From: Rhodanobacter sp. C03
GTDB taxonomy: Bacteria > Pseudomonadota > Gammaproteobacteria > Xanthomonadales > Rhodanobacteraceae
DNA length: 64,000 bases
NCBI RefSeq assembly: GCF_002001175.1
Contig: NZ_MUNT01000016.1
Span: 1 to 64,000 of the forward strand
Direction of reading: 5' to 3'
Below the pieces are notes generated by a model. The model had not been told where the DNA came from, ran no database searches, and saw only the letters and a program-made list of their open reading frames with translations. Numbering within the stretch: position 1 is the first letter of the stretch; each line of letters starts with the position of its first letter. Shown piece by piece: positions 1-64,000 of the stretch. A program made the translations under genes and the position numbers.

Positions 1-93
1 CGCCGTGTCGGCTTCTTCTTGGACTCGAAACTCAGCGAGGCAAAGGAACGCTGCTTCATCGGCGATGGGCTTCCTGGGAACGGCTGGCTATGA
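1..93 (+). CDS. possible C-terminal end of an upstream gene (partial)
   Basis: Frame 1 is open from the window edge to a TGA at 91-93 and encodes 30 residues ending in NGWL. The composition looks protein-like, but a 30-codon open stretch is weak evidence. A second frame is also open, to a TAA at 110-112. No function can be assigned. Confidence 0.25.
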   Translation, partial: RRVGFFLDSKLSEAKERCFIGDGLPGNGWL

Positions 94-150
94 TGCCGCA
101 GACGGGAAATAAATCAGAGTGTCCCTAGGCGAGATGAGTCGAGGTGTACA

Positions 151-558
151 TTGAAAATTTGGAACGCATATGGATCAGAGCACTCAATGAACTTGGTGTT
201 GATAGGCACGTTCAAACAGGAGCGCGACGCCGATAATGTCAACACGTTCATTGACAAAATTGTCGAGCAGGCGGCTAAGGACGAGGCCTACGATATTTCG
301 AGGTCAGCGCCAGAGGATCAGCGATTCTCGGACGATATGCTTTCGTTGCTTCGTGCCAATAGGGCTTATTCGCTATCACCCACTGATCTCGAACAGTTTG
401 CGTTGGACCATAGCATCGACAGAGACGGCAATCGAATAACAGTTCGGACTGAAGAAGCTGATCTATCGGCTTTCATCAAGGTGTTCGTCGAAGCAGGCGC
501 GCGGGTAGAAATCTTCTCCGCACATGACTACCCGGAAGACAAATCCAAACAGGATTGA
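151..558 (+). CDS. small unknown protein, DUF6375-like, first gene of a putative defence cluster
   Basis: This gene encodes 135 residues from a TTG start. The N-terminus (KIWNAYGSEHSMNLVLIG) resembles a family I remember as DUF6375; that match is from memory and was not checked. The protein is acidic, with no signal peptide, no membrane segment and no catalytic motif I recognise. Its stop codon lies 11 bases before the ATG of the large nuclease-NTPase gene, so the two are probably co-transcribed and may act together. By eye, the codon use is more AT-rich than in the low-oxygen block, as expected for island DNA. Function is unknown. Confidence 0.65.
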   Translation: MKIWNAYGSEHSMNLVLIGTFKQERDADNVNTFIDKIVEQAAKDEAYDISRSAPEDQRFSDDMLSLLRANRAYSLSPTDLEQFALDHSIDRDGNRITVRTEEADLSAFIKVFVEAGARVEIFSAHDYPEDKSKQD

Positions 559-569
559 GGCGGAACCTG

Positions 570-3500
570 ATGCCCGCAGTGAATTGGGAAGCATTCGCTC
601 GCCTGCCAGGCGCTGCGGACGTCAACTTCGAGAAGCTCTGCCGCGCAGTCATGCGGCGACACTACGGGCAATTTGGAGATTTCCAAGAGCTCGCCAACCA
701 AGCCGGAGTTGAGTTCCACCTCAAGTTGCACACGGCCTGCGATTTAGGTGACCCACCGCGCTGGTTCGGTTGGCAGTGCAAGTGGTACGGGATCAGCAAT
801 GGCCAAAACCTTGGAAAGACTAGGCGCGACAAGATTGTCGACGGATTGAACAAGTCCAAAAAGTATCTTCCAGGACTAACAGACTGGGTCTTATGGACGA
901 AGCACACGCTGACGAAAGCTGACCAGGAGTGGTATTACGGGCTTGCATCAGCCTATCCAGGTGTAAAGCTCGCATTGAATACGTCGGACGACGTCGAGCT
1001 ACTGTTGTCGGGTGTGGCCACCAATCTACGGGAATCATACTTCGGTGAGCTCGTAATCACTCCTCAAACGCTTGCCGACCAGTACAAGGTCGCGGCCGCG
1101 CCATTTCGACATCGATACCAGCCCGAAGTGCACCATGTTGTTCCAACTGAGGAAGCCCTACTGCGGTGTCAGCTTAGCCATACAGTGTGGAGTAGCCTTT
1201 CTCACCTAGTCGACCGGTTGAACGCTCAAGCAGGTGAGATCAATGCAGATTTCGGAAGTGTTCCGACGAAACTGCATCCGGGTCTGAGCGAATTGCTTAC
1301 GCAGAGCGCAGCTGCGGCTAGTGTTTTGAAGGATGTTCACGATGCCATTCGTCTCGGCGACATTGCGGCTATAAAGCAGTTGTCCGCAGAAGGCATTGAC
1401 AACCCCCAAAGGCATCGTCAGCTTGTTGCAAGACTGCGATCTGCACGATCCCCATGTGCTCTTGTTGGCGCGAACCTGCTTGCAGACATCTATGCAGCAG
1501 ATTCGGAGCTTGCTGCGCTGCGAGACTTGGTTGAGATTCGCGCAGCGGCCGTCCTTGCGCCTGCAGGTGCCGGAAAGTCTGAGCTATCACTGAGATTGAC
1601 TTGTCCTACTGCAGAGCTGTTCGGTGGTGTCGTCCTATTTGGAAAGGACTTGCACGCCGGGCAGGATCTTGATGATCTAGTACGTAGTTTCAAGATTGGA
1701 GGAAAGGCCGCTCCGAGCTTCGAGCAATTTGTTGAAGCGGTCGATGCTGCTGGAGAGAGGGCCGGAAAACGACTGCCGGTGGTGATTGACGGCCTGAACG
1801 AGGCCGAGGATCCGAGAGATTGGAAAGAGCCGCTGTTCAGGGCCGACGAGATCCTGAAGCGCTTTCCCCACGTCCTGCTCATAGTGACCCTTCGAGACCA
1901 GTTTTCTGGCGACTGCCTTCCCGAAGGCATGTCCTCCTTCGCAATGAATGGGTTTGAAGACAATCCAAGGGCGGCGATTGCCAAATATTTTGAGCACTAC
2001 AAGATCGATGCCACTGACGAAGATCTACCTCTGGAATTCCTCCAGCATCCACTTACGCTTCGCATCTATTGCGAGGTCGCAAATCCAGATCGTAAGCACC
2101 TTGTCGGCGTAGAAGCGCTTCCTCGCTCAATGAGCGCGCTTTTCAGCGAGTACTTCCGGCGACTGGTTGTACGAATTGCAGATCGGTCGCCTTCCTCTAG
2201 GCGTCTCTATCAGGACGAAGTGCAGGATGCCCTTCGCAAGCTTGGCGAGCTGCTGTGGGAGCGAAAGACTCGTGGAATCGAGCAGCAATTTGCCCGCGAG
2301 ACTATCAAAGACGCTGGTTCTTGGAACGAAAGTCTACTAAGGAGCTTGGAATCGGAGGGCGTGCTCGTACGATTGTCAAATGGCACCGGGCGATTTGGGG
2401 TTGCGTTCACTTACGACTTGATGGCTGGTCACGTAATCGCGGAGTATCTCCTCCACCGTGATGACATCGACGAATGGCTCTGTTCCCCAGCGAATATCTT
2501 GAAGTTGTCATCCGGTGGCCTGGATTCTCACCCGCTCGCCACGGACATCTTTGGTGCTATGGCCGGGCTGTTTCCAGTTCGTAAGCGCGGGCGTCAGCTA
2601 TGGCAGGTGCTGCCTACAAGTCTTGTTTCTAGCGCGCTGCTTCTTTCTGCGAAAGGGGACCCGGCCCATATCAACCGGGAGACTGTTGACCGGTTCCATG
2701 ACGAAATGATCACTTCATCCGGGTTCGCTCATGCTGCGTACCCGTTGCTTCGAATGACGCGCGCGGCCAGTGCTCACCCATTTGATGCAGATTTCTCGGA
2801 TGGGGTACTTCGCCGCATGACCAATTCGGCGCGCGATCTGTCGTGGTCCGAGTGGCTGCGTAAGAATGAGGAGATTTGCAGAAAGGATGTGATCGATCTC
2901 GATGTGAAGTGGGCGCGCGGCGGCGTAGATCGCAAGGAGTTGGCGCGGGCTCGTTGGGTCATGTGGATGTTGACAACAACCTCAAGGTACCTACGTGACC
3001 TTTCAACGAAAGCACTACATACGTTCGCCCTAGTGATGCCAGATGGCTTTTACGAGCTTGCGCTGGAGTCCAGCACAATTTCGGATCCTTACGTGCCGGA
3101 ACGAATGTTCGCGGCGGCCTACGGAGCGGCATTGTCTACGTGGTCGGATGAGTCAAACGCGACTACCAGATCAATACTGCCGACAGTAGCCAGAAATATT
3201 TTCAGTTCGTACTTTTCTGATCACGCGGCGACGCCTACTCGGCATGCACTGCTGCGTCAGTACTGCTTGGGCATCATCACGTTAGCTAGGAGGATTGATT
3301 CCTCCTGCATTTCTCACGAAGAGGCAAATTATCTCAAGCCGCCATTCAGCCATCTGCCGTCTCCGTTTGACAAGCTGCCGCGTACAAGTGCGAAGAGAAT
3401 TGATGCAGCAGATCAAGCGGCCATATCTATGGATTTTGGCAACTACACGCTCGGCAGGCTGGTAGCCAACCGATCCAACTATGACTTCGAAAACACAGAG

Positions 3501-4598
3501 TATGTAGGGGTTAGGAAAGCGATCGTGGTCAGAATGCTTCAGTTGGGCTACGACCCGGAGTTGTTTCGAGAAGTCGACAAGACTATGCGGTCCTCCTCAC
3601 GCCATGACGAAGAAGGCACGAAAGTCGACAGGTACGGCAAGAAGTACGGATGGATTGCCTACTTCGAGATGTGGGGGGTGAGGAGCGACAAAAACCTCCT
3701 GTCCGAATGGCGTGGCGACGAACGAACCGTAGACGCAGATATTGATCCGACCTTTCTCGGCGCGGTCAAATCGTGGGACCCAGTGCTTCCCGAACTGTTC
3801 GTGGGGTCGCCGCAGGACATTGCCCAGTGGATTGTTGACGGCCCCGTGCCGGACTACGGCAGCTTGCTGCAACCAAGCGTCGTCGACGACGTGGTGGGGA
3901 ACTGGGTGCTGCTTGAGGGGTTCTTGGAAGAAACCGCAAAAACAGACTATCGAAATGTTTTTACCTTTATGCGAGGCATGTTGGTTGAGCGGGATCAGGT
4001 CAGCAAACTCAGGAAGGTCTTCGATTCCATGGAGTATCCGGGCAACGATGCCATCGCGAAGGTTCGCGAGCAGTACTACAAGTACGCCGGAGAGATGCCA
4101 TTCGAATCGGTGCCAGGCGTCCCACCGCCGGTGTCCGATTCAGAGCAAGAGGTGGTCTCTTCGGATCGATGGACCGGAATTGGTGTACCTGTCGAAGTGC
4201 CTGTACACGTCTACTCCTGGGAGAGTTATCACAGCAAGTTGAACCATGGGAGTGGCGCATTTTTCCCCTCACCAGCGATCTGCCAGGCAACGGGATTGGG
4301 TTTTCGACCGTATCATTGGGATCTCTACGAGCAAGAGGGAGTTGGTTCGCTCTATCGCCGACTCAAAGGTCGAGACGAGTCGGTGCGAGGGCACATCGCT
4401 TACGTGCGAGCGGATCTGCTTGACCAGTACTTGGAGGCGTCGAACAAGGCGTTGGTTTGGCTGATCTGGGGCGAGCGAGGGGAGCACTACCGTGGCCGAT
4501 CAGGGATCGACCGTGATCTGCATCATGTGTACGACAAGCACAAACACATTCACAAGTATTCCGAGATCCGAATACCGAGGAAATCTCGGGCCAAGTGA
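570..4598 (+). CDS. nuclease-STAND NTPase, candidate anti-phage protein
   Basis: This is a cytoplasmic protein of about 1342 residues. Its N-terminus carries what looks like a PD-(D/E)xK nuclease of Mrr type: an acidic residue in GVEFH (E48) followed by a WQCKW core (Q69, K71). A P-loop NTPase follows, with Walker A APAGAGKS at about 330-337, Walker B VVIDGLNEAED around D407 and a sensor-like VTLRDQF. The DGLNE form of Walker B is typical of STAND/NACHT ATPases. The C-terminal 700 residues match no domain I recognise and could be the ligand sensor. The layout of effector, NTPase and long sensor matches Avs-type antiviral STAND proteins. The ATG at 570 is preferred over a TTG at 555 because GAGG lies 9 bases upstream. 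Defence is inference. Confidence 0.82.
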   Translation: MPAVNWEAFARLPGAADVNFEKLCRAVMRRHYGQFGDFQELANQAGVEFHLKLHTACDLGDPPRWFGWQCKWYGISNGQNLGKTRRDKIVDGLNKSKKYLPGLTDWVLWTKHTLTKADQEWYYGLASAYPGVKLALNTSDDVELLLSGVATNLRESYFGELVITPQTLADQYKVAAAPFRHRYQPEVHHVVPTEEALLRCQLSHTVWSSLSHLVDRLNAQAGEINADFGSVPTKLHPGLSELLTQSAAAASVLKDVHDAIRLGDIAAIKQLSAEGIDNPQRHRQLVARLRSARSPCALVGANLLADIYAADSELAALRDLVEIRAAAVLAPAGAGKSELSLRLTCPTAELFGGVVLFGKDLHAGQDLDDLVRSFKIGGKAAPSFEQFVEAVDAAGERAGKRLPVVIDGLNEAEDPRDWKEPLFRADEILKRFPHVLLIVTLRDQFSGDCLPEGMSSFAMNGFEDNPRAAIAKYFEHYKIDATDEDLPLEFLQHPLTLRIYCEVANPDRKHLVGVEALPRSMSALFSEYFRRLVVRIADRSPSSRRLYQDEVQDALRKLGELLWERKTRGIEQQFARETIKDAGSWNESLLRSLESEGVLVRLSNGTGRFGVAFTYDLMAGHVIAEYLLHRDDIDEWLCSPANILKLSSGGLDSHPLATDIFGAMAGLFPVRKRGRQLWQVLPTSLVSSALLLSAKGDPAHINRETVDRFHDEMITSSGFAHAAYPLLRMTRAASAHPFDADFSDGVLRRMTNSARDLSWSEWLRKNEEICRKDVIDLDVKWARGGVDRKELARARWVMWMLTTTSRYLRDLSTKALHTFALVMPDGFYELALESSTISDPYVPERMFAAAYGAALSTWSDESNATTRSILPTVARNIFSSYFSDHAATPTRHALLRQYCLGIITLARRIDSSCISHEEANYLKPPFSHLPSPFDKLPRTSAKRIDAADQAAISMDFGNYTLGRLVANRSNYDFENTEYVGVRKAIVVRMLQLGYDPELFREVDKTMRSSSRHDEEGTKVDRYGKKYGWIAYFEMWGVRSDKNLLSEWRGDERTVDADIDPTFLGAVKSWDPVLPELFVGSPQDIAQWIVDGPVPDYGSLLQPSVVDDVVGNWVLLEGFLEETAKTDYRNVFTFMRGMLVERDQVSKLRKVFDSMEYPGNDAIAKVREQYYKYAGEMPFESVPGVPPPVSDSEQEVVSSDRWTGIGVPVEVPVHVYSWESYHSKLNHGSGAFFPSPAICQATGLGFRPYHWDLYEQEGVGSLYRRLKGRDESVRGHIAYVRADLLDQYLEASNKALVWLIWGERGEHYRGRSGIDRDLHHVYDKHKHIHKYSEIRIPRKSRAK

Positions 4599-5128
4599 AT
4601 CTAAGCGGCCGTACCTTTGACATGCATGCCAGAAACGCAATTGTGATAGCCGAGAAACCGTCCGCGTTCGATTCGAAGGCGATCGATGAGTTCGTTGCGC
4701 TTGTGCTGGTTGGCGGCGAAGTGCTGGCTCAAGGACTCAGGGATCGCGTGCTTCAGGCGGAAAGCATCGCGTTGCTCAAGAAGGACGACCAATTGTTGGG
4801 GGTCGCTGGCCTGAAGCGACCCACACGGAGTCATCGTGCGCAAGTCTTCGAGCGATCCCGCACAGTGCTTGATGCGAAGGAATTTCTACTTGAGCTCGGG
4901 TGGGTCTACGTCGTTCCTATCGCAAGGGGACAGGGGCATTCCTTGCCCCTGTGCAGTGCAGTAGTCGATGCCGCTACAGGGAGTGGCGTCTTCGCAACGT
5001 CTCGCGTCGAGAATCACGGTATGCACCGGACCTTAGCCCAGTTGGGCTTTGATCGCGTTGGCAGAGAATGGCCATCGCAGCAGAATCAAGGCAACTTGGC
5101 GCTATTTGTGCGTCCGGATGGCGCGTAA
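4595..5128 (+). CDS. GNAT-family N-acetyltransferase
   Basis: This gene encodes up to 177 residues. Its GTG start overlaps the stop of the NTPase gene (GTGA); an in-frame ATG at 4622 is an alternative. The acetyl-CoA binding region is visible as VVPIARGQGHS, close to the family's R/Q-x-x-G-x-G/A pattern, followed by the usual end in which a residue of the next turn (ENHGMHRTLAQLGF) precedes the last strands. The substrate is unknown. Tight overlap with the NTPase gene makes it the third gene of the putative defence operon, where it might be an accessory factor or simply island cargo. Confidence 0.72.
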   Translation: MNLSGRTFDMHARNAIVIAEKPSAFDSKAIDEFVALVLVGGEVLAQGLRDRVLQAESIALLKKDDQLLGVAGLKRPTRSHRAQVFERSRTVLDAKEFLLELGWVYVVPIARGQGHSLPLCSAVVDAATGSGVFATSRVENHGMHRTLAQLGFDRVGREWPSQQNQGNLALFVRPDGA

Positions 5129-5319
5129 CCGTGGGAAAGTCATTCGAGATGGTTAGTGGAGAAGCAGTTTCCTCAAGCTACATACACTGAGTGACCGCTT
5201 CTGGCCGAACTGAGACATTCCTGGCATGTCAAACGAGATGACGGCACCACCGGAATGGACATCCGCATCAGGGGCGACGCGAAAGAGGGCGTCGGCCACC
5301 CGGAGATAGCCGACGCCAC

Positions 5320-5631
5320 TCAGGGCTCGTCTCGCGCCAGGATTCGACCGAGTCCTGCAAGTACCACTTCGTCTACCTTCTCCCGTGTGAAGTACTCGCA
5401 TCGTTCGCGCCAGGAGTCTTCGTCCCACTCACAAGACGCGACACGATCGTCATACAACGCCTCGAACTCTGCCGCCCAATTCTTCGCGAGGTTGTGGAAC
5501 TCGTAACTGTCGTTGGGCCGGAAGCGGGCGAGCGCCATGTTCCATGCGATCTCCACGACCGTCTCGATGAGCTTGCCGTGCATGTGGAGCGTGGCCCTGT
5601 TCTCGGCCAGCCGTTCGCTGCAGTTCTTCAT
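5320..5631 (-). CDS. hypothetical island protein, 103 aa
   Basis: This is a soluble, mostly helical protein of 103 residues, rich in Trp, Glu and Arg. It has no signal peptide and no motif I know. Its ATG overlaps the stop of the upstream reverse-strand gene (ATGA, 5628-5631), so it is the last gene of a three-gene unit headed by the RadC-like gene. Such small genes are typical cargo of integrative elements. Function is unknown. Confidence 0.6.
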   Translation of the reverse strand: MKNCSERLAENRATLHMHGKLIETVVEIAWNMALARFRPNDSYEFHNLAKNWAAEFEALYDDRVASCEWDEDSWRERCEYFTREKVDEVVLAGLGRILARDEP

Positions 5632-6254
5632 GTGCGTGCCTCCCGTGTGCGCAGGTAGTCGTGAACGCGATAGAGCCGCTCGATCCCGGGCGTGTTGTCC
5701 TCAATCCACTCCTCAGGCCTTCCGTTTCCTCGTGCGCTCTCCATCAGGCCGGTCTCATCCAGTTCACCATGGGTGTCGAGCACATACGCTTCAATCAAGG
5801 TTTGAAGTTGGTTGTGATCCCAGCACGTCACGTCACCCCACGTTCTCCAGTCGGGCGAGTAGAAGGAGATGAAGCCGCTGCGGGACGTGTGGCGCTCACC
5901 GGCCACCTGGGCGAGTGAGGCCGTCGATGTCTCGCGCATCATCCGCTGTGCATCTTCCAGCGGCAGTTCGATAAACAGGCGATCTGTCTCGAAGTTGTAG
6001 AACTTTGGGGAATCCATCGACTCGAAACGCGCGTGGTGGATCCCAGCTTCCTCGCAAAAGCATTCCGAAAACTCCTTGGCGTACGCGCAGTGGACTGCCG
6101 ACCAACAGCAGGCGCTGCTTAAGCGATCGGTCAAACCCTGATTCGGATGACCCTGGTCGTTTGAGAACATCGCCGTCATGGCGTAGTCCAGCTCAGCATC
6201 GTGCTGGGAACCGTAGAACCCAGCAAAGGGTAGGGCAGCAGTGAGCATCTGCAT
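5628..6254 (-). CDS. hypothetical island protein, about 208 aa
   Basis: The reading frame extends upstream to 6287, but the start at 6254 overlaps the stop of the RadC-like gene (TGATG) and is the better choice. The protein is soluble and rich in aromatic residues and cysteines (SACCWSAVHC, ECFCEEAG) and ends in a charged helix. I recognise no domain. Overlaps on both sides show co-translation with its neighbours in an element-borne operon. Function is unknown. Confidence 0.6.
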   Translation of the reverse strand: MQMLTAALPFAGFYGSQHDAELDYAMTAMFSNDQGHPNQGLTDRLSSACCWSAVHCAYAKEFSECFCEEAGIHHARFESMDSPKFYNFETDRLFIELPLEDAQRMMRETSTASLAQVAGERHTSRSGFISFYSPDWRTWGDVTCWDHNQLQTLIEAYVLDTHGELDETGLMESARGNGRPEEWIEDNTPGIERLYRVHDYLRTREART

Positions 6255-6739
6255 CACATCAGCCCTCTGCCGGCCATGCTGACGCACTCGGCACCCACAA
6301 CAATGTGGTCAAGAATCCGCACGCCAATTAGCCGCAAAGCATCCCGAAGCTCGTGGGTAATTGCACGGTCCGCCGCACTGGGCTCGGCAACGCCGCTGGG
6401 GTGGTTGTGCGCAAAAATGGCGGCGCTGGCATTGATGCTCAACGCGGCCCGCACGACTTCCCGGGGATAGATGTTGGCGCCATCGACGGTGCCGGTAAAG
6501 AGCTTCTGACAGTCGAGAATGCGATGGCGGTTGTCCAGCCACAGGACGTGAAACTCCTCGTGAAAAAGAGCACCCAAGCGCATGCGAAGAAAGTCGTTGG
6601 CATCGGTTGGATTGCCGATGCTGCCTTGACGTTCAAGCCTTCCTTTCAGGATGCCTTCGGCCGCGGCGAGAACGTCCTGCTCTGTCGTTTCGTCAGTGAG
6701 CTTGTAGCGAGTGTAGGTCAATGATCGAACAACTTTCAT
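6254..6739 (-). CDS. RadC-like JAB-domain protein
   Basis: This 161-residue protein has the JAB/MPN metalloprotease-like fold of RadC: an N-terminal helix, then the zinc motif HNHPSG, then SAADRAITHELRDALRLIG with the conserved Ser and Asp, and the closing strand ILDHIVVG. It lacks the helix-hairpin-helix of chromosomal RadC, so it is the short form common on plasmids, phages and genomic islands. The role of that form is unsettled. A strong AAGGAG lies upstream of the ATG. It heads the three-gene unit running down to 5320. Confidence 0.85.
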   Translation of the reverse strand: MKVVRSLTYTRYKLTDETTEQDVLAAAEGILKGRLERQGSIGNPTDANDFLRMRLGALFHEEFHVLWLDNRHRILDCQKLFTGTVDGANIYPREVVRAALSINASAAIFAHNHPSGVAEPSAADRAITHELRDALRLIGVRILDHIVVGAECVSMAGRGLM

Positions 6740-6766
6740 AAGGTGCTCCTTGTGATGTGCACAAAC

Positions 6767-6800
6767 GCATAGAGCCCGGCCGTGAGGCCGGGCTCTATGC
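6767..6800 (-). terminator. perfect 15-bp GC-rich hairpin
   Basis: Two perfectly complementary 15-base arms flank a GTGA loop. The hairpin lies downstream of the zinc-ribbon gene and just upstream of the RadC-like gene, both on the reverse strand. It probably ends or attenuates transcription between them. No long T-tract follows on the reverse strand, so Rho-independent termination is uncertain. Confidence 0.5.
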
Positions 6801-6873
6801 GAAGTCGTCAGGAAAGATGAAAAGAAATGGGGGCCCGAGCCCGGTTGGCTCGATGCGGCTGGCTTTTGGGGCG

Positions 6874-7191
6874 CTACGTCAAAACCGGATCAGTGCGATT
6901 GGCATCAAATACATGGCCGCAGGCCTGGCAACGAAAGTTGTCGGGTAGGGCTTGGTCAATCGGCGCACCGATTGCCGAACCTGCTACACAGCCCGCTGCG
7001 CCGCCGAGCAGGCCGCCGAGGATCGCGCTAGCAATGACACCCAGCGGATCATCGTTTTCCTTTGCGTCCGTCATCGCGCTGGAGGCACCTTGGATAGCAC
7101 CAGCGATGCCGCCGATGGCGGCTGCCGTGGTTTGCGCGCGACGTCGAGGGACGACGAACGCGGTGTGGCACTGGGGGCATGGTGGCGTCAT
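6874..7191 (-). CDS. zinc-ribbon, glycine-zipper membrane protein
   Basis: This 105-residue protein has an N-terminal CPQCH half-site and a C-terminal CQACG half-site that could form one zinc ribbon. Between them lie two Gly/Ala-rich segments (IGGIAGAIQGA and ILGGLLGGAAGCVAGSAIGAP) that look like a glycine-zipper membrane hairpin. Its ATG overlaps the stop of the upstream 42-codon membrane ORF. The combination is known from small uncharacterised proteins of mobile elements. Function is unknown. Confidence 0.6.
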   Translation of the reverse strand: MTPPCPQCHTAFVVPRRRAQTTAAAIGGIAGAIQGASSAMTDAKENDDPLGVIASAILGGLLGGAAGCVAGSAIGAPIDQALPDNFRCQACGHVFDANRTDPVLT

Positions 7192-7316
7192 ATGTGAGCC
7201 ACTCCGTTCGGCAACGCCACGGCGTCACCGTTATGGTTGCTCTTAGCCAACAAAAAGCCGATCGAAAATACGATCGCGAATGCAAGAAGACATTCGAGTA
7301 CTGGATAGTTGTACAT
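7188..7316 (-). CDS. small single-pass membrane protein, 42 aa
   Basis: This short ORF has an ATG preceded 8 bases away by GGGAG, one strongly hydrophobic segment (CLLAFAIVFSIGFLLA, about residues 9-24) and a polar C-terminal tail. It ends in an ATGA overlap with the zinc-ribbon gene. Ribosome binding site, hydrophobic profile and coupling together support a real gene despite its size. Function is unknown; it may associate with the glycine-zipper protein encoded next. Confidence 0.5.
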   Translation of the reverse strand: MYNYPVLECLLAFAIVFSIGFLLAKSNHNGDAVALPNGVAHI

Positions 7317-7504
7317 CACGATTTCTCCCATGGAGTTGGTGCAAGACTGACGGCGTCAGCTCATACGCGAGAGCTCCTGCTGCTCTCTATGGGGTGATGT
7401 AGGGCTGAAATTATTTTCGATCGACCGAGCGCCCACGATTCACTGACTAACAGAGTTGTGTGCGAATGGAAGTTGGGCCAATCCGACCTCTGTTGAGTGA
7501 TGAT

Positions 7505-8890
7505 CTAACTGGCGATCAACATCCATATGGCTGCAACGCCCATAAAGACGGTAGAGATCCAGCCGATCCTGATGATGAGCCTTGGGGCGGTAAACGTGCC
7601 CATGACCGATTTCCTTGAAGCCAGCAGAATAACCACCACCATCAGTGGTACGGCAACGACGCCATTAATCACAGCGCTCCAGAACAGGGCCTTCATCGGC
7701 GGAATGGACGAGTACTGAATGACCAGGGCCGCAAGTACACTGACGGCGATCACGCCGTAGAACCCACGTGCATCCTTGGCCTTGCGTTCCAGGCCCCATT
7801 GCCAGCCCATCGCTTCGCAAAGAGCATAGCTGGCGGAGCCTGCGAGAACCGGCACGCCGATCAGGCCGACTCCGAGGATGCCGAGTGCAAACAGAAGATA
7901 GGCAAGATCGCCGGCGAGTGGTCGAAGCGCGCTTGCCGCTTGTGCGGCAGTCGTGATGTCGGTGATGCCTGCGACATGCAACGTGACCGCCGTGGCAAGA
8001 ATGATGAAATAGGCAGCGATGTCCGAATAGAACATGCCATTCCAGGTATCCCACTTGATGCGGGTTAATTCTGACGCCGCGGCACCGGGATCTTGCGTCA
8101 ACGGTCGCGCTTCGCCTTTCAGGCGCATGTCCTCGACTTCTTCGGACGCTTGCCAGAAGAAAAGATAGGGGCTGATGGTTGTGCCGAAAATGGCGACTGC
8201 CATGGTAGCGGTGTCCGTGTTCGGCACGAAATGCGGCCAAAGCGTGTGCCAGATGACTTCTTTCCATGGCACGTGGACGGTAAAGAGCACGGCAGCGTAT
8301 GCAAGCAACGAAAGCGTCAACCATTTCAGATAAAACACATAGCGGTGGTACGGCACGATGATCTGTAGAGCGAGCATGCCGACAACAAAGCCGACCGTCA
8401 TGACGTGCCGGTCGACCGTGGTGACCAGTTCTGCCGCCTCACCCATCGCGGCAATGTCCGCGGCGATATTGAGCGTGTTTGCGATCAGCAGCAGCACTAC
8501 AACAGCTTTGAGCACATAAGGCGGAAACGTCGTTTTGATGTTCGCGGCCAGACCTTTGCCAGTCACGCGTCCGATCCGAGCGCACATGGATTGAATGGCC
8601 GCCATCATCGGGAATGCTAGTGGCATGGTCCACAACATGTTGAGACCAAACTGTGCGCCGGCCTGTGAATAAGTAGCGATGCCACTCGGATCGTCATCGG
8701 CGACACCGGTGATCAGTCCGGGGCCAACATGTGCCAACGGGTGCTGCTTCAGGCGATGCCACAAGGTTTTGTACAAGGACGTGCCGCCAGGATCGACAGC
8801 GGGGGTGCTTTCCGATGCGACGTCTTTCCGTATGACCGGCTTGAGCGGTGCTTGGTCCACGCGGGTGTTAGGATCCCATCGAAAAGGCAT
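7505..8890 (-). CDS. Nramp-family divalent metal transporter, non-canonical metal site
   Basis: This is a 461-residue polytopic membrane protein with about 11 helices. The helix-1 signature of Nramp proteins, normally DPGN, reads DPSG here. The helix-6 signature, normally MPH, reads SPY (TTISPYLFFWQASEEVED). Both the Asn and the Met that ligate Mn or Fe in classical MntH are therefore absent, as in Nramp-related transporters with altered specificity, some of which move Mg. The gene sits 15 bp behind a universal stress protein gene and shares its FNR-box promoter, so low-oxygen induction is likely. The family is sure; the substrate is not. Confidence 0.85.
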   Translation of the reverse strand: MPFRWDPNTRVDQAPLKPVIRKDVASESTPAVDPGGTSLYKTLWHRLKQHPLAHVGPGLITGVADDDPSGIATYSQAGAQFGLNMLWTMPLAFPMMAAIQSMCARIGRVTGKGLAANIKTTFPPYVLKAVVVLLLIANTLNIAADIAAMGEAAELVTTVDRHVMTVGFVVGMLALQIIVPYHRYVFYLKWLTLSLLAYAAVLFTVHVPWKEVIWHTLWPHFVPNTDTATMAVAIFGTTISPYLFFWQASEEVEDMRLKGEARPLTQDPGAAASELTRIKWDTWNGMFYSDIAAYFIILATAVTLHVAGITDITTAAQAASALRPLAGDLAYLLFALGILGVGLIGVPVLAGSASYALCEAMGWQWGLERKAKDARGFYGVIAVSVLAALVIQYSSIPPMKALFWSAVINGVVAVPLMVVVILLASRKSVMGTFTAPRLIIRIGWISTVFMGVAAIWMLIAS

Positions 8891-8905
8891 GCTCTTGCCC
8901 TTAGG

Positions 8906-9397
8906 TTACCGGCAAACCAGTACTGGGATCTTGCTTTGCAGCAGTACCTTTTGCGTTTCGCTACCCAGCATCAACCGATTCAAGCCATGCCAGCCATGGG
9001 TGGCCATGACGATGAGGTCGCAATGATGCTCGTTGACGGCGTCCAGAATAGCTTGATGGGGGCGCTCGCCAAAGGCGTAGTGGCACTCGCAGGGCACTTG
9101 TGCAGCCTTGGCCAGTGCTTTGGCCTCGTCCAGGTAGCGTGAAGCGGTTTGAACTGCTTGCTGGCTAAAACTCAGCTCTGTAGCAGCAAGAAGTTCAGTC
9201 ATGTAGGCGAAGGAGTTGAATGGTGGCACGACGTGCAGCGCTAGCACTTTGGCGTCAAATGTCTTCGCCAGTTCGAGGCCCATACTGAAGGCTCGCAGCG
9301 AGAGATCCGATCCGTCGATCGGAAGCAGCAAGTGCCGGAATAGCGACTTCGGTTGCGCTTCGGTGGATTCCCGGTGCATGGCGGTTGCGGCGAACAT
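8906..9397 (-). CDS. universal stress protein, single domain
   Basis: This is a UspA-fold protein of about 163 residues. The first strand reads HLLLPIDGSD, and the nucleotide loop is ATHGWHG followed by LGSET, close to the G-2x-G-9x-G(S/T) ATP motif with Ala at the first Gly. The frame is open to 9496, but the TTG there lies inside an FNR box. The ATG at 9397 has GGAGG 8 bases upstream and fits a transcript starting near 9448. It is probably co-transcribed with the Nramp gene. Confidence 0.85.
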   Translation of the reverse strand: MFAATAMHRESTEAQPKSLFRHLLLPIDGSDLSLRAFSMGLELAKTFDAKVLALHVVPPFNSFAYMTELLAATELSFSQQAVQTASRYLDEAKALAKAAQVPCECHYAFGERPHQAILDAVNEHHCDLIVMATHGWHGLNRLMLGSETQKVLLQSKIPVLVCR

Positions 9398-9482
9398 GGG
9401 TAGAGCCTCCAGAGTCTTAGGGATGCCGCGCCTACGCTCAGGCACGTCGAGTTTCATGATGCCCGGTGCAATTGCCGCGATA

Positions 9483-9496
9483 TTGATCGTGGTCAA
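9483..9496 (-). promoter_or_regulatory. FNR-type box for usp-Nramp operon
   Basis: TTGATCGTGGTCAA fits TTGA-N6-TCAA exactly. On the reverse strand a CATCAT hexamer lies 21 bases downstream and could be the -10, placing the start of transcription near 9448. Confidence 0.7.
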
Positions 9497-9548
9497 GTCG
9501 TTGAGTAATCCCGTGCCGCGTCGAAAAAGAGGAAATGGTGATGATCAG

Positions 9549-9562
9549 TTGATCAACATCAA
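9549..9562 (+). promoter_or_regulatory. FNR-type box, likely for the small-ORF/usp operon
   Basis: TTGATCAACATCAA is an exact FNR consensus. On the + strand a weak -10, TAAGCT, lies 21 bases downstream (9584-9589). This would start a transcript near 9597, just before the AAGGAG of the ORF at 9622. It could also assist the reverse-strand promoter. Confidence 0.65.
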
Positions 9563-9621
9563 GATGAGCCGTGCCTGCTTGCCTAAGCTGTCAGCGAGTT
9601 GATTGAAAAAGGAGCACCGCT

Positions 9622-9828
9622 TTGAACTTGCTGAAGCATCGGGTACTCGCAAAACGTACCGTCGTAAAGATTGAGCGTTTTTGTGGGCAGCTTCGTGCAG
9701 GTACGAGCGATTTCTTTTGTCTGAAAAGCGATGGACACGCGCTCAAACGGATGCCGGTAAGAAACGATGACGTGTCATGTGACAGTTCGCATGCCGTTGC
9801 ACCAATATCCAAGCGAGGTGTGCGATGA
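9622..9828 (+). CDS. small unknown basic protein, 68 aa
   Basis: This ORF has a TTG start preceded by AAAAAGGAG at 7-base spacing and ends in an ATGA overlap with the next gene. An FNR box with a possible -10 lies at the right distance upstream. The product is rich in Lys, Arg and Cys, has no membrane segment and resembles nothing I know. The signals make translation plausible, but it could be a leader rather than a functional protein. Confidence 0.4.
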   Translation: MNLLKHRVLAKRTVVKIERFCGQLRAGTSDFFCLKSDGHALKRMPVRNDDVSCDSSHAVAPISKRGVR

Positions 9829-10010
9829 AAAGCCAATCAACTGCGCCAGCGTTTTCGATGCTCTCGACCGGTCTTTTGCTTATTGCTGTAGCCAGCGCCC
9901 TGATCAGCGTAGTTAGAGGCAACGAATTCACCTGGACAGCGACGGACTGGATCGGCGGCATCTGTTCGGTGGCACTGGTGCTCAGCCTGATCAACGACGC
10001 ACGCAAGTAA
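9825..10010 (+). CDS. small membrane protein, 61 aa
   Basis: This 61-residue protein has two hydrophobic stretches, about residues 12-30 (LSTGLLLIAVASALISVV) and 42-56 (IGGICSVALVLSLI), consistent with a two-helix inner-membrane hairpin. It is followed 32 bases later by a universal stress protein gene on the same strand and is probably co-transcribed with it. Function is unknown. Confidence 0.6.
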   Translation: MKSQSTAPAFSMLSTGLLLIAVASALISVVRGNEFTWTATDWIGGICSVALVLSLINDARK

Positions 10011-10042
10011 TCCAACGGTCCACCCAGCCTCGGAGGTGCGCG

Positions 10043-10480
10043 ATGTTCAAGAATATCCTCCTGCCCATCGACGGATCGGATCAGTCGCTACGGGCTGCCC
10101 GCCTTGGCATCGCAATGGCCAAACAGATCGCCGCGCGCGTCCATGCCTTTCACGTATTGGCGCCACTGGCGGCCGTTTCCTATTTTTCCGATCTGATTCG
10201 GCACGCTTCAGATGACTATCACGAGGAAGCGATCGGTCGCGCGCAGCAGCAGCTTGAGGCGATCCACGTACTGGCCAGGGAGGCCGATGTGCCGTTTAAA
10301 GGCAACTACGCATTCGACGAACGCCCCTATAGCGCCATCATTGGTGCGGCCCGAAAGTACGATTGCGATCTGATCGTGATGGGGACGCATGGTCGCACGG
10401 GATGGGACCATCTGGTACTCGGTAGCGAAACCAACAAGGTGCTGAGCTGCGCCGAAATTCCGTTGCTTGTTTGTCGCTGA
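10043..10480 (+). CDS. universal stress protein, single domain, ATP-type
   Basis: This is a canonical 145-residue UspA-fold protein. It opens with FKNILLPIDGSD and carries the full nucleotide motif GTHGRTGWDHLVLGSET (G-2x-G-9x-G-S), so it should bind ATP like MJ0577-class Usps. A GGAGGT-like site precedes the ATG. It belongs to the plus-strand operon starting near 9597 and is followed 21 bases later by a tandem-domain Usp gene. Confidence 0.9.
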   Translation: MFKNILLPIDGSDQSLRAARLGIAMAKQIAARVHAFHVLAPLAAVSYFSDLIRHASDDYHEEAIGRAQQQLEAIHVLAREADVPFKGNYAFDERPYSAIIGAARKYDCDLIVMGTHGRTGWDHLVLGSETNKVLSCAEIPLLVCR

Positions 10481-10501
10481 TGTCAGAAAAGGAGAGACGT
10501 T

Positions 10502-11380
10502 ATGGCTGAACTGCTAGAGATGCCCATTTCCGATCATGATAAATCGCACGTGCGAGGCGCGATGACGATCCCAAATATCGTGGCTTTTCTGACGGCGAGT
10601 ACTCCCTGGAGCTCAGCGGCGGTGATGGGCGCTTCGTTGGCTTCACGCTATGGGTCCGTGCTGACAGGCTGCTACGTCGACCCCATGTTGCGCGATTTCA
10701 GTGTGTTGGATGTCGAGTCGACGATGCACGCACTGGGATGCGACGATGTTCTTTTCAGTACACCGACTGCAGCCGACTTCACGCTTTTTGCTAACCAGAA
10801 CGGCGTCGCCAAGACGAACTGGGCTGCCGTGCAAGCCGATGTTGGAAGCGCCATCACGCAGCTCGCCGCCTGGCACGATCTGGCGGTTGTTGAAAGCGAC
10901 ATGATGGAAGCGAACGAGTTGCTGACCTTTCTGACCCATCTTTTATGGGCCTGCCGATTGCCTTGTGTCCTCCTGCCAAAGCTATGCACAGTCTCGTCGT
11001 CCTTCGAACGCATTGTCATCGGCTGGAACGGAAGCCCTCAAGCTACCCGCGCCATTCACGCAGCGATGCCATTTCTGCTGGATGCCAAAGAGGTCTGGAT
11101 CCTGGATGGGACAGACGAGGATGGCGATCACAATGCTGACCTACCCAAGTTCGATCCCTATCGGTTTCTCGCGCAACATGGTGTAACGGCGCATCAGCGT
11201 CGAATTGATGGTGACGTGGCGATCGTCGGTGGCGCTTTGATATGGGAGGCGCAACAGCTTCGTGCCGATTTGTTTGTGCTTGGCGCATTCAGCCATTCAC
11301 GTCTTCGTGAACGGGTAGCGGGCGGTGTGTTCAGGTGCATGCTCGAGAACGCGAAGATACCGATGTTGCTGCAGCACTGA
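10502..11380 (+). CDS. tandem-domain universal stress protein
   Basis: This 292-residue protein has two Usp folds. The first (about 20-155) has lost the nucleotide motif. The second (about 165-292) starts ERIVIGWNGS and ends with LGAFSHSRLRERVAGG, where the second motif Gly is Ser. ATP binding is therefore doubtful, and a regulatory or scaffold role is possible. GGAGAG precedes the ATG. It is the last gene of its operon, followed by a strong hairpin at 11518-11548. Confidence 0.88.
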   Translation: MAELLEMPISDHDKSHVRGAMTIPNIVAFLTASTPWSSAAVMGASLASRYGSVLTGCYVDPMLRDFSVLDVESTMHALGCDDVLFSTPTAADFTLFANQNGVAKTNWAAVQADVGSAITQLAAWHDLAVVESDMMEANELLTFLTHLLWACRLPCVLLPKLCTVSSSFERIVIGWNGSPQATRAIHAAMPFLLDAKEVWILDGTDEDGDHNADLPKFDPYRFLAQHGVTAHQRRIDGDVAIVGGALIWEAQQLRADLFVLGAFSHSRLRERVAGGVFRCMLENAKIPMLLQH

Positions 11381-11517
11381 GCGCTTACCGACATCAACGC
11401 TTCCTCCCTCCCGCATGGCCATGGCCGCCAATAAATGCCCGAGATGGCGATCCATTCGCGAGGGTGTGAACCGGGTTTCTTGATGCTTTTGTAGGCCGTG
11501 ACGCTAGTGCAAAGAAT

Positions 11518-11548
11518 CGGCGTAATCGACATTGTGTCGATTACGCCG
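11518..11548. terminator. perfect 14-bp hairpin between convergent usp genes
   Basis: Arms CGGCGTAATCGACA and TGTCGATTACGCCG flank a TTG loop. The hairpin lies between a plus-strand and a minus-strand gene that converge, so it may terminate both. It lacks a T-tract. Confidence 0.5.
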
Positions 11549-11613
11549 GGAAGGCGTGCCACGTAGGCGGCCGTGTCGACTGCATATTTGGCGAAGGCAC
11601 CATTCTGCTTGAA

Positions 11614-12498
11614 TCAGTGTTGCATAAAGACGGGAATGTCGGCGTTCGCCATGACATACCGGGTTGCGCCGCCGAGCACGCGTTCACGGATACGTGAATG
11701 CCCATAAGCCCCCATCACCAGAAGGTCTGCACGCACTTCGTGCGCCTTTTGCAGAAGGCACTTGCCGGCTTCAATGGACGGCACGTTGATGTAATGTGGC
11801 TTTGCGGCAATGCCGTGATGCATCAGGTAGACGATGGGATCCGGTTCCGTCACGCCGACCTGGTCGGCGTAAGGCGTACGCACTTCACCGTTGACCAGGA
11901 TCACCTGTTTGGCGAGCTGAAGCAACGGCAACGCGCTATGCAGAGCGCGGGTGCCTTCGACGGTGCCGTTCCAGCCAATCACGATGCGATCAAAGCTAAC
12001 AGTATCGTCCCAGTGTGGAGGCAACACGAGGCAAGGTGCACGGCTGCTCAACATGCCTTCACCGAGAATATCGAACACGCCTGTCTCACCGACCATGTCG
12101 CGTTCGATGATAGCCAGGTCATGCCATGCACCGAGCTTGCGCAGCGTAGGCGCAATCGCCGTATGCGTCACGACCCATGAGGTATGTTGCGCGCCGAGCT
12201 CCTTGGCGAAGGCATGAAAGGCGGCGGACTCGTCGGGATAGTTGTACTCGCCATCGGTCAACAAGCTTATCACTGTGGGATCGGATTCATAAGCGCGCTG
12301 TTCGCGCAGGCTGGGAGGTACATAGCAGCCGGTGACATTCGCATTCCACCGTGCCGCGAGATCAATGGCGCTCAGGAGTGCCGCACTCCACGGACCGGTG
12401 GATGTGACAAGGGCGAGGATGTCGTGGAATTGCGACGCGGGGTGCTTTGCCGCGTTCGACTTGGCATAGGAAGTTTCATGAGATTTGTTGGCGAGCAT
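11614..12498 (-). CDS. tandem-domain universal stress protein
   Basis: This is a two-domain Usp of about 294 residues. The first domain begins HDILALVTSTGPW. The second begins DRIVIGWNGT and carries VMGAYGHSRIRERVLGGAT, the G-2x-G-9x-G motif with GG-A-T in place of G-S/T. An upstream frame start at 12525 exists, but the ATG at 12498 has GGAG 8 bases upstream. It follows the GNAT gene on the same strand by about 30 bases and is probably its operon partner. Confidence 0.88.
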   Translation of the reverse strand: MLANKSHETSYAKSNAAKHPASQFHDILALVTSTGPWSAALLSAIDLAARWNANVTGCYVPPSLREQRAYESDPTVISLLTDGEYNYPDESAAFHAFAKELGAQHTSWVVTHTAIAPTLRKLGAWHDLAIIERDMVGETGVFDILGEGMLSSRAPCLVLPPHWDDTVSFDRIVIGWNGTVEGTRALHSALPLLQLAKQVILVNGEVRTPYADQVGVTEPDPIVYLMHHGIAAKPHYINVPSIEAGKCLLQKAHEVRADLLVMGAYGHSRIRERVLGGATRYVMANADIPVFMQH

Positions 12499-12531
12499 GG
12501 CGATGTCTCCAGCAGGGGAATGCACGGGCTT

Positions 12532-13080
12532 TCACAGGGTCAGCGAGTACACCGCCGATCGCGGGTCGTCCGGATGCGATTCGCGCTTGAATCCGAGATA
12601 CTTGGCGAGTTCACGCATCTGTTCGTTGTTGACGTCGTCGATCGAAAACATCCGGGTCAGCTTTTGCTTGCGCGCGACGTCGATAAGATGGCGCATCAGA
12701 ACGACCGCCAAGCCGCGATTGCGCCAGTCGTCGGCCACCGTGATGGCGCATTCGCATTGCTGGCCGTCGCCGGTGGTCGAATAACGGCTTATGCCGACTT
12801 CGCGCAGATGACCGTTGTCGTGCGCCATCGCTATGAAAGCCATGTCGTGGACGTAGTCCACATGCATCAAATGGTCGAGCAGGGCCTTGTCGGGCTCCTT
12901 GAAGTCACCCAGGAAGCGGAAGCGTCGTGCCTCGGGTGAAAGCCGCTGAATGAACTCTTCTTCCATGGCGCGATCCTTCGACTGTAGTGGCCGCACCAGC
13001 ACTCGCGTTCCGTCACGCAGGGGTTCGATCCAGTGATCACCTTCAAGAGCGGCCTGGGGTTGTTTTGTAGTGGAAGACAT
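12532..13080 (-). CDS. GNAT-family acetyltransferase
   Basis: This is a 182-residue GNAT protein. The acetyl-CoA loop is VADDWRNRGLAVVLM (R-N-R-G-L-A), and the next segment, SIDDVNNEQMRELAKYLGF, is typical of the fold. The ATG at 13080 has GAGG 8 bases upstream and is preferred to the longer frame at 13128. Proteins of this type resemble the stand-alone GNAT half of Pat lysine acetyltransferases, but the substrate is not shown by sequence. The FNR box at 13161, with a TAAAAG hexamer 22 bases away, gives a low-oxygen promoter for this gene and the usp behind it. Confidence 0.82.
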   Translation of the reverse strand: MSSTTKQPQAALEGDHWIEPLRDGTRVLVRPLQSKDRAMEEEFIQRLSPEARRFRFLGDFKEPDKALLDHLMHVDYVHDMAFIAMAHDNGHLREVGISRYSTTGDGQQCECAITVADDWRNRGLAVVLMRHLIDVARKQKLTRMFSIDDVNNEQMRELAKYLGFKRESHPDDPRSAVYSLTL

Positions 13081-13160
13081 GGCGAAGACCTCGCGACTTG
13101 GTAGGAAGCCCTTTGCTAGGGGCCACACTTATCTTTTAGCGGGCTGGCGCTTGTAAGCAC

Positions 13161-13174
13161 TTGACGACGGTCAA
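13161..13174 (-). promoter_or_regulatory. FNR-type box for GNAT-usp operon
   Basis: TTGACGACGGTCAA lies inside a longer palindrome (CACTTGA/TCAAGTG). On the reverse strand TAAAAG (13133-13138) lies 22 bases downstream, a good class II -10. Confidence 0.75.
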
Positions 13175-13229
13175 GTGAAACAGGAATCGCACCTATGGAT
13201 CCCGCTTATCGGTGTCGCGTCGACAACGG

Positions 13230-13243
13230 TTGACCCAGATCAA
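13230..13243 (+). promoter_or_regulatory. FNR-type box for the forward usp gene
   Basis: TTGACCCAGATCAA is an exact TTGA-N6-TCAA pair 60 bases before the ATG at 13304. A class II start would fall near 13278. The -10 region is weak. Confidence 0.65.
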
Positions 13244-13303
13244 GACGCATTACCAGCGCCTGGATGAATGTTGGTATGTCGATCCTGCTTAAGGTGAGCC
13301 GTT

Positions 13304-14107
13304 ATGTTCGAGATCCTCGTCAACACTGAAGAGATGAGCAACGACAATCCCGTAGTGCGAACGGGCTTGGCACTGGCAAGCCGCCATAATGCCTATGCGA
13401 CGGGGCTCAATATCGTCGAGGTCTTTCCGTCTTCCATGTACATGCCCGATGTTATGGCTGTGCTGGATGCGGAGGAGGTTGAAGCCAAGCAATGCGATGC
13501 CTGGTGGATGAACCTATGCCGCGAACACGGTGTTCAAGGTGGCTGGGAGGTGATCCGCGGTGTGTACGTACCGATACTGGCGCGGCGTTCGTGCATGGCG
13601 GATATCACGGTTAGCCGCTTGCCGAATCGTGAGGCCGGCTACCCCTCGGGCATGGACTATGTGACGCGTGTGTTGCTTTCAGCCGCCTCACCGATGTTGC
13701 TCGTTCCGCCCAAGTGGGAGGGAAACTTCCGTCAGGAAAGAATCGTGGTGGCCTGGAACAGCACGCAGGAATCCATGCGCGCATTGCGCGCCGCCGTGCC
13801 ATTCCTTCGTGAGGCCGAAATGGTGTGCTTGATCGATGGTTCGAGCGACGAGTTGCCTGGTTTCGCGCCGCCGCCGCTCCCGGTGCGTGATTGGCTCACG
13901 AGGCAAGGCATCAAGTTGCATTCGACTCAGCCGTTTCCGTCGACGGCCAAGGCCGGTGAAGCGCTGCTCAATGAGGCGTATGCCATGCATGCGGACCTGC
14001 TGGTGATGGGCGCCTGGGGTCACTCGCGGATGACTGAGCTGATTCTCGGTGGCACGACGCGCCATATACTCGAACACGCCCAATTGCCGGTGCTCATGGC
14101 GCATTGA
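13304..14107 (+). CDS. tandem-domain universal stress protein
   Basis: This 267-residue Usp has a degenerate N-terminal domain and a C-terminal domain beginning ERIVVAWNST. The C-terminal domain carries VMGAWGHSRMTELILGGTT, a near-complete nucleotide motif. AAGGTGAG precedes the ATG. The gene has its own FNR box and stands opposite the GNAT-usp operon. Confidence 0.88.
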   Translation: MFEILVNTEEMSNDNPVVRTGLALASRHNAYATGLNIVEVFPSSMYMPDVMAVLDAEEVEAKQCDAWWMNLCREHGVQGGWEVIRGVYVPILARRSCMADITVSRLPNREAGYPSGMDYVTRVLLSAASPMLLVPPKWEGNFRQERIVVAWNSTQESMRALRAAVPFLREAEMVCLIDGSSDELPGFAPPPLPVRDWLTRQGIKLHSTQPFPSTAKAGEALLNEAYAMHADLLVMGAWGHSRMTELILGGTTRHILEHAQLPVLMAH

Positions 14108-14265
14108 TTGCGTTCGCAATTCGAGCGAAAGCCGCGCGCAGCAAGGGAGTATCCACGTAACGCGCAACCTTCGCCGGAACCGTGTGGTGCCTTGGCATCG
14201 GTGCTGAGCATGGCGCATGGCGCGTTATGCAGGCGAATACTCTCCAACGCGTGGTGAGAAACGAC

Positions 14266-14697
14266 TTAGTCGAGTTCACGTTCGTCCGTGAGTGCGCGCG
14301 AGGCGCGCTGCATCAGTTCGGCCAGCGCAGCCATCACATCATCCAGGCACACGATGCCAATCAACTGGCCTTCGTCGTCCACAATCGGCACGCGCCGGAC
14401 GTGGCTGCCCAGCATCATGCCGACGAGCTCATCGATTGTCGCGTCTGCGTGACACGTCACCAGCGGCAGCGATTGAATGTCGTGCAAGTTTTTTTCATCG
14501 CCTAGGTCTTTGGCCAGAAAACGGATGGCCAGATCACGGTCGGTCACGATACCGCTGGGAAGTACACCTGCCAGGGTGTTCTTCATCGTCACCACGCAAC
14601 CCACATCGTGCTGGCGCATGGTGCGGGCGGCTTCGTTGATGGTGGACGATTCGTTCAATTGGATGACGCGGGAAGTCCCGATATCGGCGGCGCGCAT
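14266..14697 (-). CDS. CBS-domain pair protein
   Basis: This is a stand-alone protein of two CBS motifs in about 143 residues. CBS1 contains HDVGCVVTM and the GIVTDRDLA signature; CBS2 contains SHVRRVPIVDDEGQLIGIVCLDDV. Such Bateman modules bind adenine nucleotides. The frame runs on to 14727, but the ATG at 14697 has GGAG at 6-base spacing. That start also fits a transcript starting near 14719, which is where the FNR box at 14754-14767 would place it. Confidence 0.85.
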   Translation of the reverse strand: MRAADIGTSRVIQLNESSTINEAARTMRQHDVGCVVTMKNTLAGVLPSGIVTDRDLAIRFLAKDLGDEKNLHDIQSLPLVTCHADATIDELVGMMLGSHVRRVPIVDDEGQLIGIVCLDDVMAALAELMQRASRALTDERELD

Positions 14698-14753
14698 GGC
14701 GGTCTCCAAGCTGAAATACGCCATCAATCCTAGGCCGGCCCGATAGGGGTGGC

Positions 14754-14767
14754 TTGACGCGCATCAA
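14754..14767. promoter_or_regulatory. FNR-type box between CBS gene and FNR-like regulator
   Basis: TTGACGCGCATCAA lies between divergent genes. On the reverse strand TAGGAT (14727-14732) is 21 bases downstream and fits the CBS gene. The forward direction has no clear -10 but could still give autoregulation of the regulator. Confidence 0.7.
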
Positions 14768-14895
14768 GCGTCGATCGAGTCGGAGTGCTGTTACACACCG
14801 TTACAAACCGTTGCCGAGTCGAACTAATGCCGTTACGGGCAGCACCTAGAGTCACCCCCGTAGTCGAGATGAACTGCAGCTCGGGGGTACGTGTC

Positions 14896-15633
14896 ATGAC
14901 ATTGCTAGCAACAGACGTTCGCACCACACCGGTAGGCAAGCCTTACGCGTCCATGGCTTTGGCAGCCACCTGCAACGATCTGGGGATCGACATCGAAGCG
15001 ATTCGCAAACACGTTCCGGTCCGCCGCTGCAAACATGCCGCCGGACAGGGCATTTATCACGCCGGCCAGCCGTTCCAGGCGATCTATCTGGTACATGCCG
15101 GTTCCTACAAGACCTGCGAACTGGCTGAGGATGGGCGTGAACAGGTGACCGGATTCCGCATGCGCGGCGACCTCATCGGTGTGGAGTCGATTGGCTTGAA
15201 CACCTATTCCAGCGATGCGATCGCCTTGGAAGACAGCGAAGCCTGGGAACTGCCATATCCGGCGGTGTTGCGGGCCTGTCTGCACATGCCGGAGCTGCAA
15301 TCACGCCTGACTTCAGCATTGGCGGCGGAAATTCGTTGCGACCGTTCATGGATGCTGATGCTGGGCACGCTGGCCGCCGAACGCCGCGTTGCCGCCTTTC
15401 TGCTCGACGTGGCTGCACGCTATGCACGCCTGGGCTATAGCGCGAAGCATTTCATCTTGCGCATGAGCCGTATCGACATGGCCAGTTTCCTGGCCCTGAA
15501 GCATGAAACCGTAAGCCGGGCACTGTCGCGCCTACACGATCAAAGCTACATCGACGTGCAGCGCCGCGAAGTACGGGTGTTGGATGTCGATGGGCTGCGC
15601 TCGATGGCCGGGATAAGCACCGCGCTGAACTGA
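14896..15633 (+). CDS. Crp/Fnr-family regulator without the FNR iron-sulfur cysteines
   Basis: This is a transcription regulator of about 245 residues. It has a cyclic-nucleotide-type sensor barrel (EQVTGFRMRGDLIGVESIG is FNR-like), a long dimerisation helix and a winged helix whose recognition helix reads HETVSRALSRL. E, S and R occupy the positions that in E. coli FNR read TTGA. The three N-terminal cluster cysteines and the C122 equivalent are absent: only C26 and C45 occur in the first 50 residues. O2 sensing through a 4Fe-4S cluster is therefore unlikely. Dnr-type proteins, which sense NO through haem, also lack the cluster. The frame extends to 14785; the ATG at 14896 gives the usual family length. 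It probably acts on the boxes listed here. Confidence 0.85.
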   Translation: MTLLATDVRTTPVGKPYASMALAATCNDLGIDIEAIRKHVPVRRCKHAAGQGIYHAGQPFQAIYLVHAGSYKTCELAEDGREQVTGFRMRGDLIGVESIGLNTYSSDAIALEDSEAWELPYPAVLRACLHMPELQSRLTSALAAEIRCDRSWMLMLGTLAAERRVAAFLLDVAARYARLGYSAKHFILRMSRIDMASFLALKHETVSRALSRLHDQSYIDVQRREVRVLDVDGLRSMAGISTALN

Positions 15634-15639
15634 GCGATA

Positions 15640-17673
15640 TCAGGTACTGACGTCCCGATCCAGCACACGACGCATGGCCGCACCAAGCTGTTCGCGGCGA
15701 TAGGGTTTGCGTAGAAGTTCGAAGGCGCCGGAAGCAGAGGTATCGATATCCATTGCGGCGTATTCGTACCCGGAAGTGAAAAGCACGGGAAGATGTGGAT
15801 ACCGCTCCCGTGCCAGCGCTGCAAGTTCGAAACCCGTCATGTCTCCGCCCAGCACGATATCCGTAAAGAGCAGATCGATTTCCGGATGTTCCGCCAATCG
15901 CTCAAGTGCGGTGGTGGCGTCGTTGGCCTCGAAAGTCGGGTGGCCCAGCGTGCGCAGAAAAGCGATAGCCACGCGCCGTACTTCCGATTCGTCTTCCACC
16001 ACCAGTACTGTTTCGTGGCCCTGGCGCGACGTCATGACCAATGGTTCTTCGGTATGGGCTGAGACAGCAACAGGCAGATAAAGCTCAACGCGCGTGCCGA
16101 AACCTAGCTGGCTCTCGATATTGAGGTGTCCACCTGACTGTTTTACGAAGCCGTATACCATGCTGAGGCCGAGTCCGCTGCCTTTGCCGGCTTCTTTGGT
16201 CGTGAAAAAAGGCTCCAGCACATGCGCCAGGATTTCCGGCGGCATACCCACACCGTTATCCGATACCGCAAAGACTACATACGAGCCAGGCTGTAGCTTG
16301 GCATCTTCCTCGACACTGACGACGTTATGAGAGCGTGCCGTGATGCCGAGGCGTCCACCGCGCGGCATCGCATCGCGCGCGTTGAGTGCCAGATTGATCA
16401 ATGCCGCTTCCAGTTCTCCCGAATCCGCGTATACCGCAGGCGTAGTTTTGGCGCACTCGGCGGTCACCACGATACGTTCGCCCAACGTACGGCCCAGCAT
16501 GTCGCTCAGATCGGCCAGCAATTGCACTGTTTGGACGGCATGCGGCAACAGATGCTGGCGGCGTGAGAAGGTAAGCAGTTTGCGGGTGAGTGCCGCACCG
16601 CGCTCGACGGCGCGTGAAGCGCTTTCGACGGTTTCCCGCGTTGCCTGATCGTCCGGCATGTCGGCCTCCAGCAGCTGCAGGTTGCCGGAAATCACCGTCA
16701 GCAGATTGTTGAAATCATGCGCAATGCCGCCAGTGAGCTGACCGAGCGCATCGAGGCGCTGCGCATGTGCCAGCTGTTCTTCACTGCGTTCACGCTGAAT
16801 GGATGCGGCCAGAATGTTCGCGACTGATTGTAGAAAATTCAGTCGATCCCGGTCGAAATAGCCCTTCTGGTGAGCCAGCGCCAACAGCAGCCCCAAGGGT
16901 CCATGCCTATCGGGCAAAAACACGAGAGCGGCGTCTTGGTAATCGCCGCTCAAGGAAGGGCATATGCGGCGAAGGCTTTCGATGACGGCGCCTTGCGCGG
17001 GTGGTTGATCATCGACATCCGGCGTCGCGCTACGTGTCATGGCATGCAGCGCGGGATCGCCCGACAAGCTCTCCAGCACGGCTTGAGGCAGACCCATCGA
17101 GGCGGGGACTTGCAAGCGGACATGGCGCGGGTCGGTCAGCAGAATCGCCATTGCGGGAATATCGAGGGTAGTTGCCACTAACTCGGGCATTTCGCCGATG
17201 GCTTGTTTGTGATGCGTGGCCTCAAGCAGACGCCGACCCATCTGGGCCATGGCAGCGTCAAAGCGGGCGCGTTCCAGGGCCTGGCGTGCACGCTGCGTTT
17301 CGGAGATATCGCGGATCGATGCCGCATACAGCGTTCCCATCGATGCAGCGACCGGGCTCAAGCCGATTTCCACGGGAAAGGATTGGCCGTCAGCGCGTAC
17401 GCCGGTCAGCTCGTAGCCGGCGCCCATCGGACGCTCGCGCGGGTTGGACATGTAATGGGTGCGATGTGCGATGTGCGCTTGCCGCAGCGCCGCCGGCAGC
17501 AGCGCTTCCACCTTCAAACCGGCAAGCGTACCTGCTCCATAGCCGAACAGGCGCTCCGCATGCGCATTGGTCAGCACGATGACACCCTGCCGATCGACCA
17601 CGATCATCGCGTCCGGTGCCATCTCGAATAATGAACGGAACAGGTTCGCGTCCGGAGCTTGCTTGCTGAACAT
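15640..17673 (-). CDS. hybrid sensor histidine kinase (PAS-GAF-HK-receiver)
   Basis: This 677-residue protein has no membrane segment. In order it has a PAS domain (about 10-125), a GAF-like domain (about 140-290), the dimerisation/phosphoacceptor box with GGIAHDFNN (H319), the ATPase with N box LALNARDAM and G boxes SDNGVGMP and GSGLGLSM, and a C-terminal receiver whose phosphoacceptor should be D605 in FTDIVLGGD. It lies 9 bases behind the response regulator gene. The cytoplasmic PAS-GAF input suggests an internal signal such as redox state or a gas; no ligand can be read from sequence. Confidence 0.9.
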   Translation of the reverse strand: MFSKQAPDANLFRSLFEMAPDAMIVVDRQGVIVLTNAHAERLFGYGAGTLAGLKVEALLPAALRQAHIAHRTHYMSNPRERPMGAGYELTGVRADGQSFPVEIGLSPVAASMGTLYAASIRDISETQRARQALERARFDAAMAQMGRRLLEATHHKQAIGEMPELVATTLDIPAMAILLTDPRHVRLQVPASMGLPQAVLESLSGDPALHAMTRSATPDVDDQPPAQGAVIESLRRICPSLSGDYQDAALVFLPDRHGPLGLLLALAHQKGYFDRDRLNFLQSVANILAASIQRERSEEQLAHAQRLDALGQLTGGIAHDFNNLLTVISGNLQLLEADMPDDQATRETVESASRAVERGAALTRKLLTFSRRQHLLPHAVQTVQLLADLSDMLGRTLGERIVVTAECAKTTPAVYADSGELEAALINLALNARDAMPRGGRLGITARSHNVVSVEEDAKLQPGSYVVFAVSDNGVGMPPEILAHVLEPFFTTKEAGKGSGLGLSMVYGFVKQSGGHLNIESQLGFGTRVELYLPVAVSAHTEEPLVMTSRQGHETVLVVEDESEVRRVAIAFLRTLGHPTFEANDATTALERLAEHPEIDLLFTDIVLGGDMTGFELAALARERYPHLPVLFTSGYEYAAMDIDTSASGAFELLRKPYRREQLGAAMRRVLDRDVST

Positions 17674-17682
17674 GGCGCTGCC

Positions 17683-18438
17683 TTATACCCGCTGGACCGT
17701 CGACGAAAACAGATAGCCCGTGCCACGGATCGACTTGATCCGTTGAGGACGGGCGGGATCGGGCTCAATCTTGCGGCGCAGGCGGCCGATCTGCACGTCG
17801 ATCGAACGATCAAACGGTCCCGCATCACGGCCATGGATATGCGTCATCAACTGGTCGCGGGTAAGGACCTGATTGGCGTGTTCCACGAAAACCCCGAGCA
17901 ACGTGAATTCGCCGCTGGTCAGCAGAATCGGTTCGCCTTGCGGTCCGGACAAGGTGTGCGATCGCGGATCGAGCACATAGCCATCGAACGACAGACGCCA
18001 GGGATGGCCTGCTTTGACGTCTGATGCCTTGGCTGGCGGTGCAGTGCGACGTAGGACGCTGCGCACGCGTGCCAGCAACTCGCGCAGATCAAACGGTTTG
18101 GTGACGTAGTCGTCCGCGCCTAGTTCCAGGCCCACGACGCGATCCACCGACTCGCCGCGTCCGGTCACGATAATCACCGGGCCATGCCAATGCTCACGCA
18201 GATGGCGGGTGAGGGTGAAGCCATCTTCGCCAGGCAACCCCAGATCGAGCATGACGATATCCACGGCTTCGCTGTCCAGAACGCGGCGCATCTGGGCACC
18301 GTCACCGGCCGTGCTGACACGAAAGCCATGGCTGCCGAAGTAGCGGCTGAGGATCTGGGCAATCTCGGTATCGTCATCAACGACCAGCAGATGTGTCGGC
18401 GCCATCGCAGACGACGCAGGACTAAGCGACATGGCCAT
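17683..18438 (-). CDS. OmpR/PhoB-family response regulator
   Basis: This 251-residue regulator has a receiver domain with the acidic pair D21/D22, phosphoacceptor D65 in MLDLGLPG and K114 in YVTKPFD. A winged-helix DNA-binding domain follows (about 140-245), ending RRKIEPDPARPQRIKSIRGTGYLF, the classical OmpR-type wing. It is co-transcribed with the hybrid kinase downstream and is its likely partner. It is divergent from the ABC exporter genes, which could be a target. Confidence 0.92.
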   Translation of the reverse strand: MAMSLSPASSAMAPTHLLVVDDDTEIAQILSRYFGSHGFRVSTAGDGAQMRRVLDSEAVDIVMLDLGLPGEDGFTLTRHLREHWHGPVIIVTGRGESVDRVVGLELGADDYVTKPFDLRELLARVRSVLRRTAPPAKASDVKAGHPWRLSFDGYVLDPRSHTLSGPQGEPILLTSGEFTLLGVFVEHANQVLTRDQLMTHIHGRDAGPFDRSIDVQIGRLRRKIEPDPARPQRIKSIRGTGYLFSSTVQRV

Positions 18439-18558
18439 CTGAAACTCCGATCCCCCGTGGTGCCTGATTCAACGGAACACTCCGACCAGAGCATACGCTA
18501 GCGCCGGTTGGCTTGCAGTAGCTGCCTGATGCACGCGGCAACTTGAATGCGAATTCAA

Positions 18559-18600
18559 TTGACTTCGCTCAAATGGGCCAGGGCCGCGGCTGCCTAAAGT
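18559..18600 (+). promoter_or_regulatory. FNR-type promoter of the ABC exporter operon
   Basis: TTGACTTCGCTCAA (18559-18572) is followed after 22 bases by the hexamer TAAAGT (18595-18600). The predicted transcription start coincides with the A of the exporter ATG at 18607, and no Shine-Dalgarno sequence is present, so the mRNA may be leaderless. Confidence 0.72.
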
Positions 18601-18606
18601 TACGCC

Positions 18607-19302
18607 ATGGAAAACGCGGCCATTCAAGCTACCGGTCTGACCAAGTCGTTCGGCGAAGGGGCTGCCGCGACGCTGGCCGTGCGCGGGGCGACCTTTGAAG
18701 CGCATTACGGCGAGATGCTTTTCATCGTTGGTCCGTCAGGCAGCGGTAAGACGACTTTGCTCAGCATGATCTCGGGCATCCTGCGCCCCAGCTCAGGTAC
18801 CGTGAAAGTCAAGGGTGCCAACCTGTGGCAGCTCAGCGCCAACGATCTTGCTGAATTCCGGCTACGAACGATCGGCTTCGTATTTCAGGACTTCCATCTG
18901 TTTCCCAAGCTCACCACGGCTGAAAACGTGGCGATTCCGCTGGTGCTGCGCAGGGAAGACTGGAATGCGTCGCTGAGTAAGGGTGAGCGGATGCTGGCCA
19001 TTGTCGGCCTGAAGGATCGTGGGCAATTGCCGCCGGTCAAGCTGAGTGGCGGTGAGCAGCAGCGTGTCGCCATCGCTCGTGCGCTGGTTGGTGATCCGGA
19101 ATTGCTGATACTCGATGAGCCAACCGCGTCGCTTGATGGCGATACCGGCCGCATGATCGTGCAGTTCGTGCGTGAGCACGTACTCAATCCCACCCGTTGT
19201 GTCCTGATTGTCACCCATGACGCGCGGATTCTCGAATTCGCGGACCGTGTCGTGCACATGGAAGACGGATGCATCACGGCTGGGACGGAGAAAGCCTTAT
19301 GA
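18607..19302 (+). CDS. ABC exporter ATPase (MacB/LolD/DevA type)
   Basis: This 231-residue ATPase has Walker A GPSGSGKTT (about 42-50), a Q-loop in FVFQDFHLFP, the signature LSGGEQQR (about 146), Walker B LLILDEPTASLD and the H-loop VTHDARI. The type pairs with FtsX-like permeases. Its stop overlaps the start of the membrane-fusion gene (ATGA), and the permease and outer-membrane factor follow, giving a complete envelope-spanning exporter. The substrate is unknown; the organisation resembles DevBCA glycolipid exporters and MacAB-TolC. Confidence 0.92.
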   Translation: MENAAIQATGLTKSFGEGAAATLAVRGATFEAHYGEMLFIVGPSGSGKTTLLSMISGILRPSSGTVKVKGANLWQLSANDLAEFRLRTIGFVFQDFHLFPKLTTAENVAIPLVLRREDWNASLSKGERMLAIVGLKDRGQLPPVKLSGGEQQRVAIARALVGDPELLILDEPTASLDGDTGRMIVQFVREHVLNPTRCVLIVTHDARILEFADRVVHMEDGCITAGTEKAL

Positions 19303-20384
19303 GAAACCGGATCATTTTCCTGGTGGCCGCCCTGGGTGCGTTGATAGCGATCGCCAGCGCCTACTTCTACGGCCGGGAGCAGGCGGCTCAACCACCCGTG
19401 TTCAGTCCGGCCACCAACTCCTACGCGAATGGCATCTACGCCAACGGCATCGTGGAAAGCTCTCAGGGCAGCGGCGAGAACATCAATATCTACCCGGATG
19501 TGTCCGGGCGCATCACGCAGATCCAAGTGCACGAAGGCGATCACGTCGCCGCTGGACAGCCCTTGCTGGTGATCGACAACTCGGTGCAGCTGGCTCTGGC
19601 CGAGCAACAGAAGCGTCAGGGCGACGCAGCGCTTGCCACTCTGCAGGAACTGCAAGCGCAGCCGCGCAGGGAAACGCTGGCGGTCGCCACCGCGCAGGTT
19701 GCGCAGGCCGAGGCCAGTCAGAAAACAGCCAGCGATACCTTCGAGAAGCAGCGTCTTTCCTATGCGATCGACCCGCGCTCAGTCAGCAAGGACACCCTCG
19801 ACAACGATAAAGATGCACTGGAAGTTGCCAAGGCCAATCTCGGCTTTGCACGCCGCCAATACGAACTGACCAAGGCCGGCGCGTGGAGCTACGACATCCG
19901 CAACCAGCAGATGCAATACAACGCCCTGGAACAGGCCTACCAAGCCTCCGATGCGCTGCTGCAGAAATACACGATACGCGCGCAGGCCGACGGCATCGTG
20001 CTGGCCATGAATACGGCACTGGGCAGCTATGTATCGGCGCAAGGCGCGTACGACGCCTATACCCAGGGTTACGACCCGATCATCGTGATGGGCGGACCGC
20101 AAGGTTATCTGTCCGTGCGCTGCTTCATCGACGAAATTTTGGTCGACCGCCTGCCGTCGCTGGCGCATATAAAGGCGGAGATGTCGGTACGCGGTAGCAA
20201 CCTGAAAATTCCGCTCGAATTCGTGCGCATGCAGCCGTATGTGACACCCAAGATCGAGCTTTCCGACCAGCGCCTGGAGCGCGTGGACCTGCGCGTGCTG
20301 CCGATCATCTTCCGCTTCAAGAAACCCGCCGATGCGGCCATCTATCCGGGGCAACTGGTCGATGTCTACGTGGCTAAAAAATAG
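19299..20384 (+). CDS. HlyD/DevB-type membrane fusion protein
   Basis: This 361-residue periplasmic adaptor has one N-terminal membrane anchor (IIFLVAALGALIAIASAYF), a split biotinyl-lipoyl-like domain (GRITQIQVHEGDHVAAGQPL and, after the hairpin, TIRAQADGIVL) and an intervening coiled-coil hairpin of about 100 residues. The ATG at 19299 overlaps the ATPase stop. It bridges the inner-membrane permease and the outer-membrane factor encoded next. Confidence 0.9.
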   Translation: MRNRIIFLVAALGALIAIASAYFYGREQAAQPPVFSPATNSYANGIYANGIVESSQGSGENINIYPDVSGRITQIQVHEGDHVAAGQPLLVIDNSVQLALAEQQKRQGDAALATLQELQAQPRRETLAVATAQVAQAEASQKTASDTFEKQRLSYAIDPRSVSKDTLDNDKDALEVAKANLGFARRQYELTKAGAWSYDIRNQQMQYNALEQAYQASDALLQKYTIRAQADGIVLAMNTALGSYVSAQGAYDAYTQGYDPIIVMGGPQGYLSVRCFIDEILVDRLPSLAHIKAEMSVRGSNLKIPLEFVRMQPYVTPKIELSDQRLERVDLRVLPIIFRFKKPADAAIYPGQLVDVYVAKK

Positions 20385-21867
20385 TATCGCCGCGGCGGTT
20401 ACCGTGCTGCTGTTGGGCGCCTGCACTGTCGGGCCGGATTTCACGAAGCCGTCCGCGCCCGCTGTCGCGCGTTACTTGCCGAGCGGCGACCTACCGGGGG
20501 ACGTGACGGCGATCGGGCAGACCCAGCATTTCGATCTGTCGCAGTCACCTGACGCGGATTGGTGGCACCTGTTTGGCTCATCCGAGCTCGATCAATGGGT
20601 CAGTACGGCTATCGCCGGCAATCCGAGCCTGCAGTCGGCTCAGGCCAGTCTGCGCGAAAGCCAGGACAACCTGCGCGCAGGGCAAGGCATTTTCTTCCCC
20701 CAATTGGGTGTGGGTGCCGATGCTACGCGTGAGCGAACATCTCCTTCCATGCTCGGCCAGCATGGCATCGGCGGTATCTTCAATCTCTTCACCCTCAGCG
20801 CTACCGTCAGCTATGCGCTGGATCTGTTCGGCAGCGAGCGCAGGACGGTAGAGGGCCTGCACGCCGCAGTAGACATGCATCGATACACCATGGAAGGCAC
20901 CTATCTGACCTTGACCGGCAATGTGGTGAATACTGCGATCGCACGCCAGGCCTATGCCGACGAAATCGACGTGATGCATGGGTTGGTATCGTTGCAGACG
21001 CAGCAACTCGGGCTGGTCGATACACGCATACAGTCCGGTGCCGAGGTTTACAGCGACTTGCTCACCTTGCGCAGCGCACGTGCATCGAACCTGGCGCAAC
21101 TGGCATCGCTGGAACTGAAGCGCGATCAGGCTGATCACTTGCTGCACGCTTTATTGGGGCAAAGCGCCGGCGAGTCGCAGCTTCCCGCCATTCGCTTCGA
21201 AGCGCTGCATCTGCCCGCCAGCTTACCGGTCAGCCTGCCTTCCGATCTGGTGCATCAGCGACCGGACATTCTTGCCGCCGAAGCCCAGTTGCATGAGGCC
21301 AGCGCCGAAATCGGCGTTGCTACGGCCGCGATGTTTCCGAGCATCACGCTGGGCGGTGATGACGGATCAGCCGCCAATACTACCGGCGCGCTCGGCAAGA
21401 GCCAGGGCCGTTACTGGAGCGCAGGGGCAGATATCAGCATGCCGGTTTTCCAGGGTGGCACGCGCTGGTACAACCGCAAGGCGGCGATCGACGCCTACCA
21501 GAAATCGCTGCAGGACTATCGCGGCACCGTGCTCACCGCGTTCGAGCAGGTCGCCGACGTGCTCAAGGCGTTGCAGCACGATGCGGAAGCGATGCAGGCC
21601 AATGACGAGGCCGCCCGCGATGCTGCGCAGGCATTGAGCCTGATCCAGGCCAACTATACGGCTGGCCTGGTGAACTATGTGGATGTGCTGATCGCCGATG
21701 AACAGTACCGGCAGAGCAAGATGGCTTATGTGCAGGCGCTGGCCCAGCGCTATCAGGATGCCGTCGCACTTTATGTGGCGCTCGGCGGCGGCTGGTGGAA
21801 GGCGCCGCATACCGAGGCGATGCCTGCATCGACACATGCCGCGCAGGCGAGCAGGGTGCAGCCATGA
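20362..21867 (+). CDS. outer-membrane efflux lipoprotein, TolC/NodT family
   Basis: This 501-residue outer-membrane factor has signal peptide and lipobox LLLGAC. It shows the duplicated alpha-barrel/beta-barrel repeat of the family (two OEP domains, about 60-250 and 270-475), including the family motif RPDILAAEAQLHEASAEIG. The ATG at 20362 lies inside the end of the fusion-protein gene. It supplies the exit duct for the exporter. Confidence 0.92.
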   Translation: MSTWLKNSIAAAVTVLLLGACTVGPDFTKPSAPAVARYLPSGDLPGDVTAIGQTQHFDLSQSPDADWWHLFGSSELDQWVSTAIAGNPSLQSAQASLRESQDNLRAGQGIFFPQLGVGADATRERTSPSMLGQHGIGGIFNLFTLSATVSYALDLFGSERRTVEGLHAAVDMHRYTMEGTYLTLTGNVVNTAIARQAYADEIDVMHGLVSLQTQQLGLVDTRIQSGAEVYSDLLTLRSARASNLAQLASLELKRDQADHLLHALLGQSAGESQLPAIRFEALHLPASLPVSLPSDLVHQRPDILAAEAQLHEASAEIGVATAAMFPSITLGGDDGSAANTTGALGKSQGRYWSAGADISMPVFQGGTRWYNRKAAIDAYQKSLQDYRGTVLTAFEQVADVLKALQHDAEAMQANDEAARDAAQALSLIQANYTAGLVNYVDVLIADEQYRQSKMAYVQALAQRYQDAVALYVALGGGWWKAPHTEAMPASTHAAQASRVQP

Positions 21868-23006
21868 AATACGCGGGTATCTTCAAGCTCGCCTATAAAT
21901 TGCTGGTCAACGACCGCGGCAAGTTCTCGGCCTTGCTGCTGGGCATCACCTTCGCGGTGTTCCTGATGGTGATGATGACCTCACTGTTCGCCGGCATCCT
22001 TTCGCGTTCGGCGTCCACGGTTACCAATGTGGGCGCTTCGATATGGGTCATGGATCCTGCCGTGCAGACGGTTGCCAGCAGCATCCCGATGCCCGATTAC
22101 CTGCTCGATGCAGTGCGCAGCATCGACGGTGTGCACTATGCCGTGCCGCTGTACTCCGGCGGCGCCCTTGTCAAATTGCGCAACGGCACTTATCAGGCGG
22201 TGACGGTGATGGGCCTGGACGACACCAGCCTGGTTGGCCGCCCCAGGCTGGAGCAGGGCAATGTCGAGGACATCTACGCCGACAACGGGTTTTTCGTGGT
22301 CGACGATGCCGAGTACGGCAAGTTGGGCAGTCCGGGGCTGGGACAGGAATTCGAGCTCAATGACAATCGCGGCGTGGTGGTCGGCATCGCCAAGGTGAAT
22401 TCCTTCGGCCTGTTCGGCATACCGACGCTCTACACCACCTACAGCCGCGCCATCGAATACATCCCCAGTACGCGTTTCACGATTTCCTACATCCTGGTCG
22501 AGCCGAAGAGCCCTGGCGATATTCCGGAAATCAAGAAGGAGGTCGCGCAGTTGGGCTATCTGGCATTGACCAAGGACGAGTTCGACCAGCGTATTGCGGA
22601 CTTCTACAAATACCAGACCGGCATCGGCACCAATATCATGCTGATGACGATCATCAGTTTCATCGTCGGCCTGTCGATCTCGGCGCAGACCTTCTACACC
22701 TTCGTGCTGGAAAACCTGGACAAGTTCGGTGCGTTGAAGGCCATCGGCGCCAAAGGCTACGAACTGACCTACATGATCCTGTTCCAGGTGACCTTCACCA
22801 GCCTTACCGGTTATGGCCTGGGTATCGGACTGTGCACGTTGTTGATTGCTGTAGCCAAGGCTCGGCTGCCTGACTATGCGGCGCTGGTCACCATGGCCAA
22901 CCTCGGGCTTGCGTTGGGCATGGTGGTGCTGATTGCTGCGGTCTCGAGCTACATCAGCATCCGCAAGGTGCTCAAGGTCGAGCCGTTCGATATCTTCCGT
23001 GGTTAG
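21864..23006 (+). CDS. FtsX/DevC-type ABC exporter permease
   Basis: This 380-residue permease has an N-terminal membrane helix, a periplasmic domain (about 50-260) and three C-terminal helices, the MacB/FtsX topology. The ATG at 21864 overlaps the stop of the outer-membrane factor gene (ATGA). The C-terminal segment ISIRKVLKVEPFDIFRG is typical of DevC-like proteins. It is the last gene of the four-gene exporter operon. Confidence 0.9.
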   Translation: MKYAGIFKLAYKLLVNDRGKFSALLLGITFAVFLMVMMTSLFAGILSRSASTVTNVGASIWVMDPAVQTVASSIPMPDYLLDAVRSIDGVHYAVPLYSGGALVKLRNGTYQAVTVMGLDDTSLVGRPRLEQGNVEDIYADNGFFVVDDAEYGKLGSPGLGQEFELNDNRGVVVGIAKVNSFGLFGIPTLYTTYSRAIEYIPSTRFTISYILVEPKSPGDIPEIKKEVAQLGYLALTKDEFDQRIADFYKYQTGIGTNIMLMTIISFIVGLSISAQTFYTFVLENLDKFGALKAIGAKGYELTYMILFQVTFTSLTGYGLGIGLCTLLIAVAKARLPDYAALVTMANLGLALGMVVLIAAVSSYISIRKVLKVEPFDIFRG

Positions 23007-23022
23007 AACATCGACGCATTGC

Positions 23023-23036
23023 TTGACCTTGGTCAA
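23023..23036 (+). promoter_or_regulatory. FNR-type box for acetoacetyl-CoA reductase gene
   Basis: TTGACCTTGGTCAA is an exact half-site pair (CTTGA/TCAAG). CATCGT lies 22 bases downstream as a weak -10, giving a start near 23071, before the ATG at 23139. Confidence 0.7.
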
Positions 23037-23138
23037 GAAGAGCACTGCATCCCAATGGCATCGTCCACTCAATACGACGGAGTGCGATGTGACGATTTTT
23101 CAAGATGTTCAACAACGCGGCCGCTGGGGAGGCAGGTC

Positions 23139-23885
23139 ATGACCACTAAGCATGTGGCCTTGGTGACTGGTGGCATGGGGGGCATTGGCGAAGCGATCGC
23201 CAAAGTCTTGCACGATGCCGGTGATACCGTGCTGGTGACGCATTCACCCTGCAATGATCGTGTCGGTGCGTGGCTGGACCATCAGGCTTCGTCGGGATAC
23301 CAGTACAAGGCCTATCCGGTAGATGTCGCCGAATTTGCTTCATGCCAGCGCATGGCCGAGGCAATTGCGAAGGATGGCCACAAGGTAGACATCCTGATCA
23401 ACAACGCCGGCATCACCCGCGATGGGCGGTTTTTGAAGATGAGCAAGGACGATTGGGAAGCCGTCATGCATACCAATCTCGATTCCATGTTCAACGTCAC
23501 CAAGCAGTTCTGCGGCGGCATGGTGGAGCAGGGCTGGGGGCGCATCGTCAATATCGGTTCGATCAATGGCACCAGGGGGCAGTTTGGTCAATGCAATTAC
23601 GCAGCGACCAAGGCTGGCATTCATGGCTTTTCCGAGTCACTGGCGCTGGAAGTCGCGCGCCACGGTGTCACTGTGAACACGGTATCGCCTGGCTATACCG
23701 CGACGCGTATGGTGTCGGCGGTGCCCAAGGAGGTGCTGGAGTCGAAGATCATTCCGCTGATTCCGGTGGGGCGACTGGGGCAGCCGGAGGAAATCGCGGC
23801 ATTGGTGGGCTTTATCTGCAGTGATTCGGCGGCGTTCATGACAGGAAGCAATGTCGCGATGAACGGCGGTCAGCACATGTACTGA
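23139..23885 (+). CDS. phaB: acetoacetyl-CoA reductase (short-chain dehydrogenase)
   Basis: This is a 248-residue SDR of PhaB type. The cofactor loop is TGGMGGIG, with NNAGITRDG, and the catalytic Ser, Tyr and Lys are seen in GSINGTRGQFGQCNYAATKAG. The end GSNVAMNGGQHMY is characteristic of PhaB. It reduces acetoacetyl-CoA to (R)-3-hydroxybutyryl-CoA with NADPH, a step of polyhydroxybutyrate synthesis that can act as an electron sink. No phaC or phaA is present in the window. The ATG at 23139 has GGAGG upstream; the longer frame begins inside the FNR box and is rejected. Confidence 0.85.
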   Translation: MTTKHVALVTGGMGGIGEAIAKVLHDAGDTVLVTHSPCNDRVGAWLDHQASSGYQYKAYPVDVAEFASCQRMAEAIAKDGHKVDILINNAGITRDGRFLKMSKDDWEAVMHTNLDSMFNVTKQFCGGMVEQGWGRIVNIGSINGTRGQFGQCNYAATKAGIHGFSESLALEVARHGVTVNTVSPGYTATRMVSAVPKEVLESKIIPLIPVGRLGQPEEIAALVGFICSDSAAFMTGSNVAMNGGQHMY

Positions 23886-23972
23886 AAGCTGTGTTGCCGT
23901 CCGCATGTCGGCAAAGCCCATCGAACCGAAATAACCCATGGACGATATGCATCTATTACGAGGAAGCAAGTC

Positions 23973-24305
23973 ATGAGCGCCATGCCCTTTGCACCGTTCG
24001 CCTTCCAACCACCCGAACTACTGGCCCTGATCGGTAGTCAGATCGGCCCCTTCGCGTCGCCCGTGCTTACCTGGACAGATCCCGTCGCCAATGCCACCAG
24101 CCTCATGACGCAATGGGTGATGCCTGCAGCCAACCCTTACGCGGAGTGCCTCAACGCATGGGCGACACTCACTTTGGCGATGTTTGGCATGGGCAACATG
24201 GTGTATTCCAGGCGTGAGGAACAGGGAGGATCGACAAGTCCCGTCACGCTGTCGCCATCGCGTTCCTTGGAACAGGGCAAGGCTGCATGCGCCAAGGCAC
24301 GTTAG
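23973..24305 (+). CDS. unknown small protein after phaB
   Basis: This is a 110-residue protein with a Pro/Phe-rich N-terminus (PFAPFAFQPPELLALIG), a central amphipathic or weakly hydrophobic stretch (ATLTLAMFGMGNMVY) and a polar tail. It follows phaB on the same strand by 87 bases. A PHA-granule-associated role would fit its position, but it does not show a recognisable phasin motif. Function is unknown. Confidence 0.5.
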   Translation: MSAMPFAPFAFQPPELLALIGSQIGPFASPVLTWTDPVANATSLMTQWVMPAANPYAECLNAWATLTLAMFGMGNMVYSRREEQGGSTSPVTLSPSRSLEQGKAACAKAR

Positions 24306-24380
24306 TTTGGCGAAAATAAAACGGGGAAACGGATATCAACCCAGCGAATGTCGGTGGTCAGCAGCCACCTCGATGACACT

Positions 24381-25580
24381 TCAAACAGGTGACCGCGCGT
24401 TTTGCAGTACATGCGCAGTGTGAGAAGCGATCATCGCTTCCTCATCGGTGGGGACGATGAACACCGGCACACGGCTGTTCGAAGTGCTGATCTGTGCTGC
24501 ATGGCGACTGTTGGCCTCTGCATCACACTCGATCCCCAGCCAGCCGAGCCTGGCACAGACTGCGGCGCGTATCGGCGCCGCGTGCTCGCCGATGCCGGCG
24601 CTGAAGACCAGGGCATCGATGCCGCCGAGGGTGGATATCAGCGCACCAGTTTCCCGTGCGATGCGGAAGACGAAAAGATCAATGGCTTCACGCGCGCAGG
24701 CATCGTCACTGGTCAGAAGCATGCGCATGTCACTGCTGATGCCAGACACGCCCAACAGCCCGCTGTCGTGATAGAGCATGTGTTCGACATCGGTCGCCGA
24801 GAGGCCGTGGGCCTGTTGCAGATAGAGCACTGCACCGGGATCCAGGTTGCCGCAGCGCGTGCCCATCACTAGTCCATCGAGCGTGGTGAATCCCATCGTA
24901 GTGTCGACGCTTTGACCGTTGTGCATAGCACACAGGCTGGCCCCATTGCCCAGATGCGCCGCGATCACCCGACCGGCCGCCAATCCTGGAGCCTGCTCAC
25001 GCAAACGGCCAGCGATATATTCGTAGGAGAGCCCATGGAATCCATAGCGCCGCACGCCTTCTGCCGCGTACCTGCGCGGCAACGCCAGTCGTGCGGCGTC
25101 CGCCGACAGGCCATGGTGAAACGCGGTATCGAAGCACCCCACCTGCGGAAGCTCGGGGCGCAATTGCGCAATCGCGCGGACCGCCGCGAGGTTGTGCGGT
25201 TGATGCAAGGGGGCGAGTGGCGTCAGCTTCGTCAGGTCGGCGACTACCTGCGCATCCAGATAGACCGGCCGGTTATAGGTACTGCCGCCGTGGACAATAC
25301 GATGCCCGACCGCGCATAGCGCCTCCTGCCCCAGATGCGTGGTAATCCACGCAAGCAGCGGCGTGAGCAGCGCCTCGTGCTCCAGCGTGGCGCTCGATGT
25401 CCAGCGGTACTCGCTCAACACGGTGCCATCCGTGGCCCGGGCGATGAAATGTGGCGCGACGCCAATGCTTTCGATCTGGCCGTGCGATACCTGTTGCAGT
25501 GCCACGCCGGCGTCGAGCTTATACAGCGCGAACTTGATGCTGGAGGACCCCGCGTTGAGCGTGAGGATAGCCTTGGGCAT
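24381..25580 (-). CDS. ackA: acetate kinase
   Basis: This 399-residue kinase has the family's N-terminal signature LNAGSSSIKFALY, the GHRIVHGG loop with the catalytic Arg, the phosphate-binding HLGNGASLCA and the C-terminal VFSAGIGEHA. It converts acetyl phosphate and ADP to acetate and ATP. It lies 3 bases behind the MaoC-phosphotransacylase gene, and the pair shares an FNR-box promoter. With phosphoketolase nearby it completes an acetyl-phosphate route to ATP under low oxygen. Confidence 0.95.
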   Translation of the reverse strand: MPKAILTLNAGSSSIKFALYKLDAGVALQQVSHGQIESIGVAPHFIARATDGTVLSEYRWTSSATLEHEALLTPLLAWITTHLGQEALCAVGHRIVHGGSTYNRPVYLDAQVVADLTKLTPLAPLHQPHNLAAVRAIAQLRPELPQVGCFDTAFHHGLSADAARLALPRRYAAEGVRRYGFHGLSYEYIAGRLREQAPGLAAGRVIAAHLGNGASLCAMHNGQSVDTTMGFTTLDGLVMGTRCGNLDPGAVLYLQQAHGLSATDVEHMLYHDSGLLGVSGISSDMRMLLTSDDACAREAIDLFVFRIARETGALISTLGGIDALVFSAGIGEHAAPIRAAVCARLGWLGIECDAEANSRHAAQISTSNSRVPVFIVPTDEEAMIASHTAHVLQNARSPV

Positions 25581-25583
25581 CGC

Positions 25584-27011
25584 TCAGTGCTCGGCTGCTG
25601 CAGGCGTCCCGGCACGCGCACGGGCGACGAGTACCGCCACCGCGCAGGAGGCGATGCGTGCACGCGGCGTATCGGCGCGGCTGGTGAGGATGATCGGCAC
25701 ACGGGCACCCATCACTACACCGGCGGCGTCGGCACCGGCCAGAAAGGTCAATTGCTTGGCCAGCATGTTGCCCGATTCCAGGTCGGGCACGACCAAGATA
25801 TCAGCGTTACCGGCCACGGGCGAAACAATGCCCTTCTGGCGTGCCGCATCACTGTCGACCGCGTTGTCGAAGGCCAGCGGGCCATCGACGATACCGCCTT
25901 CGATCTGCCCGCGCTCGGCCATCTTGCAGAGCGCGGCTGCATCGACCGTCGAGGGGATCGCGGGATTGACGGTTTCCACCGCCGAAAGGACGGCCACACG
26001 CGGCGTTGCAATACCCAAGATCTGGGCTAGGTCGATGGCGTTCTGGATGATGTCGCGCTTGTCGGCCAGCGACGGTGCGATGTTGATCGCGGCGTCGGTG
26101 ATCAGCAGCAGACGCGCGTAATCGGGGACATCCATCAAGTAGATATGACTGAGCCGGCGCGCCGTACGCAATCCGGTATCGGCGGCGACCACCGCGTGCA
26201 TCAGTTCATCGGTATGCAGGGCGCCTTTCATCAGCAATCCAGCCTCACCATTGCGTACCAGGGCCACCGCTTGCATCGCGGCGGCATGACTGTGCGGCGC
26301 ATCGATCAGTCGATAGCTGCCGATCTCCAGACCGCCACGCTCGGCGGCCGCGTGGATTTTCGCCGCGGGGCCGACCAGGATCGGCACGATAAGCCCCGCC
26401 TTTGCCGCCTCGATCGCTGCGATGAGTGATACGTCATCGCAGGGATGGGCAATGGCGGTTGGCACGGGAGTGCCACCGGCGGCACGTGCGATCAGCGCAT
26501 GGAAACGCTCATGGTCGATGACGCGTACTTCTGGCAACGTGTCGTATGCAAAGCAAATCTTCTCGGTAGGTGCGAGTACGACGGCCGTGCCGAGGATCAC
26601 GTCCTGATCATGCTGGTTGCTGCAGCGGCAGTCGAACGTGATGCGATGCTTTGCCGGATCCTTTTCCCTGGCGACGACGCTGACGGTGATCGTGTCACCC
26701 AGGCTGACAGGTGCACGGAAGTGCAGATCCTGCGAAAGGTAGATCGTGCCCGGCCCAGGAAGCTGGGTGCCGAGTACGGTGGAGACCAGCGCGCCACCCC
26801 ACATGCCGTGGGCGATCACATGGTGAAACATATCCGTGCGCGCGTAGGCAGGGTCCATCTCGGCCGGGTTCACGTCGCCCGACATTGCCGCGAACAATTC
26901 GATGTCACGCTGGGTAAGCGTGCGCTTCAGACTGGCGCTGTCGCCGATGGCAATCTCGTCGAAAGTGCGGTTCTCGATCAGCGGCCGCACCAGGGAAGTC
27001 GAAGCGTTCAT
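25584..27011 (-). CDS. MaoC-like domain fused to phosphate acetyl/butyryltransferase
   Basis: This 475-residue fusion has an N-terminal MaoC hotdog domain (about 10-150) and a C-terminal phosphotransacylase domain (about 160-470) with VMGARVPIILTSRAD near its end. The hydratase motif reads SGDVNPAEMDP: the Asp is present, but the usual catalytic His (D-x4-H) is Glu. Hydratase activity may therefore be lost or altered. The transacylase part should make acyl phosphate for the acetate kinase encoded next. Confidence 0.88.
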   Translation of the reverse strand: MNASTSLVRPLIENRTFDEIAIGDSASLKRTLTQRDIELFAAMSGDVNPAEMDPAYARTDMFHHVIAHGMWGGALVSTVLGTQLPGPGTIYLSQDLHFRAPVSLGDTITVSVVAREKDPAKHRITFDCRCSNQHDQDVILGTAVVLAPTEKICFAYDTLPEVRVIDHERFHALIARAAGGTPVPTAIAHPCDDVSLIAAIEAAKAGLIVPILVGPAAKIHAAAERGGLEIGSYRLIDAPHSHAAAMQAVALVRNGEAGLLMKGALHTDELMHAVVAADTGLRTARRLSHIYLMDVPDYARLLLITDAAINIAPSLADKRDIIQNAIDLAQILGIATPRVAVLSAVETVNPAIPSTVDAAALCKMAERGQIEGGIVDGPLAFDNAVDSDAARQKGIVSPVAGNADILVVPDLESGNMLAKQLTFLAGADAAGVVMGARVPIILTSRADTPRARIASCAVAVLVARARAGTPAAAEH

Positions 27012-27070
27012 CAGTAGGTGACCTCAACCCCTGAGCAAGTTAATTCTGAGAGGCCATCGAGGCTACACTA

Positions 27071-27084
27071 TTGATCGGCATCAA
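27071..27084 (-). promoter_or_regulatory. FNR-type box for pta-ackA operon
   Basis: TTGATCGGCATCAA is an exact consensus. On the reverse strand CAGAAT (27043-27048) lies 22 bases downstream, giving a start near 27036 and a 25-base leader. Confidence 0.78.
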
Positions 27085-27110
27085 GTTGGCCTCTTGATGT
27101 GCTAGATCCA

Positions 27111-27938
27111 TCAATGCCGCATGAACACAGGAATGTCGGCGTGATTGAGCACGTGGCGGGTGGCACCGCCGAAGATCCATTCGCTGAAACGGGTGCGGCC
27201 ATAGGCACCCATAACAAGCATGTTGGCTCCAACCGCTTTCGCGGAAGCGAGCAGTGCTGCACCAGCGTCTTCGTCATTGGCCATCAGAGGCTTCTCCTCG
27301 GCGCGAATGCCATGACGCTGCAGATAGTCGGACAGCTCGAACTCCGGCTTCCAGCCAATCTCGCTTATGGCATCCCGCGATGCCCCACGTAATACCACCA
27401 CCCGCTTGGCGCGTGCCAGGAACGGTTGCGCTGCATGAATGGAACGGATCGCTTCGGGCGACCCGTTCCAGGCCAGAGCAATGCAGTCAAGCGATAACGA
27501 CGGGGCCTTCGTCGATGGGGCAATGAGGCAGGGCAGCCTGCTTTTCAGTATGACCTGGCCAAGCAGTGGGGTGCTTTCCAGCGGCCACTCAGTTGTGCGG
27601 TCGATCACGAGCAAGTCGTGCCAATTACCGATGTTTTCCAAGACGTGCGGTACATCTCCTTCGGCCACTTGCCAGGCTGCTTTTTGCACGCCGAGCTTTG
27701 CCGCCCAATTGATGAACGACGTCCGCGCTGCGCACGCGCTCTGCTCCAATCGACGGGTGTTTTCGATGGTGTACGTCAGAAAGTCGGCCGCCACATAGGT
27801 AGGCGCTATCGGCAATGGCGCGGGGTAGATATAGATGCCTGTCAGTGCAGCGTCGAAGGAGGCGGCAAGACGTGCCGCGTACTCCAGGCCCGGCGACCAT
27901 GATTCGAAACTATTGGCATAGGCCAGAATGTCTCTCAT
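27111..27938 (-). CDS. tandem-domain universal stress protein
   Basis: This 275-residue two-domain Usp begins MRDILAYANS. Its second domain carries VMGAYGRTRFSEWIFGGAT, the nucleotide motif with a GG-A-T end. GAGGAG lies upstream of the ATG. It precedes the pta-ackA operon on the same strand but is separated from it by that operon's FNR box. A one-mismatch FNR box sits at the right distance from its own start. Confidence 0.88.
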   Translation of the reverse strand: MRDILAYANSFESWSPGLEYAARLAASFDAALTGIYIYPAPLPIAPTYVAADFLTYTIENTRRLEQSACAARTSFINWAAKLGVQKAAWQVAEGDVPHVLENIGNWHDLLVIDRTTEWPLESTPLLGQVILKSRLPCLIAPSTKAPSLSLDCIALAWNGSPEAIRSIHAAQPFLARAKRVVVLRGASRDAISEIGWKPEFELSDYLQRHGIRAEEKPLMANDEDAGAALLASAKAVGANMLVMGAYGRTRFSEWIFGGATRHVLNHADIPVFMRH

Positions 27939-27992
27939 GTCTGCTCTCCTCGCTGGGTGTAAATAGCCTGATGAGCGGGCAACGCCTCACGC

Positions 27993-28006
27993 TTGATGTC
28001 GATCCA
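27993..28006 (-). promoter_or_regulatory. degenerate FNR-type box for usp
   Basis: TTGATGTCGATCCA has one mismatch in the second half-site. It is centred 41.5 bases before a start at about 27958, which leaves a 20-base leader with a good ribosome site. The -10 is poor, so confidence rests on position. Confidence 0.4.
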
Positions 28007-28116
28007 TCGGAAAACGTGTCCGCTCCGACTCGGCCAGAATCAAGGCGTCTGGTTCACGATGAGGCATTTCCGGCCTGTGTTCGCCTGTTGCACGGCGCTC
28101 CATGGTGGTCAATCAC

Positions 28117-29505
28117 TCAGAATGCCAGCCACGTAAATAGATAGAGCGTGTTGTTGTCAGTCGCCCTTCGGCCTGCGCCATCCACGTTGTAAACAAGCCC
28201 GCTGAAGCGCGTGTAGAAGGTGTACTGGAGGCCGAAGCGGACATTGACGAAAGGCTCGGCCCAGGAGCTGGCTTGGCCATACGGGTTCCAGTTCAACTCG
28301 ACAACGCCACCGTTGGTATTGGGGCTGCCGTTGTTGCCGTACAGCGTGACGTCACGACTGCCATCGTTGGTGAACGCACCGAGCGTTGCACCCCAGGTGT
28401 TCTTGTACCAGTAGCTGCCGTTGATATTGATGGCATGCATGGTGTTGTCCAGATTGGACGACCCTCCCGCCGCATAGGTGGCATCCAGTCGCTGGTGCTC
28501 CCCCAGGTAGAGCGCATTGACCGTGAAGAGGTGATTGCCGCCGTTCAAGAACTGGTAGCTTGCATCAATACCAAGGTCACGAAACTTGTCTGTCGGACCG
28601 GAGATCGCTACGGCGTCACCAACAGCATTGGTACCAGGCAAGCCACGCCGCGCGTCCAAGGCAAAGCCACCCAGTTCGAGATTTCCTTTGGGAAGGTTCC
28701 AGGTGTAGGCAACACGTGCATAAGGCGTAATGCCGGCCAGGCGCCCATTGAAATCGCCATTGACGGTGCGCAGGAAGGACGGTGACAGCGAGCGATAGGC
28801 GCCCGCTTCGACATACAACGCACTATCGATCTGCGCATACCCGTTTATGCCCACCACTTGCTGTGCAAGGCCGCCCATCAAGATCGGCGCCGCAGGTGCA
28901 CCGGGCGCCAAGTCCGGTGCCGTATAGGGAAACTGCCAGGCAGGCGCGGTGTTGAACACATCCGTAAGGCTCGGATTGTTGTTGAGCGACACGCCCCAGA
29001 TTGTGGTGTGACTACCCGTGGTCAACGTGCGTGCATAACGCACGTCGGAGTTGTCCCATCCGAGCAGGCCGCCGTTCTGCGAATAGGTTGCCTGCGCGAG
29101 CGCACCGAGGTGGTCGGTGAGCGGACCTGCGAAAAAGAGCGATGCCTGTTGAAGCTCGGTGTTGTCATTCGTGCCAAAGCCGCTTGCAGGGGGTGCAGTC
29201 TGAGCCTTTTGCGTATGTGTGAACGACTCGATCAGCATCGTCGACAGGGGCACCTTGGCGTCATTGCCCACTTTCAGGGTGTAGCCGAGCAACTTGAACT
29301 GGCGCCCAAACGGGGTCAGCTGCGGTCCGAAGCCTCCCACATGGCAGGCCACACAGGGCTGATGCGTCTGCCTGGCAAAAGCAGGCACGGCACGGACGCG
29401 TGTCGAAAAGAAAATCAGCACCACAAGCACACAAAGACCAAACGCCAGCATGATGCGGCCGGTTCGGCCAAATGAATCACGAAGGGATGTGCTATCGACG
29501 GCCAT
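28117..29505 (-). CDS. fused monohaem cytochrome-porin, Cyc2-like
   Basis: This 462-residue protein has an N-terminal hydrophobic export segment, then PAFARQTHQPCVACH with a single c-type haem motif (C51-x2-C54-H55), then LTPFGRQFKLLGYTL, and finally about 380 residues of alternating amphipathic strands ending in the aromatic LYLFTWLAF typical of outer-membrane barrels. A haem motif directly ahead of a porin is the architecture of Cyc2, the outer-membrane cytochrome of Fe(II)-oxidising bacteria, which passes extracellular electrons inward. A HiPIP gene lies divergently, with one FNR box midway. The architecture is seen; Fe(II) oxidation is inference. Confidence 0.78.
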   Translation of the reverse strand: MAVDSTSLRDSFGRTGRIMLAFGLCVLVVLIFFSTRVRAVPAFARQTHQPCVACHVGGFGPQLTPFGRQFKLLGYTLKVGNDAKVPLSTMLIESFTHTQKAQTAPPASGFGTNDNTELQQASLFFAGPLTDHLGALAQATYSQNGGLLGWDNSDVRYARTLTTGSHTTIWGVSLNNNPSLTDVFNTAPAWQFPYTAPDLAPGAPAAPILMGGLAQQVVGINGYAQIDSALYVEAGAYRSLSPSFLRTVNGDFNGRLAGITPYARVAYTWNLPKGNLELGGFALDARRGLPGTNAVGDAVAISGPTDKFRDLGIDASYQFLNGGNHLFTVNALYLGEHQRLDATYAAGGSSNLDNTMHAININGSYWYKNTWGATLGAFTNDGSRDVTLYGNNGSPNTNGGVVELNWNPYGQASSWAEPFVNVRFGLQYTFYTRFSGLVYNVDGAGRRATDNNTLYLFTWLAF

Positions 29506-29613
29506 GTTCTTCCCCGATGCGGTTACATTTCAGTGCAATACGGTGTGTCCGGAGCGCCGAGCACGGTGTGGAAGCAGTTGCATGAAAGTCTGCCGCGACC
29601 AAAGGCGAGACGT

Positions 29614-29627
29614 TTGATCTAGATCAA
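29614..29627. promoter_or_regulatory. FNR-type box shared by cytochrome-porin and HiPIP genes
   Basis: TTGATCTAGATCAA is a perfect palindrome lying almost exactly midway between the two divergent starts (about 115 bases each). CAGACT lies 21 bases away towards the cytochrome gene and TATCGT 22 bases away towards the HiPIP gene, so one dimer site could drive both. Confidence 0.78.
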
Positions 29628-29734
29628 TCAAGTACGGGCGCAACGCAAATATCGTGGCCATCAAGCCCATCGCAAATGTGCGCCAGCCCCGTGCACGCGA
29701 GCCCCGATCAACCGAGTACTGATGGAGAACACCC

Positions 29735-30067
29735 ATGACATATCGTGAGAGAAATCTGGAGTCCCGCCGTCAATTTCTGAAGATGACGGTGGTCATGTCC
29801 GCAACGGCCGCCCTGACGAGCATCACAGGGCTTGTGCGCGCTTCCGACTTGCTGCACGTAACCGATTCCGACCCTACCGCTAAGGCGCTTGGTTATGTCG
29901 AGGATGCAAGTACAACCAAGAACACCCTGTATAAGGCCGGGAGCACTTGCGCCAACTGCCAGTTCTACTCAGGTGCAGCAGACGGCTATGGCCCCTGCCA
30001 GTTGTTCCCGGGCAAGGCCGTCAATGCGAAAGGCTGGTGCAGTTCGTATACACAGAAGAAAGCTTGA
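29735..30067 (+). CDS. high-potential iron-sulfur protein (HiPIP), Tat-exported
   Basis: This 110-residue precursor has a twin-arginine signal (SRRQFLK, then a hydrophobic stretch to about residue 36). The mature part carries the HiPIP cluster cysteines C72-x2-C75-x12-C88-x13-C102 and the conserved Tyr in ALGYVEDA. HiPIPs are soluble periplasmic one-electron carriers around +300 mV. In some Fe(II) oxidisers a HiPIP (Iro) takes electrons from the outer-membrane system. Its divergent pairing with the cytochrome-porin suggests a shared electron path. Confidence 0.92.
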   Translation: MTYRERNLESRRQFLKMTVVMSATAALTSITGLVRASDLLHVTDSDPTAKALGYVEDASTTKNTLYKAGSTCANCQFYSGAADGYGPCQLFPGKAVNAKGWCSSYTQKKA

Positions 30068-30080
30068 TACGAACCGCATG

Positions 30081-30112
30081 TGATGTGCACATCAGCATGG
30101 GATGTGCACATC
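30081..30112. repeat. two tandem copies of a GATGTGCACATC palindrome
   Basis: GATGTGCACATC occurs at 30082-30093 and again at 30101-30112, start to start 19 bases, nearly two helical turns. They lie between the convergent HiPIP and phosphoketolase genes. They could be a paired operator or a weak double hairpin; neither is shown. Confidence 0.55.
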
Positions 30113-30133
30113 AATTTGGCTACAGAAAAGCGA

Positions 30134-32506
30134 TTAACGCGCGGGGCCATGTGCCGGCCAATGCCACGCAGCCACCTCGGGCATATCTTCGCCATGCTCG
30201 CTGATATAGAGCTTGTGCCGTTCCATGATTGCCCAGTACCGCTCGGTAGCCTGTTGGACATAAGGACCGAAGCGGTGCACGCGCGTGATGGCATCCAACG
30301 CTAGCTGATAACGGTCGAGATTGTTCAATACCACCATGTCGAACGGCGTGGTGGTGGTGCCTTCGTCCTTGTAGCCGCGCACATGGATATTGTCATGATT
30401 GCGCCGACGATAAGTCAGCTTGTGAATCAGTGATGGGTAGCCGTGGAAGGCAAAAATCACCGGCCTGTCCGTGGTGAACAACGCGTCGAAATCGCGCTCC
30501 GACAGTCCGTGCGGATGTTCGGATTGCGGCTGCAGCACCATCAGATCCACGACGTTGACGACGCGGATCCGGATGTCCGGAATGAAGCCGCGCAGCAGGG
30601 TCACGGCGGCCAGGCATTCGAGCGTCGGCACATCTCCCGCGCAGGCCATCACGACATCTGGGTTGCCACCATCGTTGCTCGCCCATTCCCATACGCCGGC
30701 GCCGGCGGCGCAGTGCTTCGCGGCGTCGTCGATATCCAGCCACTGCCATTCCGGTTGCTTTCCGGCCACGATCAGGTTGATGTAGTTGCGGCTGCGCAGG
30801 CAATGATCGGCCACCGATAACAGGCAGTTGGCGTCTGGCGGCAGGTAGATGCGCACCACTTCCGACTTCTTGTTCGCAACGATATCGATGAAGCCGGGAT
30901 CCTGGTGCGAGGAGCCGTTATGGTCCTGCCGCCATACATGCGAAGTAAGTAGGTAGTTCAATGACGCTACGGGTGAACGCCACGGAATGTGGCGCGCGAC
31001 CTTCAGCCACTTGGCATGCTGGTTGAACATCGAATCGATGATGTGAATAAATGCTTCGTAGCAGGAAAAGAAACCATGGCGGCCGCTGAGCAGGTAGGCT
31101 TCCAGCCAACCCTCGCATAGATGCTCGCTCAGAACTTCCATGACACGGCCATCGGCGCTGAGATGGTCATCGACCGGATCGATGTCGGCCATCCATTCCT
31201 TGCCTGTAACTTCATAAACCGCATCCAACCGGTTGGATGCGGTTTCGTCCGGCCCGAACAGGCGGAAATTCCGGCTGTCCAGGTTGAGACGCATGACTTC
31301 GCGCAGAAAGCCGCCGAGCACACGTGTCGCCTCGGCTTCGACGGAACCCGGCGCGTTGACAGCTACCGCATGATCGCGAAAATGCGGCATCACCAACGGC
31401 TCCAGCAGTTCCCCGCCATTGGCGTGCGGATTGGAGCCCATGCGGCGGTGTCCGGTCGGTGCGATTGCGGCCAGCTCGTGGCGGAACTGGCCGGTGCCAT
31501 CGAAGAGTTCTTCCGTGCGATAGCTCTTCATCCAGGCTTCGAGCTGAGCGACGTGCTCGGGTTTGTCGAACTGCGCAATCGGCACCTGGTGCGCACGCCA
31601 GGTGCCTTCGACCGGCAGGCCGTCGACGGTCTTGGGCCCGGTCCAGCCTTTTGGAGTGCGGAAGATCAGCATCGGCCAGCGCGGGCGCTGGATCGTTCCG
31701 CTTTTCGCGCGTGCTGCCTGCTGAATGCTCTGGATCCTGGCGAGGATCTCATCGAGCGTGGCGGCAAGATCCTGATGAACGGCGGCTGGGTCGCTGCCTT
31801 CGACGAAATAGGGCTCGTAGCCATAGCCGCGGAACAGGTTCACCAATTCCTCACGGCTGATGCGCGCGAGAATGGTCGGATTCGCGATCTTGAAACCGTT
31901 CAGATGAAGAATCGGCAGCACTGCACCGTCGCGCGCGGGATTGAGAAACTTGTTCGAATGCCAGCTGGTCGCCAGCGCTCCGGTTTCCGCTTCGCCGTCG
32001 CCCACCACGCAGGCGACGATCAGATCCGGATTGTCGAACGCCGCACCGAACGCGTGCGCAAGCGAGTAGCCCAGTTCGCCACCTTCATGGATCGAGCCGG
32101 GCGTATCCGGGGAAACATGGCTGGGCACGCCGTACGGCCAGGAGAATTGGCGGAACAGTCGTCGCATACCATCGCGGTTACGCTCGATCGCCGGATAGCG
32201 TTCGGTATACGAGCCTTCCAGATAGGTCTGTGCCACCAGTCCTGGTCCACCATGGCCTGGGCCGGTGATGAAGATCATGTTGAGATCGTTTTGCTTGATC
32301 AGCCGGTTTATATGCACGTACAGCATGTTCAGGCCCGGCGTGGTGCCCCAATGACCGAGCAGGCGCGGCTTGATGTGTTCGCGCTTCAACGGCGTTTCCA
32401 GCAACGGATTGTCGCGCAGATAGATCTGGCCAACGGACAGGTAATTGGCGGCGCGCCAATAGGCGTCCATTTTCTGCAGTTGTTTGGCGGACAAGGGGTT
32501 TGGCAT
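30134..32506 (-). CDS. xfp: xylulose-5-phosphate/fructose-6-phosphate phosphoketolase
   Basis: This 790-residue thiamine-diphosphate enzyme is the full length of the family. Family motifs include [40 protein letters not shown] and the thiamine-binding GDGEAETG. It cleaves xylulose-5-P (and often fructose-6-P) with phosphate to acetyl phosphate plus glyceraldehyde-3-P (or erythrose-4-P). The acetyl phosphate can feed the acetate kinase at 24381 for ATP. An FNR box with a TAAAAG -10 lies upstream. Confidence 0.96.
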
Positions 32507-32586
32507 AGGGCCTCCCGGTTAGATGGGTTGTGTGGTGATCACCACGCGTCACTGCCATCTTTTAAGCCCTATGGGCGAGGGGCGGT

Positions 32587-32600
32587 TTGATTTGCGTCAA
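32587..32600 (-). promoter_or_regulatory. FNR-type box for phosphoketolase
   Basis: TTGATTTGCGTCAA, with TAAAAG (32559-32564) 22 bases downstream on the reverse strand, predicts a start near 32552 and a leader of about 46 bases. Confidence 0.75.
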
Positions 32601-32666
32601 GGGGAGGCGTGCCTTTCGTACCCGTAATCTGCTGCGCACGCGGCGCCGTTGGAATGTGCTGCAAGG

Positions 32667-32707
32667 TTGATCTAGATCAACACGCGGACATGTCCCATTT
32701 CTAAAGT
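32667..32707 (+). promoter_or_regulatory. FNR-type promoter of the BON-protein gene
   Basis: TTGATCTAGATCAA (32667-32680) is identical to the box at 29614. TAAAGT (32702-32707), the same hexamer as in the exporter promoter, lies 21 bases downstream. The predicted start is near 32715. Confidence 0.78.
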
Positions 32708-32794
32708 GACTACGCATCGATTGCGACCTTCCACTTCGCATCGACCTGCTTGTGCCTGCAATGCATTCACTGATCAAATATTTGAGGAAAGCTC

Positions 32795-33445
32795 ATGAAA
32801 AATGATCGTCAACTTCAAGAAGACATCCTGAACGAGCTCGACTGGGAGCCCTCGGTGGAAACCAGTCGCATCGGCGTGGAGGTATCGGGAGGGGTCGCTA
32901 CCTTGTCGGGTCATGTCGACAGCTATTCGCAGAAATGGGCCGCTGAGCGGGCAGCGCAGCGCGTCGCGGGCATCAAGAGCATTGCGGTCGAACTCGACGT
33001 GGTTTTGCCAGGCCCACATCAGCGCAGCGATACGGAAATTGCTTGGGCGGCCGCCCAAGCCATCGATTGGAATGCTTCGATTCCAAAGGATACGGTCAAG
33101 CTTGTAGTCGAAAATGGTTGGGTCACGCTCTCTGGCGAAGTCGAATGGGCTTTCGTTCGAAACGCTGCAGAAGCCAGTGTTCGCAACCTGTATGGCGTTA
33201 AGGGCGTAGTCAACAAGATCATCATGCGCCCGCGAATCGAGCCACGTGGTGTCAAGACCAAGATTGAAGCAGCGCTGTATCGTCGCGCTCATTTCGATGC
33301 TACCGCCATCACGGTTGGCGTGGAGGAGGGAACGGTGACGTTGACGGGTGAGGTCGATTCGTTGGCCGAGCGCAGTGCGGTCGAATGGGCTGCCTGGAGT
33401 GCGCCTGGCGTACAGAATGTTATCGATCATCTGGTCGTCGCTTAG
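32795..33445 (+). CDS. triple BON-domain protein
   Basis: This 216-residue protein is made of three BON repeats (about 5-70, 78-145 and 150-216), each with the V-x-G-V/T-L-S/T-G-x-V core (GGVATLSGHV, GWVTLSGEV, GTVTLTGEV). It has no signal peptide and is probably cytoplasmic, unlike OsmY. BON domains are thought to bind phospholipids or envelope partners. AGGAAAG lies before the ATG, and a clear terminator follows. Similar BON proteins occur in low-oxygen stress loci beside Usp genes. Confidence 0.9.
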   Translation: MKNDRQLQEDILNELDWEPSVETSRIGVEVSGGVATLSGHVDSYSQKWAAERAAQRVAGIKSIAVELDVVLPGPHQRSDTEIAWAAAQAIDWNASIPKDTVKLVVENGWVTLSGEVEWAFVRNAAEASVRNLYGVKGVVNKIIMRPRIEPRGVKTKIEAALYRRAHFDATAITVGVEEGTVTLTGEVDSLAERSAVEWAAWSAPGVQNVIDHLVVA

Positions 33446-33467
33446 TCACTTCCTTTGTTTGGAGAAG

Positions 33468-33498
33468 GAGATCGCTTCGATGCGATCTCTTTTTTTTT
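33468..33498 (+). terminator. Rho-independent terminator after BON gene
   Basis: An 8-bp stem (GAGATCGC/GCGATCTC) with a 6-base loop is followed by nine T residues. Confidence 0.9.
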
Positions 33499-33551
33499 CG
33501 CTCTATTGCCATGCTTAAGCTGCATCACCTCGGGCTTCAGGCAGCCTTCAA

Positions 33552-33565
33552 TTGATGAAGGTCAA
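33552..33565 (+). promoter_or_regulatory. FNR-type box for the AMP-phosphorylase operon
   Basis: TTGATGAAGGTCAA is exact; TAAACA (33588-33593) lies 22 bases downstream. The predicted start near 33600 leaves a 29-base leader before the ATG at 33629. Confidence 0.75.
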
Positions 33566-33628
33566 GTCGACCACCCCTGAAGCGGCGTAAACATTCCCGG
33601 AACACGATTATTACCTGCCTGAATATCC

Positions 33629-35173
33629 ATGTCCGCTCAAACAACAGGGGTCGAAACGTTTCCCGGGGCGCGCCTTGAAGCTGGTCACATACGCCGGCTT
33701 GGCATCGACACCGGGCATGAGCATGTCGTGTACCTCAATAAGGATTCGCCCGTTTGCCGCAGTGAGGGATTCGGCGCGCATTCTCGTCTTGAGCTCCGCG
33801 TGGGTACGCAGCGAGTGCTGGCGACATTGAACATCGTTCAGGACGGCTTGCTAGGCGCGGATGAGGTCGGGTTATCCGAGTCGGCATGGCTTTCCTTGCA
33901 GCCTGGCGCCGACGAGCGCGTGATCATTGCTCATCCGCCGAGCGTGGACTCATTGGCTTCGGTTCGGGCGAAGATCTACGGCCAGGAACTGGATGAGTCT
34001 GCACTGCACGGAATCATCCAGGACATCGTCGGCAATCGTTATTCCACCATTGAAATGGCGGCCTTCATCACCGCCGGCGGCGGCAATCGCCTGAGTATCA
34101 AAGAAGTCATCGCGCTGACGAAAGCCATGGTGCAGACCGGCACACAGCTGCATTGGCGGCAACCCCTGGTTGTCGACAAGCACTGCATCGGCGGGCTCGC
34201 AGGCAATCGCACCACACCCATCGTGGTGGCAATCGCGGCAGAACTGGGGCTTACGATACCCAAGACGTCTTCGCGTGCGATTACCTCGGCGGCAGGTACC
34301 GCCGATACCATGGCAATGCTGGCGCCGGTCGATCTGAACGAAACGCAGATACGCCGCGTCGTGGAAACCTGCGGCGGCTGCATCGCCTGGGGCGGCGCCA
34401 TGAATCTGGCTCCCGCTGACGACAGGCTGATCCGCATCGAGCGTGCACTGGACGTCGACAGCGCCGGACAGCTGGTTGCGTCCGTGCTGTCGAAAAAAAT
34501 AGCGGCAGGCTCCACCCACGTGGTGATCGATGTCCCGGTCGGGCCGACCGCCAAGGTGCGCGATCAAGCGGAAGCAGAGTCGCTGGCTACATTGCTGCAG
34601 CGAGTGGCGGCCGCGTTCGGCTTGCAGCTGCGCGTGTTGATCAGCGATGGTAGCCAACCGATAGGGCGCGGCATCGGCCCTGCGCTGGAAGCGCACGATG
34701 TCCTGGCGGTGCTGCGCAACGAACCGCATGCCCCGGCTGATCTGCGTGTTCATGCCCTGACTGTCGCCGCCGCCGTATTGGAGCTGGGTGACATTGCGAG
34801 CGCCGGCTCCTCGCTTGCGATGGCGACAGCCTGCCTGGAGACGGGCAGGGCGTGGCAGCGCTTCCAAGCCATTTGCGCCGCGCAGGGCGGTATGCGTACA
34901 CCGGGGAAGGCCGCTTATCAGCAAGTTGTTCCGGCCGCGCAGCCAGGGCGTGTGAGTGCGATCGACAATCGCCGCTTGTCCCGCGTCGCCAAGCTGGCCG
35001 GTGCGCCTGCCGCACCGCTAGCCGGGCTGACGCTCGACGCGCATCTCAGTGAAGTGGTGGTGGCCGGGCAACCACTTTTCACGATCCACGCGCAAAGTCC
35101 CGGTGAGCTGGCTTACGCGATGGAATACATATCCCGGCATCCCTGCATCGTTTACGTCGAGGCGTCCACATGA
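33629..35173 (+). CDS. thymidine/AMP phosphorylase family protein
   Basis: This 514-residue protein belongs to the long, archaeal-type branch of the thymidine phosphorylase family, with an extra N-terminal domain of about 85 residues. Family motifs include DKHCIGGLAGNRTT, TSSRAITSAAGTADTM and GGCIAWGGAMNLAPADD. Archaeal members are AMP phosphorylases that release adenine and form ribose 1,5-bisphosphate. Whether this one uses AMP or a pyrimidine nucleoside cannot be read. Its stop overlaps the start of a PRPP-synthetase-like gene. Confidence 0.85.
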   Translation: MSAQTTGVETFPGARLEAGHIRRLGIDTGHEHVVYLNKDSPVCRSEGFGAHSRLELRVGTQRVLATLNIVQDGLLGADEVGLSESAWLSLQPGADERVIIAHPPSVDSLASVRAKIYGQELDESALHGIIQDIVGNRYSTIEMAAFITAGGGNRLSIKEVIALTKAMVQTGTQLHWRQPLVVDKHCIGGLAGNRTTPIVVAIAAELGLTIPKTSSRAITSAAGTADTMAMLAPVDLNETQIRRVVETCGGCIAWGGAMNLAPADDRLIRIERALDVDSAGQLVASVLSKKIAAGSTHVVIDVPVGPTAKVRDQAEAESLATLLQRVAAAFGLQLRVLISDGSQPIGRGIGPALEAHDVLAVLRNEPHAPADLRVHALTVAAAVLELGDIASAGSSLAMATACLETGRAWQRFQAICAAQGGMRTPGKAAYQQVVPAAQPGRVSAIDNRRLSRVAKLAGAPAAPLAGLTLDAHLSEVVVAGQPLFTIHAQSPGELAYAMEYISRHPCIVYVEAST

Positions 35174-36090
35174 ACTCGCTCTATGCCATGCCCGGCAATG
35201 AGGCTTTTGCCGAATTGTTGTCGCTGCATACGGGTTATCAACGCCGGCAGCTGTTGCTGCACCATTTCCCGGATAGCGAAACGCTGGTTCGAATGGCACC
35301 ACCAACCCCGGGCGGCGACGCCGTGATCGTATGCACGCTGGATCGCCCGGATCCCAAGGCACTCCCTTTGATGATGGCGGCAGCGACCGCGCGCGAACTG
35401 GGTGCGGCGCGCGTCGGCCTGGTAGCCCCTTATCTGGCCTATATGCGCCAGGACAAGCGCTTCCATCCTGGCGAAGCCATTTCCGCCAAGATCTTCGCTG
35501 ATTGGCTGGGTCACACCTTCGATTGGTTGGTCACGGTGGACCCGCATCTGCATCGCTACGCGACGCTTGCCGAGGTATATCCGAACGCTGCGCACGTCGT
35601 GCATGTGGCATCGCAACTGGCTGTCTGGATCGATGCCCACGTAACAATGCCGCTGATCGTCGGGCCAGATCAGGAAAGTGCGCAGTGGGTGACGGCGGTG
35701 TCGAACCTGCTGTGTGCACCGAGCGTGGTGGCGCACAAGGAACGCCATGGCGATCGCGATGTGGAAATCCTTCTGCCTGAGATGGACAAGTGGCGGGATC
35801 ACACGCCGGTCTTGGTTGACGACATCATCGCCAGCGGCGAGACCATGGTTCAGACGCTGCGCTGCCTGCATGCAAGGACATCCTTGCCGCCTGTGTGCGT
35901 AGCCGTGCATGGCGTATTCGCCGAGGGTGCACTTGAAGGTCTGCTCGCTGAGGGAGCCGGGCTGGTTGTCACCAGCAACAGCGTCATCACCGACACGACG
36001 CAGATCGACATCAGCAAGCCGGTCGCCGAAGCGATGGTCAGCCTGTGTGAGGCTAACCCGACCGAGACAGCGAGGAGGACACCAGCATGA
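35170..36090 (+). CDS. ribose-phosphate pyrophosphokinase family protein
   Basis: This 306-residue protein is of PRPP synthetase type. Its N-terminal half has YLAYMRQDKRFHPGEAIS and the metal/ATP-binding VDPHLHRY. The PRPP loop is VLVDDIIASGETM. It makes or uses PRPP from ribose-5-P and ATP. It is distinct from a housekeeping Prs by its coupling to the AMP-phosphorylase-like gene (ATGA overlap) and to a beta-CASP gene, suggesting a nucleotide-salvage role under low oxygen. Confidence 0.85.
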   Translation: MNSLYAMPGNEAFAELLSLHTGYQRRQLLLHHFPDSETLVRMAPPTPGGDAVIVCTLDRPDPKALPLMMAAATARELGAARVGLVAPYLAYMRQDKRFHPGEAISAKIFADWLGHTFDWLVTVDPHLHRYATLAEVYPNAAHVVHVASQLAVWIDAHVTMPLIVGPDQESAQWVTAVSNLLCAPSVVAHKERHGDRDVEILLPEMDKWRDHTPVLVDDIIASGETMVQTLRCLHARTSLPPVCVAVHGVFAEGALEGLLAEGAGLVVTSNSVITDTTQIDISKPVAEAMVSLCEANPTETARRTPA

Positions 36091-37514
36091 GTACCGAAAA
36101 GATCATCTATAGTTGCCACGGGGCGGCCAGGGAGGTTACTGGCTCATGTCATCTTCTGCGTTGTGGCGATCGGCACGTGCTGATCGACTGCGGCCTTTTC
36201 CAAGGCGGCCGCGAGCAGGAACGGGCCAATTTCGAGCCTTTCGGATTCGATCCCGCCAGCATCGACGTTCTGCTGCTGACCCACGCGCACCTCGACCATT
36301 GCGGGAGAATCCCCAAACTGATTCGTGAGGGATTTCACGGACGTATCCTGGCTACAGCGGCGACTCGTGACCTCGCTCGCGTCGTAATGTTGGATGCAGC
36401 GGGCCTGCAGGAAGAGGATGCGCGTCGTGCGCAACGTAGCGGGCGGCGGCGCGATGAAGCATACAGCGAGCCTCTCTATACCTTGGACGATGCATTGCAT
36501 GCCATGGACTATTTTGCCGATCCGGTGGCCTACGACATGGACGTGCCTGTTATCGACGGTGTCCGCGCACGTTTTCAGGATGCCGGTCATATTCTTGGTT
36601 CGGCGTCCATCCTGGTCACCATCGAGCAGGGGGCGCAGCCACTGCGCATACTTTTCTCCGGTGACCTGGGGAACCCAGGACGGCCCATCTTGCGCAATCC
36701 GGTTCCCGCACCTGAAGCGAATTACGTGGTGATGGAGACCACGTATGGTGATCGGCCGCATCGCGCGCTTCCCGATTCTGTCGATGAACTGTATCGCGCG
36801 ATACAACAGACATTGGCACGCGGAGGCAATGTCATCATCCCCACGTTTGCACTGGAGCGCGCTCAGGAAGTTCTCTATTACCTTCATCGAGGCATCCAGG
36901 GAGGCCAGGTTCCCGCGCATACGCCGGTATTTATGGACTCCCCGATGGCCATCTCGGCCACTGAAATATTCCGTCGCCATGCTGAGTGCTTTGACGATGA
37001 TTTTCGCAAGGAGCTGGAGCAAAGCGATCCTTTTGCCATGCCGAATCTTCATTTTTGCCGGGACACTGCGGAATCGATGGCGATCAATCATATTGAAGGC
37101 GGTGCCATCATCCTGGCAGGCTCAGGCATGTGTACTGGCGGCCGAGTGCTTCATCATCTGAAGAACAACCTTTGGCGCCAGCGCAGCAGTGTGGTTTTCG
37201 TCGGCTACGCTGCGAATGGGAGTTTGGCCAGACGGATCGTCGATGGCGCGAAAAGCGTGCGCATCTTCCACGAAGAAATAAACGTGAATGCGCAGATCTG
37301 GACCATCAATGGATTTTCGGCACATGCCGATCAATCTGCGCTGCTGGATTGGCTCGGCAACACAAGTCGCAAACGCGTGCTGCTCGTCCATGGAGAGTAC
37401 GAGCGAGGTATGCGGGCTATGGAGACATGCCTCGAAAAACTGGGTTTCGCCTGCCAGATCCCGCAGGCGCAAGAGGCTGTGGTACTGGCTGAATCGATAA
37501 CGGAACTTACATAG
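36087..37514 (+). CDS. beta-CASP metallo-beta-lactamase-fold RNA nuclease
   Basis: This 475-residue protein has the MBL metal site THAHLDHCG, later metal ligands DAGHILGSA and SGDLG, a beta-CASP insertion (about 185-370, with PTFALERAQE) and the C-terminal RMMBL segment with INGFSAHADQ. This is the CPSF73/YsgF-like architecture of RNA endo- or exonucleases. The ATG overlaps the preceding stop (ATGA). Such genes recur in bacterial low-oxygen loci; the RNA target is unknown. Confidence 0.88.
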   Translation: MSTEKIIYSCHGAAREVTGSCHLLRCGDRHVLIDCGLFQGGREQERANFEPFGFDPASIDVLLLTHAHLDHCGRIPKLIREGFHGRILATAATRDLARVVMLDAAGLQEEDARRAQRSGRRRDEAYSEPLYTLDDALHAMDYFADPVAYDMDVPVIDGVRARFQDAGHILGSASILVTIEQGAQPLRILFSGDLGNPGRPILRNPVPAPEANYVVMETTYGDRPHRALPDSVDELYRAIQQTLARGGNVIIPTFALERAQEVLYYLHRGIQGGQVPAHTPVFMDSPMAISATEIFRRHAECFDDDFRKELEQSDPFAMPNLHFCRDTAESMAINHIEGGAIILAGSGMCTGGRVLHHLKNNLWRQRSSVVFVGYAANGSLARRIVDGAKSVRIFHEEINVNAQIWTINGFSAHADQSALLDWLGNTSRKRVLLVHGEYERGMRAMETCLEKLGFACQIPQAQEAVVLAESITELT

Positions 37515-37531
37515 GGGCATATGCCTGCTTC

Positions 37532-37545
37532 TTGATCGCGATCAA
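37532..37545 (+). promoter_or_regulatory. FNR-type box for alcohol dehydrogenase gene
   Basis: TTGATCGCGATCAA is a perfect palindrome within CTTG/CAAG. A weak CATTGT lies 22 bases downstream. Confidence 0.72.
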
Positions 37546-37722
37546 GATGTTGTCGTTTCGATGTTGCCATTGTGTGTTCGCAGCCATACGGCTGACACGG
37601 TCGAGCCTGTTCACTGATGCCGAAGTCAGGCAACTCGAGTCGACTGGGCCATCGCGCACCGGGCCCGAGGCTTTTCAGTGCTTCGCGTCCACTGCCGGCA
37701 CAACGAACTTACGAGGTTCATT

Positions 37723-38760
37723 ATGAAAGCGCTTGTTTACCTGGAGCCGGGGAAGAAGGCTCTCGAAGATCGCCCGATACCGGAGATTACTGCACCCACG
37801 GACGCCATCATCAAAATCCTCAAGACGACGATCTGCGGAACGGATCTGCACATCCTCAAAGGCGATGTGCCTACCTGCGCGCCAGGCCGGATACTCGGTC
37901 ACGAAGGCGTCGGCGTTGTCTCAAAGGTCGGTTCCGCTGTCACCGCTTTCAAGCCAGGCGACCATGTGATCATCTCGTGTATCTCGTCGTGCGGGAAATG
38001 TGATTACTGCCGCAAGGGGATGTACTCGCACTGCGTCAATGGGGGCTGGATCCTCGGCAACACGATCGACGGCACGCAGGCCGAATACGTTCGCATTCCC
38101 TACGCCGACACCAGCCTTTACCACATTCCCGTCGACGCTGACGAAGAGGCCTTGGTGATGTTGAGCGACATTCTGCCCACTGGCTTCGAATGCGGCGTGC
38201 TCAACGGCAAGGTGCAGCCGGGATCAACCATCGCGATCGTGGGTGCCGGACCCATCGGATTGGCAGCGCTGCTGACGTCCCAGTTCTATTCGCCAGCGGG
38301 AATCATCATGGTCGATCTGGACGACAACCGCCTGGAAGTGTCCCGGCGATTTGGTGCCACCGCGACTATCAACAGCGCCGATGGCAAGGCGGTCGAGAAA
38401 GTGCTGCAGCTGACGAACGGCCGGGGCGTCGATACCGCGATCGAGGCCGTTGGCGTCCCACCCACCTTCGAGCTGTGCGAAGAGATCGTGGCACCTGGTG
38501 GCATCATCGCCAACATCGGCGTGCATGGCACCAAGGTAGATCTTCATCTGGAGCGTTTGTGGGATCGGAACATCGCGATCACCACGCGGCTCGTCGATAC
38601 CGTGACAACACCGATGCTTCTTAAAACCGTGCAATCTCGGAAGATCGACCCGACGCGGCTGATCACACACCGATTCACTCTCGCCAAGATCATTGATGCA
38701 TACGAAGCATTTGGCCACGCCGCGGAGACCCATGCGCTCAAGGTCATCATCGAGGCATAG
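37723..38760 (+). CDS. zinc-dependent alcohol dehydrogenase
   Basis: This 345-residue medium-chain dehydrogenase has catalytic zinc ligands C38 and H60/E61 (ILGHEGVG), structural zinc cysteines C90, C93, C96 and C104, and the NAD(P) fold GAGPIG. The ATG at 37723 follows GAGG and gives the family start MKALVY; the longer frame is rejected. It could regenerate NAD from aldehydes during anoxic metabolism. The substrate is unknown. Confidence 0.9.
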   Translation: MKALVYLEPGKKALEDRPIPEITAPTDAIIKILKTTICGTDLHILKGDVPTCAPGRILGHEGVGVVSKVGSAVTAFKPGDHVIISCISSCGKCDYCRKGMYSHCVNGGWILGNTIDGTQAEYVRIPYADTSLYHIPVDADEEALVMLSDILPTGFECGVLNGKVQPGSTIAIVGAGPIGLAALLTSQFYSPAGIIMVDLDDNRLEVSRRFGATATINSADGKAVEKVLQLTNGRGVDTAIEAVGVPPTFELCEEIVAPGGIIANIGVHGTKVDLHLERLWDRNIAITTRLVDTVTTPMLLKTVQSRKIDPTRLITHRFTLAKIIDAYEAFGHAAETHALKVIIEA

Positions 38761-39475
38761 GGTTGGTTTTTTGGTGCGTATGGGGATCCCGGTTACTTCT
38801 TCCAGGCTATACGCGGACATCACGATCGGATTACAGGTCTGCTCCATTGTCGTTTTTGCATCGGTGGTACCACATGCAAGGTCAGCACCCTCCGCAGAAT
38901 TCGGTCAGGACGTGATCATCCAAAACCAGGGCAGCGGTTTCAAGGCAGGAGAGTTGCGTCATGAGATCGTGCCCGCTCTTTGGGCACGTGTGCGACCCTG
39001 ATACATCTGCCAAATCTCGCGAACTGTTGGTGCCTGCACCAGATTTTGCCATCTCGTAAACGCAAAATCGCGGGAAGCGCAACGCGTTATCATGGTCTTG
39101 ACCGTCTCGCAGACAGCACGCCCGCGTTGTTCGCAGAGACGATACGGACGAATCACGAAGGGCCGATTTCTCCACCTTAGGCCGCCACAAATACAGGGAT
39201 AAGGTCACATCCATCAACCTGTGCATGGCCGGAATCTGGTGCGGCTTGAGCAGTGACGGCAGGCGTCGCAACAACACGTTGGTGCGACCTGTGTGGACCT
39301 TGGTAAATGAATACCTATTGATTGCGAGATCGAAAGCTGCCACCAGCACCGAGCCGAGGGGTGGCATTCGCGACCACAGCGAACTCCAAGGCCATCATGT
39401 CAACCTATATTTACGGCTCTACTCAGACAAGCCGGCGATAATTTGTTTCCGAGCCTATAAATGAGTTTCTTAGTC
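38761..39475. other. 715-bp stretch with no convincing gene
   Basis: Open frames exist on the reverse strand (about 38882-39367), but none has a recognisable fold, a good ribosome site or family motifs, and the plausible segments are split between frames. This may be the remains of a decayed gene. No FNR box is present. Confidence 0.4.
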
Positions 39476-40042
39476 TCAATATTCTTGATTCAACAGTGGA
39501 GTAATCACTTGTTCGAGACGTATGACTGTCCATGCTGCTGAGTCGTCTTTCCAGCCATCGTCGACTAATCGCCCCTTTCGATCGATGGTGAAGCTGACTG
39601 GCAGACGCCAGATGCGACCGTAGCCTTGCACATGTGGGTCGCCGAGTAGACCCACTGGAAAGCTCAGGGTGCCCGCCGCGGCGCGGACCTGGTCGAGTTC
39701 ATCCGGTGTGTTGAGGCTGAAGCCGAGTACGACCAAACCTTGCTGCGCATGGTCCCGTGCATAACGCGAGAGCAGTGGTAACTCCTCCCTGCACGGTTGG
39801 CACCACGTTGCCCAGAAAGTCACGATCACCACTTTGCCGCGCAGATCGTGAGTATCAATCTGCTTGCCGTCGAGTGTGGTTAGTGTGATCGGAGGCGCCG
39901 TCTGGCCAATGACAAGTGTGTTTGCCTGTGTAGGTGAGAAAGTTGAAAGTGCCAGTGCCAACGCAGTCGCGAGCACGATGCGAGGCCAAAACACCTTTGT
40001 GGTGAATATCGGTACTCGCACAGCAGGGCGATCCTCAAACAA
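39476..40042 (-). CDS. TlpA-like periplasmic thioredoxin
   Basis: This 188-residue protein has an N-terminal membrane or signal segment (IVLATALALALSTF), the TlpA/ResA pattern PPITLTTLDG, active site WATWCQPC and the cis-Pro region WRLPVSFTIDRKG. It should reduce disulfides or cytochrome/copper-site cysteines in the periplasm. It lies 64 bases after the Cys-motif barrel gene on the same strand and may serve that protein or the nearby cytochrome and copper proteins. Confidence 0.88.
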   Translation of the reverse strand: MFEDRPAVRVPIFTTKVFWPRIVLATALALALSTFSPTQANTLVIGQTAPPITLTTLDGKQIDTHDLRGKVVIVTFWATWCQPCREELPLLSRYARDHAQQGLVVLGFSLNTPDELDQVRAAAGTLSFPVGLLGDPHVQGYGRIWRLPVSFTIDRKGRLVDDGWKDDSAAWTVIRLEQVITPLLNQEY

Positions 40043-40105
40043 GATGCGAACCGCTATGTGGCGGCACTCCGAATCTAACTGGTACGCACGTTACGATTTG
40101 CATAG

Positions 40106-41191
40106 TCACAACGCCAAGCTGATTCCCATCGTGCCGGTCCAGCCCGGAAACAGCTGGTAGCCCGCCAAATGGCTGTAGACCGGGACCTGCACGAAGGCGT
40201 AGAGCTCCAACTTTTTAGTGATGCTCGCACTGATGCCCGGGCTGAGGTAAGCCACCGTGCCGGCAGTGTCAGGCTGGTCGGCTAGCGCACCCTGATCCGC
40301 ACTCTTGTGCAGCAGGTTGATCTGCAATTGAGGGACCCAGTTTGCGTGCGCCTCATAGCGCACACCAAAGCTCATGGTGGCCAGGTTGCCGGGCCGATAG
40401 TTGCCACCAGCGGAGCTGAGCTCTTCGGAAATCGCTGCTTGAAACTGACCGTCTATGAAGGCGTCAAAGTTCTGACTGATCGGTTGGAAGTAGTAACCGC
40501 CGACGATCAGATCGGTGCTTCCAGTGCCCGCCTGCAAGCTTGTATCAAGGGATTGGCCGACGCCGGGACCATTCTTGAACAGCACGGGAGTACCGACGAA
40601 GCGGCCATCGGCGGTCTGACCACCGTAGTTGCCGGTCGGTAGCTTGACGCCGAACTGGATGCCGAGATTGTGTGTTGGCAAGAATCCTTGATAGCTGCCA
40701 AGTAGCTTCATGTCGCCCAAGCCGGATACGCTGGCATTGCTTAGCTGATCGGGTGCACTTTCAGCGGATGTGTAAGGCTGAAGTTGAGTGCCGTACGTGG
40801 AGTGGTCGCGCGTTACGTAGGGAATCAACAGCGAGACTCCCCAATCCGCATTAAAGCGATAGTCCACGGAAAGGTTCACATACTGGTTGGCCGTGCCGTG
40901 CTCGATTTCACCGCCGCCAAGCGAGGGATCGGAGGGTTGATTGACCACTTGCTCGAGGTTTGCCCTGTGGCTACCGGTGCGAAGCTCATCCTGATCGATA
41001 TAGGTGTAGTCGACGTTGATACGCCAGCCCGACTCCGATGAGTAACCGGTCGCAGCGTCTGTGCTCAAAGTGCAGCCGCACGTCGCACATGCCTCTGCGG
41101 TGAGCGGTATACCACTTAGCATCAGTACCCCAAGGGCGACAACCAATGGTTTGGTAATTAGTGGCATGAATGGCATCACGGTCTGATCCAA
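40106..41191 (-). CDS. outer-membrane barrel with N-terminal CATCGC motif
   Basis: This 361-residue protein has a signal peptide (ending about AEA), immediately followed by CATCGC, then about 320 residues of amphipathic beta strands (VDYTYID, VNLSVDYRF, YFQPISQNFDAFIDG) ending GTMGISLAL, an outer-membrane barrel. The three closely spaced cysteines could bind a metal or be redox-active; no CxxCH haem motif is present. The product is unnamed. It is probably co-transcribed with the TlpA gene behind it. Confidence 0.7.
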   Translation of the reverse strand: MDQTVMPFMPLITKPLVVALGVLMLSGIPLTAEACATCGCTLSTDAATGYSSESGWRINVDYTYIDQDELRTGSHRANLEQVVNQPSDPSLGGGEIEHGTANQYVNLSVDYRFNADWGVSLLIPYVTRDHSTYGTQLQPYTSAESAPDQLSNASVSGLGDMKLLGSYQGFLPTHNLGIQFGVKLPTGNYGGQTADGRFVGTPVLFKNGPGVGQSLDTSLQAGTGSTDLIVGGYYFQPISQNFDAFIDGQFQAAISEELSSAGGNYRPGNLATMSFGVRYEAHANWVPQLQINLLHKSADQGALADQPDTAGTVAYLSPGISASITKKLELYAFVQVPVYSHLAGYQLFPGWTGTMGISLAL

Positions 41192-41883
41192 AGGACGGCG
41201 TCAATTTTCATGGGGTGATCACGGGTTCCAGCAGATCTATGGTCATAGCGCAAATAAACCTCGGCTAAGCGTTGACATTTCCGTGCAACCTCCTTGTCAA
41301 TCCAGCGAGGATGCGTTTTCTCAATCTGAAAATTGGATTATGTGATCCCTTGATTGCTACTACCTGGCCAGCGCCAGTGGGAAGGTCAGTGGCTAGTGAG
41401 CAGCAGCAAGGGGGCTTCAGGTGGTACTCCTTGTGCGGTCTGCAAGCATTCTGGTGAGTGTCATCACCAAGACTCTTGACCGACGTCATATTCAGTTGCG
41501 AAAACGTCGGCACTGCGACCCAATGCCACATCTCTCGCACATGAATACATGGATGGAAAATACGAACTGTTTCCACCGCGGTAACTGTGGAGTTGCCGCT
41601 CAGATCGCTTATTGCATATCTTCAGCGAGGAAATCCGCGCGCGTGGTCAAATAGCGATCTGATTGGCGCGGCGGCGCTAGCTGTTCCTCGAGCATTTTGG
41701 CGAGTTTTTGTTCACGTCGCCGTCATTGGCGAAATGGAAAGCTCCTTGAGCTTGGCCGCCCGCATTGGATGGTCGGAAACCACTTGTTGTCAACGGTATA
41801 TGGCTTCGCTGCCGTATCGCGTGGTCGTGCCCGAAATAAATCCTTTGGTGTGGCATTCGGTCACGGGCCGAGAACGGTTGAAA
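41192..41883. other. 692-bp stretch without a supported gene
   Basis: The FNR2 reading frame is open upstream to 41587, but the region encodes nothing family-like and lies before the operon's FNR box. A one-mismatch FNR-like sequence, TTGACCGACGTCAT, occurs at 41476-41489. Nothing else was identified. Confidence 0.5.
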
Positions 41884-41897
41884 TTGATCGATATCAA
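41884..41897 (+). promoter_or_regulatory. FNR-type box at the head of the nos operon
   Basis: TTGATCGATATCAA is exact. CAGACT (41920-41925) lies 22 bases downstream, predicting a start near 41932, only about 6 bases before the ATG at 41938. It probably drives the whole FNR2-HiPIP-nosX-nosRZDFYL run. Confidence 0.75.
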
Positions 41898-41937
41898 GAA
41901 CAGACGCGTCGTGGTCGCGCAGACTTCTACCCACGTG

Positions 41938-43077
41938 ATGAATTCGCAAGAGGTGTGTATTTCAGTGTGCGAAAGGTCGATTTGTACAGATGCGGTTATC
42001 GTTGGAGCCGGCCCCGTAGGGTTATTCCAGGTGTTCGAGCTTGGCCTGCTCGGGGTCAGCGCGCACATCATCGACTCGATGCCACAGGTTGGTGGTCAAT
42101 GCATCGAGTTGTACCCCGACAAACCGATTTACGACATCCCGGCGGTACCGGTGTGCAGTGCACGTGAGTTGATCGAGCGGCTTCAGGCACAAATTCGACC
42201 GTTCGCCCCGCAATTCCACTTGGGCGAGACGTTGACCACGGTCGATCGCTTGGAAAGTGGGCGCTTCAAGGTAACCACCAGTGCTGGGACCACGTTCAAC
42301 ACCGGAGCACTGATAATAGCTGGCGGTCTCGGGGCATTTGCGCCTCGCAAGCTCGCATTGCCTGACATCGAAGGTGTGGAGGGTCACGCGGTCCACTACA
42401 AGGTTATCGACGCCAGCAAATTTGATGGTAAGGACATTGTGATTGCCGGCGGCGGTGACGCAGCACTGGATTGGTCACTGGCACTGGTCGATCGTGCCAA
42501 TAGCATCGTGCTGGTGCATCGTTCGACCAAGTTTCGGGCGGCACCCGCCCACGTCAAACGCATGCAGGAACTGTGCGACGCCGGTCGCATGCAATTCTTC
42601 GAAGGCGACATCGTGGGACTGGATGCGCCGGAAGGCGAGCTGAAGTGGGTACGTGTACGGGCACGCAGTGGTGTGGTGCAACGGATCGAGTCTGAGCAAT
42701 TGCTGGTCTTCTGGGGATTGCATCCGGCACTCGGGCCGATCGCGGAGTGGGGCTTGCAACTCGATCACCAGCAGATCGTGGTCGATACGGCCACGTTCCA
42801 AACATCGAAAGGCGGCATCTATGCAGTTGGCGACGTGAGCACCTATCCCGGCAAGAAGAAACTGATTCTTTCTGGTTTTCACGAGGCGGCGTTGTGCGCC
42901 TTCGCCGTAAAGGAACACCTCAATCCTGGTGAGAAGGTGCATCTGCAGTACACCACGACCAGCCCAATTATGCACAAGCGCCTAGGCGTTGTGGTTGGTG
43001 CCGATGGCGCACCCATCGTGCCCGCGGCCAGTCCGGCCAGCGCCGGCTTGACCACCGATGTCGCCAGCAATACGTGA
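41938..43077 (+). CDS. ferredoxin/flavodoxin-NADP reductase, type 2 (TrxR-like)
   Basis: This 379-residue flavoprotein has the FAD motif VGAGPVGLF, the second nucleotide fold IAGGGDAALDWSLAL and the C-terminal GIYAVGDVSTYPGKKKLILSGFHEAA. The redox-active CxxC of thioredoxin reductase is absent, as in FNR2 enzymes. The start at 41938 agrees with the FNR promoter. A GTG at 41965 after AAGAGG is an alternative and would begin nearer the usual family start. It heads the nos operon and may move electrons between NADPH and a carrier. Confidence 0.85.
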   Translation: MNSQEVCISVCERSICTDAVIVGAGPVGLFQVFELGLLGVSAHIIDSMPQVGGQCIELYPDKPIYDIPAVPVCSARELIERLQAQIRPFAPQFHLGETLTTVDRLESGRFKVTTSAGTTFNTGALIIAGGLGAFAPRKLALPDIEGVEGHAVHYKVIDASKFDGKDIVIAGGGDAALDWSLALVDRANSIVLVHRSTKFRAAPAHVKRMQELCDAGRMQFFEGDIVGLDAPEGELKWVRVRARSGVVQRIESEQLLVFWGLHPALGPIAEWGLQLDHQQIVVDTATFQTSKGGIYAVGDVSTYPGKKKLILSGFHEAALCAFAVKEHLNPGEKVHLQYTTTSPIMHKRLGVVVGADGAPIVPAASPASAGLTTDVASNT

Positions 43078-43139
43078 AATGCGTGCCAGCACGCGGTATG
43101 CGTGTGTGAAATGAAGCGACACAGTCCCAGGAGAAACCC

Positions 43140-43442
43140 ATGAAAGAGAACAGCAATGAATTCGATGCTAGCCGTCGCACCCTGCTGAAGAGCGGCCTGA
43201 CCATGGCGGCAATCGGGGCCGTGGCAGCCACCGGTCTGCTGAAATCCGCACCGGCGCATGCACAAGCCTTGGCCCCCCAGGCCACGATGATGTACCAGTC
43301 CACACCGCACGGTAAGGATCAATGCGACAACTGCATCCACTACGTCCCGGGCAAGACGCCAAAGTCCAACGGAACCTGCAAAGTTGTTGCAGGAAGTATT
43401 AGCCCCACCGCATGGTGCGTCGCCTATGCGCGTAAAGCCTAA
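43140..43442 (+). CDS. high-potential iron-sulfur protein, Tat-exported
   Basis: This is a second HiPIP, of 100 residues. It has twin-arginine signal SRRTLLK, a hydrophobic stretch, cleavage near AHA, cluster cysteines C62-x2-C65-x14-C80-x12-C93 and the final aromatic WCVAYARKA. AGGAG precedes the ATG. Its position between the reductase gene and the nitrous oxide reductase genes suggests that it donates electrons to NosZ in place of a cytochrome c or cupredoxin. Confidence 0.92.
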   Translation: MKENSNEFDASRRTLLKSGLTMAAIGAVAATGLLKSAPAHAQALAPQATMMYQSTPHGKDQCDNCIHYVPGKTPKSNGTCKVVAGSISPTAWCVAYARKA

Positions 43443-43510
43443 AGCAGCGCGTCAAATGCTTTCCTGAAGATACTGTCTGGTTCGTTTTGCAGCCACTGGA
43501 GGCTGACGTC

Positions 43511-44578
43511 ATGCATGTCCCGGAAAAAGCTGACGAGCCTCGGTCGCCCGGTCGCCGAAAACTCCTCAAGGCCTTCGTCGGTGTGGCAGCGGCCGGAGGA
43601 TTGGTCGGAGGATCAGGCTGGTTCGTGCTCAAACGGGGACGGAACCTGTTCGAGGTGCGTCGTGAGCAGACGCTTATGCAGACTTCGGTAGCAATCACCT
43701 GCCTGGCCGACGACGTTGACAAGGCGGGCGTCGCCATTGACGCCGCGTTTCAGCGAATGGCCAGTACTGTTGCGGTGCTGACGCGCTTCGACCCGGCCGG
43801 TCCGGTGGCGCGCCTGAACCGTGATGGCCGTCTGGAGAATTTGCCGCCGGAACTCAGGGACGTTTTGCATCGCTCATTGGCGATTTCAGCGGTGACTGAC
43901 GGTGACTTCGATATCAGCGTGTTGCCCGTCCTGGAGTACTTCGAATCGATGCGCCAGCCCGCCGTACTCGATGCGGGTGATCGTGTACAGATAGGGGAGC
44001 GAGATCATCTGATCAATTATCGCCGAATCGCGCTGGATGCGCAGGGCGTACGGTTCACCCATCCGGGTATGTCCGTCACATTGGACGGGCTGGCGAAGGG
44101 GTACGTCATCGACCAGGGGATTGCCTCGTTGAGAGAGTCGGGTATCGAAGACGCCCTGGTGGATGCAGGTGGCGATCTGCGTGCGATCTCCGGTAGCGAT
44201 TTCAACCGTCAGTGGCACATCGGCATCGTTGATCCCGGCGACATCAACAAGGTTGCAGCCGTCGTGACAATACGCAATGCCGCACTTGGCACGTCCGGCA
44301 ATTACCGGATCTTCTATTCGTCCGACAAGACGCTTTTCCATGTGATCAATCCACATACGGGTTATTCCCCACTGAATTACTCCAGCGTCACGGTCATGGC
44401 GGAGACCTCGGTGGATGCCGATGCAATGAGCGTCGCCGCCGCTTCGATGCCGGTGCCGCGGTTGCGCGAAGTGATGGCCTCGCAGAACGATCAATGGCTG
44501 GTCTTCTCCAGGGACGGTAGCAGGAGCTGGCGTTCGAAGGATCTCCCGCAAGTTTCGGGCAATCCGGAGGTGGTCTGA
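43511..44578 (+). CDS. nosX: FAD:protein FMN transferase, NosX-type ApbE
   Basis: This 355-residue ApbE-family protein has an N-terminal RR-containing export signal (GRRKLLKAFVG) and family motifs LTRFDPAGPVARLN, DGLAKGYVID, DAGGDLRAIS and the metal-binding TSVDADAMS. It attaches FMN covalently to NosR, whose flavin site is encoded next. The ATG at 43511 has GGAGG 8 bases upstream, better than the TTG at 43487. Confidence 0.9.
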   Translation: MHVPEKADEPRSPGRRKLLKAFVGVAAAGGLVGGSGWFVLKRGRNLFEVRREQTLMQTSVAITCLADDVDKAGVAIDAAFQRMASTVAVLTRFDPAGPVARLNRDGRLENLPPELRDVLHRSLAISAVTDGDFDISVLPVLEYFESMRQPAVLDAGDRVQIGERDHLINYRRIALDAQGVRFTHPGMSVTLDGLAKGYVIDQGIASLRESGIEDALVDAGGDLRAISGSDFNRQWHIGIVDPGDINKVAAVVTIRNAALGTSGNYRIFYSSDKTLFHVINPHTGYSPLNYSSVTVMAETSVDADAMSVAAASMPVPRLREVMASQNDQWLVFSRDGSRSWRSKDLPQVSGNPEVV

Positions 44579-44579
44579 C

Positions 44580-46796
44580 GTGCGCACACGGCCACCCGAA
44601 AGCCCTGGTCTTTCCGGGGTATTGCACACGGCCAAACTCGCCAGGAGGCTGCTCCTGCTTTGTGTGACCTGCCTGCTGATGCTTGTTTCCATGGAAGCCA
44701 TCGCAGGCGTCGATCAGAAATTTCCCGAAGTGCGTGGCTACTTTCCCAGCGCAACCCGATTCGCGGATATCTCCGGAAAGCCGCCGGCAGCACCGGTCTA
44801 CGACGGTGACAAGGTTATCGGCTACGTGTTCGAGTCGGTGATGGTAGCGCCGGTTCCGGCGTATTCCGGTGATCCAATCAATATCCTCGTGGCGATTGAC
44901 CAGACTGGCAAGATCCTCGGCACCAAGGTTCTCGAGCAGCATGAGCCGATCCTACTGGTCGGCATTCCGGTGCAGCGACTTTACGATTTCGTTGAGCGTT
45001 ATGTCGGCCACAGCGTCAAGGACAAGATCGTCGTCGGTGGAAGCGATGTTCCCGGGACTACAAAAATTGATGCGATCAGCAGCGCCACCGTCACCTCGAT
45101 GGTGGTCAATGAGACGATCATGAATGCAGCGCTGGAAGTAGCCGTGTCGCGGCATCTGGTGACCGGTATGCCGGCCACCGAAAATGCGCTGGCCACCATC
45201 CGGGCCGACTATCTCAAGAAGGCTAATTGGCAGCAGCTGACGGGGAACGGGGCTTTCCGCCAGCTGAACATCACTCGAGGGACGGTCATCGATGCCTTCA
45301 AGGGGCAGCCCGAGAGCGGCTTGGTCGACGATCCGACCGCACCATCACCGGGTCATGAGAACGACACCTTCATTGACCTCTATTACGCCGACATCACCCC
45401 GCCGACTGTAGGCAGAAACCTGCTCGGCGACGCCACCTACAAAGCGATGATGCAGAACCTCAGTCCCGGCGATGAAGCGATTGCGGTCGTCGCCAACGGT
45501 GTCTATTCGTACAAGGGATTGGGCTACGTGCGCGGCGGCATCTATGACCGGCTGCATATTGTCCAAGACAGCAAGTTGTTCCTTTTCAAGGATACTGATT
45601 ACGTGGCGCTCGACAACCCGGAACTGGCCGGGATGCCGAGCTTTAACGAGAACGGCATTTTCATCCTGCACCATGGACAGGGGTTCAATGCCGGTGGCCC
45701 ATGGACGCTGCAGCTGCTGGTCAGGCGGCAGATCGGGCCGCTGAAAAGCATCTACAGCACGTTTAGCGGGGGCTACCAGATCCCTGCCGACTACGTCATC
45801 CAGCCGAAGGTCAACAGCAGTCCGATTCCTGATGACGCTCCATTGTGGGTGAAGGTCTGGTACGGCAAGCGCTTCGAGATTGCCGTGCTGGTAGCCGGAC
45901 TGCTCTTCCTGTCGCTGATCCTGATTTTCCAGGACTGGGTGGTCAAGCGTCCAAAGCTGCTGGAACGCGTCCGTGTCGGCTTTCTGATCTACACCGTCGT
46001 GTTCATCGGCTGGTACGGCCTGGCGCAGCTTTCGGTGGTGAACATCCTGACCTTCGTCAATGCGGTGATCCACGGCTTCCACTGGTCCATCTTCCTGATG
46101 GATCCCCTGATCTTCATCCTGTGGACCTTCGTGGCGGTGTCCCTGCTATTGGTGGGGCGGGGCGTGTATTGCGGCTGGCTGTGCCCGTTTGGCGCCATGC
46201 AGGTGCTGATCAACAAGGTGGCGTTGAAGTTCAAGGTGCCGCAACTGGAACCACCACCGTATGTGCATGAGCGGTTGTGGGCGATCAAGTACATCATCTT
46301 GCTGTTCCTCTTTGGCCTGTCGCTGCAGTCGGTGGGTCTGTCCGAGCGCTTCGCGGAGGTCGAGCCGTTCAAGACTGCGGTCAATCTGCACTTCATGCGC
46401 TCCTGGGGCTTTGTTCTTTACGCGGTGATCCTGCTCGTCGCGGCAGCGTTCATCAACAAGTTCTTCTGCCGCTACATCTGTCCGCTAGGTGCCGGCCTTG
46501 CTGTTTCAGGGCGCTGGCGCCTGTTCGAGTGGCTGCGTCGGCGCAAGGAGTGCGGACATCCCTGCCAGATCTGCGCCAACGAGTGCGAGGTCAGGGCGAT
46601 CAGTCCGCTGGGTCCGATCAACTACAACGAGTGTCACTACTGCCTGGACTGCCAGGTGACCTACGAAGACGACCACAAGTGCCCACCTCTGGTCGAACAT
46701 CGAAAGAGAAAAGAGAAGGCGTCACGCCCGTTGCCAACGCGTGTCGTCACCACAGATGCAGGAGACACTGATGCACAGGCAGAAAGACCTAGGTAG
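44580..46796 (+). CDS. nosR: NosR, membrane flavo-iron-sulfur protein of N2O respiration
   Basis: This 738-residue protein has an export signal, a periplasmic FMN-binding domain (about 80-190) with DAISSATVTS carrying the flavinylated Thr, several membrane helices (about 430-650) with CGWLCPFGAM and CRYICPLGAG, and a C-terminal pair of 4Fe-4S sites (CGHPCQICANECEVRAI and CHYCLDCQ). It passes quinol electrons towards NosZ. It starts with GTG one base after the ApbE stop. All expected cofactor motifs are intact. Confidence 0.95.
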   Translation: MRTRPPESPGLSGVLHTAKLARRLLLLCVTCLLMLVSMEAIAGVDQKFPEVRGYFPSATRFADISGKPPAAPVYDGDKVIGYVFESVMVAPVPAYSGDPINILVAIDQTGKILGTKVLEQHEPILLVGIPVQRLYDFVERYVGHSVKDKIVVGGSDVPGTTKIDAISSATVTSMVVNETIMNAALEVAVSRHLVTGMPATENALATIRADYLKKANWQQLTGNGAFRQLNITRGTVIDAFKGQPESGLVDDPTAPSPGHENDTFIDLYYADITPPTVGRNLLGDATYKAMMQNLSPGDEAIAVVANGVYSYKGLGYVRGGIYDRLHIVQDSKLFLFKDTDYVALDNPELAGMPSFNENGIFILHHGQGFNAGGPWTLQLLVRRQIGPLKSIYSTFSGGYQIPADYVIQPKVNSSPIPDDAPLWVKVWYGKRFEIAVLVAGLLFLSLILIFQDWVVKRPKLLERVRVGFLIYTVVFIGWYGLAQLSVVNILTFVNAVIHGFHWSIFLMDPLIFILWTFVAVSLLLVGRGVYCGWLCPFGAMQVLINKVALKFKVPQLEPPPYVHERLWAIKYIILLFLFGLSLQSVGLSERFAEVEPFKTAVNLHFMRSWGFVLYAVILLVAAAFINKFFCRYICPLGAGLAVSGRWRLFEWLRRRKECGHPCQICANECEVRAISPLGPINYNECHYCLDCQVTYEDDHKCPPLVEHRKRKEKASRPLPTRVVTTDAGDTDAQAERPR

Positions 46797-46843
46797 GCCA
46801 GCAATCTGGTTGGGATGCCACTAATTTTTGAGGAGCGATAGCA

Positions 46844-48820
46844 ATGAGCGACAAGACAAACGAACAGAATCCGGAATTGAAAGCCGGCCAGTTCAGAGCG
46901 CTGACGGAAGAGGAGATTGCCTCGCTTCCTGGTTCGCCGGGGAACCTTGGCCGCCGTGGTTTCATGAAAATGGGCGCACTGGCGGGTCTTGCCGGCGTCG
47001 GTGGCACGCTGCTAGCCGGATGCGGCCGCGCGTCGACGGGCGAACAGCCCGTGTCGAGTAAGGCCCCCGCCCCTGCAGCCACGGGCATGCCGGAGGATCA
47101 CGTTGCGCCGGGCAAACTGGACGAATACTACGGTTTCTGGAGCGGCGGCCAGTCCGGCGAAATGCGTATTCTGGGCCTGCCGTCGATGCGTGAACTGATG
47201 CGCATCCCGGTGTTTAACACCGACTTCGCCATCGGCTGGGGCATCACCAACGAGAGCAAGCGGGTATTAGGCGAGAACTTTCCCCGAGGTGGTGACCTTC
47301 ATCATCCGCATATGAGTCAGACGAACGGTCATTACGACGGGCGCTACCTGTTCATGAACGACAAAACGGGCTGTCGTATCGCACGCATCCGCTGTGATGT
47401 GATGCGCACCGACAAGATCACCAGCATTCCCAATGTAGCGGACGTCCACGGCCTGCGCGTGCAGCGTGAGCCACGCACCGGTTACGTGTTCGCCAACTCG
47501 GAATTCAGAGTTCCCAGTCCCAACGACGGCCGTGACCTGGACGATCCGAAGAAATACCAGTGCGTTTTCACGGCGGTGAACGGCGACACCATGGAAGTGG
47601 CATGGCAGGTCATCGTCGATGGGAACCTGGACAATACCGATTGCGATTACGACGGCAAATACGTGGCCTCGACCTGCTACAACAGCGAGGGGGCCGTGGA
47701 TCTTGCAGGCATGATGCAGGGCGAGCGCGACTGGGCCGTCGTGTTCAACATCAAGCGCATAGAGGCGGCAGTCAAGGCCGGCAAATTCAAGACCATCGGC
47801 ACGTCCAAGGTGCCAGTGGTGGACGGACGCCATGGTTCGGAACTGACCATGTACATCCCGGTCCCGAAGAACCCGCACGGCCTCAATTCCAGCCCGGACG
47901 GCAAGTATTTCGCTGCCGCCGGCAAGTTGTCGCCGACGGTCACCCTGATGGCGTGGAGCAAGGTCGACGACTACTTTGCCGGCAAGCTCAAAGATCCGCG
48001 TGATGCTGTGGTGGCCGAGCCACAACTGGGCCTAGGGCCATTGCATACGGCTTACGACGGTCGTGGCAATGCGTACACCACGCTGTTCATCGATAGCCAG
48101 ATCGTAAAATGGAACATCCAGGACGCGATCGACGCCTATGCGGGCAAGAAGGTCAACTACCTGCGCCAGAAGCTCGATGTCGCCTACCAGCCTGGCCACA
48201 ACCACACGTCGCTGGGCGAAACGCGCGATGCGGATGGCAAGTGGCTGGTATCGCTGAACAAGTTCTCGAAGGATCGTTTCCTGGCGGTCGGCCCACTGCA
48301 TCCGGACAACGATCAATTGATCGACATTTCCGGCGACCAGATGGTGCTGGTGGCGGATGCACCGGTCTTCTCGGAGCCCCATGATGCCGTGATCATTCCG
48401 AGCCGACTCATGGCGGGCAAGATCAAGCGCATTTGGGATCGCAAGGACCCGTTCTTTGCCGAAACCGTCGCCCAGGCGACGAAGCACGGCATCGTTTTGG
48501 AGAAGGACAGCAAGGTCATCCGCGAGGGCAAGAAGGTCTTTGTCTACATGACCAGCTCTGCGCCGACGTTCGGTCTGAACAGCTTCACGGTGAAGAAAGG
48601 CGACGAAGTGACTGTGGTGGACACAAACATCGACGACATCGAGGATCTGACCCACGGATTCTGTCTCAGCAACTATGGCATCAACATGGAGATCAGCCCG
48701 CAGGAGACTTCGTCCGTCACCTTCATCGCTGACAAGCCAGGAGTCTACTGGTACTACTGCACGTTCTTCTGCCATGCGCTGCACTTGGAGATGAGAGGCC
48801 GGATGTTGGTGGAAGCGTGA
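46844..48820 (+). CDS. nosZ: nitrous oxide reductase, clade I type
   Basis: This 658-residue copper enzyme has Tat signal RRGFMK followed by a hydrophobic segment, the CuZ ligand motif [10 protein letters not shown] (about 149-156) and other His ligands, and a C-terminal cupredoxin domain whose CuA site reads [16 protein letters not shown]. It reduces N2O to N2 in the periplasm. Tat export plus adjacent nosR and nosX place it in clade I. GAGGAG precedes the ATG. Confidence 0.97.
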
Positions 48821-48887
48821 TGAACGGCTGGATCCGCCGGAGCCTGTGTTCTGGCGGGTCAGCCTCATCCTCAGCTCGAGGTGTCCG

Positions 48888-50177
48888 TTGAACTTCCGCA
48901 GCCTTTGGCCTCTGCTCTTTCTCCTGCTTGCTGCATCTGGTCTCTGCCTGGCGGCGCAAGCGCCGTATTCCCTTGAGAAGACAATCGCCGAGGCGACGGC
49001 GGGGACGGTGGTTAACGTACCCGCGGGTGTTCACCATGTGCACCTGCACCTGAACAAGTCGATATCGCTCGTGGGCAGCCCCGGAGCAGTGCTTGATGGT
49101 GATGGTTCAGGCGATGTGATACGCGTGTCAGCATCTCATGTGCGTATCAATGACCTGACGATCCGCCACTCCGGTACGGACCTGACCGCGATGAATGCCG
49201 GTATCTACATTGACCGTGCGGTGGATGATGTGGGCGTCTCAAACAACAGGATCGAGAACGTGCTGTTCGGTGTCTATCTGGACGGTGCCAACCATGTGGT
49301 GGTTAACGCCAACACCATCGTTGGCGTGCCGCAATTGCGCGTGTCGGATCGGGGTGACGGGATTCACCTGTGGAATGACACCGGGTGCACGATTTCCGGG
49401 AATGACGTGAGCAAGACCCGGGACGGCATCTACGTCTACGTTAGCCCGGACAACAAGATCGAAAACAACCGGATCCATGACGTGCGCTACGGCGTCCACT
49501 ACATGTATTCCAAACGGAATTTGTTAGAGGGAAACATTAGCTCCGGCAACACCGCAGGCTTCGCCTTGATGGCATCCGATCATCTGCGAGTCATCGGCAA
49601 TCAGGCGTATGACGACATGTCTTACGGGTTCCTGCTCAACTACATCAATTACAGCGAGATTCGCGGCAACGAGGTGCGCAACATCCAGGGACAATTCGAT
49701 ACCGATGGTCAGGTCGTCGACGGTGCCGAGGGCAAGGCAATCTTCGTGTACCTCTCCCAGGGCAATACGATCACGGACAACCTGCTGGAGCGTTCGCGTA
49801 TCGGCATCCATGTCACCGCAGGTTCTGACCAGAACAATATCTACGGCAATGCCTTCGTCGACAACCAGACCCAGGTCATGTATGTGCAGAACAATTCGGA
49901 GGAATGGTCACAGCACCACCGAGGTAATTACTGGAGCAACTATTTGGGCTGGGATCTCAACGGTGATGGCATCGGTGATGTCCCTTACCGGCCTAACGAT
50001 GGCGTCGATGTACTGCTGTGGAGATATCCGAGCGCACGGGTATTGATGTCGAGCCCCTCGATCCTGCTGATGCGTTATGTGCAGCACGCGTTTCCAGTGT
50101 TCACTCCGCCCAGTGTGCAGGACAGCTTTCCTCTGATGAGGATTCCCGAAAACTTGAGAGCGCGAGCAAATGATTAA
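48888..50177 (+). CDS. nosD: NosD, periplasmic copper-site maturation protein
   Basis: This protein of about 429 residues has a signal peptide (LLFLLLAASGLCLAAQA) and a right-handed beta-helix of repeated GNxI/NNxI turns (CASH domain; for example GISGN-like rungs through 100-350). It works with the NosFY ABC complex in building the CuZ centre. The TTG at 48888 follows GAGG at 6-base spacing and gives a proper signal peptide; a GTG at 48846 is the alternative. Its end overlaps the nosF start by 8 bases. Confidence 0.92.
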   Translation: MNFRSLWPLLFLLLAASGLCLAAQAPYSLEKTIAEATAGTVVNVPAGVHHVHLHLNKSISLVGSPGAVLDGDGSGDVIRVSASHVRINDLTIRHSGTDLTAMNAGIYIDRAVDDVGVSNNRIENVLFGVYLDGANHVVVNANTIVGVPQLRVSDRGDGIHLWNDTGCTISGNDVSKTRDGIYVYVSPDNKIENNRIHDVRYGVHYMYSKRNLLEGNISSGNTAGFALMASDHLRVIGNQAYDDMSYGFLLNYINYSEIRGNEVRNIQGQFDTDGQVVDGAEGKAIFVYLSQGNTITDNLLERSRIGIHVTAGSDQNNIYGNAFVDNQTQVMYVQNNSEEWSQHHRGNYWSNYLGWDLNGDGIGDVPYRPNDGVDVLLWRYPSARVLMSSPSILLMRYVQHAFPVFTPPSVQDSFPLMRIPENLRARAND

Positions 50178-51108
50178 CGCTATTGATATTTCCGCTCTCG
50201 GCAAGCAATACAAGGGCGTCGCTGCCTTGGCCGGTGTCTCGGCGACCGTGCCAATGGGTAAGGTGGTTGGTTTGCTGGGCCACAACGGCGCCGGGAAATC
50301 GACCCTGATTAAGCTGATCCTGGGACTCATCGCACCGACCAGCGGTCACGTTGAGGTGTTGGGTCAATCCCCATGGGGGAGCAACGCGGTCTCGCTGCGT
50401 CGTCGCATCGGCTATCTTCCCGAGAGCGTGGCGTTCTACGGAAACCTCACCGGAAATGAGGTGATCAACTACCTCGCGAGCCTGAAGCGTGCATCGCGGG
50501 AACAGGCGAGTAAGCTGCTAGAGCGCGTCGGCATCGCGTATGCCAGGGATCGCCGGGTCTCCACCTATTCCAAGGGAATGAGACAGCGTCTGGGCCTAGC
50601 GCAGGCGCTGCTGGCAACTCCCGAACTCGTCGTGCTGGATGAACCCACCGGGGGACTCGATCCGCAGGCTACGCGCGAGCTCTATGACATAGTCGGCGAG
50701 TTGCGTGCCGAAGGGCACAGCGTGCTGGTGTCGTCACACGTGCTGGCTGAGCTTGAGCCGCACATCGACAGCGCTCTGATCTTGCGCCAGGGCCAGCTGC
50801 TCGCGGCGGGCAGCGTTGGCGATCTTCGCCGGCAGTCAGGGTTGCCCGACATCGTCGTGGTGCAGCTGAAAGACGCTGCCGATCCGGTCGCCTTTGCTCG
50901 GGGACTGGATACATTCGCGCTGACACACGATGTGCGGTTCGACGGCCTGTTCGAGATCCAGATCGCCGAAGGGGGCAAGCTGGCCCTGCTGCAACGGCTT
51001 GTAACAGACCCTGCTGTCGAGGACATTGTGGTCAAAGAGGCATCGCTGGCGCGCCTGTATGACTATCTTGGCGCAGGCACAAAACAGCAGGGGAAGCAAA
51101 AGCCATGA
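50170..51108 (+). CDS. nosF: NosF, ABC ATPase for NosZ maturation
   Basis: This 312-residue ATPase has Walker A GHNGAGKS (about 37-44), signature YSKGMRQR (about 134), Walker B LVVLDEPTGG and the H-loop SSHVLAE. It partners NosY in the inner membrane and NosD in the periplasm. It overlaps both neighbours. Confidence 0.95.
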   Translation: MINAIDISALGKQYKGVAALAGVSATVPMGKVVGLLGHNGAGKSTLIKLILGLIAPTSGHVEVLGQSPWGSNAVSLRRRIGYLPESVAFYGNLTGNEVINYLASLKRASREQASKLLERVGIAYARDRRVSTYSKGMRQRLGLAQALLATPELVVLDEPTGGLDPQATRELYDIVGELRAEGHSVLVSSHVLAELEPHIDSALILRQGQLLAAGSVGDLRRQSGLPDIVVVQLKDAADPVAFARGLDTFALTHDVRFDGLFEIQIAEGGKLALLQRLVTDPAVEDIVVKEASLARLYDYLGAGTKQQGKQKP

Positions 51109-51938
51109 GCAGCATCCTGATCATTGCCAGGAAGGAGTTTCGCGACGACTTCCGCAATCGCTGGACGATTGCCGTGGCGTTGCTGTTCGCCGTGCTGGCC
51201 CTAAGCATTGCCTACTTTGGAGGCGCCGCGGCCGGCAAGATAGGCTTTACCTCGTTCGACGCGACTTTGGCCAGCCTGACCACGCTGGCGGCCTTCGTGA
51301 TTCCGTTGATCGGCCTGTTGATCGCCTATGACATGGTGGTTGGCGAACAGGACAACGGCACTCTGTTACTGGTACTCAGCTACCCGATATCGAGAGTCGA
51401 ACTGGTCGCAGGCAAGTTCGTGGGTCACTGCTGTGCGCTGGCGACGGCTACCCTGGTGGGGTTCGGCGTGGCGGTGGTGATCATTCAGATCATGCAGCCC
51501 GAGGCGCGAACCTCAGGGGCCTGGCTCAACATGGGGAATTTCGTGCTCAGCGCTTCAATGCTCGGGGCAAGCTTCGTCGCATTGGCCAGCGTGATCAGCG
51601 TGATCACCCACGACAAGGCGCGTGCGGCAGGCTTGGCCCTGGTGACTTGGTTGGGCACGGTGATCATTTTTGACCTCTGCCTGCTGGCCATCCTGGTCTT
51701 CAGCGGCGGCAACGAGTGGGAGCAATCTCTCTTCCCACATTTGCTCTACCTGAATCCGATCGACGTCTTTCGGCTGATCAACCTGACCACGCTCGGATCG
51801 GGCAGCGGCAACGAGCTGTTCATGGGAATGACGGCGACCCACGTGTATCGCCCTTGGGTGCTCTACCTGGTCATGTTGCTGTGGATTGTCATTCCGTTTG
51901 AGCTGGCGCAGTTTCTGTTTCGTCGAAAGGAGGTATGA
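51105..51938 (+). CDS. nosY: NosY, ABC permease for NosZ maturation
   Basis: This 277-residue inner-membrane protein has about six hydrophobic segments and an N-terminal cytoplasmic elbow (IIARKEFRDDFRNRW). It is the ABC-2 type permease of the NosDFY complex. The start overlaps the nosF stop (ATGA). Confidence 0.95.
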   Translation: MSSILIIARKEFRDDFRNRWTIAVALLFAVLALSIAYFGGAAAGKIGFTSFDATLASLTTLAAFVIPLIGLLIAYDMVVGEQDNGTLLLVLSYPISRVELVAGKFVGHCCALATATLVGFGVAVVIIQIMQPEARTSGAWLNMGNFVLSASMLGASFVALASVISVITHDKARAAGLALVTWLGTVIIFDLCLLAILVFSGGNEWEQSLFPHLLYLNPIDVFRLINLTTLGSGSGNELFMGMTATHVYRPWVLYLVMLLWIVIPFELAQFLFRRKEV

Positions 51939-52669
51939 AAATGCACACGTCGCGCCCGCGCTGCAAGGGGAAGGGCGGGGCCCTCGAGTTCTTGTTGGTA
52001 GCCTTTGTTGTCCTTTCATTGGCTGCTTGTGAGAGCAGGCAAGCGCCAGCACCACAGGTCGCGGTGGACATCCATAAAGGCGATGTCTGCGCGGTCTGTG
52101 GGATGTACATCGAGGCCGGCCCCGGGCCGCGTGGGGAGGCCTATGTTCAGGGTGACAAGTTCCCCCTGAAATTCGGCTCAACCCGTGATTTCTTTGCCTA
52201 TATCCTGCAACCGGAAAACATGACAAGGCTGCAGCATCTGCTGGTGCAAGACAGCGCCCGAATCAATTGGCAGCACCCCTCCAACGAGGCCAATACGTTT
52301 GTCGATGCGCGTAAGGCCTACTACGTGGCTTGGCAACCACTGAGTGGCTTGATGGGACCAACGTTTGCATCGTTTGCCTCCAGGCAGGATGCCGAGGCAT
52401 TCGTTAGCAAGCACGGCGGAGAAGTATTGCGATTTCCCGACGTGACTCCCGAGCTGACCTCGATGCTTGGGTATAGCTGCCCGACTCAAGGCTCACCGGA
52501 ATTTGCCTTGGCCAAAGCTTGTATTAGGCCACCTCATTCTGCTGATTCGCCGTGGGCTAAGCAGGAAGAACTCCCTGATCTGCTGCGCATGTCGAACTCT
52601 GCTCCGCATGAGATTGATTCAGGGCAGCGAAAGAGGCAGCTCCCTCTGCTTGACGGGAAATCGCACTGA
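51935..52669 (+). CDS. nosL: NosL, copper-binding lipoprotein chaperone
   Basis: This is a 244-residue lipoprotein with a signal peptide and lipobox LSLAAC (C32), then the copper motif CAVCGM (C52, C55, M57). It delivers Cu(I) for NosZ assembly. It overlaps nosY. The C-terminal extension of about 60 polar residues after the NosL fold is longer than usual for the family. Confidence 0.93.
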   Translation: MKMHTSRPRCKGKGGALEFLLVAFVVLSLAACESRQAPAPQVAVDIHKGDVCAVCGMYIEAGPGPRGEAYVQGDKFPLKFGSTRDFFAYILQPENMTRLQHLLVQDSARINWQHPSNEANTFVDARKAYYVAWQPLSGLMGPTFASFASRQDAEAFVSKHGGEVLRFPDVTPELTSMLGYSCPTQGSPEFALAKACIRPPHSADSPWAKQEELPDLLRMSNSAPHEIDSGQRKRQLPLLDGKSH

Positions 52670-52804
52670 CATAGAAGGTACCTCTGTTGCGTGCGAACGC
52701 TAGGCTGATGCAATGGCGGCAGTATTCTGCCTGGTTACCGTCGGCTCGCTGACGTCAAATGCCTATTAGATTGGCGAGTGGCCTATTCGCGAATTCTTTC
52801 AATC

Positions 52805-52974
52805 TTGAACATTTGGCATCGAATCATCCTTGTAGTCGTGGTTGTGTTGGTTTTTGATGCAAGCAAGTTGAGCCGTATGGGCCGGATTTGGGGTCAGCTA
52901 TTCGGAGGCTTAAGAAAAACATGAATGGTGAGGAAGGGCGGGATCTTGGGGCGCAAGACCAGTTGGCGGCATAG
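52805..52974 (+). pseudogene. tatA-like remnant, frameshifted
   Basis: From a TTG at 52805 the frame reads NIWHRIILVVVVLVF then ASKLSRMGRIWG and FGGLRKT before a TGA at 52922. This is the membrane helix plus amphipathic helix of TatA. A -1 shift in the A5 run at 52915-52919 continues the protein as NMNGEEGRDLG to a TAG at 52972. The conserved FG hinge reads FD. It follows nosL, where some nos clusters carry tatE. Decay is the likeliest reading; a sequencing error in the A run is possible. Confidence 0.6.
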
Positions 52975-53040
52975 GCTCTGTCTGAAAGCAGTGTTGGACA
53001 AGACAATCGTGGAAGCATCAGCAAGCCTTAGGGGTGTCTG

Positions 53041-53309
53041 ATGTTTGTTGCCAATATTGGCAAACTGATTTTTCTTGTGTTGATTGCGCTGATCGTTCTT
53101 GGCCCCGAAAGCGGCCCATCGCAGCGCACGCCGTAGGTGAGGCTATGCGTCGAACGCGGGCGGCTGGAATAGCGTTCGTGCCGAGCCCTGGTGAACCTAT
53201 TCTAACGAAGCTTCGCCGTACGTTACGCGGATGCAGTTCGAGAAGCACCGGCAAGCCGATCCGACCAAACAAGCCGCCACTGATCACGATTATGAGGTGG
53301 AAAATTTAG
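53041..53309 (+). pseudogene. tatB-like remnant, frameshifted
   Basis: From the ATG at 53041 the frame reads NIGKLIFLVLIALIVLGPE, the TatB membrane helix and its GPE hinge, then stops 8 codons later. A -1 shift at GAAAG (about 53106-53111) restores KRPIAAHAVGEAMRRTRAAG, the following amphipathic helix, open to 53309. It lies 66 bases after the tatA-like remnant. No tatC follows. Confidence 0.6.
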
Positions 53310-53522
53310 GAGCAAGGTCAACCAGCAGCAGACCCTAGAGGTACTCGATTCAGCGAAAGTCACTTGGGATCGTTGACCACATCGAGTGCACGTTTGGTCA
53401 AGCGGTGTGTTCGCTAGCGACAGTCAGGCGAATCTGACGATCTTCACGCAAGTGAGATGCCGTCGTCAGTCGGTATCGCACAAGTTGCGCTGCGGTTGAA
53501 ATTCCAAAGATATTGCTGTGGT

Positions 53523-53536
53523 TTGATCTGCATCAA
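53523..53536 (+). promoter_or_regulatory. FNR-type box for the decarboxylase-ubiD operon
   Basis: TTGATCTGCATCAA is exact. CAGGAT lies 22 bases downstream, giving a start near 53571, just before the small ORF at 53588. Confidence 0.73.
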
Positions 53537-53587
53537 TGGGACTACGCCCTGTGTGGACCAGGATATGCACATTCTCTGAGATGTGCG

Positions 53588-53773
53588 ATGAGCAGTGAAA
53601 ATGTGAAAATTCACGTCATAGGCCATAGTGTGCTGACAGCGTTGGGTTGGGTTCCGCTCGAGCTATCTCGTGTGGATCGCGCGCGTGCGGATTTGCTCAC
53701 TCAGCAGAAAGGTAAGGTCACGGTCGAATATTGCGATCTGACTTCTGGCAGGACATGCGAGAGGCTCCTATGA
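53588..53773 (+). CDS. small unknown protein, 61 aa, coupled to decarboxylase
   Basis: This ORF begins MSSENVKIHVIGHSVL and ends in an ATGA overlap with the decarboxylase gene. The FNR promoter places the transcript start about 17 bases upstream. The ribosome site is weak. No domain is recognised. It could be a real small protein or a coupling leader. Confidence 0.45.
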   Translation: MSSENVKIHVIGHSVLTALGWVPLELSRVDRARADLLTQQKGKVTVEYCDLTSGRTCERLL

Positions 53774-55758
53774 GCGCAGCACAGCCGTTCTCGGCATTGG
53801 AGTCACGCGACCACACGCTGGATGCTTGCTTTCTTGGTCCCTATGGTGAGAACGACGCACTTCTGGAAAGGTTGATCGTCGAGTTCCTGCGCGACCACGT
53901 GTATTGGCGGCGCAATTTTCATCCGGAGGATCCACCGGCTATTGCCACCGGCGCAGCCCAACACCCCGACTACCTCGCTTTTGAATCGCGCATGCGTCGC
54001 GAGCTCCATCTTTTGTCCGCGGCACTGAAGAAATCAGTGCCGTTCCACAGCCCTCGTTACATCGGGCATATGGCTTCGGACCTTCTGTTACCAGGGCTGG
54101 CAGCACAGATACTGACGCTGCCGTACAACCCCAATAACGTCAGCGAGGACGCTGCGCCGGTCACGGTTGATATGGAGGTGCAGGTTGGACTTCAACTGGC
54201 ACGCATGCTCGGTTATCCGCACGATCCGGTGCAGCCGGCCTGTGCCTTCGGGCATCTGACCTCGGGCGGTACGTTGGCGAACTACCAGGCGCTGCGACTC
54301 GCACTTGCGCTAAAGGCATTCCCGGTTGCGCTTCGTGCGGCGCGTGTGCCGCAACTTGAATTGCCACCAGATGATTGGAGCGCCTTCAATCTTTCTCATG
54401 CTGATGGCATCGCAGTTCTGGAAGCGTGGCAAACCTGGCTGGCGGCGCAGCCGCCGACCGAGCGGGCGCACTGGCTGAAACGAGTGGACGATGAGCGCGT
54501 CGAACAACGCGGTCTGGTCGGCTTCTTCGCCGCGCACCCGCAGCTGCGCGTGCCACTAGTGCTGGCGCCGGTAACCGCGCACTACTCATGGAGCAAGGGG
54601 CTGAAGCTCCTAGGCCTCGGGCGCGACCAATTGGAGCTTCTGCCGACCCGAGGCATGCGGTTGGATCCTTCTGCATTGCGGGGCACCCTGGAACGCTGCG
54701 TCCGCATCCGGCAGCCGGTGCTGATGTGCGTGGCAGTGTTAGGCAGCACAGAGTACGGCACGATTGATCCGATAGATGAGGTTCTAGCTGCACGCACGGA
54801 AGCTCAAGCACATGGGCTCGGCTTTTCGGTACATGTGGATGCAGCTTGGGGTGGCTACTTGGCCACGTTGTTCCGTAACGAGAATGGCACCCTGCGCGGG
54901 CGAGAAGAGGTAGCCACTGAGTACGTACAGTTCCCAACGCCAGCGGTGCATGCGGCATTTGCCGCACTGGGCGACACTGACTCGGCTACAGTAGATCCGC
55001 ACAAGCTTGGTTACTTACCCTACGGCACGGGCGCCTTCATTTGCCGTGACCATCGCGCGATGGCGTTGCTGGCCGAGCGCGCTGACTACGTGTTCCATAC
55101 CAGCACGCCCAGCGACTACCTGGCTCGTTACCGTAGCCTCGGCCAGTTCATTCCAGAAGGTTCCAAGGCTGGCGCGGCGGCGGCCGCGGCGTATGTGACC
55201 CACAAGGTACTGCCGCTGGATCACCGCCATTTCGGCCGCTTGCCGCGCGCCACCATACGTGCCGCCGAGGCGTTCTACGCACGTGCGCAGCGGTTTGCAC
55301 TGGATCTGGCTGACTGCGTGCACGCGCTGGTGCCGTTCGCGCCGGACAGTAACTTGGTCTGTCTTGCGCTCAATCCGCGCGGCAACACATCGCTGGCTGG
55401 TGCCAATGCATTCGTCGGTGCGCTGCACGACACCTTGCGCTGTGATCCAGGCCAGCCGCTGCAATTGAAGGAATTCTTCGGCTCGGTAACCAGTCTGCGG
55501 CCGGAGGAGCTGGGGCTGGTGGAGACGGCACGCATTCTCAATGCCTTGGGGTTGGATCTGGCTACTCTCAATCATGACGGCGAAAACAGACGCCTGCTGA
55601 TACTGCGTCATACGCTGATGAACCCGTACCTGATCGATCATGAGAACGGCATCAGTTATATCGATCGCTACTTTGAATTCCTCGGCCGGCGCGTGCAGTC
55701 GCTGACCGTTACTGACGCCTCTCGCCCGACGTTGATCAGGAAGGCGGGCATTGGATAG
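53770..55758 (+). CDS. group II PLP-dependent decarboxylase
   Basis: This 662-residue fold-type I PLP enzyme shows the aspartate that pairs with the pyridine (HVDAAWGGYLATLF) and the Schiff-base Lys in ATVDPHKLGYLPYG, both typical of glutamate/tyrosine/aromatic amino-acid decarboxylases. It is longer than usual (about 470-600), with insertions. The substrate cannot be read from sequence. The ATG at 53770 overlaps the small ORF stop, and its own end overlaps the next gene. Confidence 0.87.
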   Translation: MSAAQPFSALESRDHTLDACFLGPYGENDALLERLIVEFLRDHVYWRRNFHPEDPPAIATGAAQHPDYLAFESRMRRELHLLSAALKKSVPFHSPRYIGHMASDLLLPGLAAQILTLPYNPNNVSEDAAPVTVDMEVQVGLQLARMLGYPHDPVQPACAFGHLTSGGTLANYQALRLALALKAFPVALRAARVPQLELPPDDWSAFNLSHADGIAVLEAWQTWLAAQPPTERAHWLKRVDDERVEQRGLVGFFAAHPQLRVPLVLAPVTAHYSWSKGLKLLGLGRDQLELLPTRGMRLDPSALRGTLERCVRIRQPVLMCVAVLGSTEYGTIDPIDEVLAARTEAQAHGLGFSVHVDAAWGGYLATLFRNENGTLRGREEVATEYVQFPTPAVHAAFAALGDTDSATVDPHKLGYLPYGTGAFICRDHRAMALLAERADYVFHTSTPSDYLARYRSLGQFIPEGSKAGAAAAAAYVTHKVLPLDHRHFGRLPRATIRAAEAFYARAQRFALDLADCVHALVPFAPDSNLVCLALNPRGNTSLAGANAFVGALHDTLRCDPGQPLQLKEFFGSVTSLRPEELGLVETARILNALGLDLATLNHDGENRRLLILRHTLMNPYLIDHENGISYIDRYFEFLGRRVQSLTVTDASRPTLIRKAGIG

Positions 55759-56869
55759 GATCCTGAAATTGGTCAATCCACAACGCGAGTTCGAACGATG
55801 CTGGGTGCACAACGCGCTGGCGAAGCTGGCGCAGGAGTCGGCCCGCTCGGCCGACACGCATCTACTCAAGCTTAACTTCCCCGGCTTTCACGGAATCGAC
55901 TTCTACTTTAAGGACGAAGCCGCGCACCCCTCCGGTAGCCTCAAGCACCGGTTGGCACGCTCGCTGTTCCTGTACGCACTGTGCAATGGCCGACTGTGCG
56001 AAGGGCAAACCGTGGTCGATGCCTCCTCTGGCAGCACTGCAATTTCGGAAGCATGGTTCGCGCGATTGCTTGGACTACCGTTCATCGCAGTGATGCCAGA
56101 GGGTACTGCGCCAGGCAAGATCCGCGACGTGCATGCGCTCGGAGGCGAGTGCGACCTCGTCAATGACCCGTCGCAGGTACATGAGCGGGCGATTGCGCAC
56201 GCGAAGCGCGGCGCCTGTCATCTTGACCAGTTCGGCCTGGCCGAGCGGGCTACCGACTGGCGTGGCAACAACAATATCGCAGAATCGATCATCGGCCAGC
56301 TCGTTTTGGAGCCCAGACCGGTGCCAGCGTGGATCGTCTGTGGTGCCGGAACTGGTGGTACCTCCGCCACCATCGGGCGCTACCTGCGCTACCGTCGGCT
56401 CTATACGCAGCTGTGCGTAGCCGAGCCGACGGGCAGTGGCTTTGTGCATGGCTGGCGCAGCCGGGATCCCAACGTCAGGGCAAGCCAGCCGACGTTGATC
56501 GAAGGCATTGGCCGGCCACGGGTAGAGCCAGGATTTTTGTTTGATTTGGTCGATCGGGTGATCGAGGTACCCGATGCCGCCTCGATCGCCGCCGCTTGGC
56601 TTCTGGAGGAGCTGTTTGGCCATCGCTACGGAGGCTCGTCCGGTACAAATTTGGTTGCTTGCCTGAAGCTTGCCGCATCGATGAGGGCCCACGGCGAACA
56701 TGGCAGCATTGTCAGCCTGCTGTGCGACCGTGGTGAACGTTACGCGCAGACGCTGTTCGATCGAAAGTGGCTGGCCGCACGTGGTATCGATATTTCGACG
56801 TGGGACGCCGCACTGCGCTCTACCCTGCAAGATGGCCGCTGGCGCATCCCGGGCAATGGCGCGATATGA
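55751..56869 (+). CDS. PLP-dependent cysteine synthase-like protein, Cds1-like
   Basis: This is a 372-residue fold-type II PLP enzyme. The Schiff-base Lys lies in HPSGSLKHRLARSLF, the substrate loop reads DASSGSTAISEAWF and the phosphate-binding loop GAGTGGTSATIG. The first two are close to Mycobacterium Cds1, an L-cysteine desulfhydrase releasing sulfide, pyruvate and ammonia. The TTG start overlaps the decarboxylase stop and follows AGGAAGG. Cysteine desulfhydrase activity is inference. Confidence 0.82.
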   Translation: MDRILKLVNPQREFERCWVHNALAKLAQESARSADTHLLKLNFPGFHGIDFYFKDEAAHPSGSLKHRLARSLFLYALCNGRLCEGQTVVDASSGSTAISEAWFARLLGLPFIAVMPEGTAPGKIRDVHALGGECDLVNDPSQVHERAIAHAKRGACHLDQFGLAERATDWRGNNNIAESIIGQLVLEPRPVPAWIVCGAGTGGTSATIGRYLRYRRLYTQLCVAEPTGSGFVHGWRSRDPNVRASQPTLIEGIGRPRVEPGFLFDLVDRVIEVPDAASIAAAWLLEELFGHRYGGSSGTNLVACLKLAASMRAHGEHGSIVSLLCDRGERYAQTLFDRKWLAARGIDISTWDAALRSTLQDGRWRIPGNGAI

Positions 56870-56936
56870 AACGCAATCAATACGTCTACATGCTGCCTGC
56901 CGTCATATGCCGCCGCGCCGATTCGAGAAAGCCGAC

Positions 56937-57185
56937 ATGTCGTTAGCCAACTTAGGCTTTGGCCGCTTCGGCAGGACCCTGTGCGATCTGCTCATCTACG
57001 ATGTGCAGGATGGGCGTGCCTATGATTCCTGTATGGCGCTGCCTGCTAGGCCTGCCGAGGCCTCCGCAGCCGAGGAGGAGCGCGTGCGCTTGCTGGCCGA
57101 GCTGGAATTGATCCATCAGCAAATCATAGATCATGCCAGTGATGAGAGTCTGGCCATTCCCCAGCCACCGCAGGCATCGCCGTGA
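56937..57185 (+). CDS. unknown protein, 82 aa, between PLP enzyme and ubiD
   Basis: This small protein begins [31 protein letters not shown] and ends in a charged helix ([19 protein letters not shown]). Its stop overlaps the GTG of the UbiD-family gene. The start is uncertain; an in-frame ATG lies at 56907. No family is recognised. Its position suggests a partner of the decarboxylase. Confidence 0.5.
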
Positions 57186-58663
57186 GCTTTCACAACCTGC
57201 GTAGCTTTCTCTCGCGACTGGAGGGAGATCGACAGCTAATCCGTGTGAATGAAGCGATTGATCCGTACCTGGAATCAACCGCGCTTAGCGAGCGCGCACT
57301 ACGCGAAGGTGGCCCGGCATTGTTGATGGAGCGGCCGCTGGGTGCTTCGCACGCGCTGCTTGGCAATCTGTTTGGCCATCGCTCAAGGATCGAGACAGCG
57401 TTGGCCGGAAGGCCATTAGCATCCCTGCGTGAATTGGGGCAGCTTCTGGCTTCGATCAAGGAGCCGCGCTGGCCATCCAGTCTGCGCCAAGCCCTGGCGA
57501 CATGGCCGGAGCTGGCGCAACTAGCCCACGTCGCACCTCAGTACGTGCATGAGGCTGCCTTCGAGTACGAAGGTGTAGAAGGCGGCGACATCGACCTCTC
57601 GCGCCTGCCAATCCAGCATTGCTGGCCCGGGGATGCAGGGAAGCTGATCACGTTCGGCCTAGTGGTCACCCGTGGCACGCGCAAGGCACGGCAGAATGTG
57701 GCGATCTACCGGCAGCAGGCGATCGGAACGAATCGAGTAATCATGCGTTGGCTGCCGCATCGTGGGGGTGCGCTGGACTATGCCGACTGGGTTGCCTCGC
57801 ATCCGGAGCGCCCATTCCCTGTGCTGGTGGCGGTCGGGGCTGATCCGGCGACAATGCTGGCGGCGGTGGCGCCGGTGCCAGACACGTTGTCTGAATTCGA
57901 ATTCGCCGGTTTGCTACGTGGCCAGCGCACCCGCGTATGGCGCAGCGAGCTGACCGGCCTTGATGCGCCGGCCGGTGCCGAAATACTGTTGGAGGGTTTC
58001 ATCTACCCGGGCGACACCGCGTTGGAGGGGCCGTTCGGTGACCACACGGGCTACTACAACGCGCAAGATCACTTTCCCGTATTCACGATCGAACGCATGC
58101 GCTTGCGCCGGGACGCGATCTACCATGGTAGTTATATGGGACGCGCGCCGTACGATGAGCCATCTGTGCTATCGATGGCGTTGAACGATATCTTCGTGCC
58201 GATTCTGCAGAAGGTATTTCCGGAGATCGTCGATTTCTTCCTGCCGCCGGAAGCATGTTCCTATCGCATCGCGGTGGTCAGCATCCGCAAACAGTACGCT
58301 GGTCACGCACGGCGAGTGATGATGGGCGTGTGGTCCTATCTGCGCCAGTTTACGTATACCAAGTTCGTGATCATCACTGACGACGACATCGACGTACGCG
58401 ACTGGTCGGCCGTGATCTGGGCAATTTCCACCCGTGTCGATCCAGCACGCGACACGATGCTGGTCGAGAATACTCCGATCGACTATCTGGATTTTTCGAG
58501 CCCTTCCGCCGGCATCGGCTCGAAACTCGGTCTCGATGCGACCAACAAATGGCCGTCCGAAACGGTGCGTACATGGAGTAGGCCGATCGTGCCGGATGCC
58601 GCCGTTGCACAGCGCATTGACGTGATGTGGGCCGCAATGCAGGCCACCCGCGTGGCCGGTTAG
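57182..58663 (+). CDS. UbiD-family prenylated-FMN decarboxylase
   Basis: This 493-residue protein has family motifs [11 protein letters not shown] and RWLPHRGGA, the catalytic Glu region [22 protein letters not shown] and the C-terminal GLDATNKWP. These fit UbiD, the 4-hydroxy-3-polyprenylbenzoate decarboxylase of ubiquinone synthesis, or a paralogue. ubiX, which makes the prenyl-FMN cofactor, is not in the window. The GTG start overlaps the 82-residue ORF. Proximity to ubiU and ubiV supports a role in anoxic quinone synthesis. Confidence 0.87.
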
Positions 58664-58868
58664 GCGTCGCAGGCTTCCAGCTCAAGGGCTCGCAGTGGGC
58701 GTAGCGGTCCGCGAGCTCGACCTGCATTGTGCGGTAGGGTGCTTCCACTGGCCATGGCGGAGTGCCAACCATGCCCACTGTGAAAGTACCGACTGTGCCG
58801 AACCGCAGCGATGTCGGCGAGCATGAGTTTCACCAAGCCAACTACCCTATCTGATGACCATGCCCGAT

Positions 58869-58882
58869 TTGACGCACATCAA
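58869..58882 (+). promoter_or_regulatory. FNR-type box for ubiU-ubiV
   Basis: TTGACGCACATCAA is exact; CATGAT (58905-58910) lies 22 bases downstream, giving a start near 58917 and a 26-base leader to the ATG at 58943. E. coli ubiUVT is also reported to be FNR-controlled. Confidence 0.78.
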
Positions 58883-58942
58883 GGCAACTGCTACCTGCAC
58901 GCGCCATGATGCGGTCTGTTCGATTTCCCAAGGTGCGTGCGT

Positions 58943-59941
58943 ATGCAACTGGTCTGTCCCGCAGGCAATTTGCCGGCATTGCAGGCGGCAATTGATGCCG
59001 GTGCGGATGCGGTCTACGCGGGCTTTCGCGATCAGACCAACGCGCGTGCCTTCCCTGGTCTCAATTTTAGTGACGAAGAGCTGAGTGCAGGGATCGACTA
59101 CGCGCATGCGCGTAGTCGCAAGGTCTATCTGGCGCTCAACACCTATCCAGATAGCGTACGGCTGGCGCACTGGCAGGCGGCTGTGGACAAGGCGGCGGAA
59201 TTTGGTTGCGATGCGATCATTGCGGCTGAGATGGCGGTGCTCGACTACGCCACACGTACCCATCCAGGGCTGGCGCGACATCTATCGGTGCAGGGTTCGG
59301 CTACCACTGCGCCCGCGTTGCACTACATGTACGAGCGCTTTGGCATCAGTCGTGCCGTATTGCCACGGGTACTTTCTATCCAGCAGGTGGAGCGACTGTG
59401 CATGAATTCGCCGGTGCCTTTGGAAGTCTTCGGATTCGGCAGTCTATGCATCATGGTTGAGGGGCGCTGTCAGCTGTCGAGCTATGTCACTGGTGCTTCG
59501 CCGAACCGTCACGGCGTGTGTTCGCCGGCCAGCTTTGTACGCTGGGAGGAGGAGCAAGACGGCCGACGCAGTGTCCGCCTGAACAAGGTGCTGATTGACC
59601 GATTTGAGCCCGCGGAGCCAGCGGGCTACCCCACAGTGTGCAAAGGACGCTTTGACGTCGGCGGTGAGGTATTTCACGCACTTGAGGAGCCGACCAGTCT
59701 CAATACCTTGGAGTTGCTTCCTCGGCTCGCTCAGGCAGGGGTGACGGCTCTGAAGATCGAGGGCCGCCAACGCGGTGTGGCCTACGTGAGTTCGGTCACT
59801 CGCACTTGGCGTGATGCACTGGATCGTTACCACAGATCACCGCAGGACTGGCAGCTGCAAGCGGACTGGCAACGCTCGCTGTCAGCACATGCCGAGGGTC
59901 ACCAGACCACGCTCGGCCCCTATCACCGTCATTGGCACTGA
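58943..59941 (+). CDS. ubiU: UbiU, O2-independent ubiquinone hydroxylation, U32 family
   Basis: This 332-residue U32-fold protein has 4Fe-4S cysteines C169, C176, C193 and about C233, matching the E. coli UbiU spacing. With UbiV it hydroxylates the ubiquinone precursor ring without O2, using prephenate as oxygen donor. The start at 58943 (rather than GTG 58937) reproduces E. coli numbering. ubiV follows by 4 bases. Confidence 0.93.
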
Positions 59942-59945
59942 ACCG

Positions 59946-60836
59946 ATGAATACGATGAAACTAAGCTTGGGACCATTACAGTATTTTTGGCCCCGCGAGC
60001 GCACTTTGGCCTTTTACCGTGAGGCAGCGCAATGGCCCATTGATATCATCTATCTCGGTGAGACCGTATGTAGCAAACGGCGAGAGATGAGCACTGGGGG
60101 CTGGATCGCACTGGCTGCGGAACTTAGCGAGAGCGGTAAGCAAGTCGTGTTGTCATCATTGGCACTGATCGAAGCCGAATCTGAACTCGGCGCACTAAAA
60201 CGGTTGGTCAGTGACGGTAACTGCTGGATCGAGGCGAACGATCTCTCCGCAGTGCAGTTGTGCCGCGAGCGTGGCGTGCCCTTCGTTGCCGGTCCATCGC
60301 TCAATGTCTACAACCATCGAGCACTCGCATTACTGATGGAAGATGGTCTGCATCGCTGGGTTCCTGGCGTGGAGCAGGGCGAAGTGCTGTTGCGTGAGCT
60401 TCGCGCGGCGATGCTCGCTGAGAACCTCACGATGCCGGAACTTGAGGTGATAGCGTTTGGTCGACTGCCACTGGCTTACTCAGCGCGCTGCTTCACCGCG
60501 CGTGCCCTAGATGTTGGCAAAGATCAATGCGATTTTCGTTGTATTGAATACCCCGATGGCATGCCGCTTGCCACTCGCGAGGGTAGACCGTTCCTACGCA
60601 TCAACGGCATCCAGATCCAGGGCGAGGAAGTCACCGATCTCGGTCCCCAGTTGCCTGCACTTCGCGAACTTGGCGTCGACGTGCTTCGTTTATATCCGCA
60701 AGTTAGTGGCATGGCCGATGTCGTGGCGCACTTTCACCTTGCGCGTCGCTCGCCAGTGGCGCCGCCGCGGATCGGTATACGCAACGGCTACTGGCACGGC
60801 GAGCCGGGAATGCAGATGCTCCACACCGCTGTCTGA
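59946..60836 (+). CDS. ubiV: UbiV, partner of UbiU
   Basis: This 296-residue U32-fold protein has cluster cysteines in [10 protein letters not shown] and in [19 protein letters not shown], matching the spacing of E. coli C39/C180/C193/C197. A start at 59955 (the next Met) would give that numbering almost exactly. It forms the UbiUV complex. No ubiT (SCP2 domain) gene is in the window. Confidence 0.92.
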
Positions 60837-60850
60837 GGGCAGCGGTGTGG
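60821..60850. terminator. hairpin over the ubiV stop
   Basis: Arms CCACACCGCTG and CAGCGGTGTGG flank an 8-base loop that contains the ubiV stop. It lies between convergent genes and may serve both. No T-tract. Confidence 0.5.
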
Positions 60851-60872
60851 GCAGGCGCAATCTTCTCGTCGA

Positions 60873-61532
60873 TCAAAACGCGTAAAGCAGCACTGCAAAG
60901 AAATGGCATGTTGTGCCGGCAAGGACAAACAGATGCCAGATGAAATGGCTGTATCGAATCCTACCGTCTAGCACGAAGAACACCACGCCCAGGGTATAAG
61001 CCAAACCGCCAGCTCCGAGCCAAAGCAGTCCATTTGCCGACATGTGTAGCCACAGCGGCCGGATGGCGATCATCACCACCCATCCCATGGCGACGTACAT
61101 AAGGGTGGACACGCGTGGAAATCGCGGACCTACCATGGCCTTGAACACCAGCCCCGCCAGAGCCAGGCTCCAGATTACGCCGAGCATGGTCCAACCCCAG
61201 CCTCCGTGAAGCACGCCCAAGGTGATTGGCGTATAGGTTCCAGCGATCAGCAAATAGATGGCTGCGTGATCCAGCGCTCGGAAGATGGCCTTGAGCCGTT
61301 GGTGTGAGATTGCGTGGTAGAGGGTTGAAGCAAGATAGAGCAGGACGGCGCTGCTGCCGAATATCGCCGCTCCCACGATCGCCGAGATGCCACCCACGTG
61401 CTGCGCATGAATGACCAGGATGGGTAGGGCGGCGATAGCCAGCAACAAGCCAAATCCGTGACTGAGACTGTTGGCGATTTCCTCGCCGAGGGTTTGGTGC
61501 CGCGTGATGGCGCTGACTGACGTTCGTGGCAT
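60873..61532 (-). CDS. hemolysin III/TrhA family membrane protein
   Basis: This 219-residue protein has seven hydrophobic segments and PAQR family motifs: GEEIANSLSHGFGLLLA, STLYHAISH, LDHAAIYLLIAGTYTP and a C-terminal HFIWHLFVLAGTTCHFFAV. The conserved His and Asp residues suggest a metal-dependent hydrolase fold. TrhA affects membrane lipid homeostasis in E. coli. It lies beside fabAB but on a separate transcript. Confidence 0.9.
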   Translation of the reverse strand: MPRTSVSAITRHQTLGEEIANSLSHGFGLLLAIAALPILVIHAQHVGGISAIVGAAIFGSSAVLLYLASTLYHAISHQRLKAIFRALDHAAIYLLIAGTYTPITLGVLHGGWGWTMLGVIWSLALAGLVFKAMVGPRFPRVSTLMYVAMGWVVMIAIRPLWLHMSANGLLWLGAGGLAYTLGVVFFVLDGRIRYSHFIWHLFVLAGTTCHFFAVLLYAF

Positions 61533-61760
61533 GTGATATTGGCCCTTGCTATGAATTTCAAAATGAATCTATTTGTGCGGCACGGAAGGGACAGATCTGA
61601 TATCAGAGTCCCTGTCATCAGCCGGGTTTGGAGCGCAGCTCATCGGCTCGACTGAGCTGCCGCCACCGTAGCGATCGCCAGATTTCAGCAAATGCAAATG
61701 GTAGGGATAGTCTTGCAAGGGGTGACACGTGGGTGCCCCCGCCCAGGCAGCTGATAGCTG

Positions 61761-62969
61761 TCAAACCCGCGCAAATACCAAGCTAGCGTTGGTGCCACCG
61801 AAGCCGAAGCTGTTGGACATCACGGTGTTCAACGTCGCCTGACGCGTCTCTCGCAGGATGGGAAATCCCTCGACGCGCGGATCAAGCTCGACGATGTTGG
61901 CGGACCCTGCCATAAAGCCATCCCTGAGCATCAATAGGCTGTAAATTGCCTCATGCACGCTCGCCGCGCCGAGCGAGTGCCCCGTCAAAGCCTTGGTTGA
62001 GGAGATTGCCGGTACGGATTCTCCGAATACCTCGCGGACAGCCCTCAATTCCACAATGTCGCCCATCTGGGTGGCGGTGCCGTGGGTGTTGAGGTAGTCG
62101 ATTGGCAACGTCACGCCCTGCATTGCCATCCTCATGCAACGCACTGCGCCTTCGCCTGATGGCGACACCATATCGGCTCCGTCCGAGGTCACCCCATAGC
62201 CGACCAGTTCGGCATGGATGCATGCTCCCCGCGCCTTTGCATGCTCGTATTCCTCCAGCACCAGCATGCCGCCACCGCTGGCGATGACGAAGCCGTCGCG
62301 ACCCGCATCGTAGGGGCGCGATGCGGTTTGCGGCTCGTCGTTATAGTTACTGGACAAAGCGCCCATCGCATCGAACTGCGCGGTCATACCCCAGTTCAGT
62401 TCTTCGCCGCCACCAGCAAACATTACATCCTGCGCACCATGACGGATCAGGTCTGCTGCCGCGCCAATGCAATGGCCCGAGGTGGCACATGCCGCGGCGA
62501 TCGAGTAGCTCAGGCCGAGAATGCCGAAAGCGGTGGCGAGTGTTGCTGACACTGTGGAACACATCGTGCGGGGTACCATGTATGGACCGATCTTACGTAC
62601 ACCCTTCTCGCGCAGAAGGTCAGCAGTCTCAATCTGCCACTGTGCTGAGCCACCGCCGGAGCCGGCGATCACACCGCTGCGCGGATGGCATATCTGTTCG
62701 ATGGCAAGACCAGCATCGGCAATGGCCGCTCGCATCGCCACGTACGCATTGGCCGCTGCATCACCCATGAAGCGTTTCAACTTACGGTCTATCACCGCAT
62801 TGAGATCGATCTGCGGCACGCCGGCGATTTGGCTGCGTAAGCCGCGAACGGCATATTCTGGAACGGCGCGAATTCCGCTGCGTGCTTCGCTCAGTGCGCA
62901 AGAGACAGCATCCGCGGCGTTGCCAAGGCAAGACACGATGCCCATGCCGGTTACCACTACGCGGCGCAT
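61761..62969 (-). CDS. fabB: beta-ketoacyl-ACP synthase I
   Basis: This 402-residue thiolase-fold enzyme has nucleophile C161 in [10 protein letters not shown], the His of NTHGTAT and the Lys/His of [12 protein letters not shown]. It elongates unsaturated intermediates in type II fatty acid synthesis. Its start overlaps the fabA stop, giving the standard fabAB operon for anaerobic unsaturated fatty acid synthesis. Confidence 0.96.
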
Positions 62970-63490
62970 CAGAAGCCCTCCGTCGACTGGAACAGGCCAA
63001 CTCGCATGTCGGTGGCTACGTATATAAGCCGGTCATCGACATACGTTTTGCCATCTGCAATCACCATGGACAGCTTTCCACGTAGCACTCGGCGGATATC
63101 GATCTCATAGCGGATTAACTTTGCACTCGGCAATACCTGTCCGGAAAACTTCACTTGGCCCACGCCAAGCGCCCGACCGCGACCGGGCTCACCCAGCCAT
63201 GGCAGGAAGAACCCACTGAGTTGCCACATCGCGTCCAAGCCAAGACAGCCTGGCATCACAGGGTCACCGTCGAAATGGCAGCCGAAAAACCACAGGTCAG
63301 GCCGGACATCCAGCTCTGCAAGGATGACGCCCTTGCCGGAAGCGCCACCATGTTCATCAATACGGGTGATGCGGTCGAACATCAGCATGGGTGGCGACGG
63401 TAGACGAGCGTTGCCGGGACCAAAAAATTCACCGCGGGCACAGGCAAGCAGTTGAGCGTAGTCGAACGAAGAAGGTCGGTTCATGGCCAT
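62969..63490 (-). CDS. fabA: 3-hydroxydecanoyl-ACP dehydratase/isomerase
   Basis: This 173-residue hotdog enzyme has active-site H72 in [12 protein letters not shown] and D86 in GLDAMWQL, as in E. coli (H70, D84). It introduces the cis double bond without O2. A one-mismatch FNR-like box lies 51 bases upstream. Confidence 0.96.
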
Positions 63491-63540
63491 GTTTGCAGAG
63501 GAAGACCTAACCAGTCTGCGAGGCTTTCCACCCGGGCACC

Positions 63541-63554
63541 ATGACGCTGGTCAA
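63541..63554 (-). promoter_or_regulatory. degenerate FNR-like box before fabA
   Basis: ATGACGCTGGTCAA has one mismatch to TTGA-N6-TCAA. On the reverse strand CAGACT lies 22 bases downstream, the same hexamer seen near the boxes at 29614 and 41884. Confidence 0.35.
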
Positions 63555-63608
63555 GGGGGTGCAAACATACGCCAGCGTCTGTTTTAGGCGTGCGGCACAA
63601 TCGCGCAG

Positions 63609-64000
63609 TCAAGCTGGCATGACGGCATCGGTGCGATAGTGAGCCCCGAGACTGTGAGTGCGCGATAGGGCTGCCTCAAGCACCCGTTGTGCGAGGCGAG
63701 CCTGCCAACCTTCATCGGCCCAAGCCAGACATGCCTTCAGCGCGTTCTGCAAGCCAGTTGCCTCACGTTCCGGTCCTGCGGTCTGCCATAGCAACATGCG
63801 CAGAGCTTCCAGCCGCGACTGTGGCAGGCTCGCGGCACGCCCAACCCAGCGATATGGACCGCTGCTTGCTGCTCGCAAATCCATGGTGGCCAACATCAAA
63901 CCCAGGCGTTGACCACACAGCACGCCTTCGAGCAGCGAGTTGCTGGCCAGTCGGTTAGCGCCATGCACGCCGCTGCAGGCTACCTCACCGACGGCATACA
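63609..64000 (-). CDS. nadB: L-aspartate oxidase, C-terminal part (runs off the window)
   Basis: The frame is open to the window edge. It begins YAVGEVACSGVHGANRLAS, the C-terminal flavin-domain signature of NadB, followed by the helical C-terminal domain. NadB oxidises aspartate to iminoaspartate for NAD synthesis and can use fumarate anaerobically. The start codon lies beyond 64000. Confidence 0.92.
   Translation of the reverse strand, partial: YAVGEVACSGVHGANRLASNSLLEGVLCGQRLGLMLATMDLRAASSGPYRWVGRAASLPQSRLEALRMLLWQTAGPEREATGLQNALKACLAWADEGWQARLAQRVLEAALSRTHSLGAHYRTDAVMPA

Follow-up and report, generated by a model that had tools for sequence, protein, structure and literature searches.

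The window, the 64-kb stretch of DNA that was analyzed, contains two divergent genes separated by a 229-bp spacer. The gene on the minus strand (28117..29505), designated cyc2-like, encodes a protein of 462 residues that is predicted to combine, in one secreted polypeptide of the outer membrane, a monohaem cytochrome c and a beta-barrel, while the gene on the plus strand (29735..30067) encodes a HiPIP, a small periplasmic [4Fe-4S] protein of 110 residues with a Tat signal. The host is a soil bacterium of the Rhodanobacter group, and the contig to which the window belongs is 105 kb long. An earlier note on this DNA described a Cyc2-like cytochrome-porin divergent from a HiPIP, both served by one central FNR box, and suggested that the pair takes up extracellular electrons for N2O reduction.

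The cytochrome-porin and the HiPIP

The HiPIP matched PF01355 with a score of 86.7 bits (E 1.3e-24; cut-off 22). The match, the four cluster cysteines at residues 72, 75, 88 and 102, and the Tat-type export signal, RRQFL, confirmed the divergent HiPIP of the earlier note. The Cyc2-like open reading frame also lay where that note had placed it, with its only CXXCH at residue 51; the product has three cysteines in total and a C-terminal Phe. The sequence AVPAFARQT at residues 39-47, just before the haem site, conforms to the Cyc2 signature AXPXFAR[Q/K][T/Y], whose occurrence upstream of the haem is a published criterion in the accessible part of PMC8406198. The PXL motif is present as PQL at residues 61-63, His55 being separated from Pro61 by five residues where the published spacing is four, and the length is above the Cyc2 minimum (>=365 aa). 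The protein has amphipathic stretches in addition to the terminal Phe, and approximately 16 strands were counted, by eye only; the hydrophobic moment gave 12 strand peaks for the single window sequence versus 22 for the family average. Searches of Pfam and NCBIfam with the window cytochrome-porin returned no family, nor did Pfam for four of its homologues, and a search of the PDB with the window protein gave no significant relative (best E values 0.052 and 0.019).

The reference for the family was the Cyc2 of locus L117, which was reached through a search for rusticyanin and has the gene order cyc2-cup-coxB-coxA-coxC-ctaA-ctaB-rus, the genes other than rusticyanin being named by eye. The loci around the other rusticyanin matches (L114-L116 and L118-L120) had no open reading frame with the Cyc2 motif. 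Residues 20-460 of the window protein aligned with the L117 Cyc2 at 31% identity (218 bits), and an alignment of 79 relatives, used as a profile, matched it with an E value of 2.8e-76 over 413 columns (36% identity) that reached the last residue. Because the signature is accompanied by full-length homology to the Cyc2 of a rusticyanin locus, membership in the Cyc2 family is well supported by the sequence, and the earlier claim of a Cyc2 architecture was borne out to this extent. The nearest relatives by the cyc2 gene were Rhodanobacter sp. B05 (94%) and Rhodanobacter sp. B04 (91%).

Among the references used, the window protein is nearest to the rusticyanin-locus type, and the full-length kinship suggests that it may belong to Cyc2 Cluster 2. 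It resembles the rusticyanin-operon Cyc2s of the Acidithiobacillus/Acidihalobacter type (Cluster 2) in the signature, the single haem, the length and the homology through the barrel to the C-terminus. However, the neighbors there are cup, cox and rusticyanin genes, where the window has a HiPIP, and the rusticyanin-type locus L117 has no FNR-type box. With the Cyc2s of neutrophilic iron oxidizers (Cluster 1, Mariprofundus type) it shares the N-terminal signature, the haem site and a remote profile match to ten zeta-type Cyc2s (E 5e-23), a group whose assignment to the Zetaproteobacteria is our own reading, but the barrel is poorly alignable (18% identity, 321 columns) and the box is absent from all ten zeta-type loci. 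According to the accessible part of PMC8406198, three Cyc2s have been studied biochemically, all of which oxidize Fe(II), and the function of Cyc2s distant from the verified members is called uncertain.

The common FNR-type box and its distribution

An FNR-type box, TTGATCTAGATCAA (29614..29627), a perfect palindrome common to both divergent genes, lies in the spacer. Its center is 115.5 bp from the ATG of cyc2 and 114.5 bp from that of the HiPIP gene, in agreement with the earlier note, which had described a perfect palindromic FNR box about 115 bp from both starts. On the HiPIP side, a -10-like hexamer, TATCGT (29650..29655, plus strand), is found at +30 from the box center, which would place the box at about -41.5, and on the cyc2 side there is a weaker -10-like hexamer, CAGACT (29587..29592, minus strand), at +29. 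The box also sits between both starts in orthologous loci. In the window and in loci L034-L038, the spacers of which have a perfect box, the distances to the HiPIP and cyc2 starts are 114/115, 114/115, 116/115, 64/64, 65/91 and 73/84 bp, respectively. The spacers of L041 and L158 have a box with one mismatch, and those of the Dyella paralogues L039 and L040 have no box.

The geometry was then compared across 59 boxed loci (36 from clade A, 11 from the Thiomonas clade, three from A-out and nine from B1, groups of the Cyc2 tree given below). TANNNT was found on the HiPIP side at +29/+30 in 6/6 of the HiPIP-linked loci whose spacer has a perfect box, and on the equivalent side of the other boxed loci, at +29 to +31, in only 1/53. 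On the cyc2 side, there were 25 occurrences of TANNNT over 16 offsets, 23 of which fell at +29 to +31 from the box center, as would be the case for an activator site at -41.5. The loci in these counts are related but were taken as independent, and probabilities calculated from them are therefore overstated. The cyc2 side of the window itself has no TANNNT at these offsets, where 23 of the 59 loci do. Both genes start beside one FNR-type box, at distances from the -10-like hexamers that fit a class II activator site. Since this promoter geometry is seen on both sides, and the HiPIP is linked to cyc2 in two gene arrangements, the placing of HiPIP and cyc2 on one probable low-oxygen promoter is well supported by the sequence comparison. 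The FNR-type consensus also fits regulators of the DNR, NNR and FixK type. The genome encodes an FNR (L257) on the same contig, with CX2CX5C cysteines and an adjoining hemN-like gene, both read by eye; its profile score, 184 bits, does not reach the E. coli-type cut-off of 228.

Homologues of the cytochrome-porin were found at 93 places in 81 of the 147 genomes of the family. Apart from the window there were 92 places, of which 61 were represented in the tree sample by 60 stretches, and the best 30 places were also viewed with 1.5-kb flanks; a further search contributed 33 stretches taken from 89 matching genomes. The short broken copies L060 and L183 were left out beforehand, and the removal of 12 exact duplicates from 171 rows gave a tree of 159. 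The clade counts, with clade membership read from the tree by hand, cover 142 of these rows. The remaining 17 belong to none of the named groups, and 14 of them were scanned for the box with three positive (L065, L138 and L147). The window gene falls in clade A, 46 rows comprising Rhodanobacteraceae, including Rhodanobacter and Dyella, Lysobacter, a few others and MAGs, next to the Thiomonas clade.

The box was sought from 90 to 420 nt upstream of the haem codon. In clade A, TTGAYNNNNRTCAA was present in 36 of 45 loci, row L178 having no upstream sequence, and three more had a form with one mismatch. It was also present in the Thiomonas clade (11/12), A-out (3/4), B1 (9/13) and, less often, in the alpha group (4/18). 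The same scan found none in B2 (0/18), the beta group (0/19) or the zeta-type group (0/10), 0/47 for the three groups, and none in the rusticyanin type (0/2). In shuffled upstream regions, TTGAYNNNNRTCAA occurred in at most 0.5%. Low-oxygen control thus appears to be a property of this Cyc2 branch, and the conserved box points to a branch of the family that would be used once oxygen runs out.

The HiPIP gene is less widespread than the box. It was found within 3 kb of cyc2 in at least 10 of the 46 clade A loci, a lower bound because ten loci have a flank shorter than 3 kb, and in all ten cases it was divergent. These ten loci all fall in a single supported set of 14 rows of the tree (13 rows in a second tree). 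In the outlier L063, the HiPIP gene is directly downstream of cyc2 on the same strand. No HiPIP was found within 3 kb in the other 36 clade A loci, and consequently the HiPIP is not obligatory at the locus. A c-type cytochrome gene, called by a rough gene-call rule, was directly downstream of cyc2 in 2/46 loci of clade A and 0/12 of the Thiomonas clade. The corresponding counts were 6/13 in B1, where the neighbor has two haems, 13/18 in B2 and 9/19 in the beta group, where it mostly has one, 4/18 in the alpha group, 1/2 in the rusticyanin type and 0/10 in the zeta-type loci, with flanks of 0.5-3 kb. Since a c-type gene lies downstream in several other branches and is rare or absent in clade A and the Thiomonas clade, the HiPIP, where present, would most simply stand in for the c-type cytochrome of other Cyc2 branches.

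The FNR-box island and the respiratory markers

The spacer box is one of many in the window. The 64 kb contain 15 copies of TTGATNNNNATCAA when up to one mismatch is allowed, while in 100 shuffles the mean count was 1.73 and the highest was 5; the degenerate form, TTGAYNNNNRTCAA, is likewise present 15 times, versus once in 160 kb of the same genome (eight hand-picked 20-kb stretches). The window is an FNR-box island. In the gene list drawn up for the analysis, each of the 15 boxes has a gene start at a distance of -6 to 202 bp, and the boxed genes include usp, a Crp-type regulator, phaB-like, pta-ackA, cyc2/HiPIP, xfp/BON, a phosphorylase, ADH and, ahead of the nos cluster, a TrxR-like gene. 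Beyond the HiPIP gene is a gene that we take to be phosphoketolase-like and call xfp (30134..32506, minus strand). It has FNR-type boxes 88 and 168 bp upstream, one of which is identical to the cyc2/HiPIP box, and is a recurrent neighbor, with a phosphoketolase near the pair in five of the nine divergently HiPIP-linked loci tested. On the other side is a block of carbon and stress genes (24381..27938, minus strand) with acetate kinase and Usp family matches, consisting of ackA, universal-stress genes and a presumed pta-like gene with an FNR-type box 66 bp upstream. The remainder of the contig carries nirK, the FNR gene and ccoN, and about 70 bp upstream of the ccoN match is the same 14-mer as in the cyc2/HiPIP box. 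The setting is reminiscent of loci for low-oxygen survival, for example lxa of Burkholderia cenocepacia, likewise a low-oxygen cluster with universal stress and BON-domain proteins, although the accessible parts of PMC6127331 and PMC9104464 list a 'putative cytochrome c' and name no Cyc2 or HiPIP.

The earlier note had placed the pair next to a nos operon with its own HiPIP. The window does contain nosZ (46844-48820), about 17 kb from the pair and amid FNR-type boxes, but about a dozen genes lie between the HiPIP and nosZ, and the HiPIP on the nos side (43281-43430) is a weak match, 25.2 bits against a cut-off of 22. Respiratory markers were examined in seven pair-bearing genomes, the window strain (G000), G093, G116, G066, G125, G104 and G142 (78% complete); Dyella jiangningensis (L158) was left out. 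NosZ (E 1e-50) was found in the window strain but in none of the other six, and in 14 of the 147 genomes of the family; the search gave no match in the two nearest relatives, whose Cyc2s are 94% and 91% identical. Coupling of the pair to nos was consequently rejected as a conserved trait. In the window strain itself, the pair may be coupled to N2O reduction, since nosZ, nirK and ccoN are on the same contig.

Three of the seven genomes exceeded the cut-off for CcoN, one for NarG and four for NirK. G066 and G104, both near-complete, carry the pair and have haem-copper oxidases, with no NosZ and none of CcoN, NarG and NirK over the cut-off. The long-frame matches to PF00115 in G000, G104 and G093 may be NO reductases. 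A common anaerobic acceptor was also rejected, in that none of CcoN, NarG, NirK and NosZ was present in all seven genomes; neither this comparison nor that of G066 and G104 included separate searches for NapA, NirS and Nor. Because no single marker of the four recurs in every pair-bearing genome tested, the module is most aptly described as an electron gate, feeding or draining whatever is available to the strain when oxygen is low.

Direction of electron flow and significance

The reading that we prefer, tentatively and at a little short of an even chance, is that cyc2 and the HiPIP form an electron-transfer module across the outer membrane that is switched on at low oxygen, with Fe(II) as the most likely donor and an inward flow of electrons. 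Activation of both genes would be by FNR. The one haem would sit where the barrel opens to the periplasm and would take electrons from a soluble outside reductant, most likely Fe(II), and the HiPIP, replacing the c-type cytochrome encoded next door in several other Cyc2 branches, would pass them to a high-potential acceptor made at low oxygen, which in the window strain could be the cbb3 oxidase, NirK or NosZ.

Its family makes Fe(II) electron uptake by the window protein plausible. PioC of Rhodopseudomonas, encoded after PioAB, is a HiPIP that acts as the periplasmic carrier for an outer-membrane Fe(II) oxidase, but that oxidase consists of a decahaem cytochrome and a separate porin, as described in the available portions of PMC10654088 and PMC10879576. 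In Bradyrhizobium, a cyc2 gene is clustered with a HiPIP gene; unlike the window, that cluster also has three c-type cytochromes, and the portion of PMC5566968 available describes no shared FNR promoter. The same portion reports a Cyc2 homologue in the Rhodanobacter of culture KS. Inward flow is only mildly favored over outward flow.

Outward flow, in which the pair would drain reducing equivalents at low oxygen to an outside acceptor such as Fe(III) or a mediator and so aid the survival metabolism of the adjoining phosphoketolase and acetate kinase, is less likely but is a serious rival because of the low-oxygen promoter and the fermentative neighbors. The pair shares its FNR-box island with the ackA, pta-like, xfp-like and usp genes, and Cyc2, Cyc1, CycA and rusticyanin of At. 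ferrooxidans have been assigned to an anaerobic Fe(III)-reduction chain (PMC10937671, available portion). G066 and G104, which have the pair without the four respiratory markers tested, would suit such a role, although both still have haem-copper oxidases. Moreover, the three biochemically studied Cyc2s work in the direction of Fe(II) oxidation (PMC8406198, in the part accessible), and HiPIP potentials, given as +50 to +633 mV in the accessible part of PMC10879576, are on the high side for electron delivery to an external acceptor at neutral pH.

It is improbable that the protein is an outer-membrane cytochrome-porin with another donor or role, such as copper, sulfur species, nitric oxide or haem stress, for which Fe(II) is incidental. 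Homologues are common in bacteria not known to oxidize iron, according to the available text of PMC5566968, and a single bacterial family holds homologues with different partners, but the signature and the full-length homology to the Cyc2 of a rusticyanin/cox locus argue against a role of this kind. The proposal of the earlier note that the pair specifically feeds N2O reduction is very unlikely; in its favor, nosZ is about 17 kb from the pair in this genome, surrounded by FNR-type boxes, but NosZ was found in only one of the seven pair-bearing genomes tested and in 14 of the 147 genomes of the family, and the two nearest relatives gave no match. That the box arose by chance or serves one gene only, the two genes being unrelated neighbors, is scarcely credible given the HiPIP linkage in two arrangements and the near restriction of the HiPIP-side hexamer to loci with a perfect spacer box, even though the box accompanies cyc2 in HiPIP-less loci as well and four of the ten divergent HiPIP loci have no perfect box in the spacer.

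Several elements of the proposed module have appeared in print. Cyc2 homologues have been reported in the Rhodanobacteraceae (PMC10654088) and Cyc2-like genes in Thiomonas (PMC5566968), in both cases in the accessible text, and in the part of PMC12622760 that was available, another study is reported to have identified Rhodanobacter as a mixotrophic Fe(II) oxidizer in the nitrate-reducing culture KS. A survey of the literature on Cyc2, HiPIP, FNR and Rhodanobacter, mostly without subscription papers, found no FNR-type promoter conserved across a Cyc2 branch and no HiPIP sharing one; where Cyc2 and FNR occurred together in the accessible texts, FNR was ferredoxin-NADP oxidoreductase, a word in the title of a reference, or the E. 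coli ccm regulator. A Rhodanobacter Cyc2 and the clustering of cyc2 with a HiPIP gene in Bradyrhizobium were thus already known, while the conserved FNR-type promoter and the HiPIP that shares it were not found in print.

For the family as a whole, a broader picture is possible, although we lean somewhat against it: Cyc2 would have a large low-oxygen branch, in the Rhodanobacteraceae, Lysobacter, Thiomonas and their kin, that is expressed from a class II FNR promoter without the c-type partner gene that accompanies cyc2 in several other branches, and within which a HiPIP was recruited as a dedicated periplasmic carrier via the back side of the same FNR box. Instead of aerobic iron lithotrophy, this branch would serve anoxic persistence, through either Fe(II) uptake or the disposal of electrons. 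Many bacteria with Cyc2 homologues are not known to oxidize iron, and the role of these proteins is called open in the accessible parts of PMC5566968 and PMC8406198. The conserved low-oxygen promoter yields a concrete prediction for one large branch, that its Cyc2 is deployed when oxygen is scarce, and the pairing with the HiPIP provides a two-gene module small enough for deletion and for rebuilding in vitro. In the nitrate-reducing culture KS, such a module would bear on the cycling of both iron and nitrogen.

FNR-type boxes and Crp/Fnr-type regulators

The box scan found 15 FNR-type boxes in the window (positions 1-64000) and 5 in the following 40 kb of the contig (stretches L260-L261), while the 160 kb sampled from the rest of the genome had one. 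The contig is an FNR-box island. One of the boxes was located 62 bp upstream of the first of two neighbouring ORFs (58937-60836), which we take to resemble the U32-peptidase-type pair UbiU/UbiV. A UbiU/UbiV pair allows ubiquinone synthesis independent of oxygen.

The window encodes a Crp/Fnr-type regulator (14785-15633), whose match to the FNR profile did not begin until position 53. Judged by eye, the usual N-terminal cysteine pattern was absent from this protein and present in a regulator encoded at 84.9 kb on the same contig (G000:C20).

A second Cyc2 branch and plasmid-borne relatives

In B1, a branch of the Cyc2 tree separate from that of the window protein, 9 of the 13 loci had an FNR-type box. 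A gene for a two-haem cytochrome directly followed cyc2 on its 3' side in 6/13 (loci listed: L067, L068, L070, L072, L141 and L232), an arrangement that resembles cyc2-cyc1.

Plasmids of Acidithiobacillus ferrooxidans (CP084173.1) and Acidiphilium (NC_009469.1 and NC_015179.1) also carried relatives, at 32-33% identity, whose sole annotation is 'hypothetical protein'.

Split and multiple copies

The cyc2 homologue of Rudaea cellulosilytica (L060 / L183) lay in two frames, matching positions 20-135 and 137-461 of the query; either this copy is disrupted or the sequence contains an error. One Dyella genome (G104, taken as Dyella flagellata) had three cyc2-HiPIP pairs (L038, L040, L041) and another (G066, taken as D. 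acidisoli) had two (L036, L039), which suggests that the whole pair was duplicated.
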